In this document: positions 1 to 64,000 of the stretch, piece by piece
How the letters are laid out: the number at the start of each line of letters is the position of its first letter
Position numbering within the stretch: position 1 is the first letter of the stretch
From: Albibacterium bauzanense
GTDB taxonomy: Bacteria > Bacteroidota > Bacteroidia > Sphingobacteriales > Sphingobacteriaceae
Assembly (NCBI RefSeq): GCF_004339765.1
Contig: NZ_SMGO01000001.1
Coordinates: forward strand, 1,054,001-1,118,000
Direction of reading: 5' to 3'
Length of the DNA: 64,000 nt
Made by a program: the position numbers and the translations under genes
Notes under the pieces: generated by a model
The model's input: the letters and a program-made list of their open reading frames with translations, nothing else
Databases searched by the model: none
Told to the model about the DNA's origin: nothing

Positions 1-1
1 T

Positions 2-2083
2 ATCTGGTTGTTAGAAAATCTCTATAAATTAAATGCCTCCATCGTACAATCCCGAATCGATTTTACAAAGAAACAGGCAGCAATCAAATTCAAACATTCA
101 GAGATAAGTTTAAAAGAACTCATTGAACTATTAATAGCCATTGGCTATGAACCGATAATTACCTTACAAGATGTTGTAAAAAAGCAGAAAACGGTCAATC
201 AAAACTCATTAGTTAGAAAAATCGCGGTAGCAGGGTTCTGCTTTGGGAATGTCATGTTGTTCAGTTTACCCGAATATTTTGGCTTTGGAGCAATCGACAA
301 AGAGTACGCTACATTATTCAATTGGCTGAATCTAAGTTTCGCATTACCAGTATTACTATACAGTGCAAAAGATTATTTTATATCAGCCTACAATAGTTTA
401 AAATTAAAACAAGTAAACCTGGATGTACCCCTTGCACTCGGAATTTTCATCTTGTTTTTAAGATCTGCAGTTGAAATAATAGCTAAAAGCGGACCTGGAT
501 TCTCCGATACTCTATGCGGATTGGTATTCTTTATATTAATCGGAAAGTGGATACAAAACCGCACCTTCTATCACCTATCATTTGAAAGAGATTATCGATC
601 CTATTTCCCTGTTGCTGTTACCTCAATTCAAAACAAAAAAGAACAGCCAAAAGCCATCGCTGATCTTGAAGTCGGAGAAAGAATACTCATCAGAAATAAT
701 GAAATTATCCCTGCAGATGCGATCCTGCTTAAAGGAAAGGCTGCAATAGATTTCAGCTTCGTTACCGGAGAGTCAAACCCGGTAAAAAAGACATTGGGAG
801 AAATTATCTATGCCGGTGGCCGCCAGCTGGGTGAAGCAATTGAATTGGAAATAGTTAAATCTGTCTCACAAAGCTATCTTACCAACTTATGGAACAACGA
901 GAACTACAAACAGTACAAGCGCAAATTTCAAACATTCAGCAATAGTATTAGTAAATATTTCACAATAGTATTACTCGCGATCGCAACTTCAGCTGCTATC
1001 TTCTGGCTTTTTAATAGCAATACAGATAAGGCATGGGCAGCATTTACAGCAGTTTTAATAATAGCATGTCCTTGTGCATTGGCACTTAGCTCACCGTTCA
1101 CACTTTCAGCAGCTCTAAGTATTTTTGATAAAAATCGTTTCTTCATTAAAAATACAGGAGCAATAGAGCAGTTAGCAAAAATAGATTCTCTCGTTTTTGA
1201 TAAAACAGGAACCATAACTTCCCCAAAATCACAACATATACAATTTAAAGGTGACCTAAAAGAATCAGAACTACAAGCAATCGCATCTATTTGTAGAAAT
1301 TCCAGCCATCCTTTAAGTATCCAAATTGTCAATTGGCTTAAACTAGACACCCTCAAAAGCATACAAAACTATCAGGAAATCCCCGGAAAGGGAATACAAG
1401 CAAATGTTAATGGGAACTCTATAAAAATAGGAAGCGCTAATTTTACAAAAGCTAAAACCGAAGCAGACGCGGGAAGCAGGGTTTATGTAGCAATAGACAA
1501 TGAAATAAAAGGTTATTTTTCTATCCTCCAACCCTGGAGAAAGGATCTAAGCACGCTCATATCAGATCTTAAAACTACCTATGACTTGCACCTAATCTCT
1601 GGCGACCAGGACAAGGATAGAGAAGTATTGCAAGAGGTTTTTCCGACAAGTAACATGCGCTTCAATCAATTACCGCAAGAAAAACTTAACTACATACAGA
1701 ACTTGCAATCATCCAATAAAATAGTTTGCATGATTGGAGACGGATTAAACGATGCCGGCGCTTTAAAACAGGCCAACTTTGGAATCGCAATAAGTGATGA
1801 TATCAATAGCTTCTCACCAGGATGTGACGCAATATTGGAAGGAAGTTCATTAAACAAGCTACCGCAATTTCTGACATTTGCTCAAGATGCCATGAAAGTA
1901 ATCTATTTCAGCTTCATTATTTCGCTCTCCTATAATGTAATCGGATTATTCTTCGCAATACAGGGTACCATGTCTCCTCTATTTGCAGCTATTTTAATGC
2001 CTCTCAGCACCATTACCATTATATCGTTTACAAGCATTACCACACATATCTACGCTAGAAAAAATAAATTAAAAAGCAGTTAA
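2..2083 (+). CDS. ccoI: CcoI-type copper-transporting P1B ATPase, 5'-partial
   Basis: Heavy-metal P-type ATPase thought to supply copper for cbb3 oxidase assembly; the inner-membrane role is inferred from its place directly before ccoS and ccoNO. The frame is open to the left edge and begins inside the N-terminal metal-binding domain (residues IWLLENLYKLNA), so the true start lies outside the window; the first in-window TTG at position 8 is not a credible start. Visible hallmarks: the A-domain TGES motif near base 770, the membrane metal-site ACPCALALSS near 1065, the phosphorylation motif DKTGT near 1198, an HP motif (SSHPLS) near 1306, and the hinge GDGLNDAGAL near 1738. The C-terminus has two membrane segments. 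It ends one base before ccoS, so the two are probably cotranscribed. Substrate (copper) is inferred from context. Confidence 0.92.
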   Translation: MWLLENLYKLNASIVQSRIDFTKKQAAIKFKHSEISLKELIELLIAIGYEPIITLQDVVKKQKTVNQNSLVRKIAVAGFCFGNVMLFSLPEYFGFGAIDKEYATLFNWLNLSFALPVLLYSAKDYFISAYNSLKLKQVNLDVPLALGIFILFLRSAVEIIAKSGPGFSDTLCGLVFFILIGKWIQNRTFYHLSFERDYRSYFPVAVTSIQNKKEQPKAIADLEVGERILIRNNEIIPADAILLKGKAAIDFSFVTGESNPVKKTLGEIIYAGGRQLGEAIELEIVKSVSQSYLTNLWNNENYKQYKRKFQTFSNSISKYFTIVLLAIATSAAIFWLFNSNTDKAWAAFTAVLIIACPCALALSSPFTLSAALSIFDKNRFFIKNTGAIEQLAKIDSLVFDKTGTITSPKSQHIQFKGDLKESELQAIASICRNSSHPLSIQIVNWLKLDTLKSIQNYQEIPGKGIQANVNGNSIKIGSANFTKAKTEADAGSRVYVAIDNEIKGYFSILQPWRKDLSTLISDLKTTYDLHLISGDQDKDREVLQEVFPTSNMRFNQLPQEKLNYIQNLQSSNKIVCMIGDGLNDAGALKQANFGIAISDDINSFSPGCDAILEGSSLNKLPQFLTFAQDAMKVIYFSFIISLSYNVIGLFFAIQGTMSPLFAAILMPLSTITIISFTSITTHIYARKNKLKSS

Positions 2084-2084
2084 T

Positions 2085-2267
2085 ATGGAAATGATCTACT
2101 TTCTTATCGGTTGCAGTGTCTTTATCGCATTAGTTTTCTTAGGTGCATTCATCTGGGCCAATAAAACCGGACAACACGATGACACTCACACGCCTGCCAT
2201 CAGAATCCTGTTTGATGACGAAGAACCAAAATCTTCTGACGAAGAATCCTGTACCACAGTTAAATGA
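2085..2267 (+). CDS. ccoS: CcoS, cbb3 oxidase maturation protein
   Basis: Small single-pass membrane protein (60 aa), the usual size of CcoS, a protein needed for cofactor insertion into cbb3 oxidase. One transmembrane helix lies at residues 4-24 (IYFLIGCSVFIALVFLGAFIW), followed by an acidic cytoplasmic tail with the typical RILFDDE segment. It starts one base after ccoI stops and precedes ccoNO across a 115-base gap that holds a palindromic regulator-like site, so ccoI-ccoS may form the upstream transcript and ccoNO may start from its own promoter. No Shine-Dalgarno is seen before the ATG, as for most genes here. Confidence 0.9.
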   Translation: MEMIYFLIGCSVFIALVFLGAFIWANKTGQHDDTHTPAIRILFDDEEPKSSDEESCTTVK

Positions 2268-2272
2268 TTAAT

Positions 2273-2290
2273 AAGTGATATCTATCACTT
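2273..2290. promoter_or_regulatory. CRP/FNR-like palindrome upstream of ccoNO
   Basis: Perfect 7-bp inverted repeat AAGTGAT-ATCT-ATCACTT between ccoS and ccoNO, centred about 101 bases before the ccoNO ATG. The half sites (GTGA-N6-TCAC) match the general pattern of CRP/FNR-superfamily operators. cbb3 operons in many bacteria are controlled by oxygen- or redox-responsive members of that family. The identity of the regulator is inference; none is encoded in this window. Confidence 0.5.
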
Positions 2291-2382
2291 TTATACTCAA
2301 TTATCATCACATTGTCATTTAACTATTAGCAATATTTTTACAGAATCATAAAATCATCCAAAAAACTATTTAATTGAAAATT

Positions 2383-4500
2383 ATGCAGATAGAAAAATTC
2401 TCCTATGACAACAAAATTGTAAGAAATTTTGGCATTGCCACTCTTGTCTGGGGTATCACAGGTATGACTGTTGGCTTATTGGCTGCCATACAACTATTCT
2501 GGCCATTTATGAATTTTGAAACCCAGTATACAACCTTTGGTAGAATCAGACCGATACATACCAATGGGGTCATTTTTGCCTTTGTAGGAAATGCAATCTT
2601 CATGAGTGTGTACTATTCCATGCAACGTCTTTTAAAGGCAAGAATGTACAGCGACTTTCTAAGTAAGGTTCATTTTTGGGGATGGCAGTCAATCATTGTA
2701 GCCTCCATAATAACTTTAGCAATGGGATTCACTTCCTCGCATGAATATGCAGAAATGGAGTGGCCAATTGATATTGCAGTAGTAGTCGTATGGGTGATTT
2801 TTGGAATTAATATGTTTGGAACCATCATTAAACGGAGAGAACGACATATGTATGTTGCAATCTGGTTCTACATTGCAACCTTTGTAACAGTTGCGGTTCT
2901 TTATATTGTCAACTCAGTTCAATTACCGGTTAGCGGATGGAAAAGTTATTACATATATGCCGGAGTTCAAGATGCATTAGTACAATGGTGGTACGGCCAT
3001 AATGCAGTAGCATTTTTTCTTACAACTCCTTTCTTAGGAATGATGTACTATTTCCTACCAAAAATGGCCAACCGTCCGATATACTCTTACAAACTAAGTA
3101 TTTTGCACTTCTGGTCATTAATATTTATTTATATCTGGGCAGGTCCACACCATTTACTTTATACAGCTTTACCCGAATGGGTTCAAAATTTAGGTGTTGT
3201 ATTTTCAATCATGCTTATTGCACCTAGCTGGGGAGGAATGATCAACGGATTATTAACCTTAAGGGGAGCCTGGGATAAAGTTAGATCCGAACCCATGCTA
3301 AAGTTCATGGTAGTAGCGCTCACCTGTTATGGAATGGCAACTTTCGAAGGCCCAATGCTTGCCCTCAAACAGGTAAATGCCATTGCTCACTTTACTGACT
3401 GGATTGTTGCCCACGTCCACGTAGGAGCTTTAGGTTGGAATGGCTTTATGGTCTTCGGTATCCTTTATTGGTTAATACCAAGAATCTACAATACTACACT
3501 CTACTCTAAAAAACTATCATCAATTCACTTTTGGTTAGGAACTTTAGGAATCCTGTTTTATGCCATACCTCTCTATTGGGCGGCTGTTGTACAGGGTCTA
3601 ATGTGGAAAGAATTCACACCTGAAGGAACCTTAAAATATGGCAACTTCCTAACTACCGTATTGCAAATCCTTCCAATGTATATGATGCGCGCCGTTGGTG
3701 GTGCCTTATATTTAAGCGGTGTTATCATAATGGCTTTTAACCTTGTTAAAACCATGAAACAAGGCAAACTGATAGCTAATGAATATGCTGAGGCAATGTC
3801 TTTAGAGCCAACCATTGTTAAAGAAAGAGGAATACACCGTCGTTTAGAGCGCAAACCGGTACTATTTATGGTTTTAGCTCTTATTGCCATACTCATTGGC
3901 GGAATGGTAGAGATGATGCCAACTTTTATGATATCCTCCAACGTTCCAACCATAGCAAGCGTTAAGCCTTATACTCCACTTGAAATTCAAGGACGAGACA
4001 TTTATATACGTGAAGGATGTATGGGATGCCACACTCAAATGATCAGACCTTTCCGCTCAGAAACGGCTCGCTATGGAGAATACAGCAAAGCAGGAGAATA
4101 TGTTTATGATTATACTTATCTGTGGGGATCTAAAAGAACCGGACCTGACTTGCATCGCATAGGACAAAAGTATCCAAACAAGTGGCATTATGACCATATG
4201 CTGGATCCAACGATTACTTCTCCGGGAAGCATTATGCCGGCCTATCCATGGTTACTTACACAAGACCTAGACTATGCCTCCACTCCTGGAAAAATCAGAG
4301 CATTAACCATACTTGGGGTTCCTTATACAACAGATTATGCAGATAAATCTATTGAAGAAGCACGCAGACAAGCCGACCTAATTGTAAAAGATTTAGAAGC
4401 CAATCAGGTTAAAACCGATAGTGATAAAGAAATAATTGCGCTAATCGCCTATCTGCAACGCTTAGGAACGGATATAAAAGTAAACGCGGATACGAAATAA
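2383..4500 (+). CDS. ccoNO: Fused CcoN-CcoO subunit of cbb3-type cytochrome c oxidase
   Basis: Catalytic core of the high-affinity terminal oxidase (cytochrome c + O2 to water, proton pumping, inner membrane). Residues about 1-470 are CcoN, a 12-helix haem-copper oxidase subunit with candidate ligands His59 (RPIHTNG), His206 (WYGHNAV), His256-His257 (GPHHLLY) and His344/His346 (AHVHVGALGWNG). Residues about 495-705 are CcoO: one helix, then a cytochrome c domain with C546-M-G-C549-H550. The fusion is known in Bacteroidota; separate genes are usual in Proteobacteria. The ATG at 2383 is preferred over an in-frame TTG at 2374; neither has a Shine-Dalgarno. Followed after 33 bases by the ccoQ-like gene and ccoP. 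Confidence 0.96.
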   Translation: MQIEKFSYDNKIVRNFGIATLVWGITGMTVGLLAAIQLFWPFMNFETQYTTFGRIRPIHTNGVIFAFVGNAIFMSVYYSMQRLLKARMYSDFLSKVHFWGWQSIIVASIITLAMGFTSSHEYAEMEWPIDIAVVVVWVIFGINMFGTIIKRRERHMYVAIWFYIATFVTVAVLYIVNSVQLPVSGWKSYYIYAGVQDALVQWWYGHNAVAFFLTTPFLGMMYYFLPKMANRPIYSYKLSILHFWSLIFIYIWAGPHHLLYTALPEWVQNLGVVFSIMLIAPSWGGMINGLLTLRGAWDKVRSEPMLKFMVVALTCYGMATFEGPMLALKQVNAIAHFTDWIVAHVHVGALGWNGFMVFGILYWLIPRIYNTTLYSKKLSSIHFWLGTLGILFYAIPLYWAAVVQGLMWKEFTPEGTLKYGNFLTTVLQILPMYMMRAVGGALYLSGVIIMAFNLVKTMKQGKLIANEYAEAMSLEPTIVKERGIHRRLERKPVLFMVLALIAILIGGMVEMMPTFMISSNVPTIASVKPYTPLEIQGRDIYIREGCMGCHTQMIRPFRSETARYGEYSKAGEYVYDYTYLWGSKRTGPDLHRIGQKYPNKWHYDHMLDPTITSPGSIMPAYPWLLTQDLDYASTPGKIRALTILGVPYTTDYADKSIEEARRQADLIVKDLEANQVKTDSDKEIIALIAYLQRLGTDIKVNADTK

Positions 4501-4533
4501 ACAGAAACGATCGATAAGAAATAATAAAGAATT

Positions 4534-4725
4534 ATGTTTAAACAAATCACAAACCTAAACGGTGACGAACGATATCTAATATTCTCCTTATTAATGTTTT
4601 TAGCCTTTTTCATTATAGTAGGAATCATGTTGTTCCGAATGAAAAAAGATTATGCAGAGCAAATGAGCCAAATGCCTTTAGAAGAGGATAATGAAATAAA
4701 CAAAATGGATACTGAAAATCTCTAA
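4534..4725 (+). CDS. CcoQ-like small membrane subunit
   Basis: 63-residue protein with one membrane helix at about residues 15-34 (LIFSLLMFLAFFIIVGIMLF) followed by a charged cytoplasmic tail. Its position between ccoNO and ccoP and its size match CcoQ/FixQ, the small non-catalytic subunit that stabilises cbb3 oxidase. The sequence itself carries no diagnostic motif, so the assignment rests on size, topology and context. It ends three bases before the ccoP ATG. Confidence 0.7.
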   Translation: MFKQITNLNGDERYLIFSLLMFLAFFIIVGIMLFRMKKDYAEQMSQMPLEEDNEINKMDTENL

Positions 4726-4728
4726 AAT

Positions 4729-5559
4729 ATGGAAACAATTAACATCCCTTCTACCTATTTATTCATTGTAACGATTGTTCTTTTCCTCACCTTATTGATT
4801 GCTTCAATCATTATTTTAAAGGCATTAAAAACCATTATAAAAGTAACAATGCCTGAGCTGGAACAGGAAGAAAAAGCATCGACAATCCCCAGTACTAATA
4901 AGAAATTACAACGTAAAGAAAGATGGAATAAAATCTGGGGTTTAAATCCGCTAGATAAAGAGGAAGAGATCATGATAGATCATGAATATGATGGCATCAG
5001 AGAACTTGACAATCCCATTCCGATGTGGTTCAATGCATTATTCTATTCTTCAATTGTTTTTGCAATTGGTTACCTGTTAGTATACCACGTATTTGGCTGG
5101 GGAATGACACAAGACGAAGAATACCAGGCAGCGATGCAAGCAGGTGAAAAGCAGCGAATAGAATTTCTGGAAAGCTCCGGCAGTAACATAGATGAAAATT
5201 CAGTCACATTGGATTTAAGTCCTGAGTTTGTGGCTGCCGGACAAGAAATATTCTTACAGAACTGCGGAATGTGCCATGGAAACCTAGGAGAAGGATTAAT
5301 AGGACCTAACCTTGCTGACGAATACTGGCTGCACGGTGGTGAAGTTGGAGAAATATTCAGAACAGTCAAATATGGAGTTCCTGAAAAAGGAATGGTACCA
5401 TGGGAAGCCAACCTAACTCCGGTACAGATTGCTCAAGTTTCAAATTTTATCCTATCCCTTGCAGGAACCAACCCGGACAATCCAAAAGACCCTGAGGGGG
5501 ATAAGAAAGAAACCACCGCTACAGAAGAGCCAACAAATACTGAAGAGGTTAAAATCTAA
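4729..5559 (+). CDS. ccoP: CcoP, membrane-bound cytochrome c subunit of cbb3 oxidase (single haem)
   Basis: Electron-entry subunit of the oxidase. Order: helix at residues 9-31; cytoplasmic linker rich in charged residues (40-95) containing the CcoP-type segment DHEYDGIRELDNPIPMW; second helix 102-123; periplasmic linker; one cytochrome c domain with C179-G-M-C182-H183 and a possible axial methionine in EKGMVPWEA; acidic low-complexity C-terminus (about 248-276). Proteobacterial CcoP usually has two CxxCH motifs; only one is present here, so electrons reach CcoO through fewer haems. It lies three bases after the ccoQ-like gene and five bases before ccoG. Confidence 0.94.
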   Translation: METINIPSTYLFIVTIVLFLTLLIASIIILKALKTIIKVTMPELEQEEKASTIPSTNKKLQRKERWNKIWGLNPLDKEEEIMIDHEYDGIRELDNPIPMWFNALFYSSIVFAIGYLLVYHVFGWGMTQDEEYQAAMQAGEKQRIEFLESSGSNIDENSVTLDLSPEFVAAGQEIFLQNCGMCHGNLGEGLIGPNLADEYWLHGGEVGEIFRTVKYGVPEKGMVPWEANLTPVQIAQVSNFILSLAGTNPDNPKDPEGDKKETTATEEPTNTEEVKI

Positions 5560-5564
5560 ATAAA

Positions 5565-6944
5565 ATGGCAGCAACAGAATACAAACCAACCATATCTGCA
5601 AAAATACCAAGGCCTATTTACGCAAAGAAGCCACACGGTCAACTTTTAAAATATCGTCATTGGTTTGGCTATTCATTATTGGCTATTTTTATAGCGATGC
5701 CTTTTATCAAAGTAAACGGCGAGCAATTCCTTCTCTTTGACATTATAGATAGAAAATTTGTTGTTTTTGGTACCGTTTTCTGGCCACAAGACCTGCATAT
5801 ATTTGTTTTCGGAATGCTTGTCTTCATGGTATTTATTGTCTTATTTACCGTCATCTATGGACGGATATGGTGTGGTTGGGCCTGTCCGCAAACTATTTTC
5901 ATGGAATTGATCTTCAGAAAAGTTGAGTATTGGATTGAAGGAGATGCAAATCAGCAGCGAAAGCTAAATAATGGACCGAATACATCTGATAAAATAGCTA
6001 AGAAAACGCTTAAACACATTATCTTTCTAGCAATCTCATTTCTGATCTCAAATCTCTTTCTATCTTATGTAATTGGAGTCGATCATCTCTATCAAATCAT
6101 AACTGATCCCATTACGCAGCACCTTGGAGGCTTAGCCTCCATAATCATATTTACCTTGATGTTTTATGGCGTGTTTGCATATGTTAGAGAAATCGTCTGC
6201 ACTACAATTTGCCCTTACGGACGCTTACAAGGAGTGTTATTGGATGATCAAAGTTTAGTAGTTGCCTATAATTACCAACGTGGTGAACCTCGCGGACATA
6301 TAAAAAAGAAAGACAATCAACATTCAGAATCAGGCGACTGTGTTGATTGCAACCTCTGTGTTCAGGTTTGTCCAACTGGTATCGATATCCGCGATGGTCT
6401 GCAGCTCGAATGCGTAAACTGTACAGCCTGTATTGATGCCTGTGATGATGTTATGGAGAAAATAAACAAACCTCCAAGGTTAATTGGCTTTTATTCTTCA
6501 AAGCAAATTGAGGAAAACACTAACGAAAAGAACAACTCCCGCATTATAGCCTACTCCATTGTATTAGCTTTACTTTTAGTTGTTTTTGGATGGCTTATTT
6601 TTTCAAGAACTACCGTGGGAGGGACTTTATTGAGAGCCAAAGGAACAAGCTATCAAATTAATACAGATGGTACCGTAAGCAATCTCTATAATCTGGAGCT
6701 TATTAACAAATCGGGCAACGAACTTCCGTTTAAACTTGAATCAATGGATAAGAACTTCACGATTAAACTGGTAAATTCACGTGATGTTCTGGCAAAAGAT
6801 GAAACGGCACAGTTTAGTTTTTTCCTTATTTCTGAATCAAAAAACATACACGACTATAAAACTGACATTAAGATCGATGTAGTTTCTGAAGGGAAAACAG
6901 TAGAAACTTTAAAAACTACCTTTATATCACCACCAACAGACTAA
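5565..6944 (+). CDS. ccoG: CcoG, membrane-bound polyferredoxin for cbb3 oxidase maturation
   Basis: 459-residue membrane iron-sulfur protein of the CcoG/RdxA/FixG family, linked to copper handling during cbb3 assembly (CcoG is reported to act as a cupric reductase in other bacteria). Helices near residues 34-48 and 77-98 are followed by a CGWACPQ cysteine pair (103-107), further helices, then two ferredoxin-like 4Fe-4S motifs: CVDCNLCVQVCP and CVNCTACIDAC around residues 259-295. After another helix (about 324-345) comes the periplasmic beta-rich FixG C-terminal domain. It is separated from ccoH by a single base. Confidence 0.95.
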   Translation: MAATEYKPTISAKIPRPIYAKKPHGQLLKYRHWFGYSLLAIFIAMPFIKVNGEQFLLFDIIDRKFVVFGTVFWPQDLHIFVFGMLVFMVFIVLFTVIYGRIWCGWACPQTIFMELIFRKVEYWIEGDANQQRKLNNGPNTSDKIAKKTLKHIIFLAISFLISNLFLSYVIGVDHLYQIITDPITQHLGGLASIIIFTLMFYGVFAYVREIVCTTICPYGRLQGVLLDDQSLVVAYNYQRGEPRGHIKKKDNQHSESGDCVDCNLCVQVCPTGIDIRDGLQLECVNCTACIDACDDVMEKINKPPRLIGFYSSKQIEENTNEKNNSRIIAYSIVLALLLVVFGWLIFSRTTVGGTLLRAKGTSYQINTDGTVSNLYNLELINKSGNELPFKLESMDKNFTIKLVNSRDVLAKDETAQFSFFLISESKNIHDYKTDIKIDVVSEGKTVETLKTTFISPPTD

Positions 6945-6945
6945 G

Positions 6946-7371
6946 ATGAACTGGGGAACAAAGATTTTTATAACATTATTGATTTTTATGGCAACAGCCA
7001 TAGGAACGGGGATTTATATGGTATCGCAAGATCAAGATACATTGATTGAGGATAACTATTATGAAAAAGGGATAAACTATGATTCTACTTATAACCAGAA
7101 AACGAACGTTCAGGAATTAAAGGCCGAACCAACAATCAGTACGAAAGATAATTACTTAGAAATCACTTTCACTGAAACAGGGAACAAAGGAATCCTTAAC
7201 CTGCAACGTACATCCAATTCTTCCTTAGATCAACAAATACCATTCTCTACCGAAGACAAAGTATTAAAATTTTCAACTGATATTCTTTCAAGTGGAGAAT
7301 GGAAAATTCGAATAAATTGGGAACACAATAACAACCTTTTCCTATTTGAAAAAGATATATTTATACCATGA
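6946..7371 (+). CDS. ccoH: CcoH/FixH-family protein, cbb3 oxidase assembly
   Basis: 141-residue protein with an N-terminal membrane anchor at residues 5-26 and a periplasmic beta-rich domain, the architecture of FixH/CcoH. The segment LIEDNYYEKGINYDSTYNQK is characteristic of the family. CcoH is needed for stable assembly of cbb3 oxidase and is thought to work with CcoI. The stop overlaps the start of the next gene by four bases (ATGA), indicating translational coupling to the TauE/SafE-type gene. Confidence 0.88.
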   Translation: MNWGTKIFITLLIFMATAIGTGIYMVSQDQDTLIEDNYYEKGINYDSTYNQKTNVQELKAEPTISTKDNYLEITFTETGNKGILNLQRTSNSSLDQQIPFSTEDKVLKFSTDILSSGEWKIRINWEHNNNLFLFEKDIFIP

Positions 7372-8066
7372 GCATCAACTATTTAGCATTCTTTATGGGT
7401 CTTCTTGGCAGCTTACATTGTGTCGCAATGTGTGGTCCACTCCTACTTGCACTCCCTTCAGCAGAAAAAAGCCATAGCCAGATCATCCTTAACCGCACTA
7501 TTTACCAATTAGGAAGAGTGCTAACCTATGCTGCTTTAGGAATGATCATTGGCTTCATATCTATAGGAGCAGAATACAAGGGATGGCAACAAGGTCTAAG
7601 TATTATAACAGGAGGTTTTCTATTGACTGTCGGGCTCTTTACTATTTTCAGTAACCATTCAAACTCTGCTAAATTAATTAAGATACAACAAAGGCTTTTC
7701 GCACCATTATTTAAGAAAATCGGCTATTGGTTATATAAACCTGGTGGCAATTTCTTTGCAGGCATATTAAACGGTTTCTTACCATGTGGTATGGTTTATA
7801 TTGCATTAGCAACTGCACTAAATACAGGCAATACATTAGCAGGGGGAAAATTCATGCTCCTATTCGGCCTAGGCACCTTACCTCTCATGCTATTGACCGG
7901 CATTTCAGGAAATTATATCAAAAAGATAATACCATTCAAACTCTCCGCCTGGCTACCTGCCATGTTTCTAATCATGGGTGCATGGTTTATTTTAAGAGGC
8001 TCTAATCTTGATATACCCTATCTTAGTCCTCTAATCTACCCTGAAGGAATGATCGACTGTAATTAA
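7368..8066 (+). CDS. TauE/SafE-family (CcoH2/DsbD-like) membrane protein in the cbb3 operon
   Basis: 232-residue polytopic membrane protein with about six helices. The pattern LLGSLHCVAMCGPLLLALP near the start and NGFLPCGMVYIALATA in the middle gives paired His/Cys and Cys positions in membrane helices. This is the sulfite exporter TauE/SafE annotation family that commonly closes cbb3 operons in Bacteroidota and Proteobacteria, where it is thought to help metal or redox handling during oxidase biogenesis. Function is inferred from context; sulfite export is not supported. It is translationally coupled to ccoH and ends three bases from the stop of the convergent gene at 8070. Confidence 0.83.
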   Translation: MSINYLAFFMGLLGSLHCVAMCGPLLLALPSAEKSHSQIILNRTIYQLGRVLTYAALGMIIGFISIGAEYKGWQQGLSIITGGFLLTVGLFTIFSNHSNSAKLIKIQQRLFAPLFKKIGYWLYKPGGNFFAGILNGFLPCGMVYIALATALNTGNTLAGGKFMLLFGLGTLPLMLLTGISGNYIKKIIPFKLSAWLPAMFLIMGAWFILRGSNLDIPYLSPLIYPEGMIDCN

Positions 8067-8069
8067 TAC

Positions 8070-8816
8070 TTAACCTGCTTGTCCAAGAAAGAACAGTAAA
8101 ATAATAACAGCAGCTATCAGCAATAACCAGCTTCCAATTGTTTTATAACTTAAAGCAGGGCCATCTTTTAAAACCTGAAAACCCATCGGCACTAAAGCAA
8201 TACAAAGTCCCAAAGTAGCAATAACCGAAACAATTGAGCTACCCTTCAACACGCCAAGCATCAAAGGCGACATACATGCAAATGCGATAGAGCGAACCAG
8301 GCCCATCGCACCCGAAAGATAAGCTCCGATTGCCAAAACAACCCATCCAAATAAGATAGCACCATTCAGTGTCGATACAATATGAAAGCCTCCGTAAGAA
8401 TCAGCTACAGTTTTCGTTGCCATTTCCAAACCTTGTAAACTCACCAGTTGAAAAGCAAAATGATCTACCCCGGCATGAAAAGTTCGTGCAAATAACCCAA
8501 AAATAACAAGCGTTCCTCCCCACAAAGCCCACTGACTTTTTCGAATACCAATATACCTTGCCAGTGTAATAATGGCTGGCCACAAAAGAATATTCCCCGT
8601 TACAAAGAAATTATAAGATGCAGCCATAAGACCAGGATGCTGTTCAAAAGCTTCAAGTTGTTGGGGAAAGAAAAAGTGAAATTGTATACGGAGTAAAACT
8701 CCCGTAAGTAAAACCAACGGAGCAACGATCATGGAGATGCCACCTATCCAACGACCCGGAAACCAAAATACTTGATCATGCCCTTCTCTATTTTTAAAGA
8801 GGCCCTGTTTTACCAT
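8070..8816 (-). CDS. Seven-helix membrane protein of unknown function
   Basis: 248 residues with seven predicted membrane helices (about 24-48, 66-90, 97-125, 142-168, 172-194, 198-214, 226-247) and very short loops. I do not recognise a family. Histidines sit in or next to helices (IQFHFFFP, FHAGVDHFAF, YGGFHIV), which could bind metal or haem, but there is no known motif. It stands alone on the minus strand, converging on the cbb3 locus with a three-base gap, and has about 400 bases of upstream sequence. ATG start; the bases just before it contain only a weak purine tract. Confidence 0.75.
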   Translation of the reverse strand: MVKQGLFKNREGHDQVFWFPGRWIGGISMIVAPLVLLTGVLLRIQFHFFFPQQLEAFEQHPGLMAASYNFFVTGNILLWPAIITLARYIGIRKSQWALWGGTLVIFGLFARTFHAGVDHFAFQLVSLQGLEMATKTVADSYGGFHIVSTLNGAILFGWVVLAIGAYLSGAMGLVRSIAFACMSPLMLGVLKGSSIVSVIATLGLCIALVPMGFQVLKDGPALSYKTIGSWLLLIAAVIILLFFLGQAG

Positions 8817-9219
8817 TCCTATCGGATTATCTAATGATGCTTTTTATTCGGTTTATAATCTTCATCTACTTCCAAACTTACGTAATAATTTTTAATGAGA
8901 ATCCAGACTGCATAAAATTATAACCAATACAGACTCCATTAAAACTCTTCATTATCTGCATACTTATGAATACAAATATTAATCGGGCTAATTGAAAAGC
9001 CTTATAAATACCCTATCGGTTTTGTATCTGTTTCAATTTATTTGTAGATTGCTGTCATGTAACATATTTATTACAGAGCAGCGTATGAGAATAATCTTAT
9101 TGGCTTTGGTTTTTAAAATATTTGGTTGCATCAGGGATCCTCCCTTGCAGTATGCTTTCTTGTGTTCCTTTCAATCGTTAAGAATTTAATTGAAAATTTA
9201 ATCACTAAATCAATTTAAT
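8817..9219. other. 403-base intergenic region between divergent genes
   Basis: AT-rich spacer that should hold promoters for the minus-strand membrane protein and the plus-strand SusC gene. I found no convincing TAnnTTTG box at consensus spacing, no strong inverted repeat and no RNA gene. A short open frame around 8992-9189 has no supporting feature and is not called. Confidence 0.5.
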
Positions 9220-12162
9220 ATGATTTCATTTAGCAACAATCTAAATTTTCGAATGATTATACAAATAGGGGCCAGCGTTCTGCTACTCTTATTTTTAAAC
9301 ATTCCTCTGCATGCCTCAGGTGCAGCATTCCCAATTAAAGGTAAAGTTATTGATATAAACGGTGAGCCGCTAATAGGTGTAAGCGTTACTGAAAAAGGCA
9401 TCAATAATGCAACAAGCACAGACAATAACGGCCAATTCGCATTAGAGGTCGCTAATGAGAACAGTATACTGGTTTTTAGTTATCTGGGATTCTCAACGCT
9501 CGAGGTTTCTGTAAATGGACAATCTACCTTAAACATTACACTTACTGAAGATACCCAATCTCTAGAAGAAGTAGTTGTAGTAGGATATGGCACACAATCA
9601 CGTCGTGAAATCTCTGGATCAATTACAAATGTTTCTGAAGAAGATTTTAACCAAGGTGTTAACCGGACTGCGACAGATCTTTTACAAGGAAAGGTTGCCG
9701 GCTTAACAATTACAAAAGGTAGCGGCGATATTACCAACGAGCAGACCATCCGTTTACGAGGTACTTCTTCTTTAACAGGTAGCAGTCAGCCATTTGTAGT
9801 TATTGATGGGGTGCCAGGGTTAAGTATGAATTCAGTAGCCCCACAAGATATTGAATCCATCAGTATACTAAAAGATGCTTCCGCTGCAGCAATTTATGGC
9901 TCTCGTGCAGCAAGCGGTGTAATTTTGATAACCACAAAAAAAGGAATGGCAGCCAGACCAACCATTGAATATGAAGGCTATGTAGCAATGGATGAGGTTG
10001 CGAATATGCCTAAAGTACTAACTGCCGATCAATGGCGCGATTATACTTCGACAAACAATATTAATACCGAAGGAATTGATAAGGGAGCAAATACAAGTTG
10101 GTTCAACGAAATTATGAGAACAGGAATAAGCCAAAGCCACAGTTTATCAATGTCAGGCGGTGGTGAAAACAGTTCATATAGAGGATCCCTTTCTGCCCTG
10201 GATCAACAAGGTGTTGTTCGAGACAATTCTATGGAGAGATATAATGCCCGTTTAATGTTCAGTCAACGTGCTTTAGACGATCGGTTAAATTTAACGTTTA
10301 CTGGAGCCATTACAGAAAGGAATTTCTCACCAACTGATACACGAAACTTTGTTCTGGCTTATAATATGGTTCCTGTTGTCCCTGTTAAAAATGATGACGG
10401 AACCTGGTTCGATTCGCAAGAATATGATCAGGGAAATCCACTAAGAAATATTACATATAATAAGCGAAATAATAAGAATAATTTGTATTACGGTAATATT
10501 AAAGCTGATTTCAATATTACAGAAGATCTCTTAGCTGGAATCAATTTACTAAAACAGCGCGAATCTAACGACTATGGAGAATACAATGACTCTCACACTG
10601 AACGCGGACGAAACGATCAGGGTTTCGCCAAACGAGAAGCATGGACAGCCGATAAAAAGTTATTGGAAGCAACTTTAAATTATAAAAAGATAATTAATGA
10701 GCATAACTTCAACTTTTTGGCTGGTTACTCCTATGAGGACAATCATTACCAAAAAAACGGTGCACAGAACAGACAATTCGTAACAGATTTTTTTAATTAC
10801 AATAATTTAGGCGCCGGTGAAAACCTTCGTCCAAGTGATGTTTGGTCTGAAGCTAATATGAACAAGCTGATCTCCTTTTTTGGCAGGGTGAATTATATGT
10901 TTCAAGACAGATATATCCTAACAGCCTCCATTCGTAGAGATGGTTCATCAAAATTTGGAGCGAATCATAAATGGGGTACTTTTCCTGCCGTGTCAGCAGC
11001 TTGGATTTTAAAAGAAGAGGGGGCCTTTAGAGACATGAATTTCTTGAGCGATTTAAAATTGCGTGCAGGTTACGGCGTGTCTGGTAACCAAGCAGGTTTT
11101 GACCCCTATAAATCGCTTCAGTTATATGGTCAATCCGGTCAATACTACGATGACGGGAAATGGTATAATGCATACCAAATAAGCCAAAACGCCAACCCTA
11201 ACCTAAAATGGGAAGGAACTTCCATGTTTAATGTAGGTATAGATTATAGTATTTTAAACAATCGGTTAAATGGTACAATTGAATATTACAATAAAACCAC
11301 CAATGACCTGCTTTATACTTACAAAGTTTCTGTTCCACCATATTTATATGCTGATATGCTTGCTAATGTGGGATCAATGACAAATAAAGGAATTGAATTT
11401 GTGATCAATGGAGATATTATCAGGAAGGATGAATTTGTGTGGAATGCCTCATTAAATTTAGCACACAATAAAAATGAAATCACTAGCCTATCAAATGACC
11501 AGTTTACAACAAACTCAATCAAAACCGGTTCTGCCTGGATACGTGGAGGCTCTGATAATACAACCCACATAGTGGAAGAAGGAAAAGAGGTTGGAACATT
11601 TTATGGATGGCGATTCATTGCACTTGATAGTGACGGTAAATATATATTAGATGATATGGTTGATGGAAAAGAAGGGCTAACTGATGAAGATCGTACCTAT
11701 ATAGGATCTGCACAACCAAAATTAACCTATGGTTTTTCAAGCAATCTTTCTTATAAGAATTTTGATTTTAGTTTTTTCCTACGAGGAGTTTATGGCAATG
11801 ATCTCCTGAATTTTTCACGCATGTCTTATGCAACGACTCAATGGTTGCCTGGAGCAAATGTTTTAGAAGATGCATTAACAAACGGCTTGACAGATAACCC
11901 TAAGTACTCAAGTTATTATATTGAAAAAGGTTCATTCTTGAGGTTAGATAACGCAACTCTTGCTTATAATTTTAATACAGGAGACGTATGGGGAATACGA
12001 AAATTCAGGGTTTACGTTACCGGACAAAATTTATTTACCATTACAAACTATACCGGCTTAGATCCTGAAGTTAACATGAGCGGCTTAGATCCCGGTGTAG
12101 AAGGAAGAGAATATTATCCAAAAACGCGAACATTCTCTGTAGGTGTAAACTTGAGTTTCTAA
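9220..12162 (+). CDS. SusC/RagA-family TonB-dependent outer-membrane transporter
   Basis: 980-residue outer-membrane import channel. Signal sequence at about residues 12-32, carboxypeptidase-like regulatory domain at about 40-115 (IKGKVIDINGEPLIGVSV), then a segment rich in acidic residues and valine (EEVVVVGYGTQSRREISGSI) that opens the plug. The plug contains DIESISILKDASAAAIYGSR, the hallmark SusC motif, followed by a 22-strand barrel ending in an aromatic residue (SVGVNLSF). With the SusD lipoprotein 17 bases downstream it should form a lidded importer. No glycosidase, sulfatase, peptidase or regulator gene adjoins the pair, so the substrate cannot be predicted. Confidence 0.95.
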   Translation: MISFSNNLNFRMIIQIGASVLLLLFLNIPLHASGAAFPIKGKVIDINGEPLIGVSVTEKGINNATSTDNNGQFALEVANENSILVFSYLGFSTLEVSVNGQSTLNITLTEDTQSLEEVVVVGYGTQSRREISGSITNVSEEDFNQGVNRTATDLLQGKVAGLTITKGSGDITNEQTIRLRGTSSLTGSSQPFVVIDGVPGLSMNSVAPQDIESISILKDASAAAIYGSRAASGVILITTKKGMAARPTIEYEGYVAMDEVANMPKVLTADQWRDYTSTNNINTEGIDKGANTSWFNEIMRTGISQSHSLSMSGGGENSSYRGSLSALDQQGVVRDNSMERYNARLMFSQRALDDRLNLTFTGAITERNFSPTDTRNFVLAYNMVPVVPVKNDDGTWFDSQEYDQGNPLRNITYNKRNNKNNLYYGNIKADFNITEDLLAGINLLKQRESNDYGEYNDSHTERGRNDQGFAKREAWTADKKLLEATLNYKKIINEHNFNFLAGYSYEDNHYQKNGAQNRQFVTDFFNYNNLGAGENLRPSDVWSEANMNKLISFFGRVNYMFQDRYILTASIRRDGSSKFGANHKWGTFPAVSAAWILKEEGAFRDMNFLSDLKLRAGYGVSGNQAGFDPYKSLQLYGQSGQYYDDGKWYNAYQISQNANPNLKWEGTSMFNVGIDYSILNNRLNGTIEYYNKTTNDLLYTYKVSVPPYLYADMLANVGSMTNKGIEFVINGDIIRKDEFVWNASLNLAHNKNEITSLSNDQFTTNSIKTGSAWIRGGSDNTTHIVEEGKEVGTFYGWRFIALDSDGKYILDDMVDGKEGLTDEDRTYIGSAQPKLTYGFSSNLSYKNFDFSFFLRGVYGNDLLNFSRMSYATTQWLPGANVLEDALTNGLTDNPKYSSYYIEKGSFLRLDNATLAYNFNTGDVWGIRKFRVYVTGQNLFTITNYTGLDPEVNMSGLDPGVEGREYYPKTRTFSVGVNLSF

Positions 12163-12179
12163 CTATAAATCTATCAATC

Positions 12180-13712
12180 ATGAAAAGATCGAATATATAT
12201 TTAATAACCGCAATCATTCTATCATCTATAGTCTTTAATGGCTGTACAAAACTGGATGAAGAAGTGTATGATAAGTTACCAGTTAATGAATTCGGCGGAA
12301 CAGAAAAGGAAATAAATGCATTAATTGCTCCAATCTACAGAACACTGAAAGGAGTATTTCCGAGCAATTTCTTTCTGTTAAGTGAATGCTCTTCAGATAT
12401 GGCAATAACACCTACAAGAAAAGGTGGCGACTGGTGGGACGGCGGCCAATATAAAGAGCTCCGCTTACATACCTGGACACCCAATACTGCCATTCCGCGA
12501 AATGCATACAATAGCGCATTTACAAGTATAACAAACTGCAATAAAATTTACTCCTTAATCAATGAGAATGAAAACATTGAGAACAAAGAGCAAATACTAG
12601 CTGAAATACGTGGTATACGAGCTTATTGGTATTATCTATTGCTTGATAATTTTGGTAGCGTACCAATCGTAACAGATTTTGCCGATACTGAACTGCCAAC
12701 TAATAAAAGCAGAAAAGAAGTATATGATTTTGTTCTAAGTGAACTAAATGATATCAAAGATGTAGTTCGAGATGATGTAACATCTGCAAGCTATGGCAAG
12801 GTAACCAGAGGTTTTGTGTATGCTCTGTTGGGAAAAATGTATTTAAACGCCATGGTTTGGAACCCGGAAGGAGGTCCAAAATGGCAAGAAACTGTTGATG
12901 CCTGTGATGAAGTAATGGCACTTCCTTACATCTTAGAGCCCAACTGGAAAGATAATTTTTCAGTACAGAATCAAACTTCCCAGGAAATAATCTTTCCAAT
13001 TGTTTACAGCACGGCTGATGGTGGAAATGGACTTCCACAACGTACATTGCATTATTTAGATCCTATTGCTTTGGGACTTAATATCGGTGCTAATAACGGA
13101 CTTAGTGCAATGCCGGCTTACGTAAAAGCCTTCGATGAGGATGATAAGCGTAAAGAATGGTCGTTCCTAATTGGGCCAATGGTTGATCCCGCAACTGGAG
13201 AAACACTGATTACTGCTCATAATAGACCCTTAATCCATACCGTAGACATTGATATGAAATACAACATGGATGCAGATGGCTGGGGACAGGTTGAACAAGA
13301 AGATGGTGCTCGCGCTTCTAAATGGGAATTTGAAAAAGGCTTGAATGGTAATTCAGAAAACGATTTTGCTATCTTTAGACTTGCAGATATCTATTTAATG
13401 AAAGCAGAAGCCCTGGTACGAATGGGTGTAAACAATGTTGAAGCAACCCGCTTGGTTAATGAAATAAGAAAAAGAGCATTTGATGATCCAGCCAAGTTAA
13501 AAGCATCTGTAACCTTGGAAGATATCTATCAAGAAAGAAGGTTTGAATTTGCTTGGGAAGTACAAACCCGGCAAGACATGATTCGCTTTGGCACATTCTT
13601 AGATCCAATACCAGGATGGAAAGGAGCTACTGCAGAAAAATATCTTGTTTTTCCAATTCCAACAACTGCTTTAGATGCAAATCCAAACTTAACACCAACT
13701 CCTGGATATTAA
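12180..13712 (+). CDS. SusD/RagB-family substrate-binding lipoprotein
   Basis: 510-residue surface lipoprotein; the signal peptide ends in a lipobox with Cys22 (IVFNGCTKLDEE), and acidic residues right after it fit surface export in Bacteroidota. The TPR-like body includes IRGIRAYWYYLLLDNFG and the C-terminal SusD motif FAIFRLADIYLMKAEALVRMG followed by VNEIRKRAF and ERRFEFAWEVQTRQDMIRFG. It binds ligand and acts as the lid of the SusC channel encoded just upstream. A bulged hairpin terminator follows 19 bases after the stop. Confidence 0.95.
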   Translation: MKRSNIYLITAIILSSIVFNGCTKLDEEVYDKLPVNEFGGTEKEINALIAPIYRTLKGVFPSNFFLLSECSSDMAITPTRKGGDWWDGGQYKELRLHTWTPNTAIPRNAYNSAFTSITNCNKIYSLINENENIENKEQILAEIRGIRAYWYYLLLDNFGSVPIVTDFADTELPTNKSRKEVYDFVLSELNDIKDVVRDDVTSASYGKVTRGFVYALLGKMYLNAMVWNPEGGPKWQETVDACDEVMALPYILEPNWKDNFSVQNQTSQEIIFPIVYSTADGGNGLPQRTLHYLDPIALGLNIGANNGLSAMPAYVKAFDEDDKRKEWSFLIGPMVDPATGETLITAHNRPLIHTVDIDMKYNMDADGWGQVEQEDGARASKWEFEKGLNGNSENDFAIFRLADIYLMKAEALVRMGVNNVEATRLVNEIRKRAFDDPAKLKASVTLEDIYQERRFEFAWEVQTRQDMIRFGTFLDPIPGWKGATAEKYLVFPIPTTALDANPNLTPTPGY

Positions 13713-13731
13713 TTGAATTAATATCTGTCAT

Positions 13732-13767
13732 AAAACGCCCCATAAATATTTAATTTATGGGCGTTTT
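13732..13767 (+). terminator. Rho-independent terminator after susD
   Basis: Inverted repeat AAAACGCC...GGCGTTTT with an inner CATAAAT/ATTTATG stem and one extra C on the left side, ending in TTTT-ATTTG. It sits 19 bases after the SusD stop and closes the two-gene transcript. Confidence 0.8.
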
Positions 13768-13842
13768 ATTTGTACAATAGACAATTTACAAGCTAAATAC
13801 TTTATAAATACTGCATAATAAAATAACACATTAAGCATTGAT

Positions 13843-13873
13843 TTTAATTGTAATAATATTTGTTACAATTAAA
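13843..13873. promoter_or_regulatory. Palindromic operator of the Rrf2 gene
   Basis: Perfect 11-bp arms TTTAATTGTAA and TTACAATTAAA around a 9-base spacer, ending 24 bases before the ATG of the Rrf2 regulator. Its inner 19 bases match the palindrome before the next gene at 16 of 19 positions (see 14325-14343). It covers the predicted -33 element, which fits autorepression. Confidence 0.7.
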
Positions 13874-13889
13874 AATATAACTACCTTTG
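13859..13889 (+). promoter_or_regulatory. Bacteroidota-type promoter of the Rrf2 gene
   Basis: TTTG at 13859-13862, 19-base spacer, TACCTTTG at 13882-13889, matching the Bacteroidota -33 (TTTG) / -7 (TAnnTTTG) consensus. The predicted transcript start falls within a few bases of the ATG at 13898, so the mRNA would have almost no 5' leader. Confidence 0.65.
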
Positions 13890-13897
13890 TCATCAAT

Positions 13898-14305
13898 ATG
13901 AACAACACAAGATTTGCAACAATCATACATATCTTAACACTCTTGGCTAAGAACCCAGGTGAATGGATGAATTCTGATTGGATTGCAGGTAGTATCAATA
14001 CCAACCCGGTTATCGTTAGAAAGGAACTGGGTGTATTACAAGAACAAGGATGGGTAACCAGCAGAAAAGGTAAAGATGGTGGCTTTATATTAAATATTTC
14101 AAGTGATGAGATCACTTTAGCAGAGCTATATAAAGTGGTAAAAAACTCGGATGTATTGGGAAAGAAAAATCTAAACCCAAATCCTCAATGCCCTATTGGG
14201 AAGGATATTAATAAGAATCTGGAAACCTTATTTACTGAAACTGATGACTTGGTATTCGCTTCACTTCAAAGAAAAACACTAAAAAGTTTTATGGAGCAAT
14301 TTTAA
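13898..14305 (+). CDS. Rrf2-family transcriptional regulator with a single cysteine
   Basis: 135-residue winged-helix DNA-binding protein. The helix-turn-helix region (about residues 24-64, WIAGSINTNPVIVRKELGVL then GWVTSRKGKDGGFIL) is typical of Rrf2. Unlike IscR, NsrR or RsrR, which bind Fe-S clusters with three cysteines, the C-terminal half has one cysteine only, Cys98 in PNPQCPIGKD, so a cluster-free thiol or effector switch is more likely (the YwnA-like branch). I chose the ATG at 13898, not an upstream in-frame start at 13838, because the latter lies before the operator and promoter. The divergence-free layout, with a shared operator before the downstream oxidoreductase gene, suggests that gene as its main target. 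Confidence 0.88.
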   Translation: MNNTRFATIIHILTLLAKNPGEWMNSDWIAGSINTNPVIVRKELGVLQEQGWVTSRKGKDGGFILNISSDEITLAELYKVVKNSDVLGKKNLNPNPQCPIGKDINKNLETLFTETDDLVFASLQRKTLKSFMEQF

Positions 14306-14324
14306 CATTTTTTTTCACACTTAA

Positions 14325-14343
14325 TGTAACAAAGTTTGTTACA
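14325..14343. promoter_or_regulatory. Palindromic operator upstream of the NmrA/QorB-like gene
   Basis: Perfect palindrome TGTAACAAA-G-TTTGTTACA between the Rrf2 gene and the oxidoreductase gene, 31 bases before the latter's ATG. It is 16/19 identical to the core of the operator at 13849-13867 (TGTAATAATATTTGTTACA), so both are probably bound by the same Rrf2 protein. Confidence 0.7.
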
Positions 14344-14374
14344 AATATCATCACCTTAAAAACAATTTATTCAA

Positions 14375-15220
14375 ATGAAAACAGGTATCACAGGAGCTAC
14401 AGGACAACTAGGTCGTTTAGTAGTAGAAAAATTAAAACAGAAAACAAACGCAGATAATTTAATAGCATTGGTGCGCTCACCCGAAAAAGCCGCTGATCTG
14501 GGAATTGAAGCACGCGCATTCGACTACACAAAACCTGAAGCATTAGCTAATGCTTTACAAGGAATTGATTATCTACTATTAATTTCAGGAAATGAAGTTG
14601 GTCAACGTAAAACTCAGCATGAAAATATAATCAGAGCTGCTCAAAAAGCTAATATTAAGTGGATCGTTTACACCAGCTTATTATATGCCGACACCTCTTC
14701 ATTGAGCTTAGCTCCTGAACATCTGGCAACAGAAGAACTATTGAAATCTTCCGGAATTCCTTACACCATTTTACGAAATGGCTGGTACACAGAAAACTAC
14801 ACAGGTTCAATACCTGGAGCTTTAGGCGCAGGCGCATTTATAGGTAGTGCCGGAGAAGGAAAGATATCTTCAGCAGCAAGAGAAGATTATGCTGAAGCTG
14901 CAGCTGTAGTGTTGACAAGCGAAGGACAACAAGGAAAAACATACGAATTGGCAGGCGATAATGCTTATACTCTAAAAGACTTGGCTACCGAAATATCTCG
15001 CCAAACAGGAAAAGACATTCCTTACAATAATCTCGCTGAAGAAGAATACGCCGGAATCTTAAAATCGGTAGGCTTACCTGAAGGTCTTGCCCAATCTATT
15101 GCCAGCTGGGATGTTGGTGTTTCAAAAGGTGATTTGTTTAACGATAGTAAAGTGCTTTCCAAATTAATTGGACATCCAACCACTCCTTTTACTGATACCG
15201 TAAAGAAAGCTTTGGTATAA
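14375..15220 (+). CDS. NmrA-like NAD(P)H:quinone oxidoreductase (QorB/YtfG type)
   Basis: 281-residue atypical short-chain dehydrogenase. The N-terminal nucleotide motif GITGATGQLGRLV (residues 4-16) and the body (YTSLLYADTSSLSLAPEH, TEELLKSSGIPYTILRNGWYTENY, AREDYAEAAAVVLTSEG) follow the pattern of E. coli QorB/YtfG, which reduces quinones with NADPH and is linked to quinone/electrophile stress. The catalytic Tyr-x3-Lys of classical SDRs is absent, as in that family. It is the last gene before a repeat element and is preceded by a palindrome shared with the Rrf2 gene, which points to regulation by redox or electrophile signals. Confidence 0.87.
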   Translation: MKTGITGATGQLGRLVVEKLKQKTNADNLIALVRSPEKAADLGIEARAFDYTKPEALANALQGIDYLLLISGNEVGQRKTQHENIIRAAQKANIKWIVYTSLLYADTSSLSLAPEHLATEELLKSSGIPYTILRNGWYTENYTGSIPGALGAGAFIGSAGEGKISSAAREDYAEAAAVVLTSEGQQGKTYELAGDNAYTLKDLATEISRQTGKDIPYNNLAEEEYAGILKSVGLPEGLAQSIASWDVGVSKGDLFNDSKVLSKLIGHPTTPFTDTVKKALV

Positions 15221-15353
15221 ATAGATCCATATTACGATAAACACAGAAAAGCCAGATATCTTTTTACAAAAAGCTATATGGCTCTTCTATATCTAAAAAT
15301 TGTATAATCTATTTAACTATTTCAGGCTAAAACACGTTTTTATCTCGATTTAC

Positions 15354-15444
15354 TCAAACAAGGATCAAACAGGGGTCAAACAAGGACCAAACAGGGGCAA
15401 AACAGTCATATTGCCCTTGCTTTATCCCTGTTTGGTCCTTGTTT
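15354..15444. repeat. 11-bp tandem repeats forming a long inverted repeat
   Basis: Four 11-bp units (15354-15397) alternate between TCAAACAAGGA and [T/C]CAAACAGGGG, followed by a decayed CAAAACAG. The last two units pair with a downstream copy: AAACAAGGACCAAACAGGG at 15378-15396 is the exact reverse complement of 15426-15444 (19 bp, 29-base loop), and within the loop GGGCAA can pair with TTGCCC (15411-15416). It lies between convergent genes ending at 15220 and 15501. It may act as a bidirectional terminator or be a dispersed repeat; no second copy occurs in this window. Confidence 0.75.
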
Positions 15445-15500
15445 AATATGAGTTTAACTTTTGTTTGGGTAAAATGAAGTAGCCAGTTAAATTATCACAC

Positions 15501-15959
15501 TCAAATTGATTTTACTTTGTATGCAATCATTGCATTCTCAATTTGTGATTCTTCTGTCGTATCAGGATACAAGAAATAACTTGGTGCTTGAATCACATCT
15601 ACTTGTGTAACTTTAATTTCTATTACTGATTTTATTGGAAATTTATCCGTAAATAAGTCTGTTAAAGGCTTCACCTTTGCTTGGAAGCTCTCGTCGTCTT
15701 TGTCAATAAGTTTCGCTTTCCCTTTTATTTTAAACCCTTTTTGAACAAATACGTCTACGAAGCTTACACAAACGTTTGGATTCTCTTTAATGTTATTGAT
15801 ACTATTTGGTGAAGCAAGATTTGCTATTAACAATGTTGTATCATCCTGATATGTGAAAAGTTCTTTTGGTGAAACATTAGGTTCATTCTGCATATTACAA
15901 GTAGCCAGCCAACACAATATGCTTTTGTCAATATATTTCTTTACTTCGTTATTTATCAT
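15501..15959 (-). CDS. Pyridoxamine 5'-phosphate oxidase-like FMN-binding split-barrel protein
   Basis: 152 residues; the split-barrel pattern CWLATCNMQNEPNVSPKELF (residues 16-35) followed by LLIANLASPNSINNIKENPNVCVSFVD and FKIKGKAKLIDKD matches the PNPOx-like family of small flavin-binding proteins. Many members bind FMN, F420 or haem and reduce small electrophiles; the specific substrate is unknown. It lies 25 bases downstream of the transglutaminase-like gene on the same strand and may be cotranscribed with it. Confidence 0.85.
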   Translation of the reverse strand: MINNEVKKYIDKSILCWLATCNMQNEPNVSPKELFTYQDDTTLLIANLASPNSINNIKENPNVCVSFVDVFVQKGFKIKGKAKLIDKDDESFQAKVKPLTDLFTDKFPIKSVIEIKVTQVDVIQAPSYFLYPDTTEESQIENAMIAYKVKSI

Positions 15960-15984
15960 TTCTATTTATTGCTTTATCGTTATT

Positions 15985-16557
15985 TTATTCTGATAAGTTT
16001 TGAATACACTGCTCCCTGATTCTCCAAATCTCATCGAGAGAATATCCTATGTCGCTGTTTTCATTAAGCCAATTCACTAAAAAGCTTCTATGTATCTGAA
16101 CTTTATCCCTGGTGATTTCATTTGGCTGAATCTCGGTTTCAAAAAACAAATCATTTAGAAAATCAGATGACGAGACATTTGGCTTTGTAAAATCAAAAAA
16201 TTCAGATTTGTACTTTAAGTAATTATGGGCTTCAGGAATATATTTTAAGTTGTTTTCAGTTAAAGTTTGGGCGACTTTTGGTGTGTTCTTAGCGTTCATC
16301 TTAAAAACTCCAAGCATTAATTTGATGTCATTAAAATGATTTTCATGAGCTAACTGTTTCAAAACAGCATGTTTTGTACTACATGTTCCTTTGTTATCTG
16401 TAAAAACTGTTATTAAATCCTCTTTATTTAAATTTCTTCCATAGCTCAAGTTTCTAATAAATTCAATGGCTTGATAGAAAGTGAACATATTTCGAGATAA
16501 AAACTCTCTTGATATTTCTCCATTTGGTTTTATATCAAAATTTGGAAGTTTATTCAT
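15985..16557 (-). CDS. Putative transglutaminase-like cysteine protein
   Basis: 190 residues without signal peptide or membrane segment. I do not recognise a named family, but the layout fits a transglutaminase/cysteine-protease fold: Cys59 in DNKGTCSTKHAVLKQLA at the start of a helix, His111 in IPEAHNYL, and Asp122 in FFDFTKP, with the usual C-H-D order and a short H-to-D distance. The fold and triad are inferred from pattern only. It is upstream of the FMN split-barrel gene (25-base gap, same strand). Its C-terminal region (WLNENSDIGYSLDEIWRIREQCI) is rich in helix-forming residues. Confidence 0.6.
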   Translation of the reverse strand: MNKLPNFDIKPNGEISREFLSRNMFTFYQAIEFIRNLSYGRNLNKEDLITVFTDNKGTCSTKHAVLKQLAHENHFNDIKLMLGVFKMNAKNTPKVAQTLTENNLKYIPEAHNYLKYKSEFFDFTKPNVSSSDFLNDLFFETEIQPNEITRDKVQIHRSFLVNWLNENSDIGYSLDEIWRIREQCIQNLSE

Positions 16558-16643
16558 AAATAAACATTTGATTAAATAACAGACTGTCGCTCATTTAAAG
16601 TAATTGCATAAAATCTATTAAACAGAAGGGTGAAGATAGAGCG

Positions 16644-17540
16644 TTAGCTTGTTAGCTCTTCATAAGCGGCTTGCAAACTACGTTGAATTCCATCACCCTG
16701 CCATTCTGGAGCGCCGGGGATTGATTCAATCTTGAGGATTTCTTCTAAACTTTGATTGGCTTTAATCTTACTGCCAACAAGAGCAAGTAGAGATTCTAAG
16801 TAATTTTGGAAGGCTTTAATATCAGCTTTGTTTCCTGTATATTTTTCAGGATCTAAACTATGTCCGAAGATAAACAGGGTATCATTATCAAACTGATCCA
16901 TTGCTTTTTGTAGACCAGTTATCCAGCTTTTAATATTTGCACCGGCATTACGGTCAATAAAGGGATAACGACGGTTAAAAACCGAATCTCCTGTATGCAC
17001 AATGTTTGCGTTCTGAAAATGAATCATGGCATCACCATTGGTATGCCCTGCGCCGAAATAATGGGCTTTAATAAGTTCATCGCTTGTTTTTAGTTCCCAA
17101 CTATCTGTAAAAACAGTATCTGGAAACAGCTGCTGAGCTTCACTACCTTGAGCTGCAGCTGCAGCTTTCTGATTGATCAATGAATTATTATGAGCCACTA
17201 CATTCCCCGCAATACCTTTAAAAGCAATGTTTCCAGCTGTATGATCGCCGTGATGGTGGGTATTTATTAAATGAGTAAAGGATTTTGTTCCTAATTTCTT
17301 TAATTCACTAATTACATGAGGTGCAGTGTCGGGAAATTGAGCATCAACAACAACGAAACCGTCGGCAGAATTTAACCATCCAATAGTACCACCTCGCTCA
17401 GTAAAAGCACCTACATTGTTCCTTAAGGCTTTAAATTTATAAGTTGGTTCTTGTAATAAGGATGCAAAAGAATTTTGTTTGCTTAAAGTTAATAAACCAA
17501 GAGCTAAACCCGAGGTTGTTAGAAAATTTCTCCTTTTCAT
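16644..17540 (-). CDS. Tat-exported metallo-beta-lactamase-fold hydrolase
   Basis: 298 residues. The N-terminus KRRNFLTTSGLALGLLTLS has the twin-arginine R-R-x-F-L pattern, so export as a folded protein is likely. The zinc motif H95-x-H97-x-D99-H100 (THHHGDHTAGN), a further GHTNGD (about 166) and HTGD motif identify the MBL fold. The substrate is not evident; relatives include beta-lactamase-like, quorum-quenching and glyoxalase-type enzymes, and there is no clear subclass B1 or B3 signature beyond the core motif. It stands alone between minus-strand neighbours, 56 bases downstream of dnaX. Confidence 0.86.
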   Translation of the reverse strand: MKRRNFLTTSGLALGLLTLSKQNSFASLLQEPTYKFKALRNNVGAFTERGGTIGWLNSADGFVVVDAQFPDTAPHVISELKKLGTKSFTHLINTHHHGDHTAGNIAFKGIAGNVVAHNNSLINQKAAAAAQGSEAQQLFPDTVFTDSWELKTSDELIKAHYFGAGHTNGDAMIHFQNANIVHTGDSVFNRRYPFIDRNAGANIKSWITGLQKAMDQFDNDTLFIFGHSLDPEKYTGNKADIKAFQNYLESLLALVGSKIKANQSLEEILKIESIPGAPEWQGDGIQRSLQAAYEELTS

Positions 17541-17596
17541 AATAAGTATATAAATCAGCGGTTAATATTAATATAACAAAAGTAACTCTAATAGGT

Positions 17597-19420
17597 TTAT
17601 TCGAAACCCAAATTGAATTCTTTTCTAAATTGATCTAGCAATGGATTTTTAGAAAGCATGGCCTGATATTTCTCTGTATCGGTAACAGGCTTTCTTATAA
17701 CATTTGTCTTTTGAAGCACAGGGATTAAATCAATCTTAAAGTTTTTAAGCTTTTGCCTTAAATAATTTAGCAGATCAATCTTAGATTCAATAAGAAGCTG
17801 CTGTTGTAATTGATTTTCAATAATAATGGCTACCTGATAGTTTTCCCGAAGTGTAGGCTCATTAGCTGTCATCAGCGTATACAGATTGATCTTATTCTCA
17901 ATCTTCGCCTGCTCTGCAAAGCTTTTCCAATAGATTAGGAAGTCGCTTTCCTGAAAAGGTTCTTCAGCATCGCCTTGAATATATTCGGGGTCTTTTTCTG
18001 CGTCGACCTTCTTTTCTTCAAAAACAGAATCCAGATTCGGGATATGGGCATTGATAGCGATATCGCCAAACTTTGGAATTACTAATTTTGGTTTAGTTAT
18101 TTTTTCAGCAGGCTCTGCCAGATTGGAATCTATTGCAATGCTTCCATCCATTGCTGGCATGCTAGCTTTCGTCTCTTCTGTTGAAACGGGTTCATGCTCT
18201 TTAGAAATTTCTTGAATTACTGGAGTTTCTGAACTTACTGAATGTTTGGTGTTGTTAGTTTTTTTTTTAATCTCCTGAGATTGCTCAACAGTTGGCAGCG
18301 GCATTTTAGTGAGCTGAATTGCAGCTGCAATATGGCACATCTTGAGCAGAGCTATCTCTACCTGCAAACGCTGATTTCTACTTGTTTTATATTGGATTTC
18401 GCATTGATTGGCAATGTTCAAACCCGATAATAACAATCCCTGGCTAGTTTTTTCTGCTTGACTTAAATAACGCTCTTTTATAGATTTACTAACTTCAAGC
18501 AACTTAATAGTTTGAATATCTTTAGCAACCAATAGGTTTCTAAAGTGACTAGCTAAACCTGAGATAAAGTGGCTTCCATCAAAACCATTAGATAATATTT
18601 CATCAAACAACACAAGGCATTTGGAGCTGTCTTCTTCTTGTATCGCCTGTGTAATTTTAAAATAATAATCGTAATCGAGTACATTTAAGTTATCAATTAC
18701 TGCCTGGTAACTTAAATTCTTATTAGAGAAGCTTACCAATTGATCAAACATAGATAAGGCATCTCTTAAGCCTCCGTCTGATTTTTGCGCGATGAGGTGA
18801 AGACCGTCCTGATCAAAACCTACTTCTTCCTTTTCTGCAATATATTGCAGGTGATTGGCTATATCTTCTACTCGTATTCTGTTGAAATCAAAGATCTGAC
18901 AGCGCGATAGAATAGTCGGCAATATTTTATGCTTCTCGGTTGTTGCTAAAATAAATTTGGCATATGATGGTGGTTCTTCCAGTGTTTTCAAGAATGCATT
19001 GAAAGCCTGGGCTGAAAGCATGTGCACCTCATCTATGATATATACTTTATATTTTCCAGCTTGTGGTGGGATACGAACCTGCTCTATCAGGCTTCGGATG
19101 TCTTCAACTGAATTATTAGAGGCCGCATCAAGTTCATGAACATTAAAGGAATTTCCATTCTGGAAAGCCATGCAGCTATCGCATACACCACAGGCTTCAA
19201 CTTCGTTTGTCAGATTCTGACAATTGATCGTTTTTGCTAAAATACGTGCGCAAGTAGTCTTCCCTACTCCTCTCGGCCCACAAAATAAAAAAGCTTGTGC
19301 AAGCTGATTGTTCTTAATCGCATTTTTTAGTGTACCGGTTATATGTAGTTGTCCAACAATGGTTTCGAATGTTGCCGGGCGGTATTTTCTTGCTGAAACA
19401 ATAAAGCTATCCATTGCCAC
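17597..19420 (-). CDS. dnaX: DNA polymerase III subunits tau/gamma
   Basis: 607-residue clamp-loader ATPase. Walker A GPRGVGKT (residues 48-55), zinc-binding Cys67/Cys77/Cys80/Cys83, Walker B YIIDEVHML (about 127-135) and the SRC arginine-finger motif (172-174) are all intact. Domain III runs to about residue 370; the rest is a low-conservation tau region that should contact DnaB and the polymerase alpha subunit. A run of ten A on the coding strand at codons 385-388 lies exactly between domain III and the tau tail, a likely site for production of a short gamma form (see 18259-18268). The alternative start two codons later (MDSF) cannot be excluded. Confidence 0.96.
   Translation of the reverse strand: MAMDSFIVSARKYRPATFETIVGQLHITGTLKNAIKNNQLAQAFLFCGPRGVGKTTCARILAKTINCQNLTNEVEACGVCDSCMAFQNGNSFNVHELDAASNNSVEDIRSLIEQVRIPPQAGKYKVYIIDEVHMLSAQAFNAFLKTLEEPPSYAKFILATTEKHKILPTILSRCQIFDFNRIRVEDIANHLQYIAEKEEVGFDQDGLHLIAQKSDGGLRDALSMFDQLVSFSNKNLSYQAVIDNLNVLDYDYYFKITQAIQEEDSSKCLVLFDEILSNGFDGSHFISGLASHFRNLLVAKDIQTIKLLEVSKSIKERYLSQAEKTSQGLLLSGLNIANQCEIQYKTSRNQRLQVEIALLKMCHIAAAIQLTKMPLPTVEQSQEIKKKTNNTKHSVSSETPVIQEISKEHEPVSTEETKASMPAMDGSIAIDSNLAEPAEKITKPKLVIPKFGDIAINAHIPNLDSVFEEKKVDAEKDPEYIQGDAEEPFQESDFLIYWKSFAEQAKIENKINLYTLMTANEPTLRENYQVAIIIENQLQQQLLIESKIDLLNYLRQKLKNFKIDLIPVLQKTNVIRKPVTDTEKYQAMLSKNPLLDQFRKEFNLGFE
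18259..18268 (-). other. A10 slippery run in dnaX, candidate gamma/tau frameshift site
   Basis: Coding strand reads ATT AAA AAA AAA ACT AAC. A -1 shift on the run reads AAC TAA and stops at once; a +1/-2 shift reads CTA ACA ACA CCA AAC ATT CAG TAA and also stops. Either translational slippage or RNA-polymerase slippage would give a product of about 388-394 residues that keeps domains I-III. An AGGAG lies 3 bases upstream of the run (plus-strand 18272-18276), reminiscent of the internal SD that stimulates frameshifting in E. coli dnaX. Confidence 0.6.
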
Positions 19421-19567
19421 GAAGATACAGCATATTAGTGTAAAGTTGAAAGACCGGACTTGAAAAAAAGAAAGAGAATGGCAAATTAAACAAAATCTGT
19501 ATTTTAGCGTTTAGTTAAAGACGTAAAATAACTGGATTCGCACAACGAATATTAAAATAAACTTAAA

Positions 19568-20155
19568 ATGAAAATCTTAAAAACTTCTCTTCTTGCTCTT
19601 ACCTTATTAAGTGTAGTTGCATGTAATAATCAACAAACTGATGAGTCAGACGCTTCAATGAATGACAGTATTGCGAATACGAATAACAATCCGCCATCTC
19701 GAGACTTAAATGCTGAAGTTCAAGAACCTAATTTCGAAAACAGTAAATTGACCTTCTCAGAAACCAATACTCAATTAAAACTACAGTTACCCAATAGTGA
19801 TATCTTTGAGGAAGGTACTGCTACAATTAAACCAGGGGAACAAGCTACCTTAGAAGAAGCCTATAAAACCATTAATGAGCGTGGAATTGGCAAAGTTTTA
19901 ATTACCGGAAATAGCGGTAGAGAAGGTGATGTAGCTGCAAATACTAAACTTTCTGCAGAGCGCGCCATAGCAGTAGTTAAATGGATGAATAATAAAGGCC
20001 TTAAGAAAGATGTTTCTTTAAGCTCTCAAGGAGCTGGCGATAGATTTCCGATGGTTTCTTACCAACTTACTGACGGATCTCCTAATCCTCAAGCGAACGA
20101 ATTGAACGATCGTATTGAAATAACTTTCCGTAAATCGCAGCTCGCAACAGAATAA
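19568..20155 (+). CDS. OmpA-family lipoprotein
   Basis: 195 residues. A signal peptide ends in a lipobox with Cys19 (LLSVVACNNQQ), followed by an Asp/Asn-rich linker (20-60) and a C-terminal OmpA/Pal-like peptidoglycan-binding domain, with SDIFEEGTATIKPGEQATLEEA, the LSAERAIAVVKWMNNKGL helix and the closing NDRIEITF. Likely anchored in the outer membrane and contacting peptidoglycan. It is a single gene between divergent dnaX and the rpsF operon; the ATG is preceded by an AT-rich leader. Confidence 0.88.
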   Translation: MKILKTSLLALTLLSVVACNNQQTDESDASMNDSIANTNNNPPSRDLNAEVQEPNFENSKLTFSETNTQLKLQLPNSDIFEEGTATIKPGEQATLEEAYKTINERGIGKVLITGNSGREGDVAANTKLSAERAIAVVKWMNNKGLKKDVSLSSQGAGDRFPMVSYQLTDGSPNPQANELNDRIEITFRKSQLATE

Positions 20156-20166
20156 TTACTAGCTTG

Positions 20167-20197
20167 TTGTAATTTAGAAAATTTCATTGTACTTTTG
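20167..20197 (+). promoter_or_regulatory. Promoter of the rpsF-rpsR-rplI operon
   Basis: TTG at 20167-20169, 20-base spacer, TACTTTTG at 20190-20197, a good match to the Bacteroidota -33/-7 promoter consensus. The predicted transcript begins with a small stem-loop CCACT-TAG-AGTGG (20202-20214) about 30 bases before the rpsF ATG. Confidence 0.7.
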
Positions 20198-20243
20198 CAT
20201 CCCACTTAGAGTGGATTAAAAATTTATTAATTTAAACTGAACA

Positions 20244-20603
20244 ATGCAACAGTACGAAACCGTGATCATTCTTACCCCGTTGTTATCAGATGAAGTAGCT
20301 AAAGAAACCATTGCAAAATTTAGCAACTTTTTAACTGAAAACGGAGCCGAAATTATCCACAACGATAATTGGGGTTTGAAAAAATTAGCGTATCCGATTG
20401 AGAAGAAATCAACCGGATTCTATCACCTAATTGAATTTAAGGCTCCAGGTGAAATTATAAGCAAACTGGAACTTCAGTATAAGCGTGATGAGCGTATTAT
20501 GCGTTTCCTTACTATTGCTTTAGACAAGCATGCAATTGCCTACAACGAGAAAAAACGTAGTGGTGCATTTAACAAGAAACCTAAAACTGAGGAGGCAAAA
20601 TAA
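20244..20603 (+). CDS. rpsF: Small ribosomal subunit protein bS6
   Basis: 119-residue ribosomal protein of the 30S platform that binds 16S rRNA as a dimer with bS18. The N-terminal [11 protein letters not shown] and central [24 protein letters not shown] and [19 protein letters not shown] are typical bS6. The length includes a short basic C-terminal tail. No Shine-Dalgarno precedes its ATG, in contrast to the two downstream genes. The stop codon shares one base with the rpsR ATG. Confidence 0.97.
20590..20595 (+). promoter_or_regulatory. Strong Shine-Dalgarno for rpsR
   Basis: AGGAGG within CTGAGGAGGCAAAATA, seven bases before the rpsR ATG, lying inside the 3' end of rpsF. Such a full match to the anti-SD is rare in this window, where most genes have no SD. 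Confidence 0.8.
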
Positions 20604-20869
20604 TGGCGAAAGAACAAAAAATTCAATACGTTACAGCTCCTAAGGTGGACGATAACCGTAAAAAGTATTGCCGTTTCAAAAAGAATGGTATTAAATACAT
20701 CGATTACAAAGACGCTAACTTTTTATTGAAGTTTATTAACGAACAAGGTAAACTTTTACCTAGACGTTTAACTGGAACTTCTTTGAAATTTCAACGTAAA
20801 GTGGCTCAAGCTGTTAAACGCGCACGTCACATTGGTCTATTACCTTATGTTGCAGATTCATTAAAATAA
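20603..20869 (+). CDS. rpsR: Small ribosomal subunit protein bS18
   Basis: 88-residue 30S platform protein, partner of bS6. Sequence features: [42 protein letters not shown] and [12 protein letters not shown] are diagnostic. In Bacteroidota ribosomes bS18, with bS6 and bS21, forms the pocket that holds the 16S rRNA 3' tail and blocks SD pairing (established from structures of the phylum). Here the gene itself carries a strong SD (20590-20595) and starts on the last base of the rpsF stop codon. Confidence 0.97.
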
Positions 20870-20871
20870 AC

Positions 20872-20877
20872 GGAGGT
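20872..20877 (+). promoter_or_regulatory. Strong Shine-Dalgarno for rplI
   Basis: GGAGGT at the start of the 16-base rpsR-rplI gap, eight bases before the rplI ATG. With the rpsR site it is one of only two six-base SD matches seen ahead of genes in this window. Confidence 0.8.
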
Positions 20878-20885
20878 AAAGAAAC

Positions 20886-21329
20886 ATGGAAATTATTTTA
20901 AAACAAGATATTAAAAAGCTCGGTGAGAAAGATGATATTGTTTCAGTAAAACCAGGATATGGTCGTAATTACCTTATACCTCAAGGTTTTGCTGAATTAG
21001 CAACATCTTCTGCCAAGAAAGTTTTGGCTGAGAACATTAAACAAGCTCAGTTTAAACAAGATAAAATTAAGCAAGATGCAGAAGCATTGGCTACTAAACT
21101 TGAATCTGTAAAATTAAGCATTGGCGCTAAAGCTGGCGAGAGTGGTAAAATTTTCGGTTCGGTTAACACCATCCAAATTGCAGATGCACTTAAAAAACAA
21201 GGCTTCGAGGTTGATCGTCGTCGTATTACTTTTGAAGAAGAGCCTAAATTCGTTGGTGAATTTATAGCTAACCTTAACCTACATAAAGAGGTTAAAGTTC
21301 AGGTTCCTTTTGAAGTAATTGCTGAATAA
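20886..21329 (+). CDS. rplI: Large ribosomal subunit protein bL9
   Basis: 147-residue ribosomal protein. The N-terminal globular domain has EIILKQDIKKLGEKDDIVSVKPGYGRNYLIPQGFA (given here as its start and key GYGRNYLIP motif), followed by the long connecting helix (about 45-75) and a C-terminal domain with GKIFGSVNTIQIADALKKQG. It is the last gene of the rpsF-rpsR-rplI operon and is followed by a strong terminator. Confidence 0.97.
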   Translation: MEIILKQDIKKLGEKDDIVSVKPGYGRNYLIPQGFAELATSSAKKVLAENIKQAQFKQDKIKQDAEALATKLESVKLSIGAKAGESGKIFGSVNTIQIADALKKQGFEVDRRRITFEEEPKFVGEFIANLNLHKEVKVQVPFEVIAE

Positions 21330-21346
21330 TTAATCAGTAAAAAACT

Positions 21347-21380
21347 AAAAAAGGCTATCCAATTGGGTAGCCTTTTTTTT
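21347..21380 (+). terminator. Rho-independent terminator of the rpsF operon
   Basis: Stem AAAAAGGCTA/TAGCCTTTTT extended by CC/GG around an AATT loop, followed by a run of eight T. It lies 17 bases after the rplI stop and 13 bases before mtgA, so mtgA needs its own promoter or read-through. Confidence 0.92.
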
Positions 21381-21393
21381 GAAATAATCTTTT

Positions 21394-22110
21394 ATGGCCA
21401 TTAAACGCACATCTAAAAAGAAGAAGCCAGCGAGTAAAAAGAAAAAGATCTTGCATCTTTTCATTCGCTTGGTGATCTATTTTATTGCATTTAGTATTGC
21501 CTGGGTTTTAATATATCGTTTTATCAATCCGCCAATAACCTGGTTAATGATACAACGTAATTTTGAAAACAGCGAGGTCCCTAAAAAGGTCATAAAACGT
21601 AAATGGATTAATTACGAAGATATCTCTACTAATCTAAAGCTGGCCGCCGTGGCAAGTGAAGATGCCCGATTTATGCAGCATAATGGTTTCGACACAGAAG
21701 CTATTAATCAAGCTTTTAAGAGAAACCAATTAGGTGAATCTATACGAGGTGGCAGTACCATTAGCCAGCAAACCGCAAAAAATGTCTTCCTTTGGCCACA
21801 TCGCTCTTGGTTAAGAAAGGGCTTTGAAGCTTGGTTTACCATTTTAATAGAAGCACTTTGGGGTAAAGAAAGAATATTAGAAGTGTATTTAAATATTATT
21901 GAAATGGGACCTGGTGTATATGGTGCGGAGGCTGCTACTCAATTTTATTATGATAAACCTGCCACTAGTTTAACGAAACGACAGGCAGCCTTACTAGCCG
22001 CAATCTTGCCTAATCCGCGTGTTTGGTCACCTAATAGACCAACGAACTTTATTAATCGCAAGACCAATACGATCTTGCGCTATATGCCATACAGTAAGAT
22101 TCCAGAGTAG
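21394..22110 (+). CDS. mtgA: Monofunctional peptidoglycan glycosyltransferase
   Basis: 238-residue GT51 enzyme that polymerises lipid II into glycan strands at the inner membrane. A Lys-rich N-terminus (RTSKKKKPASKKKK) precedes one membrane helix (about 27-46). GT51 motifs follow: VASEDARFMQHNGFD with the catalytic Glu, RGGSTISQQTAKNVFLW, KERILEVYLNIIEMGPGVYG and LTKRQAALLAAILPNP. No transpeptidase domain is present. It ends one base from the stop of the convergent unknown gene at 22112. Confidence 0.94.
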   Translation: MAIKRTSKKKKPASKKKKILHLFIRLVIYFIAFSIAWVLIYRFINPPITWLMIQRNFENSEVPKKVIKRKWINYEDISTNLKLAAVASEDARFMQHNGFDTEAINQAFKRNQLGESIRGGSTISQQTAKNVFLWPHRSWLRKGFEAWFTILIEALWGKERILEVYLNIIEMGPGVYGAEAATQFYYDKPATSLTKRQAALLAAILPNPRVWSPNRPTNFINRKTNTILRYMPYSKIPE

Positions 22111-22111
22111 A

Positions 22112-22576
22112 TTATGCAGGTAGTTGAAAAACCTTTGCATGCCAGCTTTCCTTCATTGGCACTTCCCAACGGCTAGCTAATTCTTCACTGTTACTAACCG
22201 TATTATCGAAAACGATGGTATTCTCATTTACTTCTCCTTTTTCAATCAGATTTTCGAACACAGATCTTGAAGCAACCTTGATTGCATCACCATGACGATA
22301 AGCTATCAACATTCTATCAAACAATTCAATATTCAATTCACTTTGAAGTTCTTTTAGAAGCCTTACCGATTTATCGATTGAACAACCTGTTGCAGCAGCC
22401 ACCTCTTCATCTAAGAAAAGAATGATAAAGCGATTGTAACGAACTTCTGCACGAGCTGCAAGTTGCTTTCCATGTGCTTTCCATTGTTCAGTAAATCCTG
22501 ATAATTTTTCGATGCTTTGTTCAATCTCCTGAGCTGTTAGTTCAAGGTTCGATTGATATATCCAAATGCGTTCCAT
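22112..22576 (-). CDS. Conserved Bacteroidota protein of unknown function (sometimes named ABC transporter ATPase)
   Basis: 154 residues, no signal peptide or membrane segment. The pattern (RIWIYQSN at the start, WKAHGKQLAARAEVRYNRFIILFLDE, ATGCSIDKSVRLLKELQ, FDRMLIAYR) recalls short Bacteroidota proteins that carry the database name ABC transporter ATPase (from memory). I see no Walker A, Walker B or signature motif, so that name looks wrong. A conserved Cys sits in the ATGCSID segment. Start chosen at ATG with a weak AAAGGA six bases before it. Function unknown. Confidence 0.72.
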   Translation of the reverse strand: MERIWIYQSNLELTAQEIEQSIEKLSGFTEQWKAHGKQLAARAEVRYNRFIILFLDEEVAAATGCSIDKSVRLLKELQSELNIELFDRMLIAYRHGDAIKVASRSVFENLIEKGEVNENTIVFDNTVSNSEELASRWEVPMKESWHAKVFQLPA

Positions 22577-22674
22577 TCCTATTTCCTTTATACAAACTTA
22601 ATAATTTAATAGAGTGGATTACAGATAGCTGGCTATCTTTTTAATTTTTAACAATTGAAAGACATTAAAAGAAA

Positions 22675-24075
22675 CTAAGCGATTTTTTCTTTATCCAGCT
22701 TCAACTTAACCTTTTGCTCGATCACTATTCTATCTATTTCTGAATAGCTGTAGAGCTCTTCATCGTGTTGTGTTATATCTAATCCTTGCTCTTCTTCTTC
22801 TTCAGATACACGAAGAGGATCGATATAATCAACCAATTTGAAAATACCATAGGATACAGTAAAACTATAAGCAACTACTACAACCACTCCTATTAGCTGT
22901 GCCAGGAAGAAAGCTGAGCCACCATAAAACAAACCATCTGCACCAACTCCATTTACAGCAGAATTTGCAAATATACCGGTTAAGATCATTCCAACAACAC
23001 CTCCAATTCCATGACAAGGAATTACATCCAACGTATCATCCAGCGATGATTTTGATTTCCACTCAACGGCCAAGTTTGAAATAACTGCAGCAACTACACC
23101 AATAAATATACTTTGAGGAATGGCAACAAAACCCGCCCCTGGTGTGATAGCTACCAAACCAACTACTGCACCAATACAAAACCCTAATACAGAAGGTTTT
23201 TTGCCGCGTAATGCATCAAAAAACATCCATGCTAATCCTGCAGCGCCGGCAGCCGTGTTGGTAGTTGCAAAAGCAGAGACAGCTAATCCGCTAGCGGCCA
23301 GTGCCGAACCTGCGTTAAAACCGAACCAACCAAACCAAAGCAATCCTGTTCCAATCAAAACATAAGTAATGTTTGCTGGCCTGGTTTTAATATGAAAGAG
23401 GTGAGAACGCCTTCTTTTTAATACCAATACTCCGGCAAGAGCAGCACAACCAGCTGAAATATGTACAACTGTTCCTCCTGCAAAATCTAACACGCCTAAT
23501 TTGGCAAGAAAACCATCAGGGTGCCAGCTCCAATGAGCTAATGGTGCATAAACAAACAAGCTAAAAAGAACAATAAATAAGGTATAGGAAGTAAATTTTA
23601 TTCTCTCTGCTACCGCTCCAACTACTATTCCCGGGGTTATTATTGCAAACATAAGATGAAATACTGCAAATTCAGCGAATGGGATAGTTGGTGCACCTGC
23701 CCAAGGCTGTCCGGATACTACATGCTGAAAAAAGAAATAGGTGCCAGGGTTTCCAATTATTCCTCCTATTGATTCTCCAAAACAAAGACTGAATACAACC
23801 ACAATCCATAGAACACTAACAACTCCGGCTGATACAATACTTTTAATCATAGTTGATATAACGTTTTTGCTATTTACCATACCACCATAAAAGAATGCAA
23901 GTCCGGGAGTCATTAAAAATACCAATGCTGCAGAAATTAATACCCAGGCTATATCTGAGCTATTATATTGACCATTTCCATCAAACATGGTTTCGGGACT
24001 AATAAAGAGCGATGCTCCAGCAATAATCACCAATAATAGAAATGGTGCCGCCTGTCTAATTGAAATTGTTTTCAT
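22675..24075 (-). CDS. amt: Ammonium transporter (Amt/MEP family)
   Basis: 466-residue inner-membrane ammonium channel. After a possible cleaved N-terminal helix (about 11-26) and a short periplasmic stretch there are 11 helices, as in AmtB. Pore signatures are present: GLAFFYGGMVNSKNV, the first pore His in FAVFHLMFAIITPG and the second in IPCHGIGGVVGMILTG. The charged C-terminal tail (EEEEEQGLDITQHDEELY) is the region PII proteins usually contact; no glnK/glnB gene is adjacent. It has a long AT-rich upstream region with a palindrome around 24279-24308. Confidence 0.95.
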   Translation of the reverse strand: MKTISIRQAAPFLLLVIIAGASLFISPETMFDGNGQYNSSDIAWVLISAALVFLMTPGLAFFYGGMVNSKNVISTMIKSIVSAGVVSVLWIVVVFSLCFGESIGGIIGNPGTYFFFQHVVSGQPWAGAPTIPFAEFAVFHLMFAIITPGIVVGAVAERIKFTSYTLFIVLFSLFVYAPLAHWSWHPDGFLAKLGVLDFAGGTVVHISAGCAALAGVLVLKRRRSHLFHIKTRPANITYVLIGTGLLWFGWFGFNAGSALAASGLAVSAFATTNTAAGAAGLAWMFFDALRGKKPSVLGFCIGAVVGLVAITPGAGFVAIPQSIFIGVVAAVISNLAVEWKSKSSLDDTLDVIPCHGIGGVVGMILTGIFANSAVNGVGADGLFYGGSAFFLAQLIGVVVVVAYSFTVSYGIFKLVDYIDPLRVSEEEEEQGLDITQHDEELYSYSEIDRIVIEQKVKLKLDKEKIA

Positions 24076-24473
24076 TGTTTTGATTTTTTAAGCCGTTTTA
24101 AACTATTTTTTACTGTAAAGACTCACAATTTTTATTATTTACTATATAAAATGAATAATATTATACCAATTATTCAATAATATTAACAAATGAGCCATAT
24201 ATATATGTCAAAAATATAAATAAAATTACAAAAACAATTATTTTGTATAAATAAAATACAATTTTCGATAAATATTTATAATAATACCCCAATATTGGTA
24301 TATTATTATGTCAAATACTTAATATTTTACACATTATTACCAGTATTTAGTATACAAATGTCAACCAGTACCATTAATAGAGCAAAGGTGGCTCGGTTAA
24401 CGCAATGACCATACTAAATTATCTGTAAATTAATATTGAGCAAGTACCTTTATACTAGCAAAAAGGGTGTCTT
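24076..24473. other. AT-rich intergenic region upstream of amt
   Basis: About 400 bases, very rich in A and T, between the divergent amt gene and the small ORF/glycosyltransferase pair. Apart from the palindrome at 24279-24308 I see only short AT-rich repeats (ATAATATTA variants near 24151-24182) and no RNA gene. Confidence 0.5.
24279..24308. promoter_or_regulatory. 30-bp interrupted palindrome upstream of amt
   Basis: Outer arms TAATAATA/TATTATTA, a two-base mismatch on each side (CC and TA), and a perfect 10-bp core CCAATATTGG. It lies about 204 bases before the amt start codon. It may bind a nitrogen-responsive or other dimeric regulator; none is known for this exact sequence. Confidence 0.4.
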
Positions 24474-24617
24474 ATGAATAACTATCGAATACGTTTTAAA
24501 CAAACTGCTGTCTTAAAAAGATCTTTAAGTAATTATATAGCAAATCTGACTTCTTGTGTCTTATTATTTACCTTATCCAGCTTTTCTTCTCCTTGGAAGT
24601 ACAATAAAATTAGATGA
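24474..24617 (+). CDS. Possible 47-residue protein overlapping the glycosyltransferase start
   Basis: Open frame ATG to TGA, 47 residues: basic N-terminus (MNNYRIRFKQTAVLKRS) followed by a hydrophobic stretch (YIANLTSCVLLFTLSSF) and a short basic end. Its TGA overlaps the next gene's ATG as ATGA, the arrangement of translationally coupled genes here (for example ccoH and the gene after it). It could be a small membrane protein or a leader ORF that controls translation of the glycosyltransferase. No Shine-Dalgarno and no recognised family; chance occurrence is possible. Confidence 0.35.
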   Translation: MNNYRIRFKQTAVLKRSLSNYIANLTSCVLLFTLSSFSSPWKYNKIR

Positions 24618-25627
24618 GCGAAAGATTAAAAATTCTATATGCGATTCAAGGGACAGGCAACGGTCATTTAAGCAGAGCACGAGATATAATACCAATCTTA
24701 CAGAAGAAAGGCGACCTGGATATTCTGATTAGCGGCATACAGGCCGACATTGAACTACCCTACCCAATAAAATATAAATTCTATGGCCTAAGCTTTATTT
24801 TTGGCAAAAAGGGAGGAGTAGATATTTTCGAAACATTTAAGAAAGGCGATATCAAAAAGCTTATTCTAGAGATAAAACAGTTACCTATTGAAAAATATGA
24901 TCTTATTATCAACGATTTTGAGCCGGTTTCTGCATGGGCTTGCTATTTAAAGGGGAAAGAATGTATTTCATTAAGCCATCAAGCTGTTATACTCAATAAA
25001 AAATCGCCACGCCCTAAAGAGTTCAATATAATTGGGAAAACCACATTAAAAAACTATGCTCCTTCTACAGCCCAGTATGGTTTTCACTTTCAACAATACG
25101 AAGATTCCATTTACACTCCTGTTATAAGAAATGAGATTCGCGAACTTAATCCGCAGAATAAAAACCACTATACAGTATATTTACCAGCTTTTAGCGACGA
25201 TAAAATCATTAAAATACTTTCAAAATTTCCTGAAACCAAATGGGAAGTATTTTCAAAACACACAAAAGAGTCCTATATTAAAAACAATATCTCAATTTCC
25301 TGCATTAATAATGAAAGGTTCATTATGAGTATGGCTGACTCGGCAGGCGTTCTATGTGGAGCGGGATTTGAAACTCCGGCAGAAGCTTTGTTCCTTAAAA
25401 AGAAACTAATGGTTATTCCGATGAAGAAGCAATTTGAACAACAGTGCAATGCAGAAGCGTTAAAACACATGGGGATTCCGGTTATTAAGAATTTAAAGCA
25501 AAAGCAGGTTTCAAGAATAGAAGCATGGTTAAAGTCCACAACTATAATTGATGTAAATTACCCGAACATTACAGAACAGATTGTTGATGCCATCATATTT
25601 AAACATGGCAGAAAAATCAATTCTTAA
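24614..25627 (+). CDS. Glycosyltransferase of the GT-B/family 28-like type
   Basis: 337 residues. The N-terminus KILYAIQGTGNGHLSRARDI carries the G-x-G-N-G-H-L-S-R-A motif of MurG/GT28-like and related cytosolic glycosyltransferases, and the C-terminal half holds the donor-binding motif CGAGFETPAEALFLKKKLM followed by EQQCNA. No membrane helix or signal peptide. Donor and acceptor are unknown. The beta-glycosidase gene follows 26 bases downstream on the same strand, so the two may be cotranscribed and act on a related glycoside or glycolipid. It may be coupled to the small ORF whose stop overlaps its ATG. Confidence 0.85.
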   Translation: MSERLKILYAIQGTGNGHLSRARDIIPILQKKGDLDILISGIQADIELPYPIKYKFYGLSFIFGKKGGVDIFETFKKGDIKKLILEIKQLPIEKYDLIINDFEPVSAWACYLKGKECISLSHQAVILNKKSPRPKEFNIIGKTTLKNYAPSTAQYGFHFQQYEDSIYTPVIRNEIRELNPQNKNHYTVYLPAFSDDKIIKILSKFPETKWEVFSKHTKESYIKNNISISCINNERFIMSMADSAGVLCGAGFETPAEALFLKKKLMVIPMKKQFEQQCNAEALKHMGIPVIKNLKQKQVSRIEAWLKSTTIIDVNYPNITEQIVDAIIFKHGRKINS

Positions 25628-25653
25628 GAAAATCTACAATCAAGTAATAGTAT

Positions 25654-26988
25654 ATGGATCGATCGGATTTTGGCGAAGATTTTATTTGGGGCGTATCTAC
25701 TGCCGCCTATCAAATTGAGGGTGCTCATAACTTATATGGCAAGGGAGAATCGATCTGGGATCAATTTGTAAATAAAAAAGGAAAGATTCTAAATGAAGAT
25801 AAAGGGAATATAAGCTGTGATTTTTATAATCGCTTTGAAGGAGATCTTGCTTTAATGCGTGCCATGAATATCCCTAACTTTAGATTTTCTATTTCCTGGA
25901 GCAGGATTTTCCCTGATGGGATTGGCCGCCCTAATCAAATGGGTGTTGATTTCTACAACCGATTGATCGATCAATGTTTAGAACTAAACATACAACCCTG
26001 GATCACTCTTTATCACTGGGATTTACCTTCGGCATTAGAAAACCTTGGAGGCTGGACTAACCGCGATATTGTATTTTGGTTTGGCCAATATGTGAGTTTT
26101 TGCATAAGTACTTTTGGAGATCGTGTAAAGAACTGGATGGTACTGAATGAACCTATGGTATTTACCGGTGCCGGCTATTTTCTAGGTGTGCATGCACCTG
26201 GTAAGAAAGGTCTTTCAAATTTTCTGGCAGCAACTCATCATGCTGCACTTTGCCAAGCTGAAGGAGGCCGAATTATTAAATCATTACGCAATGATCTTTC
26301 TGTAGGAACTACTTTTTCTTGTTCTTACATTCAACCTTCAAGCAATAAAGAAAGAGATATATTAGCTGCTAAAAGGGTTGATACACTTTTAAACAGAACC
26401 TTCATTGAACCTCTATTGGGCCTGGGTTATCCTTCTCAAGATCTCAAAGCATTGAGAAGGATCGAAAACTATATGAAAGCAGATGATGAGAATAAGCTTA
26501 AGTTTGATATGGATTTTATCGGTATTCAAAATTATACTCAGGAAATTGTCTCACATTCTTATTTTACACCATTCTTAAAAGCCAAGATTATTAAAGCGGA
26601 TGAAAGAAAGGTTGAAAAAACAGCCATGAATTGGGAAGTATATCCTGAATCAATTTACCAAATGCTTAAGAAGTTTTCTTTATATGATGGTGTTAAAAAA
26701 CTAATTGTGACAGAAAATGGAGCTGCCTTTAATGATGAGGTCATTAACGGGGAGGTTCATGACATTCAACGCAAAGAATATCTCCAGAAATATATAGCTG
26801 AAGTATTAAGAGCCAAACAAGAAGGCATCAATGTACAAGGCTACTTTGTTTGGAGCTTTACTGACAATTTTGAATGGGCGGAAGGATTTCTCCCACGCTT
26901 CGGATTAGTGCATATAAATTATAAAAACCAAAAAAGAATTATAAAGGACTCAGGCAAATGGTATAAGTCTTTTTTAAAGACTTATTAA
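25654..26988 (+). CDS. GH1 beta-glucosidase/beta-glycosidase
   Basis: 444-residue retaining glycoside hydrolase, the usual length of GH1. The (beta/alpha)8 barrel has the acid/base Glu166 in WMVLNEP and the nucleophile Glu354 in IVTENGAAF, with the sugar-binding NEP, FIGIQNYT, and the C-terminal W-S-F-T-D-N-F-E-W-A-E motif for the -1 subsite. There is no signal peptide, so it should be cytosolic and act on imported beta-glucosides, galactosides or related glycosides. The upstream glycosyltransferase on the same strand suggests a linked pathway. Confidence 0.94.
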   Translation: MDRSDFGEDFIWGVSTAAYQIEGAHNLYGKGESIWDQFVNKKGKILNEDKGNISCDFYNRFEGDLALMRAMNIPNFRFSISWSRIFPDGIGRPNQMGVDFYNRLIDQCLELNIQPWITLYHWDLPSALENLGGWTNRDIVFWFGQYVSFCISTFGDRVKNWMVLNEPMVFTGAGYFLGVHAPGKKGLSNFLAATHHAALCQAEGGRIIKSLRNDLSVGTTFSCSYIQPSSNKERDILAAKRVDTLLNRTFIEPLLGLGYPSQDLKALRRIENYMKADDENKLKFDMDFIGIQNYTQEIVSHSYFTPFLKAKIIKADERKVEKTAMNWEVYPESIYQMLKKFSLYDGVKKLIVTENGAAFNDEVINGEVHDIQRKEYLQKYIAEVLRAKQEGINVQGYFVWSFTDNFEWAEGFLPRFGLVHINYKNQKRIIKDSGKWYKSFLKTY

Positions 26989-27004
26989 CTTATATATTTC
27001 TGCT

Positions 27005-29575
27005 TTAATCCTCTTTTCTAAGTACCTCCAATGGCGTTCTGTTTAACAATGCCGTACTATTAAATATACCTATTATTACAGTCAGCGCTGAAACGCCAAC
27101 AAAAAGACCTATAATAAGCAAGATATCTGGAACGAAAGGTAGTTCAAAACTAAAAATAGCTAACGCCCAACTTGAAAGTAAGGCTATTACGATACCTGTT
27201 GAAGCAGCAAGAGTTCCTAAAAACAAATACTCCATTGCGGCGATAGTCAATATCTGCTTTCTGCTAGCTCCCATGGTTCTTAATAAAACACTTTCTCGAA
27301 CTCGCTGATATTTACTAATCATAACTGACGCTATTAATACGATTATACCTGTTAAGATACTTAAAGCTGCCATAAATTGGATTACAAAGCCAATCTTACT
27401 CAATATTTCATCTAATATGGTTAATATAAGATTCAGATCAATAATAGAAACCGTAGGGAATCGTTGAACTACAGCCAACTGAAAGGCAGCTGAGATTTCA
27501 CTATTCGGAGTCTTTGTCATGATAACATGAAACTGAGGAGCATCATCAATAACTCCTTTAGGAAAGACTACCCTAAAGTTTGTTTGAACTCTATTCCAAT
27601 CCACTTCACGAAAGCTCCCTACAATAGTAGGAACCATCAATCCCTGAACATTGTATACCAGACGATCTCCTATTTTAAGACCTGCCCTTTGTGCATATTC
27701 CTTTTCTAAGGACACTCTTGCCGTATCGCCTTTTCCTACTTCACCAATCCATACACCGTCGGTTATTTTCTCTGAAGAGATTATGCTATCACGATAGGTA
27801 ACTCGTAATTCACGACCAAAGGAACGAACCGATAGACCCAAAGTGCTATCTTTTCTAACAGTAGCCTCATTATATCCATTAATCGTTTCAAGCTGAATAG
27901 TAACAATAGGAACTTCTTGAATAACCGGTAGATTCTCCTTATTCACTAAATCAAGTACTTTTTGTTTTTGGCTTGATTGAATATCAAACAAAACCATATT
28001 AGGCTGATTACTACTAGCAGAGAACGAGAGTTGCGAGATTAATAATGCCTTTACAAAAAACAAGGTTGCTATAAATGCCGTACCTAAGCCAATAGCCATT
28101 ACCATAATAACAGTTTGATTATTTGGACGGTATAAATTAGATAAACCTTGACGCCAGAGGTAGCTCCATGAATGTGGAAAGTACCTCTTCACCATTTTTA
28201 CCAATAGAAGCGAAACTCCGTATAGAATTAAAAACCCCAATAGAACACCTGCTGTAAACGCCAGTGTTTGAAACCAACTATCTAATTGCATTCTCGCAAA
28301 AAGCAGAATAAAAAGCACGATCAATCCATAAACTAATGTCTTATATTTATTCTTAGGGCCATCATTCTCTTCATAAGATAATCTTAAAGTATTTAAAGGA
28401 GATATTCTATGAATACCAATAAGCGGCAATAAGGCAAAGAGAATTGAAATAAACACACCAAGAGCTATTCCTTTAAGAATTGCTATTACCGACAGATCGT
28501 TACTTACTGCTACCGGCAATAAGTCTTGCAGAACAACTGGCAATAATTGTTGTATTAAAACTCCCAACGCTGCCCCTAGCACCGACCCTATCAAACCGAT
28601 TCCGGCAACTTGGATCAAGAAAATAAGAAAAGCTTGTCTGGAACTCACTCCCAAACATCTTAGAACTGCTATGCTATTTAATTTTTCACGGATATAAATC
28701 TGAATGGCACTGGAAACACCAATACAGCCTAATAGTAAGGCGACAAAGCCTACAAGCGACAAAAATCCTGTGAGGTCATCAAAAGATCTACCCGTACTTT
28801 CTTTACGCATCTGAATGGTTTCTCCGTCCAGGCCTTCTAATTCAAAAGGTGCATCTAATTTTTCTACTATATTATCGACATCAGTTGTCTTGGGAAATTG
28901 ATAATAGAAATTATAACTTACTCTGCTTCCTTTTTGTAATAATCCAGTCGACTCTAGATATTCTAATGGAATAAAAATAGCAGGAGCTACAGAACTGGAA
29001 ATACCACTTTGTCCGGGAGCATTTGTAAGCGTGCCTGCAATTGTAAATTTCTGAGTACCGATCACTACCTGATCACCTACTTCGGCATTAAATTGCAGCA
29101 TTAAGGTTTTATCTACCAATGCGTTTTTACCAGATCTAAAAGAGCTTTCAGCAGATTCAGGAATAGTTTCTAACTTTCCATAGAATGGGAAATTACCTCC
29201 TAAAGCACGAATATCTACCAGCCTGCTCCCTCCGCTTTTCTCAAATAAAGCCATAGAAGCAAAGCTCTTTTCTTCGGCAGAAGCGATACTAATACTTTTT
29301 ATGGAGTCTATTAAATGTTGAGCGCTCTCTGACAATTCCTTACGACTATCAACCACCAAATCTGCACCTATTAATTCTGCAGCCTGCTGATCAATATCCT
29401 TTTTTAAATTATCACTAAAAGATGAGATAGCAACCATGGAAGCGATTCCAAGGACGATAGAAGAGATGAACAATAAGAGCCTGGATTTATTTTTCCTACT
29501 ATCTCTTAAAGCCATTTTTAATATCCACCAAAAATTCGTTTTGGTGGTGTAGGATACCTTATCGTTATTCTGCAT
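27005..29575 (-). CDS. ABC transporter permease, YbbP-like FtsX/MacB family
   Basis: About 856 residues with the two-half YbbP layout: an N-terminal helix, a large periplasmic domain, three helices (near 259-290, 310-345, 360-390), a second periplasmic domain, and closing helices with FtsX signatures such as RESVLLRTMGASRKQILTIAAMEYLFLG. It pairs with the ATP-binding protein encoded just upstream. The ATG at 29575 is preferred over an in-frame GTG at 29593 because it gives a short 11-base overlap with the ATPase gene. YbbA/YbbP systems are adjacent to tesA in E. coli and are thought to work at the envelope; the substrate is not known. Confidence 0.9.
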   Translation of the reverse strand: MQNNDKVSYTTKTNFWWILKMALRDSRKNKSRLLLFISSIVLGIASMVAISSFSDNLKKDIDQQAAELIGADLVVDSRKELSESAQHLIDSIKSISIASAEEKSFASMALFEKSGGSRLVDIRALGGNFPFYGKLETIPESAESSFRSGKNALVDKTLMLQFNAEVGDQVVIGTQKFTIAGTLTNAPGQSGISSSVAPAIFIPLEYLESTGLLQKGSRVSYNFYYQFPKTTDVDNIVEKLDAPFELEGLDGETIQMRKESTGRSFDDLTGFLSLVGFVALLLGCIGVSSAIQIYIREKLNSIAVLRCLGVSSRQAFLIFLIQVAGIGLIGSVLGAALGVLIQQLLPVVLQDLLPVAVSNDLSVIAILKGIALGVFISILFALLPLIGIHRISPLNTLRLSYEENDGPKNKYKTLVYGLIVLFILLFARMQLDSWFQTLAFTAGVLLGFLILYGVSLLLVKMVKRYFPHSWSYLWRQGLSNLYRPNNQTVIMVMAIGLGTAFIATLFFVKALLISQLSFSASSNQPNMVLFDIQSSQKQKVLDLVNKENLPVIQEVPIVTIQLETINGYNEATVRKDSTLGLSVRSFGRELRVTYRDSIISSEKITDGVWIGEVGKGDTARVSLEKEYAQRAGLKIGDRLVYNVQGLMVPTIVGSFREVDWNRVQTNFRVVFPKGVIDDAPQFHVIMTKTPNSEISAAFQLAVVQRFPTVSIIDLNLILTILDEILSKIGFVIQFMAALSILTGIIVLIASVMISKYQRVRESVLLRTMGASRKQILTIAAMEYLFLGTLAASTGIVIALLSSWALAIFSFELPFVPDILLIIGLFVGVSALTVIIGIFNSTALLNRTPLEVLRKED

Positions 29576-30242
29576 TATCCAATAATTTACCACCCTTTAA
29601 TCGAATAACACGTTGCGTTCTTGCAGCCAGCTCAAGATCATGAGTTACTAAAACGAGGGTAGTTCCAGCTTCACGATTCAGATCAAACAGTAACTTTTCT
29701 ACCCGCTCACCTGTTTCTGTATCCAGATTACCAGTGGGTTCATCTGCAAACAAGATTTTAGGAGAATTGGAGAATGCTCTTGCCAAAGAAATACGTTGTT
29801 GTTCACCACCCGATAGCTGGGATGGATAGTGAGAAGCCCGGTCTTGAAGTCCAACCTTCTCTAATAGCTCCATTGCTTTTTCCTTGATATTACTGGCTCC
29901 TCTCAATTCAAGTGGCACCATCACATTTTCAAGGGCTGTGAGTGTCGATAAAAGTTGGAAATTCTGGAAAATAAATCCGACATGCTGATTTCGTATCCAT
30001 GCACGTTCGTCTTCATTAAGATTGTTTAGATTAATGTTATTCAAAATTACATCGCCACTACTGGCACGATCAAGTCCGGCACATAAACCCAAGAGGGTAG
30101 TTTTTCCGCTTCCGGAGGGGCCTACAATTGCTACTGTAGATTTCTCTTCAATATCGAAATCAATATGTTGTAATACGGTTAAAGTATTACTTCCACTTTT
30201 ATAAATTTTAGCTAGATTTTTTACACTCAGAATAGATCCCAA
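29565..30242 (-). CDS. ABC transporter ATP-binding protein, YbbA/LolD-like
   Basis: 225-residue nucleotide-binding subunit. Walker A GPSGSGKTT (residues 41-49), Q-loop in HVGFIFQNFQLLS, signature LSGGEQQRISLARA and Walker B ILFADEPTGNLD are intact. It belongs to the LolD/MacB group that pairs with FtsX-type permeases. The start is a TTG: there is an in-frame TAA only three codons upstream and no ATG between, so a non-ATG start is forced. It is divergent from tesA, with about 126 bases between them. Confidence 0.93.
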   Translation of the reverse strand: MGSILSVKNLAKIYKSGSNTLTVLQHIDFDIEEKSTVAIVGPSGSGKTTLLGLCAGLDRASSGDVILNNINLNNLNEDERAWIRNQHVGFIFQNFQLLSTLTALENVMVPLELRGASNIKEKAMELLEKVGLQDRASHYPSQLSGGEQQRISLARAFSNSPKILFADEPTGNLDTETGERVEKLLFDLNREAGTTLVLVTHDLELAARTQRVIRLKGGKLLDNAE

Positions 30243-30350
30243 AATATTTTATTTTAATATAATTGTATTCGACCAGGTTATTTTTTTAATAATGGCAAAA
30301 ATATACGGATAAATTAAGTACTTTGTCAATTAAATATGATCCATAACAAG

Positions 30351-30358
30351 TAATTTTG
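30351..30358 (+). promoter_or_regulatory. -7 box upstream of tesA
   Basis: TAATTTTG matches the TAnnTTTG -7 consensus of Bacteroidota, 10 bases before the tesA ATG. A TTTG at 30322-30325 is 25 bases upstream, longer than the usual spacing of 19-21, so the -33 element is uncertain. Confidence 0.4.
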
Positions 30359-30368
30359 ACGTTACGAT

Positions 30369-31049
30369 ATGAATTTTAGAATACTGTTTTCTTTACTAAT
30401 TTGCTCTTTTATATTGGCTTGTTCAAACGCCAATAATCAACAATCGACTCAGCAGGAAGACAATTCTGCTATTCCTGATACAGTAGAAACAACACAAATG
30501 AAAACGATTCTTTTCTTTGGAAATAGCTTAACAGCCGGCTATGGTCTTGATGATCCTAATGATGCATTCCCCGGACTTATACAATTAAAGATCGACTCTC
30601 TAGGCTTACCTTATAAAACAATTAATGCAGGGCTAAGTGGTGAGACCTCTTCTGGTGGAAAGGAAAGAATTGACTGGTTGTTAAAGCAAAAAATAGATGT
30701 TTTCGTGTTGGAACTTGGAGCAAATGACGGCTTAAGAGGTTTACCTGCAAATGAAACTTACAAGAGTTTACAAGCAATTATTGACAAGGTAAAAGCAGCC
30801 TGGCCCGATTGCAAAATGGTGCTAACCGGCATGTTAGTACCGCCAAGTATGGGGCAACGTTATTCCGAAGATTTTAAAGCCGTTTTCATAAACCTCGCTA
30901 AAGAGAATAATATGGCATTCGTTCCATTCTTGCTAGAAAATGTTGCGGGAGAAGTTGAACTAAACCAAGGCGATGGCATTCATCCAACAGTTGAAGGACA
31001 ACAGATTTTAGCTGAGAACGTATGGAAGGTACTGCGCCCGATTTTATAA
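30369..31049 (+). CDS. tesA: TesA-like SGNH arylesterase/lysophospholipase, lipoprotein
   Basis: 226 residues. A lipobox with Cys18 (SFILACSN) follows a short signal sequence, so the enzyme is anchored in the envelope. SGNH hydrolase blocks: block I FFGNSLTAGYGL with Ser53, block II Gly in NAGLSGETS, block III GANDGLRG with Asn119, block V DGIHPT with Asp202 and His205. E. coli TesA is periplasmic and hydrolyses thioesters and lysophospholipids; the lipoprotein form here is typical of Bacteroidota. It is divergent from a ybbA-ybbP pair, the same grouping as in E. coli. Confidence 0.91.
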   Translation: MNFRILFSLLICSFILACSNANNQQSTQQEDNSAIPDTVETTQMKTILFFGNSLTAGYGLDDPNDAFPGLIQLKIDSLGLPYKTINAGLSGETSSGGKERIDWLLKQKIDVFVLELGANDGLRGLPANETYKSLQAIIDKVKAAWPDCKMVLTGMLVPPSMGQRYSEDFKAVFINLAKENNMAFVPFLLENVAGEVELNQGDGIHPTVEGQQILAENVWKVLRPIL

Positions 31050-31058
31050 GGAAACATT

Positions 31059-31871
31059 TTATTGTTTTACGAGTTGGCTCAGATTCGTTTTTAGTTTCTC
31101 TAGAAAAGATGCTTCTTTGATTAAATTAGGATGTTCAAGTAAATATTTTACTCCATAATTATAGCCAATATCAATAATCTCATTGGCTTTACTCAATTCA
31201 AACAGGTTATAATCAATAAGCTCTTTTGGTTCTATGTACATAAAACATCCGTGAGCAGATCGTCGGACTTTTTCTACAAAGCTTAAATGGAAAGAACGAT
31301 CTATTATTTCCCATAGGCCTCTTTTTTCACTTAAATCACGGATCGGGTTTACATGCACACAAACAACGTCTTTCTTCCTATTAAGAAATGGCTCAACTGG
31401 TAAATTGTTAAATAATCCACCATCAACATATGGAATATTATCAATTTCAACCGCTGGAAAGATTGCCGGAATTGCACAAGAGGCTGCCAATGCTTCCATG
31501 ATGTCGCCCTTATTAAAGATTTTTTGAGTTCCATCAATAAACGAAGTAGCTGTTATATAAAGAGGCATATTCAACTCTTCGAACTTATGATGCCGCAAAT
31601 TTTTCTTGATATATTCGCTGACTTTATTAAAAGAAATAAGACCCATCCTCAATGAATTCCAGGTAAACATTCGGCGGCTTAACTTTCCGGCAAGGATCTC
31701 GATAACTTCATCAACCGTATAACCATTGGCTAAAAATGCCCCAGCGATTGCTCCGGCACTGGTGCCTGATATTTCAGAAGGATAAACTTTCTGTTCGTGC
31801 AGAGCCTTTATTACTCCTAAATGAGCAAAGCCTCTCGCCCCGCCACCAGAAAGCACAAATGGTTTCTTCAT
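31059..31871 (-). CDS. Patatin-like phospholipase
   Basis: 270-residue lipid acyl hydrolase with the Ser-Asp dyad: oxyanion motif GGGARG (residues 9-14), nucleophile elbow GTSAG with Ser38, and DGGLFNN with Asp150. No signal peptide, so probably cytoplasmic or peripheral. Similar in layout to RssA/YchK-type proteins. The start at 31871 (MKKPFVLSGGGARG) is preferred over an in-frame ATG 24 bases upstream that would leave eight extra residues before the conserved first strand. Substrate is not known. Confidence 0.88.
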   Translation of the reverse strand: MKKPFVLSGGGARGFAHLGVIKALHEQKVYPSEISGTSAGAIAGAFLANGYTVDEVIEILAGKLSRRMFTWNSLRMGLISFNKVSEYIKKNLRHHKFEELNMPLYITATSFIDGTQKIFNKGDIMEALAASCAIPAIFPAVEIDNIPYVDGGLFNNLPVEPFLNRKKDVVCVHVNPIRDLSEKRGLWEIIDRSFHLSFVEKVRRSAHGCFMYIEPKELIDYNLFELSKANEIIDIGYNYGVKYLLEHPNLIKEASFLEKLKTNLSQLVKQ

Positions 31872-31946
31872 TATTGCAATTGATAAGATATGCAAAATAT
31901 CAATTTATTTACAGAACTTATAGAATATTTACATAGATTCAAAAAT

Positions 31947-32732
31947 ATGGCATATGTATTAATAACCGGAGGAGGTAAAGGAATAGGAAAGGCTATTGCT
32001 ATAGAGTTAGCATCAAGAGGTTACAATGTATTATTAGTCGCCCGAACAGAAGATGATCTAATAAAACTATGCAATAAGATAGAAACAACATATTCTGTAA
32101 AAACTCAATATTTCAAAGCTGATCTTTCAGTAAAGGGCATCGAAAATGATATATTCCGTTGGGTACAATCCCTTAATATTGAAATCGAAATTCTAGTAAA
32201 CAATGCAGGATATGGGTTAAGTGGAAATTTCGAAAGCCAGCGCTTAGATGATTTAAAAAATATGATGCAATTAAATATGATTACATTAACCGCGATTACA
32301 TATGCCTTTTTACCTCAATTGAAAAAGCAGGAGAAATCGTTTATTTTAAACATTGCAAGTACTGCTGCTTATCAAGCAATACCCGGACTGAGTGTATATG
32401 CTGCAACAAAATCGTTCGTTCTTTCTTTTAGTAGAGGTCTTAAAGTAGAGCTTATTAATAGTTCCGTTTCTGTAACCTGTATATTGCCAGGGCCTACAAA
32501 TACTGCCTTTATGGAACGCGCCAGCCTAAGCAAAAGAGGTTTAGAATTAACAAAGAAAGTACATATGCAACCAGAAAACGTTGCTAAAATTGCAGTTCAC
32601 GCACTTTTGACTGGTAAGGCTGAAGTAGTTTCTGGATTAAAAAACAAATTGACAAGCTTTTTATCCTGGCTCTTACCGAAATCTTTAATAGAAAGAATTG
32701 CAGGTAAACTGATAAGGAATGTATTACACTAG
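31947..32732 (+). CDS. Short-chain dehydrogenase/reductase
   Basis: 261-residue classical SDR. Cofactor motif TGGGKGIG (residues 7-14), NNAG (85-88), catalytic Ser138, Tyr151 and Lys155 (IASTAAYQ, then SVYAATKSF). It resembles the DltE/YdfG-like cytosolic oxidoreductases; NADP(H) preference is suggested by the basic residue after the second strand (VARTED). The start at 31947 (MAYVLITGGG) is preferred over an in-frame ATG at 31890. A short hydrophobic C-terminus (about 235-250) may contact the membrane. Its stop shares a CTAG with the convergent lipoprotein gene. Confidence 0.9.
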   Translation: MAYVLITGGGKGIGKAIAIELASRGYNVLLVARTEDDLIKLCNKIETTYSVKTQYFKADLSVKGIENDIFRWVQSLNIEIEILVNNAGYGLSGNFESQRLDDLKNMMQLNMITLTAITYAFLPQLKKQEKSFILNIASTAAYQAIPGLSVYAATKSFVLSFSRGLKVELINSSVSVTCILPGPTNTAFMERASLSKRGLELTKKVHMQPENVAKIAVHALLTGKAEVVSGLKNKLTSFLSWLLPKSLIERIAGKLIRNVLH

Positions 32733-33358
32733 TTTCGCTTCAAAATAACGCCTTTATTTATCATATCAGTCATGATGACCTGGCTTAATTCTGTACCTAA
32801 AGATCTTGCTGAACTCGGGTTAAATGACTTTGTTTGTGCCGAATATTTCAATGCTTTAGTACTTAAATCATAGAAATTAGCCTCTAATGTATAATTTGTT
32901 GATTCTGTATAATAGCCCGGATTATATATTCTTGCATAGACTGTTTGATAGAAACCCCAGAAATAATTATAATAAGTATAAGGCCTATAACTGACAGACC
33001 CAGGCACGTAGTCTTTGTCTTTTGATCGATCTAATAATGCTACAACTAAAACTGCATCATAACCATTATCCGTAATCTTAGCAACGGCTTCTTTTTCAGT
33101 AAGCTTTTCAAAGGCTTTAGGACCATATTCAATATATGCCGATCCACTCGCCATACCATTTGTTAAAAAACCTTGTACCAAACCTTTTTCAAGATTTTCC
33201 CTCAGCTCTAAATTCTTAGGGTCCATTAGCCCTAATACCAGAACCTTATTATACTGTTTAACAGTTTCATCAGGAGCCTTCCATGAAGAAACTAACCGAG
33301 TGCTGCTACATCCACTAAAAATGAACAGCGCAATTATTGGTAAAATGAACTTTTTCAT
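32729..33358 (-). CDS. Lipoprotein, DUF4136-like
   Basis: 209-residue lipoprotein; lipobox with Cys17 (FIFSGCSSTRL). The body begins VSSWKAPDETVKQYNKVLVLGL, a pattern I associate with the DUF4136/envelope-lipoprotein families, and contains a Tyr-rich central stretch (SVSYRPYTYYNYFWGFYQTVYARIYNPGYY is one region; key feature is the high Tyr content). Function unknown. The last four bases (CTAG) are shared with the stop of the convergent SDR gene. Confidence 0.75.
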   Translation of the reverse strand: MKKFILPIIALFIFSGCSSTRLVSSWKAPDETVKQYNKVLVLGLMDPKNLELRENLEKGLVQGFLTNGMASGSAYIEYGPKAFEKLTEKEAVAKITDNGYDAVLVVALLDRSKDKDYVPGSVSYRPYTYYNYFWGFYQTVYARIYNPGYYTESTNYTLEANFYDLSTKALKYSAQTKSFNPSSARSLGTELSQVIMTDMINKGVILKRN

Positions 33359-33488
33359 GACCTGTTATTCTATATATATTAATAACATAACTATTGAGTT
33401 TCAGTTTTGTTATTAGAAAAATTTACTATCTTCAATGAAAATAGCTTTATTAAACCTATCTCTTATTAAATCCAATTTTTTATCAATT

Positions 33489-34385
33489 ATGAAAAATCTA
33501 TCGAAACTTAAATTCATAGCTCCCTTCCTTTTTTTATATGCATGTGGGGGAACTGCCAATAACACTGACTCCACACAAAACGTTAATGACTCTATTCAAG
33601 TAAGTCTTAGCCAGGTATGGTCTACTGATACTACTCAATTAGCTACTCCAGAATGTGTGACTTATGACCCTGCAACCAAGGTTCTATATGTTTCCAATTT
33701 AAATAGGGCAAATGATATTGATAACGATGGCTATATCTCCATTGTTAATACGGATGGCAGTGTAAAGAATGCTCAATGGGTAAAAGGTCTGGGAGCACCA
33801 TTGGGAAATGACATTTATGATGGCCATCTATATGTTAATGATAATACCAATATAGTTAAGATCAATATAGAGACTGGAGAGATTGTTGATAAAATACAAG
33901 TTGATGGTGCAACCAGGCTTAATGGTATTTCTGTAGGTCCGAATGGAGATATTTATTCAGCAGATATTGAGGGTAATAAAATATTCAAAGTAACTCAAAA
34001 TGGTGAAGTTTCTATAGCTTTTGAAAGTGCAGAACTTGACAGGCCTAATGGTGTTTTAATTAAAGGTAACGACCTAATTATTGCTTCTTTTAACGCCAAA
34101 AAACTATTGTCTGTTAACTTGGAAAGTAAAGAAATTAAAGTATTAGGAGAAGGATTAGAAAGTGCGGATGGAATCGTTGCACTAGACAATGATAATTACT
34201 TAGTATCAAGCTGGACTGGACTTGTTCATTTCGTAGGTAACGATTCAAAGGTTCAAAAGATTTTGGATACAAAAGGTCAAAGTATAAATGCTGCTGATAT
34301 AACTTTTATTCCTGAAGAAAACCTATTGGTGGTTCCAACGTTTAATGCTAATAGCTTAATGGCTTATAAAATGGAACTCAAATAA
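33489..34385 (+). CDS. SMP-30/NHL-like beta-propeller lipoprotein
   Basis: 298 residues from the ATG at 33489, which gives a clean lipoprotein signal (FLFLYACGG, Cys19); an in-frame start at 33435 would add 18 residues before it. Repeated motifs such as GNDIYDGHLYVNDN, LNGISVGPNGDIYSADIEGNKIFKV and ADGIVALDNDNYLVSSW indicate a six-bladed SMP-30/gluconolactonase or NHL-type propeller. Candidate roles are binding or lactone hydrolysis in the periplasm; catalytic metal residues are not certain. It is followed by yajQ after 21 bases. Confidence 0.82.
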   Translation: MKNLSKLKFIAPFLFLYACGGTANNTDSTQNVNDSIQVSLSQVWSTDTTQLATPECVTYDPATKVLYVSNLNRANDIDNDGYISIVNTDGSVKNAQWVKGLGAPLGNDIYDGHLYVNDNTNIVKINIETGEIVDKIQVDGATRLNGISVGPNGDIYSADIEGNKIFKVTQNGEVSIAFESAELDRPNGVLIKGNDLIIASFNAKKLLSVNLESKEIKVLGEGLESADGIVALDNDNYLVSSWTGLVHFVGNDSKVQKILDTKGQSINAADITFIPEENLLVVPTFNANSLMAYKMELK

Positions 34386-34406
34386 TTAAAATTAAAAGCT
34401 AATAAA

Positions 34407-34898
34407 ATGCCCTCATTTGACATTGTAAGTAAGGTTGATGCCCAAACTCTGGACAACGCCATTAATAACGCAAAAAAAGAGATTCTAAATCGATATGATT
34501 TTCATAGTTCAAACAGCACGATTGATCATGATAAGAAAACAAATGTGATTACCATCGTGACCGAAGATGATATGCGGTTAAAAGCTATTATCGACACGAT
34601 TACTGCACGGATGTTTAAACAAAACCTTGATGCTTCAAGCCTTGATTTTGGCAAAGAGCATAATGCGGCAGGAAATATGATCAGGAAGGAAATAAAAGTT
34701 AAAGAAGGAATCGATAAAGAAACTGCTAAAAAAATTGTAGCGAAGATTAAAGATAGCAAAATCAAAGTTCAGGCTTCTATTATGGACGAACAGGTTCGCG
34801 TACAAAGCAAGAATATTGATGATTTACAGAAAGTGATGGCTTTATGCCGAGGGGGAGATTTCGGCCAACCGCTACAGTTTATCAATATGAGAAACTAA
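34407..34898 (+). CDS. yajQ: YajQ-family nucleotide-binding protein
   Basis: 163 residues, the usual size of YajQ (COG1666). N-terminal MPSFDIVSKVDAQTLDNAIN and C-terminal DFGQPLQFINMRN are conserved ends of the family; the two half domains have an alpha-beta RNA-binding-like fold. Members bind nucleotides, and a Xanthomonas homologue is reported to bind cyclic di-GMP. It lies 21 bases after the propeller lipoprotein and is closed by a strong bidirectional hairpin. Confidence 0.94.
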   Translation: MPSFDIVSKVDAQTLDNAINNAKKEILNRYDFHSSNSTIDHDKKTNVITIVTEDDMRLKAIIDTITARMFKQNLDASSLDFGKEHNAAGNMIRKEIKVKEGIDKETAKKIVAKIKDSKIKVQASIMDEQVRVQSKNIDDLQKVMALCRGGDFGQPLQFINMRN

Positions 34899-34900
34899 GT

Positions 34901-34945
34901 AAAATAAATGGGGGAACTAATAATATTAGTTCCCCCATTTATTTT
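34901..34945. terminator. Bidirectional terminator between yajQ and the DUF1080 gene
   Basis: Perfect 21-bp inverted repeat (34901-34921 and 34925-34945) with a 3-base loop and a GGGGGAAC/GTTCCCCC core flanked by A/T tracts on both sides, so it can end transcripts arriving from either strand. It begins two bases after the yajQ stop and lies 18 bases beyond the end of the minus-strand PUL operon. Confidence 0.93.
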
Positions 34946-34963
34946 ATTCTTTATTAAAATTAT

Positions 34964-35728
34964 CTATTGCTTAATCTTAATGCTTCTGAATTCTACTTTC
35001 ATTGGAGGGCCTACGTGCATTTGTACTCCAAGATAACCAGACATTTTACGATTTACTGTATCATTATCCAATACATCGCTCATCAAAACTCCATTGATAT
35101 AGTGTTGAAGTCTATTGCCTTTCGCAACGATACGAATTTCATTCCAATCATTATCATGAATTGCGCTTCTTAAACTTGCAGCTGTTCCTAAACTATCTTT
35201 AACAATCATTGGACTCCACGCGTTTCTAGCTACCTTTGCTTTTGCTGTATCTGGTTCAGTAGGTATTTCTACTATCTGACCACGATAAGCCAAAGTAGTC
35301 CTCTTTCTCTCTTCATAATTTTGACCTGAATATCTATTTCGACCATCAATATCGGCTTGATAACCCTTCAATGCAAATGGAACTCCATCAACATATTCAC
35401 TACGGTATTGGATTCCGCTATTTCCAGATTCAGTAATTCTATACTCAGCTTTTAATTCAAAATCTCCAGGCTGTTTGCCTTCCCAGATTAAAAATGTATT
35501 ACTTTTCAAAGCAGGAAGAGATTCTTTTGTCTCTCCTGTTAGAACTCCATTAATTACATGCCAATAAACAGGATCCCCTGTCCAACCATTTAATGTCTTC
35601 TTATCAAAAATATCTACAAAACCATCCTGGGTTATTGCAGTTTGAACGTTGTCTGTGCCTTTCTGTGGTACAGGATCCGTAGCATTACTAAAGCTTAATA
35701 AGGCTACCAATGAAAATGTTAAAACCAT
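34964..35728 (-). CDS. DUF1080 protein, candidate 3-keto-glycoside lyase/hydrolase
   Basis: 254 residues with an N-terminal export signal (MVLTFSLVALLSFSNA) and a concanavalin-like beta-sandwich. Diagnostic features: FVDIFDKKTLNGWTGD, WHVINGVLTGE, FELKAEYRITESGNSGIQYRS, DIDGRNRYSGQNYE, and the closing HVGPPMKVEFRSIKIK. DUF1080 proteins are annotated 3-keto-disaccharide hydrolases; members act on 3-keto-glycosides made by Gfo/Idh/MocA partners. The signal peptide lacks the usual basic residues, but an in-frame TAA 11 codons upstream leaves no other ATG. It is the last gene of the eight-gene operon, 36 bases downstream of the oxidoreductase gene. Confidence 0.88.
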   Translation of the reverse strand: MVLTFSLVALLSFSNATDPVPQKGTDNVQTAITQDGFVDIFDKKTLNGWTGDPVYWHVINGVLTGETKESLPALKSNTFLIWEGKQPGDFELKAEYRITESGNSGIQYRSEYVDGVPFALKGYQADIDGRNRYSGQNYEERKRTTLAYRGQIVEIPTEPDTAKAKVARNAWSPMIVKDSLGTAASLRSAIHDNDWNEIRIVAKGNRLQHYINGVLMSDVLDNDTVNRKMSGYLGVQMHVGPPMKVEFRSIKIKQ

Positions 35729-35764
35729 ATATTGTTGTTGATTAGAATTATATATTATTTAATA

Positions 35765-36919
35765 TTATGTCCATTCTACATTTGTATTCTTCCATTCTTT
35801 ATCAACAGCTGAATCTATAACTGATTCGCAAACTTTCTGTGTTTCAAGTGCATCTTTAAATGTAGGAGCACAAACATCATTTGATTCCAAACTTTTAAGA
35901 AAATCAGCTGCTTGATGAACAAATGAATGCTCATAACCTATTGATAAACCAGGCACCCACCATTTATCCATATATGGTTGATCTCCATCAGTTACATGTA
36001 TAGAACGCCATCCTCTAATAATAGATTCATCTGAATTATCAAAATACTCTAGCCTATTTAAATCATGTAAATCCCATTTAAGAGAACCTTTTTCACCATT
36101 TATTTCAAGAGTGAACAATGCCTTGTGTCCTCTTGCATAACGTGAAGATTCAAATAATCCTAAAGAACCATTTTCAAAATGACAATGGAAAATACAGGCA
36201 TCATCTATTTTTACATCTTGTAACTTGCCAGTGTCTTCATGAACACGTTGCTTAACAAAGGTTTCAGTCATCGCAGAAACATCCATAATGCCTCCATTTA
36301 ACCACATAGCCGTATCAATACAATGTGCTAATAAATCGCCGGTAACACCTGAGCCTGCCGCTTCAGCATCCATACGCCAAAAAGCTCTTCCTCCTTGTGG
36401 AAGATTTTCGTTAATTGTCCAATCTTGTAAAAAATTAGATCGGTAATGAAATATTTTACCTAGTTTTCCTGAGTCTACTATCTTTTTTGCAAGCGTTACA
36501 GCAGGAAGGCGACGGTAATTATACCATACAGTATTTCTAACATTTGCTTTAGCTATCTCATCCACCATTAGCTGAGCTTCTTCTAAATTACGAGCGATTG
36601 GTTTTTCACAAAGAACCATTTTGCCGGCTTTAGCTGCAGCTATTGCAATCTCGGCATGCATATTATTAGGCGTACAAATATCTACCGCATCTATATCATC
36701 TCTTGAAATCAGAGTTTTCCAATCAGTTTCATACGATGCATATCCCCATTGATCAGCAAAACTTTTAACTTTCTCTTCATTTCTAGAACAGACTGCTTGT
36801 AATTTAGGTTGATACTCTAAGTCAGGGAAAAAGTTCTTCACTCTATTATAAGCATTAGAGTGCGTTCTACCCATAAAACCACAACCAATCAATCCTATTC
36901 TCAATTCTTTTTTCTTCAT
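35765..36919 (-). CDS. Gfo/Idh/MocA-family NAD(P)-dependent sugar oxidoreductase
   Basis: 384-residue cytosolic enzyme. Rossmann motif [17 protein letters not shown] (about residues 8-24), [14 protein letters not shown], and the catalytic-type EKPIARN motif, followed by the C-terminal beta-sheet dimerisation domain ([17 protein letters not shown], with the histidine often acting in catalysis). In 3-keto-sugar clusters such enzymes oxidise the sugar C3 hydroxyl or reduce the keto intermediate. It sits between the TIM-barrel gene (21-base gap) and the DUF1080 gene (36-base gap) in the same operon. Confidence 0.92.
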
Positions 36920-36940
36920 AACAAAATTTATGTATTATAA

Positions 36941-37984
36941 TTATGCTTCGTACCAGCCGTGTGCTTCACGGACCTCAATCATCTTACTTAAAATATTATT
37001 CCAGGTCTGTTGTTGCTCCATTACTTGGTTAGGGAACATGCATCCATCCCAACAAATATGTCGTGTTGCCTTCGTAAGTTTGCCATCATTATCTCTTAAC
37101 CAGAAACCTGCATCATGTGCAATATCAAGTTTCCCATTTGGATCATTGGCTAAACAATGACGTCCTGTTTTATCATGTGCGCCTGACCCGAAGACGGTTC
37201 CATCATTTTGGGCAACATGAAAATCAATTGTCCACGGGCGCAATTTATCTGTGAGCATTTTAAGTGCTTTATCTAGTTCAGCTCTATCATCCCACTGAAA
37301 ATCCTTAGGTAAAACCCGATCTTCCGGACTATTATATCCTTGCAAGTACAATAACGTATGCGCCATATCAGCTTGGAAACCCATATTTGGTTTATCAACT
37401 GCTTCCAATGTTTCAAGCATTATCCGCCAACTTTGCATACCTCCCCAACAAATTTCACCTTCTGCTGCAAGTCTCTCACCAAAATCGGCTGCCACGTCAC
37501 AAGCCTCGCGAAAAGTTTGAACAATTAATTTAGAATTCTCTACAGGGTTTTCACACCAGCTGTCAACATCACTTGCAGAATCAATACGAATTACATTTGC
37601 TGTACGAATACCCATATCACGGAGTTTCTTTCCGAACTTTGAAGCCTTACGAACGCTTTCTACAAATCTATTTCGCTCATCTTTGCTTCCCATTGCCGGA
37701 CCACCGGTAGGAGCCCAAATTGGAGCGACTAAGCTTCCTATTTCTAAATCTAAATTCCCAACCTTATCAACAAATTTCTTAATGTAGTCATCCGATCCAT
37801 CTATATTAACATGGTAATCAAAAAGTCCCAGATCAATCCCGTCAAATTTCACTCCGTCCACTTCTGCAGCGGCTGTCTTTTGCAACATGGTATCAAACGA
37901 AATAAGAGGTTCTGAGCCATCACCTTTTCCAACAATACCTGGCCACGTAGCATTGTGAAGCTTCGGAAAATTATTCTTATTCAT
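36941..37984 (-). CDS. TIM-barrel sugar isomerase/epimerase-like protein
   Basis: 347 residues of the xylose-isomerase-like TIM-barrel superfamily (sugar phosphate isomerase/epimerase). Metal- and substrate-type positions include DGIDLGLFDYHVN, EGEICWGGMQSWRIMLE, GFQADMAHTLLYLQGY and TIDFHVAQNDGTVFGSGAHDKTGRHC. Members in 3-keto-glycoside clusters can act as isomerase or hydratase on the enol or keto intermediates; this specific role is inferred from the neighbours. No signal peptide. Spaced 21 bases from the next gene and 29 bases from the previous one. Confidence 0.85.
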   Translation of the reverse strand: MNKNNFPKLHNATWPGIVGKGDGSEPLISFDTMLQKTAAAEVDGVKFDGIDLGLFDYHVNIDGSDDYIKKFVDKVGNLDLEIGSLVAPIWAPTGGPAMGSKDERNRFVESVRKASKFGKKLRDMGIRTANVIRIDSASDVDSWCENPVENSKLIVQTFREACDVAADFGERLAAEGEICWGGMQSWRIMLETLEAVDKPNMGFQADMAHTLLYLQGYNSPEDRVLPKDFQWDDRAELDKALKMLTDKLRPWTIDFHVAQNDGTVFGSGAHDKTGRHCLANDPNGKLDIAHDAGFWLRDNDGKLTKATRHICWDGCMFPNQVMEQQQTWNNILSKMIEVREAHGWYEA

Positions 37985-38013
37985 AATATATATAATTTGG
38001 TCGTTAAAAATCT

Positions 38014-39219
38014 TTATAATACTAAATCAGGGTTTTCAGGACCGAAGTGCTTAAGCATAACTATAGGGTCTGTTGTTGAATGATTAACAATTTTTACTCC
38101 TTCTAACGCAGCTTTTTCTGAAACAAAAAACTCATCATTTGTTAATTGACCATAACGGATTAAGGCAGGAGTTTCAATATCCCAAACTCCCATTTTACCA
38201 TGACCTTGCATCATAATCAATCCATATGCAGCACTATCCTTAATTGTTACAGTTTGACCTGGCAATACAGTAAGTTCCTTAGCACTAAATGCATCAGACT
38301 TATAACATATCCAGTTTTCAATGTAACCTTCACTCTTCATTTCATCCAATGGTTTTACTGGCTTAGGTGCCATAAACCTATTTTCCATCATATTTGGATC
38401 AAGGTTAAGATCCCAATCAATTACATCAAGCAAAGCTTCATAATCGCCTTTGCTTTCAGGAGGTGTACCTTTCCACAAAAGTTCTTCTGGAATAATAGCC
38501 TCATTTACCAGTGACTGGTACATAGCAAAAACATCAGATGCTTTTTGCGGCTCATAAGTACACATACTACCAGGTGCATGAAGTAATCCTGGAGGAACAT
38601 CCCAACCTGTACCCGGATCTAATTGATATGCTTGTGAATAGCTTGTGATCTTATTATCTCCTTTAGTAAAGTTCATTAAACATTCTTTAATCTGCTCTCT
38701 GGTAGTACCAGGTGAAATACCCATAAATGTATATGGAAAATCTCCACCATGGTTATTAAGTTGAGGAGGGAAATAATATGCTTCAGGTTTACCCTTCTGC
38801 CCGACTAATGCAGCTTTCTCATCATTATGATGAATATGATGCGGAAGAGGTCCCATATTATCAAAAAACTTAGAATACATAGGCCAGGATTGATACTGAT
38901 CCCATAATCTATTTCCAATAATTTCTCCTTTTACCTCATCAATAGCATCCTTTAATAATACTTTTTCTACTTTATCCCCATCATTAAATACTATAAAACT
39001 CAGTCCTTCATGCTCTCCCGTTAAAGGTCCATTCTCTGCTGGTGTAGTAGAAGAAAACCATCTCTCATCTATTCCTCCACGTTCTCCACCTAGTATATAA
39101 TAATCGTCTGGATGAAGCTTAATCCTTCTACCAGGCACACAAAATGAGCGGGGAACCCATGTAGGTGCTAACCTCAGTATACCTTTTCCTTGCTCAAGAG
39201 CTTTAGTCGTAATACTCAT
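38014..39219 (-). CDS. Cupin protein of the mannose-6-phosphate isomerase type
   Basis: 401 residues with a cupin core. Candidate metal ligands: the H-x-H pair in PLPHHIHHNDE (His128 and His130) with Glu146 in KPEAYYF and a later His in PPGLLHAPGS, the arrangement of class I phosphomannose isomerase (HxH-E-H). A second half shows a C-terminal cupin-like sheet (TVLPGQTVTIKDSAAYGLIMMQGHG). No signal peptide. No clear family name; an isomerase acting on the (keto)sugar between the mutarotase-like and TIM-barrel genes is the best inference. It is the least characterised member of the operon. Confidence 0.75.
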   Translation of the reverse strand: MSITTKALEQGKGILRLAPTWVPRSFCVPGRRIKLHPDDYYILGGERGGIDERWFSSTTPAENGPLTGEHEGLSFIVFNDGDKVEKVLLKDAIDEVKGEIIGNRLWDQYQSWPMYSKFFDNMGPLPHHIHHNDEKAALVGQKGKPEAYYFPPQLNNHGGDFPYTFMGISPGTTREQIKECLMNFTKGDNKITSYSQAYQLDPGTGWDVPPGLLHAPGSMCTYEPQKASDVFAMYQSLVNEAIIPEELLWKGTPPESKGDYEALLDVIDWDLNLDPNMMENRFMAPKPVKPLDEMKSEGYIENWICYKSDAFSAKELTVLPGQTVTIKDSAAYGLIMMQGHGKMGVWDIETPALIRYGQLTNDEFFVSEKAALEGVKIVNHSTTDPIVMLKHFGPENPDLVL

Positions 39220-39250
39220 ATTCTGATTTTATAATTTAAATTTAATTGTT

Positions 39251-40309
39251 CTATTTATTAGAATTGTTAGTTGCTTCTTTATTATTTAGTACGCTTATTG
39301 TCAGATCGTACTCTCTTGTCTCTCCAGGATTTATAAATATAAGCTTCCCTGTTTCTCTTGCTTTCTTTTGACCTACCGGAGGATTAGTGCCGGGCTCCAA
39401 TCCCATTACATATTCTCCTTTTCCCCAGTGCTGCCAATTTGTTAACCATGGCAATTGATCCTTCTTAAATTCAAGAGTTAAACCAAGACCTAGTTTCTTA
39501 TTACGGATTCCAGACTTACACATGCCTTCACTATCTGCATCAACATCAATAAACACAGCTTCTTCGCCACCTCCTAAATGTGCATCAATTGGAGGTAAGC
39601 AAGTACGGAAATTGTTTCCTTCTTTAAATATTTGATTTTGACTTCCAGACTCTCTGGGTGTCCATTTTCCACTCCATATAATTTCGCTTCCTTCATCTAC
39701 TAAAGGCCATCCAAAATTAAAATGATACAATAGCATATGTGGAGCCGGAGTGTTACCTCTATTTGTTATTTCATCTTTAATCTTTATTACAGATTCTCCT
39801 AAAACAGCAGAAACTGTCCTTCTCATTACCAAATTCGGACCTAAAGGGTGTCCTTGTCGTATTATGCCAGTAATGCTCATATCGAATTTGCCCATCACAG
39901 GATCGGGTTGAATAACCGATTCAATTTGAGCAGAAGTATTACTAATTTGATCATGGAGACCTCTGTCTCCAAAATCATCACTTTCCGGACCACCAACATG
40001 AGTTAAACCACATGTCACTAATAAACCGCCCCCGAAAGTCCTTAACCATTCAACACCATTATTTGAAAACGGCTGCGGGTTCACTACCCCTAAAGCGCTA
40101 TGCCACGCTAAGCTATTTTCATTGAAAAAGGCATCAGAGATATCCATGGCTCGATCTATCAGAACTTTAAATCTTAATCCACTACCTGTATTAATCCAAG
40201 CAATTTTAGATCCCTTACCCAAACCATTATCAAGAATAGAAGTTTCAATTCCACCCAGTTGATTTGGATTAGAGATTTTATCGAGCCATGGCTTATCTGT
40301 TGATGTCAT
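39251..40309 (-). CDS. DUF4432 (aldose 1-epimerase-like) protein
   Basis: 352 residues with the galactose-mutarotase-like beta-sandwich. Key motifs: RFKVLIDRAMDISDAFFN, GGLLVTCGLTHVGGPE, GDRGLHDQISN, and LLYHFNFGWPLVDEGSEIIW. DUF4432 members bind sugars and occur with carbohydrate isomerases and dehydrogenases. No signal peptide, so it should act in the cytosol on imported sugar. It lies 14 bases downstream of the propeller-cytochrome gene and 31 bases upstream of the cupin gene, in the same operon. Confidence 0.87.
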   Translation of the reverse strand: MTSTDKPWLDKISNPNQLGGIETSILDNGLGKGSKIAWINTGSGLRFKVLIDRAMDISDAFFNENSLAWHSALGVVNPQPFSNNGVEWLRTFGGGLLVTCGLTHVGGPESDDFGDRGLHDQISNTSAQIESVIQPDPVMGKFDMSITGIIRQGHPLGPNLVMRRTVSAVLGESVIKIKDEITNRGNTPAPHMLLYHFNFGWPLVDEGSEIIWSGKWTPRESGSQNQIFKEGNNFRTCLPPIDAHLGGGEEAVFIDVDADSEGMCKSGIRNKKLGLGLTLEFKKDQLPWLTNWQHWGKGEYVMGLEPGTNPPVGQKKARETGKLIFINPGETREYDLTISVLNNKEATNNSNK

Positions 40310-40323
40310 TTATAATTTAATTT

Positions 40324-42999
40324 TTAATTCTTTGGTTTAAATAATTCGCTGCTCTCATTTCCACCAGATCTTAAATATGCGATCAAATCTTTCAATTCAT
40401 CTTTATTTAACGGACTGATTGTTCCTGGAGGCATAATTGAAACCTCAGATACTTTTACCTCAGCAACATTTGCTTTTGGTATCTCTCTAAGAGTTTGTGG
40501 AGCATATGGATTTTGTGAGATAGAATAAGAAGTAGCAGTTTCATTAACAACTCTACCAAGAACTGATGATCCATCTTTCAATGTCAAGACAGTAGAACCA
40601 TATTGATCAGAGATCGTCTGACTTGGAAGAATAATAGCCGTTAATATATCTTTAGCAGAGAACCTGGTTCCTAATTGTGTTAAATCAGGTCCTGAAGAAC
40701 CTCCTTCACCTTGAACTGAGTGACAAGCGATACAATTAACTGCAGCGAACATTGCTTTTCCTCTAGCAAAATCACGATTACCTGAATCGGCTTCTACTAC
40801 TGGCAACGCAGTGTCTACAGTCCAGTTACCACGTGGACCTTGAGGTCTTATACCTGTAGCAGCTAATGCAGTACCACGTCCAGTACCAGTTAGAAGTTCA
40901 CTTCCAGACATTACGTTATAACGAGCAGAGTCTGCTTGAGGAACATTTGCTAATGCCATATTTCTAGCAGTATTAATGAATCCTACATAGCTATTACCAC
41001 CTTTATATCCAAATGCATTGTGGAACCATTTAAAATAAGTTTCACGCATTTCTGGAGTCCATCCTGATTTAGCATTAGCACCACTCAGAACAGTTGCCAG
41101 ATATACCTGTTGTGCAGGTGGAGTTTTTGCTAACATACCGGCGATATCTAATCCATATTGAGGATTCCGCATAATTAAATCAGACGAGCTCATAATTGTC
41201 TGCTGATATGAAGCGTCATCTTTTGCTGTAGCAAGTAAGGTCACAGTTTTTTTAATTGCTTCTGGAGAATCTAAATACACTAATACTTTCGCTAATTCTC
41301 TATCTAACTCATTTTCACCAGCTGGGTAAAGAGGATTTAAATAGCTAATTACCGCAGCTTTTTCTTGATTATCCGGCATGCCCAATCTTAAGATTGCTAA
41401 CTCGATAGCTCTTATCAAATCCAATTTCTGATCTGATGGTAAACTTGCAATATTAACAGATGTTAATTTCTTAAAAATCTGTGTCTTTGATGCAGAGTCT
41501 CCCACTCTAGCCATAGCAATCATTGCTTCAGTTATAGCACGAGGGTTGGTCTCATTTAAAGCTAAATTTCTCCAAGAAGCTACAGGTTGATGTTCTATCG
41601 CTATACGAGCAGCATAACGAACATATCTGTCAGGATGTTTCAAATAAGGCCATGATACAGATACCGCATTAGGGTACGCTTTAGAATCATCATGAAATAC
41701 CTCCAATTGCTTTCTAATTTTAGCTTCAGGAGTTTCTACTATATTAATGGCTGGTGTACTAATGGTTTTATAATCCTTATGATATACACGGTAAACATCA
41801 GAACTTAATCTACGTCCACCAGTAAGGAAATACATTGCACCGTCAGGGCCAATATTACCATCTGTTAGAGGCAATGGCGACCCAGATATAAATTCTTCTG
41901 CATTACCTTCATACCCAGCTCCTTTTGGATTTGTATGAATTGCATACATAATACCAAAACTCCAATCAAAAGCGAACATGCTTGTTCTATACTTCTCAGG
42001 AAATTTTGCTTTTCCTCCATACATAAAGTTAGTTGGAGAGCCCTGACCGATATTAACGATAGCAGGTAAGTTATCCGGATAAGCAGGAGACCACTTACTA
42101 TTACCGGTACGCCATCCGAATTCACTTCCGCTTGGTGAGAAACTAACACGTGTAGGACGGTACCAAGGCATTCCGAAATCCCACTCCATATCAGCATCAT
42201 AAACAAACATGTCACCAGCAGCATTGAAATCAAAATCAAAGGCATTTCTATAACCCGCACTAATTAATTCATAACTTTTACCTTCAGGATCAGTTTTAGC
42301 TATCCAACCACCTGGCGCCATCCGATTATTAGCATGACCTCTTGGATCTTTTATCAAAGGGAACAAGTTATCTTCTTGCCAGTTATGAGGTAAACGATAA
42401 TGATCTATTTTCGGAAGATCTGTATGATTACCAGCAACAATATACAATGATTTTCCATCCGGTGATAATTTAATACTATGCGGACCATGTTCTCCTGGTT
42501 CACCACTCAAAGCAAGTAATTGAGTTATTTTATCAAATTTATCATCACCATCAGTATCCTGTAATCTATAAAATCCATTTTCAGGTCCATTTCCATTAGC
42601 TACATTATTAGGCGTATTATTCACCATTACATAAAGACTATTAAAAGCGTATAATAATCCTTGTGCATAGCCCATTGCTACTTTGGTTGTATCTGTACCC
42701 ATGGTAAGTTTCTCAACTTTAGGCTTCACAGTACCTGAACCGATCGCTGGAATTTCCAGACGGTATAAGAAACCATATTGATCGGCAGTAATCATTCTTC
42801 CCTTATCATCAAAGGTCATTGCAACCCAAGATCCCTGATCATTCTCTGAAGGACTATAAAGATGTTCAATGACAAAACCTTCAGGTACAACAATTTTTTC
42901 TGTTTTTGGATCCCCTGGCTGCAGACTATCCCACGAAACAATTACTAGAGCGAGGAATGCCAAAATCAGAATAGGAATCTTTTTTAGGTGGTTTTTCAT
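40324..42999 (-). CDS. Propeller dehydrogenase with HEAT-like and cytochrome c domains (TIGR02604/TIGR02603 type)
   Basis: 891 residues. N-terminal helix (about 8-24, ILILAFLALVIVSW) serves as signal or anchor. Residues about 35-400 form a beta-propeller like soluble sugar dehydrogenases (ITADQYGFLYRL, GPHSIKLSPDGKSLYIVAGNH, GYRNAFDFDFNAAGDMFVYD, DGAMYFLTGGR); about 430-640 are helical, HEAT-like; the C-terminus holds a haem c site C-I-A-C-H near residues 755-759, with VLGRVVNETATSYSI and a final ELKDLIAYLRSGG. This is the putative membrane-bound dehydrogenase plus haem-binding layout. It could oxidise a glycan or sugar in the periplasm and pass electrons on. PQQ use is not proven by sequence. 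Confidence 0.85.
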   Translation of the reverse strand: MKNHLKKIPILILAFLALVIVSWDSLQPGDPKTEKIVVPEGFVIEHLYSPSENDQGSWVAMTFDDKGRMITADQYGFLYRLEIPAIGSGTVKPKVEKLTMGTDTTKVAMGYAQGLLYAFNSLYVMVNNTPNNVANGNGPENGFYRLQDTDGDDKFDKITQLLALSGEPGEHGPHSIKLSPDGKSLYIVAGNHTDLPKIDHYRLPHNWQEDNLFPLIKDPRGHANNRMAPGGWIAKTDPEGKSYELISAGYRNAFDFDFNAAGDMFVYDADMEWDFGMPWYRPTRVSFSPSGSEFGWRTGNSKWSPAYPDNLPAIVNIGQGSPTNFMYGGKAKFPEKYRTSMFAFDWSFGIMYAIHTNPKGAGYEGNAEEFISGSPLPLTDGNIGPDGAMYFLTGGRRLSSDVYRVYHKDYKTISTPAINIVETPEAKIRKQLEVFHDDSKAYPNAVSVSWPYLKHPDRYVRYAARIAIEHQPVASWRNLALNETNPRAITEAMIAMARVGDSASKTQIFKKLTSVNIASLPSDQKLDLIRAIELAILRLGMPDNQEKAAVISYLNPLYPAGENELDRELAKVLVYLDSPEAIKKTVTLLATAKDDASYQQTIMSSSDLIMRNPQYGLDIAGMLAKTPPAQQVYLATVLSGANAKSGWTPEMRETYFKWFHNAFGYKGGNSYVGFINTARNMALANVPQADSARYNVMSGSELLTGTGRGTALAATGIRPQGPRGNWTVDTALPVVEADSGNRDFARGKAMFAAVNCIACHSVQGEGGSSGPDLTQLGTRFSAKDILTAIILPSQTISDQYGSTVLTLKDGSSVLGRVVNETATSYSISQNPYAPQTLREIPKANVAEVKVSEVSIMPPGTISPLNKDELKDLIAYLRSGGNESSELFKPKN

Positions 43000-43038
43000 A
43001 AGTTTTAAGTTAATTAATTTTTTTTATTTGTTCGGCAA

Positions 43039-43071
43039 AAGAACGGTAACAATATAATCATTACCGTTCTT
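43039..43071 (-). terminator. Hairpin between susD and the dehydrogenase gene (terminator or attenuator)
   Basis: Perfect 11-bp stem AAGAACGGTAA/TTACCGTTCTT with an 11-base loop, in the 86-base gap after the SusD stop. On the minus strand the stem is followed by TTTTGCC, a weak T tract, so partial termination is possible. That would yield more SusC/SusD transcript than enzyme transcript. Confidence 0.7.
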
Positions 43072-43085
43072 ATTTTTATAATATA

Positions 43086-44573
43086 CTATTTCCACTCTGG
43101 ATTCTGCTCTATATTATTGAGCCTTGTTTCTCTTTCAGGAATAGGATATAATAATTTCCAAGGCTGAATATTATAGGTTGCATCACTTAAACGGGGTAAT
43201 AATGCTCTTTGTTCCTCACCATGTGCAGTCATTATTTCTATAGCCTTACCGCTTCTTAGTAATTGGAACCAACGATGATTTTCAAATGCCAACTCTACTC
43301 TTTGTTCATGAAGAACTGCATCTTTCAAATCAGGTGCTGTCAATCCAGATAGAGGATCTAAATCAGCACGCAGACGAACTTCATTAAGAGGTCCGTAAGG
43401 ATCACCTGTACCCGATGCTGCCATTGCTTCAGATAACATCAAAAGCACATATGAGTAACGGTAAACTGGCATATTCTCATCAGATCTTGAATTCCGTGGA
43501 TATGGAGGATGGTAGTATTTCTTAATAAATGGAATTGTACTACCTCCAAAATAATCTGCTTCCTGATACTTTTCATTCGCAGCATTCGTAAACATTTGTA
43601 TTGATGCATCTTTACGAATATCTCCTGGCTCATAAGCATTCACCATGCTCGGTGTAGGAATATTCCAAGCACCTAATTGCCCACCAAATCCTGTAAGAAT
43701 TTGTCTACCATCACGAGGGCCAAATGAGAATATCCAGTTAGCAGCTTCTGACTCTAAACCATAGTTAAATTGAATAGCATAAATAGATTCTTTGTTATTC
43801 TTTTTAGTAGGATCAAAGTTATCTGCATAATTATCCAATAAACCATAACCCATGGTAGTAACTTGTTGCAATGCAGGAATGGCTAGATCATATTGTTTAA
43901 GAGTTATATAAACCTCTCCTAACAGAGTCAATGCTGCAGCTTTCGAAGCTCTTCCAAGATTTGCTCCAGTATAGCTAGGTGGCAAATTATCAGCAGCAGC
44001 TTTCGCATCTAAAATAATTTGGTCATAAACGGCTTGAACACTTGCCTTCTCTCCACCAAAGGCAGTTTCTGGACCTGATATTTCTTCCAGAATTAATGGT
44101 ACTTCTCCAAATAAACGTACCAAATGGAAGTATTGCATGGCGCGTAAGAACTGCATTTCACCTTTGTATTGATTTTTCAAGGTTTCATCAGTAAATTCAA
44201 CAGCGTCAATTTTCCCCAAAACAATATTTGCTTGTTGTATAGTGGCATAAAGTCTGCTCCATACATCTTGAACTTGATTATTGGTCGGAGAAATCAAAAA
44301 CTCATCGAGCTCTTCTCTTTGTTGAGCTCCACGATTCCCTTCATCGTACTGATAATTCGTATTATCTGATCGCATTTCAGTCATAGCAGGAAAATTTCCT
44401 GTATAAGTTGCCTGTGTTGTAGCATAAACTCCGTTTACCGCTAAACGTATCTGGTCTTCTGTCTTATAATAGTCTTCTCCTCTTGAAAAAGTATGAGGAT
44501 CCACATCTAATAATTTATTACAGGATGTCATACTAAGAAGAAGGAGTGCTATCGCATATATTTTTATTTTCAT
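43086..44573 (-). CDS. SusD/RagB-family substrate-binding lipoprotein of the keto-sugar PUL
   Basis: 495 residues. Signal peptide with lipobox Cys18 (LLSMTSCNKLLDVDP). TPR-like body: EMQFLRAMQYFHLVRLFGEVPLI, YDQIILDAKAAADNLP, GRASKAAALTLLGEVYITLKQYDLAIPAL, and C-terminal VPYRYSYVLLMLSEAMAAS-like motif (here MPVYRYSYVLLMLSEAM) with ERVELAFENHRWFQLLRSGKA-type ending. It forms the lid of the SusC channel encoded 20 bases upstream. A hairpin follows its stop before the enzyme genes. Confidence 0.95.
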   Translation of the reverse strand: MKIKIYAIALLLLSMTSCNKLLDVDPHTFSRGEDYYKTEDQIRLAVNGVYATTQATYTGNFPAMTEMRSDNTNYQYDEGNRGAQQREELDEFLISPTNNQVQDVWSRLYATIQQANIVLGKIDAVEFTDETLKNQYKGEMQFLRAMQYFHLVRLFGEVPLILEEISGPETAFGGEKASVQAVYDQIILDAKAAADNLPPSYTGANLGRASKAAALTLLGEVYITLKQYDLAIPALQQVTTMGYGLLDNYADNFDPTKKNNKESIYAIQFNYGLESEAANWIFSFGPRDGRQILTGFGGQLGAWNIPTPSMVNAYEPGDIRKDASIQMFTNAANEKYQEADYFGGSTIPFIKKYYHPPYPRNSRSDENMPVYRYSYVLLMLSEAMAASGTGDPYGPLNEVRLRADLDPLSGLTAPDLKDAVLHEQRVELAFENHRWFQLLRSGKAIEIMTAHGEEQRALLPRLSDATYNIQPWKLLYPIPERETRLNNIEQNPEWK

Positions 44574-44593
44574 CTCTTTTTCGGTTTAATTAT

Positions 44594-47500
44594 TTAAAAT
44601 GTAAAGTTTGTTCCCAATGTGAATATACGTGGTACTGGATAGTTCGAATAATCAAGTCCTGGTACAAGTGCACTTTGACTACCTCTATTGTAATTCGTTC
44701 CTTCCGGATTTCCAGGATAATTGGTTATCGCAACTACATTTTGAACAGAACCATATATACGTGCCGTTTTTAAGAAATTAGTTCCGATTCCATTCTTAAA
44801 GGTATAACCCAAGGTAATATTCTTCACCCAGGCATAATCTGTTTTATGGATCATATGAGAATGAGAATCTCTGAACATTACACGACCTCTACCATCACCA
44901 GATGTTGTTGGAACAATTCCATTACCAGGAATTGTTTCAGATTTCCATCTGTCAGCAACATCTTTCGTTACATTAAATACACCGTCAATATTCCAAGTAT
45001 AATAGCTAGTTGCACGAAGCATTTCAGCACCCATTGCACCTACTACTAATACACGAAGATCTAAATTTTTATAATTAAGTGAGTTAGTAAGTCCCCAAGT
45101 AAAGTCAGGATAAGGATTTCCGATTACTTCAAAATCTGCGAACGGGGTAATTTCACCATCTCCATTAACATCTTTAAAGCGCATGTTTCCTGGAATTGCT
45201 CCTGGGAATTTCGGATATTTATCTAAATCAGCTTGATTTTGATAGATACCTTCAACTCTATAGCCAATAAGCATACCCAATGGCTGGCCAATCACACTAA
45301 CGTTGGTTGGATTGCCCTCGCTACTGCTACCAGAATACAATGGATCTGTACTTCTACCTAAGGCAACTACTTTATTCTTATTAAAAGAAATATTAAAGTT
45401 TGTTGACCATCTAAAGTTTTCACCATTAATATTACGTGAATTAATTCCCAATTCTAAACCTTGATTACGAATATCTCCACGATTTTCCATAGCTGTTGCA
45501 AAACCAGAAGATTGTGGAATTTCAGATTCCAATAATAGATCCTGCGTATTTCTGATATAGAAATCTGCTGTCATTGTTAGTCTATTATTTAAAATAGTCA
45601 AATCATAACCCAAGTTCAATTCACGCATTTTTTCCCATCCTAGAAACGAATTCCCTAAATTAGTTTTATATCGGCCACTTGCTAACCCTCCGTTAAACAC
45701 ATAGTCACTTGTACCAATATTACTCATATAAGAATAGTTTCCGATATTGAAGTTACCAGAGAAACCATAAGATGCTCTCAGTTTGAATTCATTCATCCAT
45801 TCTACATCTTTCAAGAAATTCTCATCAGACAATCTCCAACCCAAAGCTAATGAAGGGAATGTTCCCCAGCGATTATCTGCTCCAAAACGAGATGAACCAT
45901 CACTTCTCACAGTAGCTGTTACAAGGTATTTGTCCATGTAACTATAATTTACTCTGGCAAGATAGGAAACAAGTCCCCAGTCACTAATATTAACTCCATT
46001 ATTAGGTATAGTGATTCTAGCTGCTGCATTTAGAGCTTCAATATCATCGTTTGCGAACTCATTACCATTAAATGTGTGAGATCTAAACTTATTAGATTGA
46101 ACTGTGAATCCTACTAATGCATCAAATGAGTGATTACCTGATGTTAAATCATAATTCAAGGTATTCTCATTTAACCAATTCATTGATGATCTGCCACTAT
46201 AGTTACCACTTGGAATGGAAGGTGGTGGAGTGTTTGTAGAACCTAAAGTTGAAGGTCTAAAAGATCTTGACTCACCACTACCATAATCAACGTTAAAGGT
46301 TGATTTAAACTTTAAGTTCGTTAACAGATCATATTCTCCATAAGCATTGAATAGAACTCTTGCATTACTGCCTTTATTAACAGATTCTTCTAAGAACATA
46401 ACAGGATTCGGCAGTCCAAATGCTCCTGGCGCTTCATCAAGAAATGCATTATATGTACCATCGGCATTATAAACTGGCGAGATAGGATTGGCAATATCAA
46501 AAAACTCATCTCTACCTTGTCCTCTAATATTACCATTTGTATAAGTAAGAGAAGGTGATAGGCTAACTCCCACTCTAAACTTATCTGTTAGGTTCGCATC
46601 AACATTACTTCTTAATGAAAAACGTTCAAACCCTGTATTAAGCATAACACCTTGTTGGTTGAAATACCCTGCGGATATATAGGCCTTAATATTGTCGCTA
46701 CCACCACTAACACTTAAATTAACATCAGACATCGGTGCCACGCGAGTTACTTCATCAAACCAGTTTGTACCTTCACCAATCAATGATGGATTACGATAGA
46801 TCTCAGGAATTTCATCCAATGATGGTTCTCTTCCTTCTTCGTATCGTATTTTGTCCATTAAAGCTTCTTGTCTCCATTGAGCAAACTCCTGACCGTTCAT
46901 TAAATCAGGTCTTCCTTTTTGAGGAACTTCCTGTAAACCGGTACTTGCCGTTACAGCTATAGTAGCTTTACCACTTCTTCCTTTCTTGGTATTAATAATA
47001 ACTACCCCATTCGCACCTCTTGATCCATAAATAGCTGTAGCAGAGGCATCTTTTAAAATAGTCATGGATTCAATATCCTGAGGATTGATTTCACTCATAG
47101 GATTAGATCGTTGACTGGAAGAACTTGGAACTGGAAAACCATCTATAACATATAGAGGCTCACTAGTAGCACCTACTGCACCAATACCACGAACCTGTAT
47201 TTGAGGTCCACCACCTGGAATACCGTTAGATGTACTTACATTCACACCTGCTACCTGTCCAGCAAGGGCCTGATCGGGAGAAGCTAATGCCTGATCCCTA
47301 ACATTTCCCATAGAAACGGTAGATACTGATCCAGTTACATCTTTACTCTGTTGAGTACCGTAACCAACAATAACAACCTCTTCTAAGCCTTCTGATCCGC
47401 TTACAAGGGTTACATTAATTGTTCCGGCACCTCCAACAGTTCGTTCCTGCTCGTTATATCCGATACTTCGGAAAACAAGCACAGAACCTGGTGCAACCGA

Positions 47501-47704
47501 TATTGTATAGGCTCCTGTTGCACTAGTTACAGATCCTTGCTGTGTGCCCTTAACAAGAACGGAGACCCCGCCAATCGGGCCAACTTCGTCCCTAACAACC
47601 CCGGAAACCTGCACGGGCTGCTGAGCAAAAACAGTAAGACTAAATAAGAGGCTGCAACAAAGCATGAGCAGCCTTTGGCTAAAGAAAAGATAAAATCGCA
47701 TCAT
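44594..47704 (-). CDS. SusC/RagA-family TonB-dependent transporter of the keto-sugar PUL
   Basis: 1036 residues. Signal peptide at about residues 11-28 (cleavage after VFAQ), carboxypeptidase-like domain (VSGVVRDEVGPIGGVSVLVKG), plug with EEVVIVGYGTQQSKDVTGSV, a haystack of plug motifs (GVNVSTSNGIPGGGPQIQVRG) and the hallmark DIESMTILKDASATAIYGSRG, then a barrel ending TLGTNFTF. It is the first gene of the eight-gene minus-strand operon. Two adjacent ATG codons (MM) are possible starts. No SusR-like, hybrid two-component or sigma/anti-sigma regulator lies next to it. Confidence 0.95.
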   Translation of the reverse strand: MMRFYLFFSQRLLMLCCSLLFSLTVFAQQPVQVSGVVRDEVGPIGGVSVLVKGTQQGSVTSATGAYTISVAPGSVLVFRSIGYNEQERTVGGAGTINVTLVSGSEGLEEVVIVGYGTQQSKDVTGSVSTVSMGNVRDQALASPDQALAGQVAGVNVSTSNGIPGGGPQIQVRGIGAVGATSEPLYVIDGFPVPSSSSQRSNPMSEINPQDIESMTILKDASATAIYGSRGANGVVIINTKKGRSGKATIAVTASTGLQEVPQKGRPDLMNGQEFAQWRQEALMDKIRYEEGREPSLDEIPEIYRNPSLIGEGTNWFDEVTRVAPMSDVNLSVSGGSDNIKAYISAGYFNQQGVMLNTGFERFSLRSNVDANLTDKFRVGVSLSPSLTYTNGNIRGQGRDEFFDIANPISPVYNADGTYNAFLDEAPGAFGLPNPVMFLEESVNKGSNARVLFNAYGEYDLLTNLKFKSTFNVDYGSGESRSFRPSTLGSTNTPPPSIPSGNYSGRSSMNWLNENTLNYDLTSGNHSFDALVGFTVQSNKFRSHTFNGNEFANDDIEALNAAARITIPNNGVNISDWGLVSYLARVNYSYMDKYLVTATVRSDGSSRFGADNRWGTFPSLALGWRLSDENFLKDVEWMNEFKLRASYGFSGNFNIGNYSYMSNIGTSDYVFNGGLASGRYKTNLGNSFLGWEKMRELNLGYDLTILNNRLTMTADFYIRNTQDLLLESEIPQSSGFATAMENRGDIRNQGLELGINSRNINGENFRWSTNFNISFNKNKVVALGRSTDPLYSGSSSEGNPTNVSVIGQPLGMLIGYRVEGIYQNQADLDKYPKFPGAIPGNMRFKDVNGDGEITPFADFEVIGNPYPDFTWGLTNSLNYKNLDLRVLVVGAMGAEMLRATSYYTWNIDGVFNVTKDVADRWKSETIPGNGIVPTTSGDGRGRVMFRDSHSHMIHKTDYAWVKNITLGYTFKNGIGTNFLKTARIYGSVQNVVAITNYPGNPEGTNYNRGSQSALVPGLDYSNYPVPRIFTLGTNFTF

Positions 47705-47850
47705 AAGTTTTGGTTTTAAAGGTTATAAAATCACTATGGTTATTAAAGTAAATATACCCAGCACCCCAGATAGCGGCAACCTGCTCTATCCTGATGCAGC
47801 ATCCAAATCCATAATTCAGCGAAAAAATCTGATCTGCTTAATCAAAAGAA

Positions 47851-47890
47851 AATCCCCATTGCTTACTCAATAAAGCAAGCAATGGGGATT
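47851..47890 (-). terminator. Terminator after the azurin-like gene
   Basis: Perfect 14-bp stem AATCCCCATTGCTT/AAGCAATGGGGATT with a 12-base loop, ending in TTTTCTTTTG on the minus strand. It lies 52 bases beyond the azurin-like stop and about 147 bases before the SusC start, so the two are separate transcripts. Confidence 0.9.
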
Positions 47891-47942
47891 AAAATTAGAT
47901 TAAAGGTTAAATATGTAACAATCTCTGCTACATGAGAGTTTA

Positions 47943-48491
47943 TTATTTAGTAACGGTCATTATACCACTCATCATTCTCCAATGACCGGGAAAAGTACAT
48001 ACGAAAGGATATTCTCCAGCCACATTAGGCACCTTAACTGTCAGCTCAAACTTATCACCCTGATTGAGCAAAGGTGTAGAATATAACACTTCAGGGATTT
48101 TTGGCACGTATTGCAATTCCGCACCATTCGCCATCCCTGCTAAAGCATCTGCAGCATTACCAACTTTATCTAATGAGCCTGGTTTAAGAATAAGTAGATT
48201 ATGCTGCATAAAATCAGGATTCTCAACTACAACCTTTACAGTAGTACCAGCTTTTACAGAGAATTTTGTTTTATCAAATCTCATTTCGCCAGGTACAATT
48301 TTAATAGTGATAACCTCGTCAGCTACTATTGCAGTCTCAATTATATTTTCTCTAGTCTCAACTTTATTCATACCATCATTTGCAAGAGGTAACGCTGAGA
48401 GTTTCTCTATGGATATTACGGAAGCTTGGGAAGTAGTAAAAGCTCCTAAAATAATCAAAGCTCCTATTACTGATAAAAATTTCTTGTTCAT
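47943..48491 (-). CDS. Azurin/plastocyanin-like blue copper protein
   Basis: 182 residues. Signal peptide (about 1-23, ALIILGAFTTSQAS) followed by a linker and a cupredoxin domain (about 62-182). Copper ligands match azurin: His97 (MQHNLLIL), Cys165 and His170 in FVCTFPGHW, and Met174, with the same Cys-x4-His-x3-Met spacing. It is a periplasmic one-electron carrier. It lies just upstream of, but is separated by a terminator from, the operon that includes the cytochrome c dehydrogenase, and could accept or donate electrons for it or for cbb3 oxidase; this is inference. Confidence 0.93.
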   Translation of the reverse strand: MNKKFLSVIGALIILGAFTTSQASVISIEKLSALPLANDGMNKVETRENIIETAIVADEVITIKIVPGEMRFDKTKFSVKAGTTVKVVVENPDFMQHNLLILKPGSLDKVGNAADALAGMANGAELQYVPKIPEVLYSTPLLNQGDKFELTVKVPNVAGEYPFVCTFPGHWRMMSGIMTVTK

Positions 48492-48585
48492 CTTATTCTA
48501 TTTAAAAATTTGTTTAATGGATACTAGATATAACTCCTCTTAAGAGATTATATTTTCTTGCGCAAAATAAATAACAAAAAGTAGC

Positions 48586-48635
48586 ATACTATCATGCACC
48601 ATCATGAGCTATACAATTAATGTGCCTGATAGTAT
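48586..48635. promoter_or_regulatory. Long inverted repeat between the azurin-like and DsbA-like genes
   Basis: Arms ATACTATCA-T-GCAC and GTGC-C-TGATAGTAT pair at 13 of 14 positions around a 22-base loop. It sits in the shared upstream region of two divergent genes, 95 bases before the azurin-like start and 65 bases before the DsbA-like start. An operator is more likely than a terminator because no T-run follows. Confidence 0.5.
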
Positions 48636-48700
48636 TTTGAGTAAATGTGAAATGACGATTCAAAACCCGATATTTGTCTTCTATATTAAAACAGAAGAAT

Positions 48701-49351
48701 ATGAAAGTAGAAATATGGTCTGATGTAGCCTGTCCATTTTGTTACATCGGTAAGAAACGTTTTGAGAAAGGACTAGCAAACTTCGAACATAATAAAGAAA
48801 TTGAAATTGAATGGAAAAGTTTCCAACTTGACCCTACCCTTCCAGAAGAAGGAGCAATGAAGTTACCTGATTACATGGCTCGACAAAAAGGGCTATCTCA
48901 AACAGAAGTTAAAGCAATGTTCCAACATGTAATTCAAATGGCCGATAGTGAGGGTATAGAAATGAAGATGGAGCAGATCAATGCAGCAAATACTTTGACT
49001 ATGCATCGATTAATTCAGCTAGCGAAAACAAAAGGACTCGGTGAGATTGCAGAGGAAGAGTTTTTCAAAGCCTATTTCTCAGGAAAAGATTTTACCAATA
49101 TAGCTATTCTTTTAGAAATATGCGAGACAATAGGTTTAAATAATGCAGAAGCAAAAGAAGTAATTGAAAGTGAAAAATTCTCCGATCATGTTTCTAAGGA
49201 TATTTATGACGCTCGCACTATCGGTGTAAGAGGTGTTCCTCATTTTGTCTTCAATGATAAATATACTGTATCAGGAGCACAGTCTAGTGAAACATTTTTA
49301 GGTGCACTAGAAAAATCCTATAAAGAATGGAAGCAGAACAACAATGCTTAA
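48701..49351 (+). CDS. DsbA-family/FrnE-like oxidoreductase
   Basis: 216 residues with a thioredoxin-like fold. Redox motif C11-P-F-C14 in DVACPFCYIGKKRF, the helical insert with MARQKGLSQTEV and NAANTLTMHRLIQLAKTKG, and the cis-proline loop IGVRGVPHFVFN are all typical of FrnE/2-hydroxychromene-2-carboxylate isomerase-like DsbA relatives. No signal peptide, so it is cytosolic. The ATG at 48701 is preferred over the in-frame TTG at 48674. Its stop shares a TTAA with the stop of the convergent flavoprotein gene. Confidence 0.9.
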   Translation: MKVEIWSDVACPFCYIGKKRFEKGLANFEHNKEIEIEWKSFQLDPTLPEEGAMKLPDYMARQKGLSQTEVKAMFQHVIQMADSEGIEMKMEQINAANTLTMHRLIQLAKTKGLGEIAEEEFFKAYFSGKDFTNIAILLEICETIGLNNAEAKEVIESEKFSDHVSKDIYDARTIGVRGVPHFVFNDKYTVSGAQSSETFLGALEKSYKEWKQNNNA

Positions 49352-50496
49352 CTGATTTTAGCAGTATAATATCCGGACGAAAAACAAGCTTGTAATAAAT
49401 ACCCTCCAGTTGGAGCATCCCAATTTAGCATCTCTCCACAACATTGGATATTGGGATATTTCTTTAAAAACAACTGAGGGTCTAGTTCTCCCCATTCAAC
49501 ACCACCATATGTTGAGATTACTTCATCAATAGGTCTAAAACCTATTAATTGGATTGGAAACTTCTTGATTTTATCAGCTAATTGAACGGGGTCTATATAG
49601 GTTGCTTTATTTAAGCCTTTTAACATTGCCAATTTGACAGGCTCCAATCGAAGCTTTTTCTTCAGTACTTCGGAAATCTTTCCAGAAGACAGTAGCTCTA
49701 TAATTTTTTCTGAATCAAGATTAGGTTTCAAATCAACATATAGGTATTGGGGAAAATACTTTTCTCTTACGAAACGATTCATAAAGTATACGGCAGAACC
49801 TTCTATACCATAATTGGCAATAATGAACTCCCCATATTTCTCGCCATATTCATTAAACAACCGAACATTCTTTAATGCCATACCAGCCAGGTTCTGCCAA
49901 GGTTCAGCCATTTCTAAGCCTGAATTAGAAGGTTCTAAAGGTTTAACCTGTATTCCCTTGTTAAAAAAAAGAGAAACCCAACTTCCATCAGAACCAGTCT
50001 TCGACCAGGACTTACCTCCAAATGCAAAAACGGATCGCTTATACAACACTTCTTTATTACTACCACCAGTTATAAAAACCAACTTCTCAGAGTCGAAATC
50101 TACTAAACTATGATTGAAGAAAAACTTAACATTCAATTCTTGTAACACAGCCAACCATCTTTGCAATACTTCAATGGGTTTAATTCCCTTTACGGGGAAA
50201 ATCTTTCCAGAAGATCCTACATACGTTTCAATACCAATAGACTGCAGCCAGCGAATAGTATCCTGATTAGTAAAGTCCCGAACAATCAGTTGAATCTCTG
50301 GTGAATCATAACGACTAAGCAACAGTTCTAACTCCTCTGAATGAGTGAGATTAAAACCACCCTGACCAGCAACCAAAAATTTGCGGGCAGGTACAGATTT
50401 ATGATCATATATAAAAACAGAGTATCCTTTTAAAGCAAATTGGTGTGCTGCCATTAAACCTGCCGGACCTGCTCCTACAATATGTACACTCTTCAT
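49348..50496 (-). CDS. BaiN/HI0933-family FAD-dependent oxidoreductase
   Basis: 382-residue flavoprotein. N-terminal dinucleotide motif VHIVGAGPAGLMAAHQFALKG, a conserved KFLVAGQGGFNLTHSEE that follows, FAFGGKSWSKTGSDGS, and the C-terminal second FAD motif QCCGEMLNWDAPTGGYLLQACFSSG, all typical of the HI0933/BaiN group (TIGR03862 type). Members are soluble and mostly of unknown substrate. It is convergent with the DsbA-like gene (4-base overlap) and divergent from the MFS gene. Confidence 0.9.
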   Translation of the reverse strand: MKSVHIVGAGPAGLMAAHQFALKGYSVFIYDHKSVPARKFLVAGQGGFNLTHSEELELLLSRYDSPEIQLIVRDFTNQDTIRWLQSIGIETYVGSSGKIFPVKGIKPIEVLQRWLAVLQELNVKFFFNHSLVDFDSEKLVFITGGSNKEVLYKRSVFAFGGKSWSKTGSDGSWVSLFFNKGIQVKPLEPSNSGLEMAEPWQNLAGMALKNVRLFNEYGEKYGEFIIANYGIEGSAVYFMNRFVREKYFPQYLYVDLKPNLDSEKIIELLSSGKISEVLKKKLRLEPVKLAMLKGLNKATYIDPVQLADKIKKFPIQLIGFRPIDEVISTYGGVEWGELDPQLFLKKYPNIQCCGEMLNWDAPTGGYLLQACFSSGYYTAKIS

Positions 50497-50568
50497 AAAT
50501 ACGAAATTACCATTTTATGCCGTTTATTGCTTAGATTTAAATTAAAATAACAGCTCCTTCTAACGTGT

Positions 50569-51795
50569 ATGTTGCTATTCCGTTCTCTTAAATACTATAA
50601 TTACAGATTGTTTTTCACAGGACAATCCATTTCTCTTATAGGAACCTGGATGCAGCGGGTAGCCATTAGCTGGCTGGTATATCGTCTCACAGGATCACCC
50701 TTTATTTTAGGACTGATTTCCTTCGCCAGCCTTTTTCCTTCTCTGATATTAGCTCCATTTGCTGGGAGCTTGGTAGACCGGTACAATAAATTCCGAATCT
50801 TTTGGTTTACTCAAATCATCCTAATGCTCCAGGCAGGCACATTAGCTTTAATGGTATGGTTAAATTATTATGATATTTTATGGATCGGAATACTAAGTTT
50901 AGTACAGGGTTTAGTTACATCTTTGGATGTCACTGCACGTCAATCCTTAGTAGTAAACCTGGTAGACAGAAAAGAAGATATACCCAATGCCATTGCCCTT
51001 AATTCATCCGTATTTAACGGAGCACGTTTAATAGGCCCTGCTATCGCTGGAGTCATTCTAAGTTCTTTTGGAGAGAACATCTGCTTCTTAATTAATTTCC
51101 TAAGCTACATAGCAGTATTAGTTTGTCTCTTATTAATGAAGATAAAAATAACTGTAAATGAAAAATCAACAGAAAATATCTGGTTCGACCTAAAAGAAGG
51201 GTTCCGATACCTAAAAGCATCGCCAAACATATCTTCATTAATTTTATTAATGGCATCATCCAGTCTATTGGTTATTCCTTACACCACCTTTCTGCCTGTA
51301 TTTGCTAAAGATATCTTTAATGGTGATGCCACAACTTTTAGTTGGTTTGAGAGTTGTGGAGGTCTTGGTGCTTTAATAGGTGCTATTTATATGGCAACCC
51401 TCAAATCACATCGCAATTTTACAAGAATAATTATACGCTCAAGCTTTATTTTATCAATATCTGTACTCGGCTTAGCTATGTCTCCTTCTTTAATTATAGG
51501 GCTACTCTTCGCTGCCACAGGCGCATTGGGGTTAATGGCGCAAAACTCTTCTATCAATACTTATTTACAAACACATACAGATGATAAGATGCGAGGGAGA
51601 ACGATGAGTTATTATATTATGGCTTTTCAAGGAGTTTTACCAATTGGAGCATTGATGATGGGCTATTTCGCTCATCTTTTTGGAACTGTTTTAGTTGTAG
51701 CCCTCGAAGGTGTCGCGGGTATTCTAATTATGATCAGCTTTATTCTTTATCGTAAACATCGGCTTAAAGAAGCAAAAGCACGATTAATTACTTAA
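50569..51795 (+). CDS. MFS transporter (DHA3-like)
   Basis: 408 residues with 12 predicted helices, beginning with the sequence FRLFFTGQSISLIGTWMQRVAISWL-type (here YRLFFTGQSISLIGTWMQ) seen in DHA3/enterobactin-exporter-like permeases. The loop 2-3 motif LVDRYNKFR, helix 4 LVQGLVTSLDVTARQSLV and the C-terminal half (KMRGRTMSYYIMAFQG) are conserved. A drug or metabolite exporter is likely; the substrate is unknown. Its stop shares a TTAA with the stop of the convergent epimerase gene at 51792. Confidence 0.9.
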   Translation: MLLFRSLKYYNYRLFFTGQSISLIGTWMQRVAISWLVYRLTGSPFILGLISFASLFPSLILAPFAGSLVDRYNKFRIFWFTQIILMLQAGTLALMVWLNYYDILWIGILSLVQGLVTSLDVTARQSLVVNLVDRKEDIPNAIALNSSVFNGARLIGPAIAGVILSSFGENICFLINFLSYIAVLVCLLLMKIKITVNEKSTENIWFDLKEGFRYLKASPNISSLILLMASSSLLVIPYTTFLPVFAKDIFNGDATTFSWFESCGGLGALIGAIYMATLKSHRNFTRIIIRSSFILSISVLGLAMSPSLIIGLLFAATGALGLMAQNSSINTYLQTHTDDKMRGRTMSYYIMAFQGVLPIGALMMGYFAHLFGTVLVVALEGVAGILIMISFILYRKHRLKEAKARLIT

Positions 51796-52777
51796 AGCCA
51801 TTTACTTTCTTTATACCAATTTAACGTTTCAGAAACACCTTCCTTTAAACTGTATTGTGGCACAAAATTTAAATCTCTTTGAATCTTGCTAATATCACAA
51901 GCCCAATTAACCGCTGTAAGCTCATTCATCTTTTCTTTATTTAAGACCGGAGTATCCTTTCTATTCGAATACCATCTATCCATCAAGATAGCCAATCCAG
52001 TCACCATAAAAATCGGTAAATGAACCCGGAATGCCTTTTTACCTAAAATCGATTTAGCAGCATCTGCCAGTGCATAGCGGTTATAAACAACACCATCCGT
52101 AATATTATACATATTATTAGTTGAAGCTATGCTCAGCACCTTCACAAGAGCCTTAGCTAAGTCTTTTACATATATAAAACTAAGTTGCTGGCTAAACTTA
52201 CCAATATAGGGATCCAGCCCTTGATTAATCGCCTTGAAAATTACATACAGATCGTGTTCCCGCGGACCATATACAGCTGTTGGTCGAATAATTACTAATG
52301 GCAGGTTTGGTATTTCCAGCAAGTATTGTTCTGCTAATAATTTACTCCAGCCATAACTGGTAACAGGATTAGGTATAGAATTATCTTGAATCAGAGTCGA
52401 TAAATCTTGAATTGGCCCTAAAGCTGCCAAACTACTTACCAGCACAAACTTCTCTATAGGTACGCTTACCTGACTAGCGGCAAGAGCTAGGTTTCTACTA
52501 AATTCAGCATTGATCTGATTATAATCAGCTAAGGTCTTAGCTTTAGTAATCCCTGCAGCATGAATAATATAATTATATTTCTTGCCTTCAATCTCTTTTT
52601 TCAGATCTTCAACAGACGTATAATTCAGATGAATATAATTAATATTAAAATGACTGAGATGTTCAATCTTACTATTCGGTCTAATAGCTGCATATACTTC
52701 TAGTCCATTCTGTAGAGCTTCTGCAATTAAATGATACCCTACAAAACCGCTTGCACCTGTAATGAGGATTTTCTTTC

Positions 52778-52781
<4 letters not shown>
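51792..52781 (-). CDS. NAD-dependent epimerase/dehydratase, candidate 3-ketosphinganine reductase (CerR-like)
   Basis: 329-residue extended SDR. Nucleotide motif TGASGFVGYHL (residues 7-17), catalytic Tyr-x3-Lys in SYGWSKLLAEQ, and VIIRPTAVYGPRE. It is the third gene of the spt operon, with its ATG overlapping the GNAT-like stop (ATGA). In Caulobacter an NAD-epimerase (CerR) reduces 3-ketosphinganine or 3-ketoceramide in ceramide synthesis; the operon position supports the same role here, though sequence alone cannot separate this from sugar-nucleotide epimerases. Confidence 0.86.
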
Positions 52782-55128
<2,347 letters not shown>

Positions 55129-55171
55129 TCAAAGTCGAGTACCTTGATCATAATATTACCCTAATTTAAAG

Positions 55172-55203
55172 CAAATGTAAATTTTTGTTTGCAATTATTT
55201 ACA
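55172..55203 (-). promoter_or_regulatory. Promoter/operator-like region of the spt operon
   Basis: On the minus strand TACATTTG at 55179-55172 fits the TAnnTTTG -7 consensus, about 71 bases before the spt ATG. A 7-bp inverted repeat TGTAAAT...ATTTACA (55176-55182 and 55197-55203) and a second one, GCAAA...TTTGC (55171-55175 and 55188-55192), overlap it. No clear -33 TTTG is seen at 19-21 bases. Confidence 0.4.
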
Positions 55204-55287
55204 CTTTTCATCTTTTGATTATTTAAAACACAAACATTTATACGTTAAAAAACTATTTATATCCTATAATCAATTCCAACTATTGTA

Positions 55288-56160
55288 CTACCCAAATAGA
55301 TCGCTGCTTAAATAACGATCGCCTCGGTCACAAGCAATAAAAACAATATTTGCCTCTTTTACTTCACTTGCTAATTTCAATGCAGCAGCAAATGCACCAC
55401 CACTGCTCATACCCACAAAAATACCCTCTCTCCGGGCAAGCTGACGCGCCATATCAGTAGCCTGATTTTGAGAAACATCAATAATTCTATCAACTCGCTT
55501 TGGATCATATATTTTAGGTAAATACTCTTCAGGCCATCTTCTAATCCCCGGAATTGATGACTCCTCTGTAGGTTGGCATCCTACAATTTGAATACTTGGA
55601 TTCTGTTCTTTCAAAAACATTGAACAGCCCATAATACTTCCGGTAGTTCCCATAGAGCTTACAAAATGTGTAATCTTCTGATCTGTATCGCGCCATATCT
55701 CCGGACCTGTACCTTTATAATGAGCTTTGTAGTTATCCTTATTGGAAAACTGATCTACCAGGAAATAGTCAGCACCTGAACCTTTTTGTTCAGCGTAATC
55801 ACGACATTCCTCTATAGTTTCCAATAATGTTACCTGGGCACCAAATGCCTCCATAGTTAATGTTCTCTCTCTTGTAGAGTTGGCAGGCATTACCAGTTCT
55901 ATTTGCAGATCATAAATGCCCGCAATCATTGCTAATGCAATACCAGTATTTCCACTTGTAGCTTCTATCAGCCTGGTCCCTTTTTTAATATCACCACGCT
56001 CCATAGCACTTTGGATCATATTTAATGCAGCCCTATCCTTAACACTTCCACCAGGGTTATTACCTTCAAGCTTAGCATAAATATTTACATTAGAATATGG
56101 ATTCAAATGCTGAATTTCTACTAATGGAGTATTTCCAATACAATCTATAATATTCTTCAT
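55288..56160 (-). CDS. cysM: Cysteine synthase (CysM/CysK-type)
   Basis: 290-residue PLP-dependent O-acetylserine sulfhydrylase. PLP lysine Lys41 in NNPGGSVKDRAAL, substrate loop TSGNTGIALAMIAGI, phosphate-binding GTTGSIMG, and the C-terminal GIFVGMSSGGAFAAA are intact. The SVKDR form and length (about 290) fit CysM slightly better than CysK. It follows the serine acetyltransferase gene with a 4-base overlap, so the two steps of cysteine synthesis are coupled. Confidence 0.9.
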   Translation of the reverse strand: MKNIIDCIGNTPLVEIQHLNPYSNVNIYAKLEGNNPGGSVKDRAALNMIQSAMERGDIKKGTRLIEATSGNTGIALAMIAGIYDLQIELVMPANSTRERTLTMEAFGAQVTLLETIEECRDYAEQKGSGADYFLVDQFSNKDNYKAHYKGTGPEIWRDTDQKITHFVSSMGTTGSIMGCSMFLKEQNPSIQIVGCQPTEESSIPGIRRWPEEYLPKIYDPKRVDRIIDVSQNQATDMARQLARREGIFVGMSSGGAFAAALKLASEVKEANIVFIACDRGDRYLSSDLFG

Positions 56161-56972
56161 TGAATTCTGTCTTTAGTATCAATCACTTTAACAGTGGACT
56201 GATGATATACAGTAGAATTTGGCGGAACACTCTTGGTTAACCATACATTTCCACCAATAATACAACTATGCCCAACAACTGTATCACCTCCTAAAATAGT
56301 AGCTCCGGCATACAAAACAACATGGTCTTCTATGGTTGGATGTCTTTTTGTATTCGCAAACAACTTTTCTACACTTAAACCGCCCAATGTAACACCCTGA
56401 TATATTTTAACATGCTTACCAATAATCGTGGTTTCACCAATTACAATACCCGTTCCATGATCAATATAAAGGTATTCACCAATTACTGCTCCTGGATGAA
56501 TATCAATACCAGTTTTAGAATGAGCTAATTCTGTTAAAATACGCGGAATCAAAGGTACATCAAGTTTCAATAATGCATGCGCTATTCTATAAAAAGAAAT
56601 AGCCAAAAACCCCGGATAAGTCCTAATTATTTCGAACTCGCTTTTAGCAGCCGGGTCTCCATTTAAAATAGCCGAAATATCGGTATTCATTTTATCATAA
56701 AGAGCTGGAAACTCTTTAAAAAAGGTTTCAGCAACCAGTTCATTATTACAATCACTGCAAGCCTTAGTTGCATTTAATAATTGCACCAGCTCTTTCTCTA
56801 AATTAGAGAAAGACTCTTTAATATCATTTAATGAAAATTGATGACTCACTGAGCGTTCCGGGAATACCAAATTCAAAAGATTGTATACCCAATCAGCAAT
56901 TACTTGATTGGAAGGTACAGCTTGAACATTAACCTGTTTTTCGAGTATATGGCGATAAAAATCTTCGTTCAT
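56157..56972 (-). CDS. cysE: Serine O-acetyltransferase
   Basis: 271 residues. An N-terminal helical domain (about 1-130) precedes a left-handed beta-helix with hexapeptide repeats: TGIDIHPGAVIGEYLYIDHGTGIVIGETTIIG, then VKIYQGVTLGG, and HPTIEDHVVLYAGATILGGDTVVGHSCIIGG. His in DHGTG and the following region carry the catalytic His-Asp type residues. Makes O-acetylserine from serine and acetyl-CoA for the next gene, cysM (ATGA overlap). Often named epsC in Bacteroidota. It is preceded by a 16-base gap from the CNNM gene, so all three may be one transcript. Confidence 0.93.
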   Translation of the reverse strand: MNEDFYRHILEKQVNVQAVPSNQVIADWVYNLLNLVFPERSVSHQFSLNDIKESFSNLEKELVQLLNATKACSDCNNELVAETFFKEFPALYDKMNTDISAILNGDPAAKSEFEIIRTYPGFLAISFYRIAHALLKLDVPLIPRILTELAHSKTGIDIHPGAVIGEYLYIDHGTGIVIGETTIIGKHVKIYQGVTLGGLSVEKLFANTKRHPTIEDHVVLYAGATILGGDTVVGHSCIIGGNVWLTKSVPPNSTVYHQSTVKVIDTKDRIQ

Positions 56973-56988
56973 TTTAATTTATTGATTG

Positions 56989-58272
56989 TTATTCAATATC
57001 AATCTGATTATCAAAAAGCAATAATTTATCTATACGCAAACCATCCATATCAACAATCTCAATTAAAAGATCATCAACATGTAACTTCTCTCCAGTCAGA
57101 GGAATATGTCTTATTTTATCCAGTACAAAGCCTGAAATAGTTGTATATCTAGAATGATCCTTCTCTATAATATCCCGACCGAAATATTGATTAATCTCTA
57201 TAATTGTAGTTTTACCATCAACCAAATAACTGCCATCTTCTCTTTTTATAATATTATTATCTTCATCCTCTTCTGGCAAATCACCTATAATGGCCTCAAA
57301 AAGGTCATACAGAGTAATAACCCCAACAATTCCGCCATACTCGTCAACTACAATGGCCATGTATTGTTTTTGAGATTTAAAAGTATTCAAAATCTTAAAA
57401 GACGAAGTATTCTGTGAAATAATCACAGGTTTACGGATAATGTCTACGATATTAAAATCTTTCTTATTGAAATTACCTAAAAAGTCTTTAATATGAATGA
57501 TCCCCCTTATATTGTCAATAGAGCCGTCTGCAGCAATAAATTTAGAGTGAGTACTCTCCTTTATATAATCAAATATCTCATCTATACTATTTTCAGTATT
57601 TATCCATTCTAAATCTGAACGGTGAGTCAACATTGATTTTGCAGTTTGGTCTGTAAACATAAAAAGGTTCTGATGAACCTGAGTTTCCTCTCTCTCCAAC
57701 ACACCTTGTTTACCGGCAGTCTTTAGTAAAAAACGCAATTCATCTTCACTGATCCTATCAGCTCCATGCTGTTTAATGCCAAAAAGGCCAACAATTATAC
57801 TTGTTGAAAAAGATAAAAGCTTAACAAAAGGATAAGCAATCAGAGTAAAGTATTTAATAATTGGAATAGCAAAAAGCGCAATAGATTCAGCATTATTCAT
57901 TGCCAATGTTTTCGGCACCAGCTCTCCAATAACAATAGAGACATAGGTAATACCCCCAATCACGATAATTAGGGAGATCGTATGAACATAATCACCAAAA
58001 AAAGAGAATTGAGATAGGTAAGCTTCCATATTGACGGTTAAAGTTGCCCCTCCATAAGCACCAGCTACAATACCAATCAATGTAATCCCTACCTGAACAG
58101 ATGAAAGAAAATTCTCGGGACTCTTAAGAAGATGTAATACCGTTTCTGCTCTTTTATTTCCTTGTGAAGCCAGGTGCTCCAAACGACTTTTCTTTACGGA
58201 TACTAATGCAATTTCTGATAGAGCGAAAAAACCATTTAATAATATTAAGATCAGAATAATAAGTATTTCCAT
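56989..58272 (-). CDS. CNNM/CorC-HlyC-family membrane protein
   Basis: 427 residues: N-terminal DUF21 domain with about four helices (1-190, beginning LIILILILLNGFFALSEIALVSVKKSRLE), a pair of CBS domains (about 205-330; FIAADGSIDNIRGIIHIKDFL and MAIVVDEYGGIVGVITLYDLFEAI), and the C-terminal CorC_HlyC FAD-PCMH-like transporter-associated domain (about 345-425). The family is linked to magnesium or other cation efflux; haemolysin is a legacy name. It lies upstream of cysE with a 16-base gap. Confidence 0.92.
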   Translation of the reverse strand: MEILIILILILLNGFFALSEIALVSVKKSRLEHLASQGNKRAETVLHLLKSPENFLSSVQVGITLIGIVAGAYGGATLTVNMEAYLSQFSFFGDYVHTISLIIVIGGITYVSIVIGELVPKTLAMNNAESIALFAIPIIKYFTLIAYPFVKLLSFSTSIIVGLFGIKQHGADRISEDELRFLLKTAGKQGVLEREETQVHQNLFMFTDQTAKSMLTHRSDLEWINTENSIDEIFDYIKESTHSKFIAADGSIDNIRGIIHIKDFLGNFNKKDFNIVDIIRKPVIISQNTSSFKILNTFKSQKQYMAIVVDEYGGIVGVITLYDLFEAIIGDLPEEDEDNNIIKREDGSYLVDGKTTIIEINQYFGRDIIEKDHSRYTTISGFVLDKIRHIPLTGEKLHVDDLLIEIVDMDGLRIDKLLLFDNQIDIE

Positions 58273-58470
58273 CTACTGTATTACAAAATTTATATTTTCT
58301 TCTAAATACCTCATCCGAGCTAATTGATACTTTGATTAATTAAGAATGGTAAAGTTACTCATTTAAGAAATTATTACGAACAGTATTATTTGTATTAATT
58401 GTAATATTTCAAATAATCATTTTCCAGATTAATCTGCAGAAACAATATAATTGGGTATTATAAATTTCTC

Positions 58471-60723
58471 TTAATCCAACTTCACTTTTCTTAATCTCAA
58501 TGAATTAAGAATAACAGAAATGGAACTGAAGCTCATAGCCAAAGCCGCTATCATTGGAGATAGCAAAATGCCAAAAAACGGATATAATAACCCTGCTGCA
58601 ATAGGTATTCCTAAAACGTTATATCCCAAAGCAAAAAACAAGTTCTCTTTTATATTACGCATTACTTGATGACTCAGCATCCTTGCTTTGGCAATCCCAT
58701 TCAAGTCGCCTTTTACCAATGTTATTCCTGAACTTTCAATAGCAACATCAGTTCCGCTACCCATAGCAATTCCAATATCTGCCTGCGATAAAGCAGGAGC
58801 ATCGTTTATCCCATCACCGGCCATTGCTACTTTTTTACCCTCATGTTGTAATCGCTTTACTTCATTCATCTTATCTTCAGGCAGCATTTGAGCTTTATAT
58901 CCATTAAGACCTATGGTTTCACTTACAGCCCGGGCAGTATCTTCATTATCCCCTGTTAACATGATAACTTCCAATCCTTCTTCTTGTAATCTGCGAATGG
59001 CTTTCTCACTCGACTCCTTTATTTTATCCGAAATAACTACAAATCCAACAGCAGTTTTATCAACTGCCAAATAAGACACTGTTTTACCTTGTTCTTGCTC
59101 AGCTTTTACCCGGTCATGTAACTCAACACTGATCTCAGCATTTACCTGCTCCATTAATTTCTTATTACCTAAGGCAAGGTTTTCTCCTTCAAGTGTACCA
59201 ATCACTCCTTTTCCAACAACTGCTTCAAAATCAGATACAGGCATCACAGTTACATTCCTCTCATTTCCATACAACAAAGTCGCTTTTGCCAACGGATGCT
59301 CACTACTACTATTTAATGAAATTACCCGCCGAATAACTTCCTCTTCAGTAAAACGAGACTCAACACTAACAATTTTCTCTACAGATGGCTTCCCTTCAGT
59401 AACAGTACCGGTTTTATCAATTACTAATACATCAATAGCATTCATCTTTTCCAATGATTCTGCATTCTTAATAAGAACTCCAGAACGTGCTCCTTTTCCA
59501 ACACCCACCATAACCGACATCGGTGTAGCAAGTCCCAATGCACAAGGACATGCAATAATAAGTACCGCTATTGCATTAACAAAAGCATATACATAAGCAG
59601 GCTCAGGGCCATAAATAGCCCATACAATAAAAGTAACCAGTGCAATTAATACTACAATGGGAACAAAAAAACCTGATATCTTATCTGCCAATTTCTGAAT
59701 AGGAGCTTTAGATCGGCTTGCAGAATTAACCATTTCAATAATCTGCGATAGCAAAGTTTCTGAACCAACCTTCTCAGCTATCATCACAAAAGATCTATTA
59801 CCATTAATGGTACCTGAACTTACATTATCACCTGTTTTTTTATCAACGGGAATAGGCTCACCAGATATCATAGACTCATCAATAGTTGATTCCCCCTCTT
59901 TAATACTTCCATCTACAGGTATCTTTTCTCCTGGCTTTACTCTTAATAAATCTCCCTTTTGAATGCTGTCAATACCAACCTCATGTTCTTTTCCATCAAT
60001 AAGTTTTGTAGCTTTATTAGGCGCAAGTTTTAATAATTCTTTAATAGCACTGTTGGTCTTACCGTGAGCTCGCGCCTCTAAAAGCTGACCTAATAAAACC
60101 AACGTAAGAATAACAACAGCAGCTTCAAAATAAACATAAACTGTGCCCATGTGTGTCTTAAATTGATCTGGAAAGATATCAGGAAACAAGATTGCAAATA
60201 CACTGAACAACCAGGCAGCACCTGCTCCTATAGCAATAAGAGTAAACATGTTTAACTTCCATGTCACAATAGACCTCCACCCTCTCTCAAAAAACATCCA
60301 GGTAGCATAGAATACCACAGGAATCGATAACACGAACTGAACCCAATTCCAATACTTCAAATCCATTAGCTTAAACAATGGATTATCAGGCAACATTTCC
60401 GACATGGCAATCAAGAAAATAGGAATCGTAAAAATGGCTGCTATTTTAAATTTATGCAGTAACTTAACGTATGTTTTATCCTCCTCTTCCTCATTCACCG
60501 TCATTGGAACTAAATCCATTCCACATATTGGACAGCTTCCTGGTTCATCGCGAACTATTTCAGGATGCATAGGACACGTATATTTAGTCGCTGTGCTTAA
60601 TACAGGCTGTTCCACCAAATCCATTCCACAGACAGGGCAATTACCAGGTTGATCATATGTTTTCTCTCCTTCACAATGCATCGGACAATAATAGATTCCA
60701 GATATTTTATGATCATGTTCCAT
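58471..60723 (-). CDS. copA: Copper-exporting P1B-type ATPase with two HMBD zinc-finger-like metal domains
   Basis: 750 residues. Instead of classic HMA domains the N-terminus carries two short heavy-metal-binding domains with YYCPMH...CPVCGMDL (residues 11-35) and YTCPMHPE...CPICGMDL (48-71), then four helices, the A-domain with SGEP (288-290), the ion site CPC (392-394) with preceding helix, phosphorylation Asp436 (DKTGT) and the hinge GDGINDAPALSQADIGIAMG. It should pump Cu(I) (or a similar ion) out of the cytoplasm. It is 23 bases downstream of the RND adaptor genes, forming one efflux operon. Confidence 0.94.
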   Translation of the reverse strand: MEHDHKISGIYYCPMHCEGEKTYDQPGNCPVCGMDLVEQPVLSTATKYTCPMHPEIVRDEPGSCPICGMDLVPMTVNEEEEDKTYVKLLHKFKIAAIFTIPIFLIAMSEMLPDNPLFKLMDLKYWNWVQFVLSIPVVFYATWMFFERGWRSIVTWKLNMFTLIAIGAGAAWLFSVFAILFPDIFPDQFKTHMGTVYVYFEAAVVILTLVLLGQLLEARAHGKTNSAIKELLKLAPNKATKLIDGKEHEVGIDSIQKGDLLRVKPGEKIPVDGSIKEGESTIDESMISGEPIPVDKKTGDNVSSGTINGNRSFVMIAEKVGSETLLSQIIEMVNSASRSKAPIQKLADKISGFFVPIVVLIALVTFIVWAIYGPEPAYVYAFVNAIAVLIIACPCALGLATPMSVMVGVGKGARSGVLIKNAESLEKMNAIDVLVIDKTGTVTEGKPSVEKIVSVESRFTEEEVIRRVISLNSSSEHPLAKATLLYGNERNVTVMPVSDFEAVVGKGVIGTLEGENLALGNKKLMEQVNAEISVELHDRVKAEQEQGKTVSYLAVDKTAVGFVVISDKIKESSEKAIRRLQEEGLEVIMLTGDNEDTARAVSETIGLNGYKAQMLPEDKMNEVKRLQHEGKKVAMAGDGINDAPALSQADIGIAMGSGTDVAIESSGITLVKGDLNGIAKARMLSHQVMRNIKENLFFALGYNVLGIPIAAGLLYPFFGILLSPMIAALAMSFSSISVILNSLRLRKVKLD

Positions 60724-60746
60724 AATCTTTAGTTAAAGTTAAATCG

Positions 60747-61943
60747 TTAAACAGACACCGGGTGTTCTCCCTTTTTCAAAACATACTCACTATACAGTAA
60801 ATAAGCACCGGTTACAACCACTCTATCTCCTTTTACCAACCCTTCCTTAATTTCAACCCTATCTGCTGATCCCTTTCCAGTTACAACCTTCCTGGGTTCA
60901 AATATGTTTTGCTTAGTCTCTATCCAAACATGCTCAGTCTTTCCATCTCTTATAACCGCATCAACTGGCAAAGTAAGCTCCTCACTATTAGAATCGTAAG
61001 GTAGTAATACTTTAGCTTGTAAGCCAGGTTGCCAATTATTCCGATTTTCAATAGTACCTCTTAACTGTAAAACCTGTCCGCCAGAAGCCATAGCCGGAGC
61101 TATAAATTGAACGAGCATATCCAAAGGTTCACTTTCCCAACCTGCAACAATTACTTTAAGCTTGCTACCAATCTTTATAGAAGACGCTTCACTCGGATAA
61201 ATATCCGCTTCTACCCAAAGCCTGCTATAATCTTCAAGTCGCATCAATACAGATCCCTCATCTACATACTGACCTTCTACAACCATCAATTCAGAAACAG
61301 ATCCGGAAGATGGAGCTAGATATGTTACATAAGGTTGAACAGCACCATCTTTCTTCAATCGATCAATCTGTCCTGCTGTCTGACCATATAAAAGCAATTT
61401 CTGCCGAGATGCATTGGCTAACTCTCTAAATCGCGTATTGCTACTCAGCTTCTCTGCCTGCGCTTCCATTAAAAGATAATCTTGCTGAAGGCTAAGCAGT
61501 TGCTCTGAATATAGTTTATAAAGAGCTTGTCCCTTTTTAACCTGTACTCCAGTTTCCTTTACATACAAAGTTTCAATCCTTCCAGATAGCCTGCTACTAA
61601 CAAAATTTGTCTGATCCGGATTGACAACCAAATGCCCATTCAAATAAGAACTACTATTCAACGAACTTTCTCCAATAACAGCTGTCGTAATATTTGCCAA
61701 AAGCTGTTGATTTTCATTTAATGTAAGAAACTTCTCTTTATTTGTGCGATCAAAAGGCACGAGATCCATCCCACAAACCGGGCATTTTCCAGGAAACTCT
61801 TGCATCACTTGTGGATGCATCGGACAAGTATAAGTTTGTACAGCATCTGTTTGTGCCACCTCATTATTTGTACAAGCAGAAATCAACAAAGATGGGGCCG
61901 CCATTGAAAAGATCAAATTGCGTATAAAAATCTTCCTTTCCAT
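60747..61943 (-). CDS. RND efflux periplasmic adaptor with HMBD (CusB-like)
   Basis: 398 residues. Lipobox with Cys24 (SLLISACTNNE) anchors it in the periplasm. An HMBD copy (YTCPMHPQ...CPVCGMDLVPFD, about 38-65) is followed by membrane-fusion-protein layers: barrel-sandwich (LNGHLVVNPDQTNFVSSRLSGRIETL, and APSSGSVSELMVVEGQYVDEG), coiled-coil hairpin (about 150-200), and beta-barrel/MP domains (ADIYPSEASSIKIGSKLKV, RVVVTGAYLLYSEY). It fits CusB, which passes Cu(I)/Ag(I) to a CusA pump. It shares one base with the next adaptor gene, and an identical type of motif appears in the ATPase downstream. Confidence 0.92.
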   Translation of the reverse strand: MERKIFIRNLIFSMAAPSLLISACTNNEVAQTDAVQTYTCPMHPQVMQEFPGKCPVCGMDLVPFDRTNKEKFLTLNENQQLLANITTAVIGESSLNSSSYLNGHLVVNPDQTNFVSSRLSGRIETLYVKETGVQVKKGQALYKLYSEQLLSLQQDYLLMEAQAEKLSSNTRFRELANASRQKLLLYGQTAGQIDRLKKDGAVQPYVTYLAPSSGSVSELMVVEGQYVDEGSVLMRLEDYSRLWVEADIYPSEASSIKIGSKLKVIVAGWESEPLDMLVQFIAPAMASGGQVLQLRGTIENRNNWQPGLQAKVLLPYDSNSEELTLPVDAVIRDGKTEHVWIETKQNIFEPRKVVTGKGSADRVEIKEGLVKGDRVVVTGAYLLYSEYVLKKGEHPVSV

Positions 61944-63049
61944 TATTTACTTTCTTTAAGAGCGATAAAACTTTCACTATCCATTAAATAAGAAGCATCC
62001 TCTGCAATCTCCCATTCGTTGATAGCCGTTAAAACCTGAACTAATCCACCCACTTTAGCTCCCACTTCAATTTTCTTGGGAACAAAAACATCCCCTTCTT
62101 TTACAAATACAACTGATTCCATTCCAAGATCTATTACAGATGATTGAGGGAGCCATAAACTGTTTTTAATAAAGATCGGCACCTTAGCTTGTAACATTTC
62201 ACCGATAATAAATCCTTCTGATGGCACATAGATACGTACCAATGTAAAATTCTCTCCTTCTCTAAAAATCGGCTGAATCAGATCAACATTTTCCACAAAA
62301 GAATCATCAGGGTTTCTAAGAGAAGAAAACAGAATACGTTGATCTTTCTTAATCAATGAGGCATTTCCCGGGTCTAAAGAAAACTCAGCTACTAAACCTG
62401 AATTTCCATAAACAGTAAAAACACTTTCACCTGCATTTAAGTATTGACCTTCTCGAACCATAACAGCCGAAGCTTCCTGATCCATCGTAGTAGAAGATCC
62501 GTTTTCTACAATAAATCCATTAACCGGACTATAAACCCCTACCCGATACTCAGGAGTTCCCGATTTTAATACTCTATCAATTTGAGACTGTGACATTCCC
62601 AGATATAAAAGCTTCTTCATGGCCGAACTCTTCACATCCCCGGAGTCTCCATTTTGAAGAAAAAGAAGCTCTCGCTGAGCAGCAACTAAATCAGGAGAGT
62701 AAACCTCCATAATCAGCTGTCCTTTTCTAACTGGCTGATAATTGTATTTTATATTCAACTTCTCAATCCGGCCTGCCACCCGACTACTTATCATTGTTTT
62801 TTCACGCGTATCGTACACTATACGGCCTTGTATCTCCAACTCCAGAACCTTGCTGCCAGAATCAGCATAAATAACCGGAGCCTGAGAAACAATCCTGCCA
62901 TTTACAAGCTGTATACTCTTCTTTATATCATCACTTAATTCTTCCCCACTATGTAATACCGTATGCTCAGTAACCTTCTGCTTACAAGAAGAAGCCAAGA
63001 AAATAATACATAGAAAGGTAAACAAGCTACCTAAATAGTTCTTTTTCAT
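61943..63049 (-). CDS. Second RND efflux periplasmic adaptor (CusB-like, no HMBD)
   Basis: 368 residues with lipobox Cys22 (IIFLASSCKQKV). Adaptor-layer motifs: EIQGRIVYDTREKTMISSRVAGRIEKL, the coiled-coil from about 110-160 (SPDLVAAQRELLFLQNGDSG), VYSPVNGFIVENGSSTTMDQ, and VREGQYLNAGESVFTVYGNSGLVAEF. It lacks the CPMH/CGMD metal finger of its neighbour. Two different adaptors in a row suggest that they form a mixed hexamer or serve different pump partners. Overlaps the TolC-like gene by 23 bases and the first adaptor by one base. Confidence 0.9.
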   Translation of the reverse strand: MKKNYLGSLFTFLCIIFLASSCKQKVTEHTVLHSGEELSDDIKKSIQLVNGRIVSQAPVIYADSGSKVLELEIQGRIVYDTREKTMISSRVAGRIEKLNIKYNYQPVRKGQLIMEVYSPDLVAAQRELLFLQNGDSGDVKSSAMKKLLYLGMSQSQIDRVLKSGTPEYRVGVYSPVNGFIVENGSSTTMDQEASAVMVREGQYLNAGESVFTVYGNSGLVAEFSLDPGNASLIKKDQRILFSSLRNPDDSFVENVDLIQPIFREGENFTLVRIYVPSEGFIIGEMLQAKVPIFIKNSLWLPQSSVIDLGMESVVFVKEGDVFVPKKIEVGAKVGGLVQVLTAINEWEIAEDASYLMDSESFIALKESK

Positions 63050-64000
63050 AGTCTATTATTAATTGATAGAACGTTAACTTTTCATCTAATAAATTATTTT
63101 CCATCATATTCCATGCTTCCCAGTTATCAATAATAACCGGCAATTGAATTTTGTTCTCTTGATACGATTGAAAATTTGCATCCAATGCCCGCTTTAAAGA
63201 AGGGATAATCTTTGATTCAAGATTGTCCAATCGTTTCTGCACATTCAAAATCTCATACTGCATTCCGTAAACCATACCCTGCCTCTCTAAAAGCATACCT
63301 TGTCGTTCTTTTTGCATAGCATCAATTTCCAGGTTCATTGCAGAAACTTCATTTTTATACATTTTACTGCTCCACGGTGCTATCGGTATTGATATCATTC
63401 CCATAATGCTATAAGAGTTTGGCATCATACCTGCGCCAAGAGGTGACATATGATCAAATCGTATCTTAAGACCAGGGCGGCTTTCCTTTTTCATGACTTC
63501 CACTCCAAGCTTCATACTGGCAATCTCTCGTTCCATTTTAATGATGTCTGCTCGCTGGTCTGCTAAAGAAGCAGTATCTAAAACAGCCTGTGGAACAAAT
63601 ACCAACTGCTCTGATGTATCAATAGAAAAATAAGTATCTCCAGCCTGGTTCATCAAAGAATTAAGCCAAGCCCGAGATTTAGAAATCTCGCCTTCCTGCA
63701 TCAAAATCATATTCTGATTTTCTTCAATTTTAGCATCAATATTAAAAATGCTCCCTAACTGACTTTGGTTATATTTATACCTAATCTCTTCAACCTCTCG
63801 CATTGTTTGCATAATTTTTTCATTTTCACGCAAAACTTGTATCCGCTCTAAAGCAATCAACCAACCAAAATACAGGCTTTTAGCTTGAGCTTTTAACTCA
63901 TTTAATTTTACATCCCTACTTGCATATTCTATATCTCCAAGAGAGATAATGGCTTTTTGATTTGCTTTCTGCTGTGAAAAATTAGGAATATCCTGCTCTA
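63027..64000 (-). CDS. TolC-like outer-membrane factor (or C-terminal TolC part of a fused CusA), 5'-partial
   Basis: The frame is open to the right edge (the in-window TTG at 63860 is not a credible start). The visible C-terminal part, about 323 residues, has long helices with Glu/Gln/Lys/Met pattern (VEEIRYKYNQSQLGSIFNIDAKIEENQ, RADIIKMEREIASMKLGVEVMK, MNLEIDAMQKERQGMLLERQGM) and short strand-like parts (PGLKIRFDHMSPLG), as in TolC/CusC. Bacteroidota often carry CusA fused to a C-terminal TolC domain, so the remaining part beyond the window may be either a separate gene or the pump. It is followed by the two adaptors in the same direction. Confidence 0.82.
   Translation of the reverse strand, partial: EQDIPNFSQQKANQKAIISLGDIEYASRDVKLNELKAQAKSLYFGWLIALERIQVLRENEKIMQTMREVEEIRYKYNQSQLGSIFNIDAKIEENQNMILMQEGEISKSRAWLNSLMNQAGDTYFSIDTSEQLVFVPQAVLDTASLADQRADIIKMEREIASMKLGVEVMKKESRPGLKIRFDHMSPLGAGMMPNSYSIMGMISIPIAPWSSKMYKNEVSAMNLEIDAMQKERQGMLLERQGMVYGMQYEILNVQKRLDNLESKIIPSLKRALDANFQSYQENKIQLPVIIDNWEAWNMMENNLLDEKLTFYQLIIDYEKELFR

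Follow-up and report, generated by a model that had tools for sequence, protein, structure and literature searches.

Iterons and operator arrays consist of direct repeats that follow one another at intervals of helical turns, close to a gene whose product is presumed to bind them. Among dispersed palindromes, the closest described systems are the 'REPtrons', in which REP or REPIN sequences accompany a RAYT (TnpA-REP) gene; these are described as having a GTAG or CGTC tag at a palindrome of 20–40 bp (PMC3733652). The locus investigated here is a hairpin built of 11-bp units, copies of which are scattered over the chromosome and in some cases stand upstream of a gene encoding a DUF6266 (PF19781) protein. 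No description of these 11-bp repeats or of DUF6266 was found in a literature search.

The hairpin lies in a window of 64 kb (the whole stretch of DNA that was analysed) at a convergent gene junction. Its features are as follows, family A being the window's own type of repeat and family B the second type identified in the same genome.

14375–15220, + strand: left neighbour, NmrA-like/NAD(P)H-binding, outside the element (gene call, domain match)
15340–15353, + strand: head flank TTATCTCGATTTAC, conserved beyond the array in several family-A copies and in the DUF6266-linked family-A copy
15354–15397, + strand: proximal arm of four 11-bp units, TCAAACAAGGA (15354–15364), TCAAACAGGGG (15365–15375), TCAAACAAGGA (15376–15386), and CCAAACAGGGG (15387–15397) (sequence, TRF, repeat finder)
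15378–15396, + strand: left half of the perfect 19-bp inverted repeat (sequence, folding)
15395–15400, + strand: left side of the inner stem, GGGCAA (sequence)
15398–15416, + strand: apical unit and loop CAAAACAGTCATATTGCCC, common to most copies of both families, roughly as AACAGTCNTATTRCC
15411–15416, + strand: right side of the inner stem, TTGCCC (sequence)
15426–15444, + strand: right half of the perfect 19-bp inverted repeat (sequence, folding)
15445–15473, + strand: outer, degenerate 11-periodic part of the distal arm (repeat finding, folding, alignment)
15501–15959, − strand: right neighbour, PNPOx-like, outside the element (gene call, domain match)

The tandem units, the inverted pair with 29 bases between its halves, the inner stem, and the convergent setting are all as an earlier note on this DNA had described them, although the hairpin is bigger than first described, its outer arm running on to approximately 15473. 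Folding is far better than chance on both strands (z = −7.67 on the + strand and −9.66 on the − strand; none of 200 shuffles equally good). The motif CAAACARGG occurs five times in the window, every time in the hairpin array, against an expectation of 1.04. Past the left gene, a possible ordinary terminator-like hairpin was seen by eye at 15247–15287, which the terminator script did not call.

About a dozen further places came out of a DNA search of G000, the 3.08-Mb genome that contains the window, and a pattern search added another spelling of the unit, CAAACAGTGGT. When 21 copies are lined up on their loops, they form a gap-free alignment in which most share the apical stretch, and families A and B therefore look related. 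A covariance model built from these 21 copies finds at least 28 copies in G000, by unit reading 12 of family A and 16 of family B; this is a lower bound, since 150 of 1237 candidates were scored by the model. Across 60 genomes, searched with stricter filters than G000, the model finds 13 places in G001 (the one congener searched), one weak match in G018, and none in the other 57. When 400 genomes of the order were scanned with a pattern, the few outliers were G000 (44 matches), G424 (15), G116 (10), G353 (six), and G157 (five); the remaining genomes have between none and three, and a reversed control pattern reaches four. Most of 66 further matching stretches, inspected as one 170-base piece each, look like unrelated single matches. 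One suggestion of the earlier note was a repeat family belonging to the genus, either mobile or dispersed, to be doubted if the genome held no other copy; as a dispersed family, this suggestion is borne out by the copies in G000 and G001.

Variants of the repeat were also seen. In G116 (L259–L263) the copies are flanked by extra 11-bp units spelled otherwise, GTTCGGTNNAT and ACCGAACA, so the palindrome there may be much longer. Pattern scans of viral contigs picked out six contigs, one with a true copy (L279) and five with unrelated or non-palindromic matches. The true copy, of family B, lies in IMGVR_UViG_3300012846_000025 (4653–8191), flanked by genes for a tyrosine integrase and an M16 peptidase, which suggests a prophage edge next to host DNA. 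In two viral contigs (L282 and L284), 11-bp units resembling GGCCCAAACAG stand in tandem; each unit is self-complementary, but the array makes no fold-back hairpin. A plasmid or phage origin of the repeats was considered and rejected, the window copy matching no plasmid and one family-B copy, used as the query, matching no phage.

The copies occupy the spaces between genes. Only one of 41 copy centres falls inside an ORF of at least 100 aa, that ORF being 101 aa long, compared with 179 of 205 random positions. It is near certain that the window feature is a dispersed extragenic repeat. Neighbouring gene orientation, called by a simple codon-score gene caller rather than taken from annotation, is convergent for 12, co-directional for 12, and divergent for four of the 28 copies in G000 (15, 61, and 24 for other gene pairs at the same loci), and convergent for three, co-directional for four, and divergent for six of the 13 in G001 (7, 28, and 8 for other pairs). 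The earlier note had asked whether copies sit at the 3′ ends of convergent genes; in both genomes the majority are not at convergent junctions. At one convergent junction (G000:C2:146574) the G001 orthologue is without the element and retains a U-tract terminator that is also present in G000, while at another (L210/L183) both genomes have the element with different unit spelling. The two flanks of the window locus map to separate places in G001. Transposition itself was not observed, and neither a target duplication nor the precise point of insertion could be made out, the one aligned empty site not showing the edges. A link to replication polarity was considered and abandoned: by eye, the 13 copies in G001 seemed to point in mixed directions.

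The earlier note had also proposed a bidirectional transcription terminator that has grown by unit duplication. The hairpin is stable on both strands and convergent junctions are enriched among the G000 copies, as would suit this proposal, but 16 of the 28 copies in G000 and 10 of the 13 in G001 are away from such junctions. There is no U-tract or T-run after the stem of the window hairpin, and the positions of the 41 copies do not fit an intrinsic terminator, a stem followed by a U-tract at gene 3′ ends. Ordinary U-tract terminators persist beside the copies: in 10 of 36 cases a crude script places one after the end of the gene and before the element, and one is retained at the empty G001 site. 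A terminator is therefore highly improbable.

For a conserved structured RNA, a further proposal of the earlier note, the alignment offers some statistics in favour: 70.3 % of cells are paired, compared with 67.9 % after shuffling (two of 500 reaching the observed level) and no more than 44.5 % in slid controls; there are 81 double changes against 64 (four of 500); and the covariation score is 0.232 against 0.195 (one of 500). These raised pair counts mix two related families, however, and such mixing can produce them. A hairpin kept as RNA would need each copy's own arms to fit best, and they do not: own-arm and cross-copy pairing are 0.620 and 0.623 in family A, and 0.598 and 0.634 in family B, with duplex energies giving p = 0.25 and 0.99. 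In Rfam 15, eight loci gave six matches at E ≤ 0.1, none at the gathering score and five of them microRNA models. On these observations both the terminator and the RNA readings are unlikely, the RNA reading having even less of a chance than the terminator.

When the ORFs beside 61 copy loci in G000 and six other genomes were compared, DUF6266 was the immediate neighbour at five, with the element always upstream (two of 28 loci in G000, one of 13 in G001, one of three in G157, the single locus in G267, and none of the 16 loci of three further genomes). One more ORF in the DUF6266 cluster, the sixth, is a translated piece of hairpin. In a Daejeonella MAG match, DUF6266 is again the immediate neighbour, with the element upstream. 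There are 82 PF19781 matches in seven genomes, three of them in G000, and two of those three carry linked copies, one of family A (upstream of the gene at G000:C1:750420-751025) and one of family B (upstream of the gene at G000:C2:1098040-1098645). The window copy has an array of its own spelling ahead of a DUF6266 gene in the same genome; it matches the array of the gene at C1:750420 at 81 % over 81 nt, with a score level with that of the G157 array (69 % over 137 nt).

Other genes also recur near copies. The largest recurrent neighbour set is not DUF6266, which comes second; it is made up of 3-keto-disaccharide-hydrolase-like genes (seven ORFs at six loci, L199, L206, L208, L212, L215, and L276), which adjoin copies immediately at three loci, on either side. 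These are probably a large paralogous family, and the SusD and TonB-receptor genes that recur near copies are taken for large paralogous families likewise. Some similar arrays, in L098, L106, and L158, have no DUF6266 detected in the stretch examined; those of L098 and L106, from Bacteroidota MAGs, are hairpin arrays with units such as AAAGACGGATC.

The association with DUF6266 extends to genes with other unit spellings. Upstream regions were available for 63 of the 82 PF19781 matches, the rest being fragments, lacking upstream sequence, or not fetched, and 30 of the 63 have a lag-11 identity of at least 0.58, a threshold set after the first values were seen and then left unchanged for the controls. 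This level was reached by none of 128 upstream regions of other genes (drawn from G000 and G001 only), none of 25 downstream regions and one of 25 far upstream regions of the same genes, and none of 126 shuffles. Other lags from 6 to 25 reach it in at most four regions, with the exception of lag 22, the double of 11 (15 regions); lag 10 does so in four, among them L339, which is also at threshold at lag 11. The upstream stretch includes some coding sequence where the DUF6266 match starts inside the profile, and by coordinates five of the 63 regions precede a gene that immediately follows another DUF6266 gene. The other 33 regions are below threshold. Unit spelling varies between the genes. Folding z scores under −3 were obtained for 16 of the 30 array regions, five of the 33 regions without an array, and one of 41 random stretches.

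In a wider survey DUF6266 was present in 14 of 295 genomes of the class. This added 19 upstream regions, five of them at threshold, L367, L368, L370, and L372 in other families and L363 in a congener of the Daejeonella MAG; the L368 array scores better at lag 10 than at lag 11. The most Pfam-typical members (L355–L360) have upstream regions below threshold. In viral contigs, 14 pattern matches to DUF6266 yielded none that was confirmed. It is very likely that repeats of the window type are linked to DUF6266.

Such a link might reflect regulation in cis. The arrays would then be operators or 5′-leader hairpins controlling DUF6266 genes, while the solo copies would have arisen by accidental duplication or would serve the same DNA-binding regulator as additional sites. 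Most strong arrays start 150–220 nt before the DUF6266 start (others within about 320), the CAAAC-bearing arm comes first in the ten AAACA-like cases read, and an 11-bp step would set the sites on one face of B-DNA. The solo copies fit this less well, being equally often convergent and co-directional in G000, and copy numbers of up to 28 in one genome are high for accidental duplicates. Regulation in cis is possible but is considered the less probable explanation.

If the arrays instead give rise to the solo copies, a clear DUF6266 array should foretell scattered copies in its own genome. Seven arrays, each ahead of a DUF6266 gene and picked from among the clearest rather than at random, were searched in four genomes, and all seven have further copies at home: 14, one weak, for L288 (G001), two for L333 (G267), 14 for L363 (G021), and, in G353, one for L334, four for L342, one for L313, and two weak for L327. 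The three weak matches have E values from 1e-4 to 0.006. At E ≤ 0.1 no array matches another of the four genomes, except for the like-spelled L342 and L333. Inspection of 21 stretches by eye (one mis-centred) showed clear hairpins with 11-bp units for the copies of L288, L342, and L333; the L363 copies consist mostly of direct units, their inverted half being degenerate. No ORF longer than 72 aa covers the centre in any of 18 home-genome copies checked. The best match of a solo copy is a DUF6266 array of its own genome in 37 of 56 cases, and in one more once the copy was properly cut. Many family-B copies of G000, by contrast, score best against the G001 array, and all four copies of a scattered TAAACAGGGTG family in G353 against a DUF6266 array of G267 rather than their own.

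Array presence also follows the DUF6266 gene tree. Among 28 proteins it needs four changes, compared with a mean of 9.5 in shuffles (none of 500 as low). In one clade of nine, seven have AAACA-type units and two (L290 and L300) looser ones; L278, a member of this clade, is below threshold yet has units. In a clade of eleven, none is at threshold, L307 having a clear palindrome below it and L299 a 10-bp array. One array-less DUF6266 gene is in synteny between G000 and G001; the array-bearing genes compared are not. A related hydrolase gene is near nine of 13 loci counted as array-less and none of 15 array-bearing ones; of two such hydrolases tested with Pfam, one is a CHAP protein and the other is below cut-off. 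At these array-less loci (L285, L287, L289, L293, L297, L298, L299, L306, and L308) the hydrolase is often accompanied by a small hydrophobic-looking protein, an arrangement resembling a lysis cassette.

Another source of the copies might be a MITE-like element moved by an unrelated transposase, for which DUF6266 is a frequent passenger or target. Three G001 copies (L189, L193, and L194) have 183–233 bp in common at 85–88 % identity with a conserved head, as such an element might; by eye there is no tail repeat to match that head. It would also suit this explanation that no catalytic domain is known in DUF6266: five of the proteins matched no Pfam family but DUF6266, and those tested against PDB, PHROGs, NCBIfam, and PADLOC had no significant relative, the best PDB match being weakly to fibronectin-III (E 0.31). 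The structure model is poor (mean pLDDT 50.8). However, the link to DUF6266 recurs with different spellings across DUF6266 lineages and genera, which is hardly expected of a passenger. Likewise, of the 12 largest clusters of other genes near the 28 DUF6266 genes, only two are common to array-bearing loci, both shared by L291 and L302 of one genome; the transposase search covered PF01797 only. An independent transposase is therefore improbable, more so than regulation in cis.

The explanation preferred here, by a modest margin of belief over disbelief, treats the feature in the window as one of many solo copies of an imperfect palindrome of 11-bp units that is dispersed outside genes; the source would be the DUF6266-linked hairpin, and the solo copies its non-autonomous offspring. 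DUF6266, or a partner acting with it, would recognise units that recur about once per turn of DNA and promote their copying, in the manner presumed for RAYT and REP. The window copy would then need no function of its own and would sit where harm is small. Spread by or with DUF6266 is plausible, with DUF6266 itself as the putative driver. The fuller proposal, that DUF6266 is a new repeat-partner protein with a lineage-specific 11-bp unit, array and gene together being autonomous and seeding solo hairpins, is put forward tentatively, as somewhat less likely to be right than wrong.

Set against known systems, the repeats have features in common with three. Like iterons and operator arrays, they include direct repeats with helical spacing by the gene of a presumed binding protein; unlike these, they have solo copies scattered over the chromosome and arrays that fold back. 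Like MITEs and other miniature repeats such as the Correia elements, they are short, non-coding, spacer-bound, palindromic, and present in tens of copies, but no clear terminal inverted repeat or target duplication was found and the body is a periodic array.

In the way they work, the repeats resemble REPtrons. These too combine extragenic, dispersed hairpin palindromes in genome-specific families, a cognate gene carrying the same palindrome, and a repeat spelling that appears to vary together with the clade of the gene (PMC3116915, PMC8266576, PMC3733652); many dispersed extragenic hairpin copies are indeed present in G000 and G001. The differences are that the units here are 11 bp long and stand in arrays with long imperfect arms, rather than in a tagged palindrome of 20–40 bp, and that the partner gene is DUF6266. 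No conserved GTAG or CGTC columns were seen by eye in the 21-copy alignment, and PF01797 (the Y1/HUH transposase family of RAYT) has no match in G000, compared with five positive genomes out of 14 controls, although past gene loss is possible. By the features tested, the window repeats are not a REPtron. They tie the uncharacterised DUF6266 family to a class of genome-shaping repeats. If DUF6266 does recognise or move the arrays, it would be a second, independent solution to the presumed role of RAYT, with many gene–repeat pairs in which specificity could be decoded, and the whole would be a gene–repeat system analogous to REPtrons, built on an unrelated protein family.
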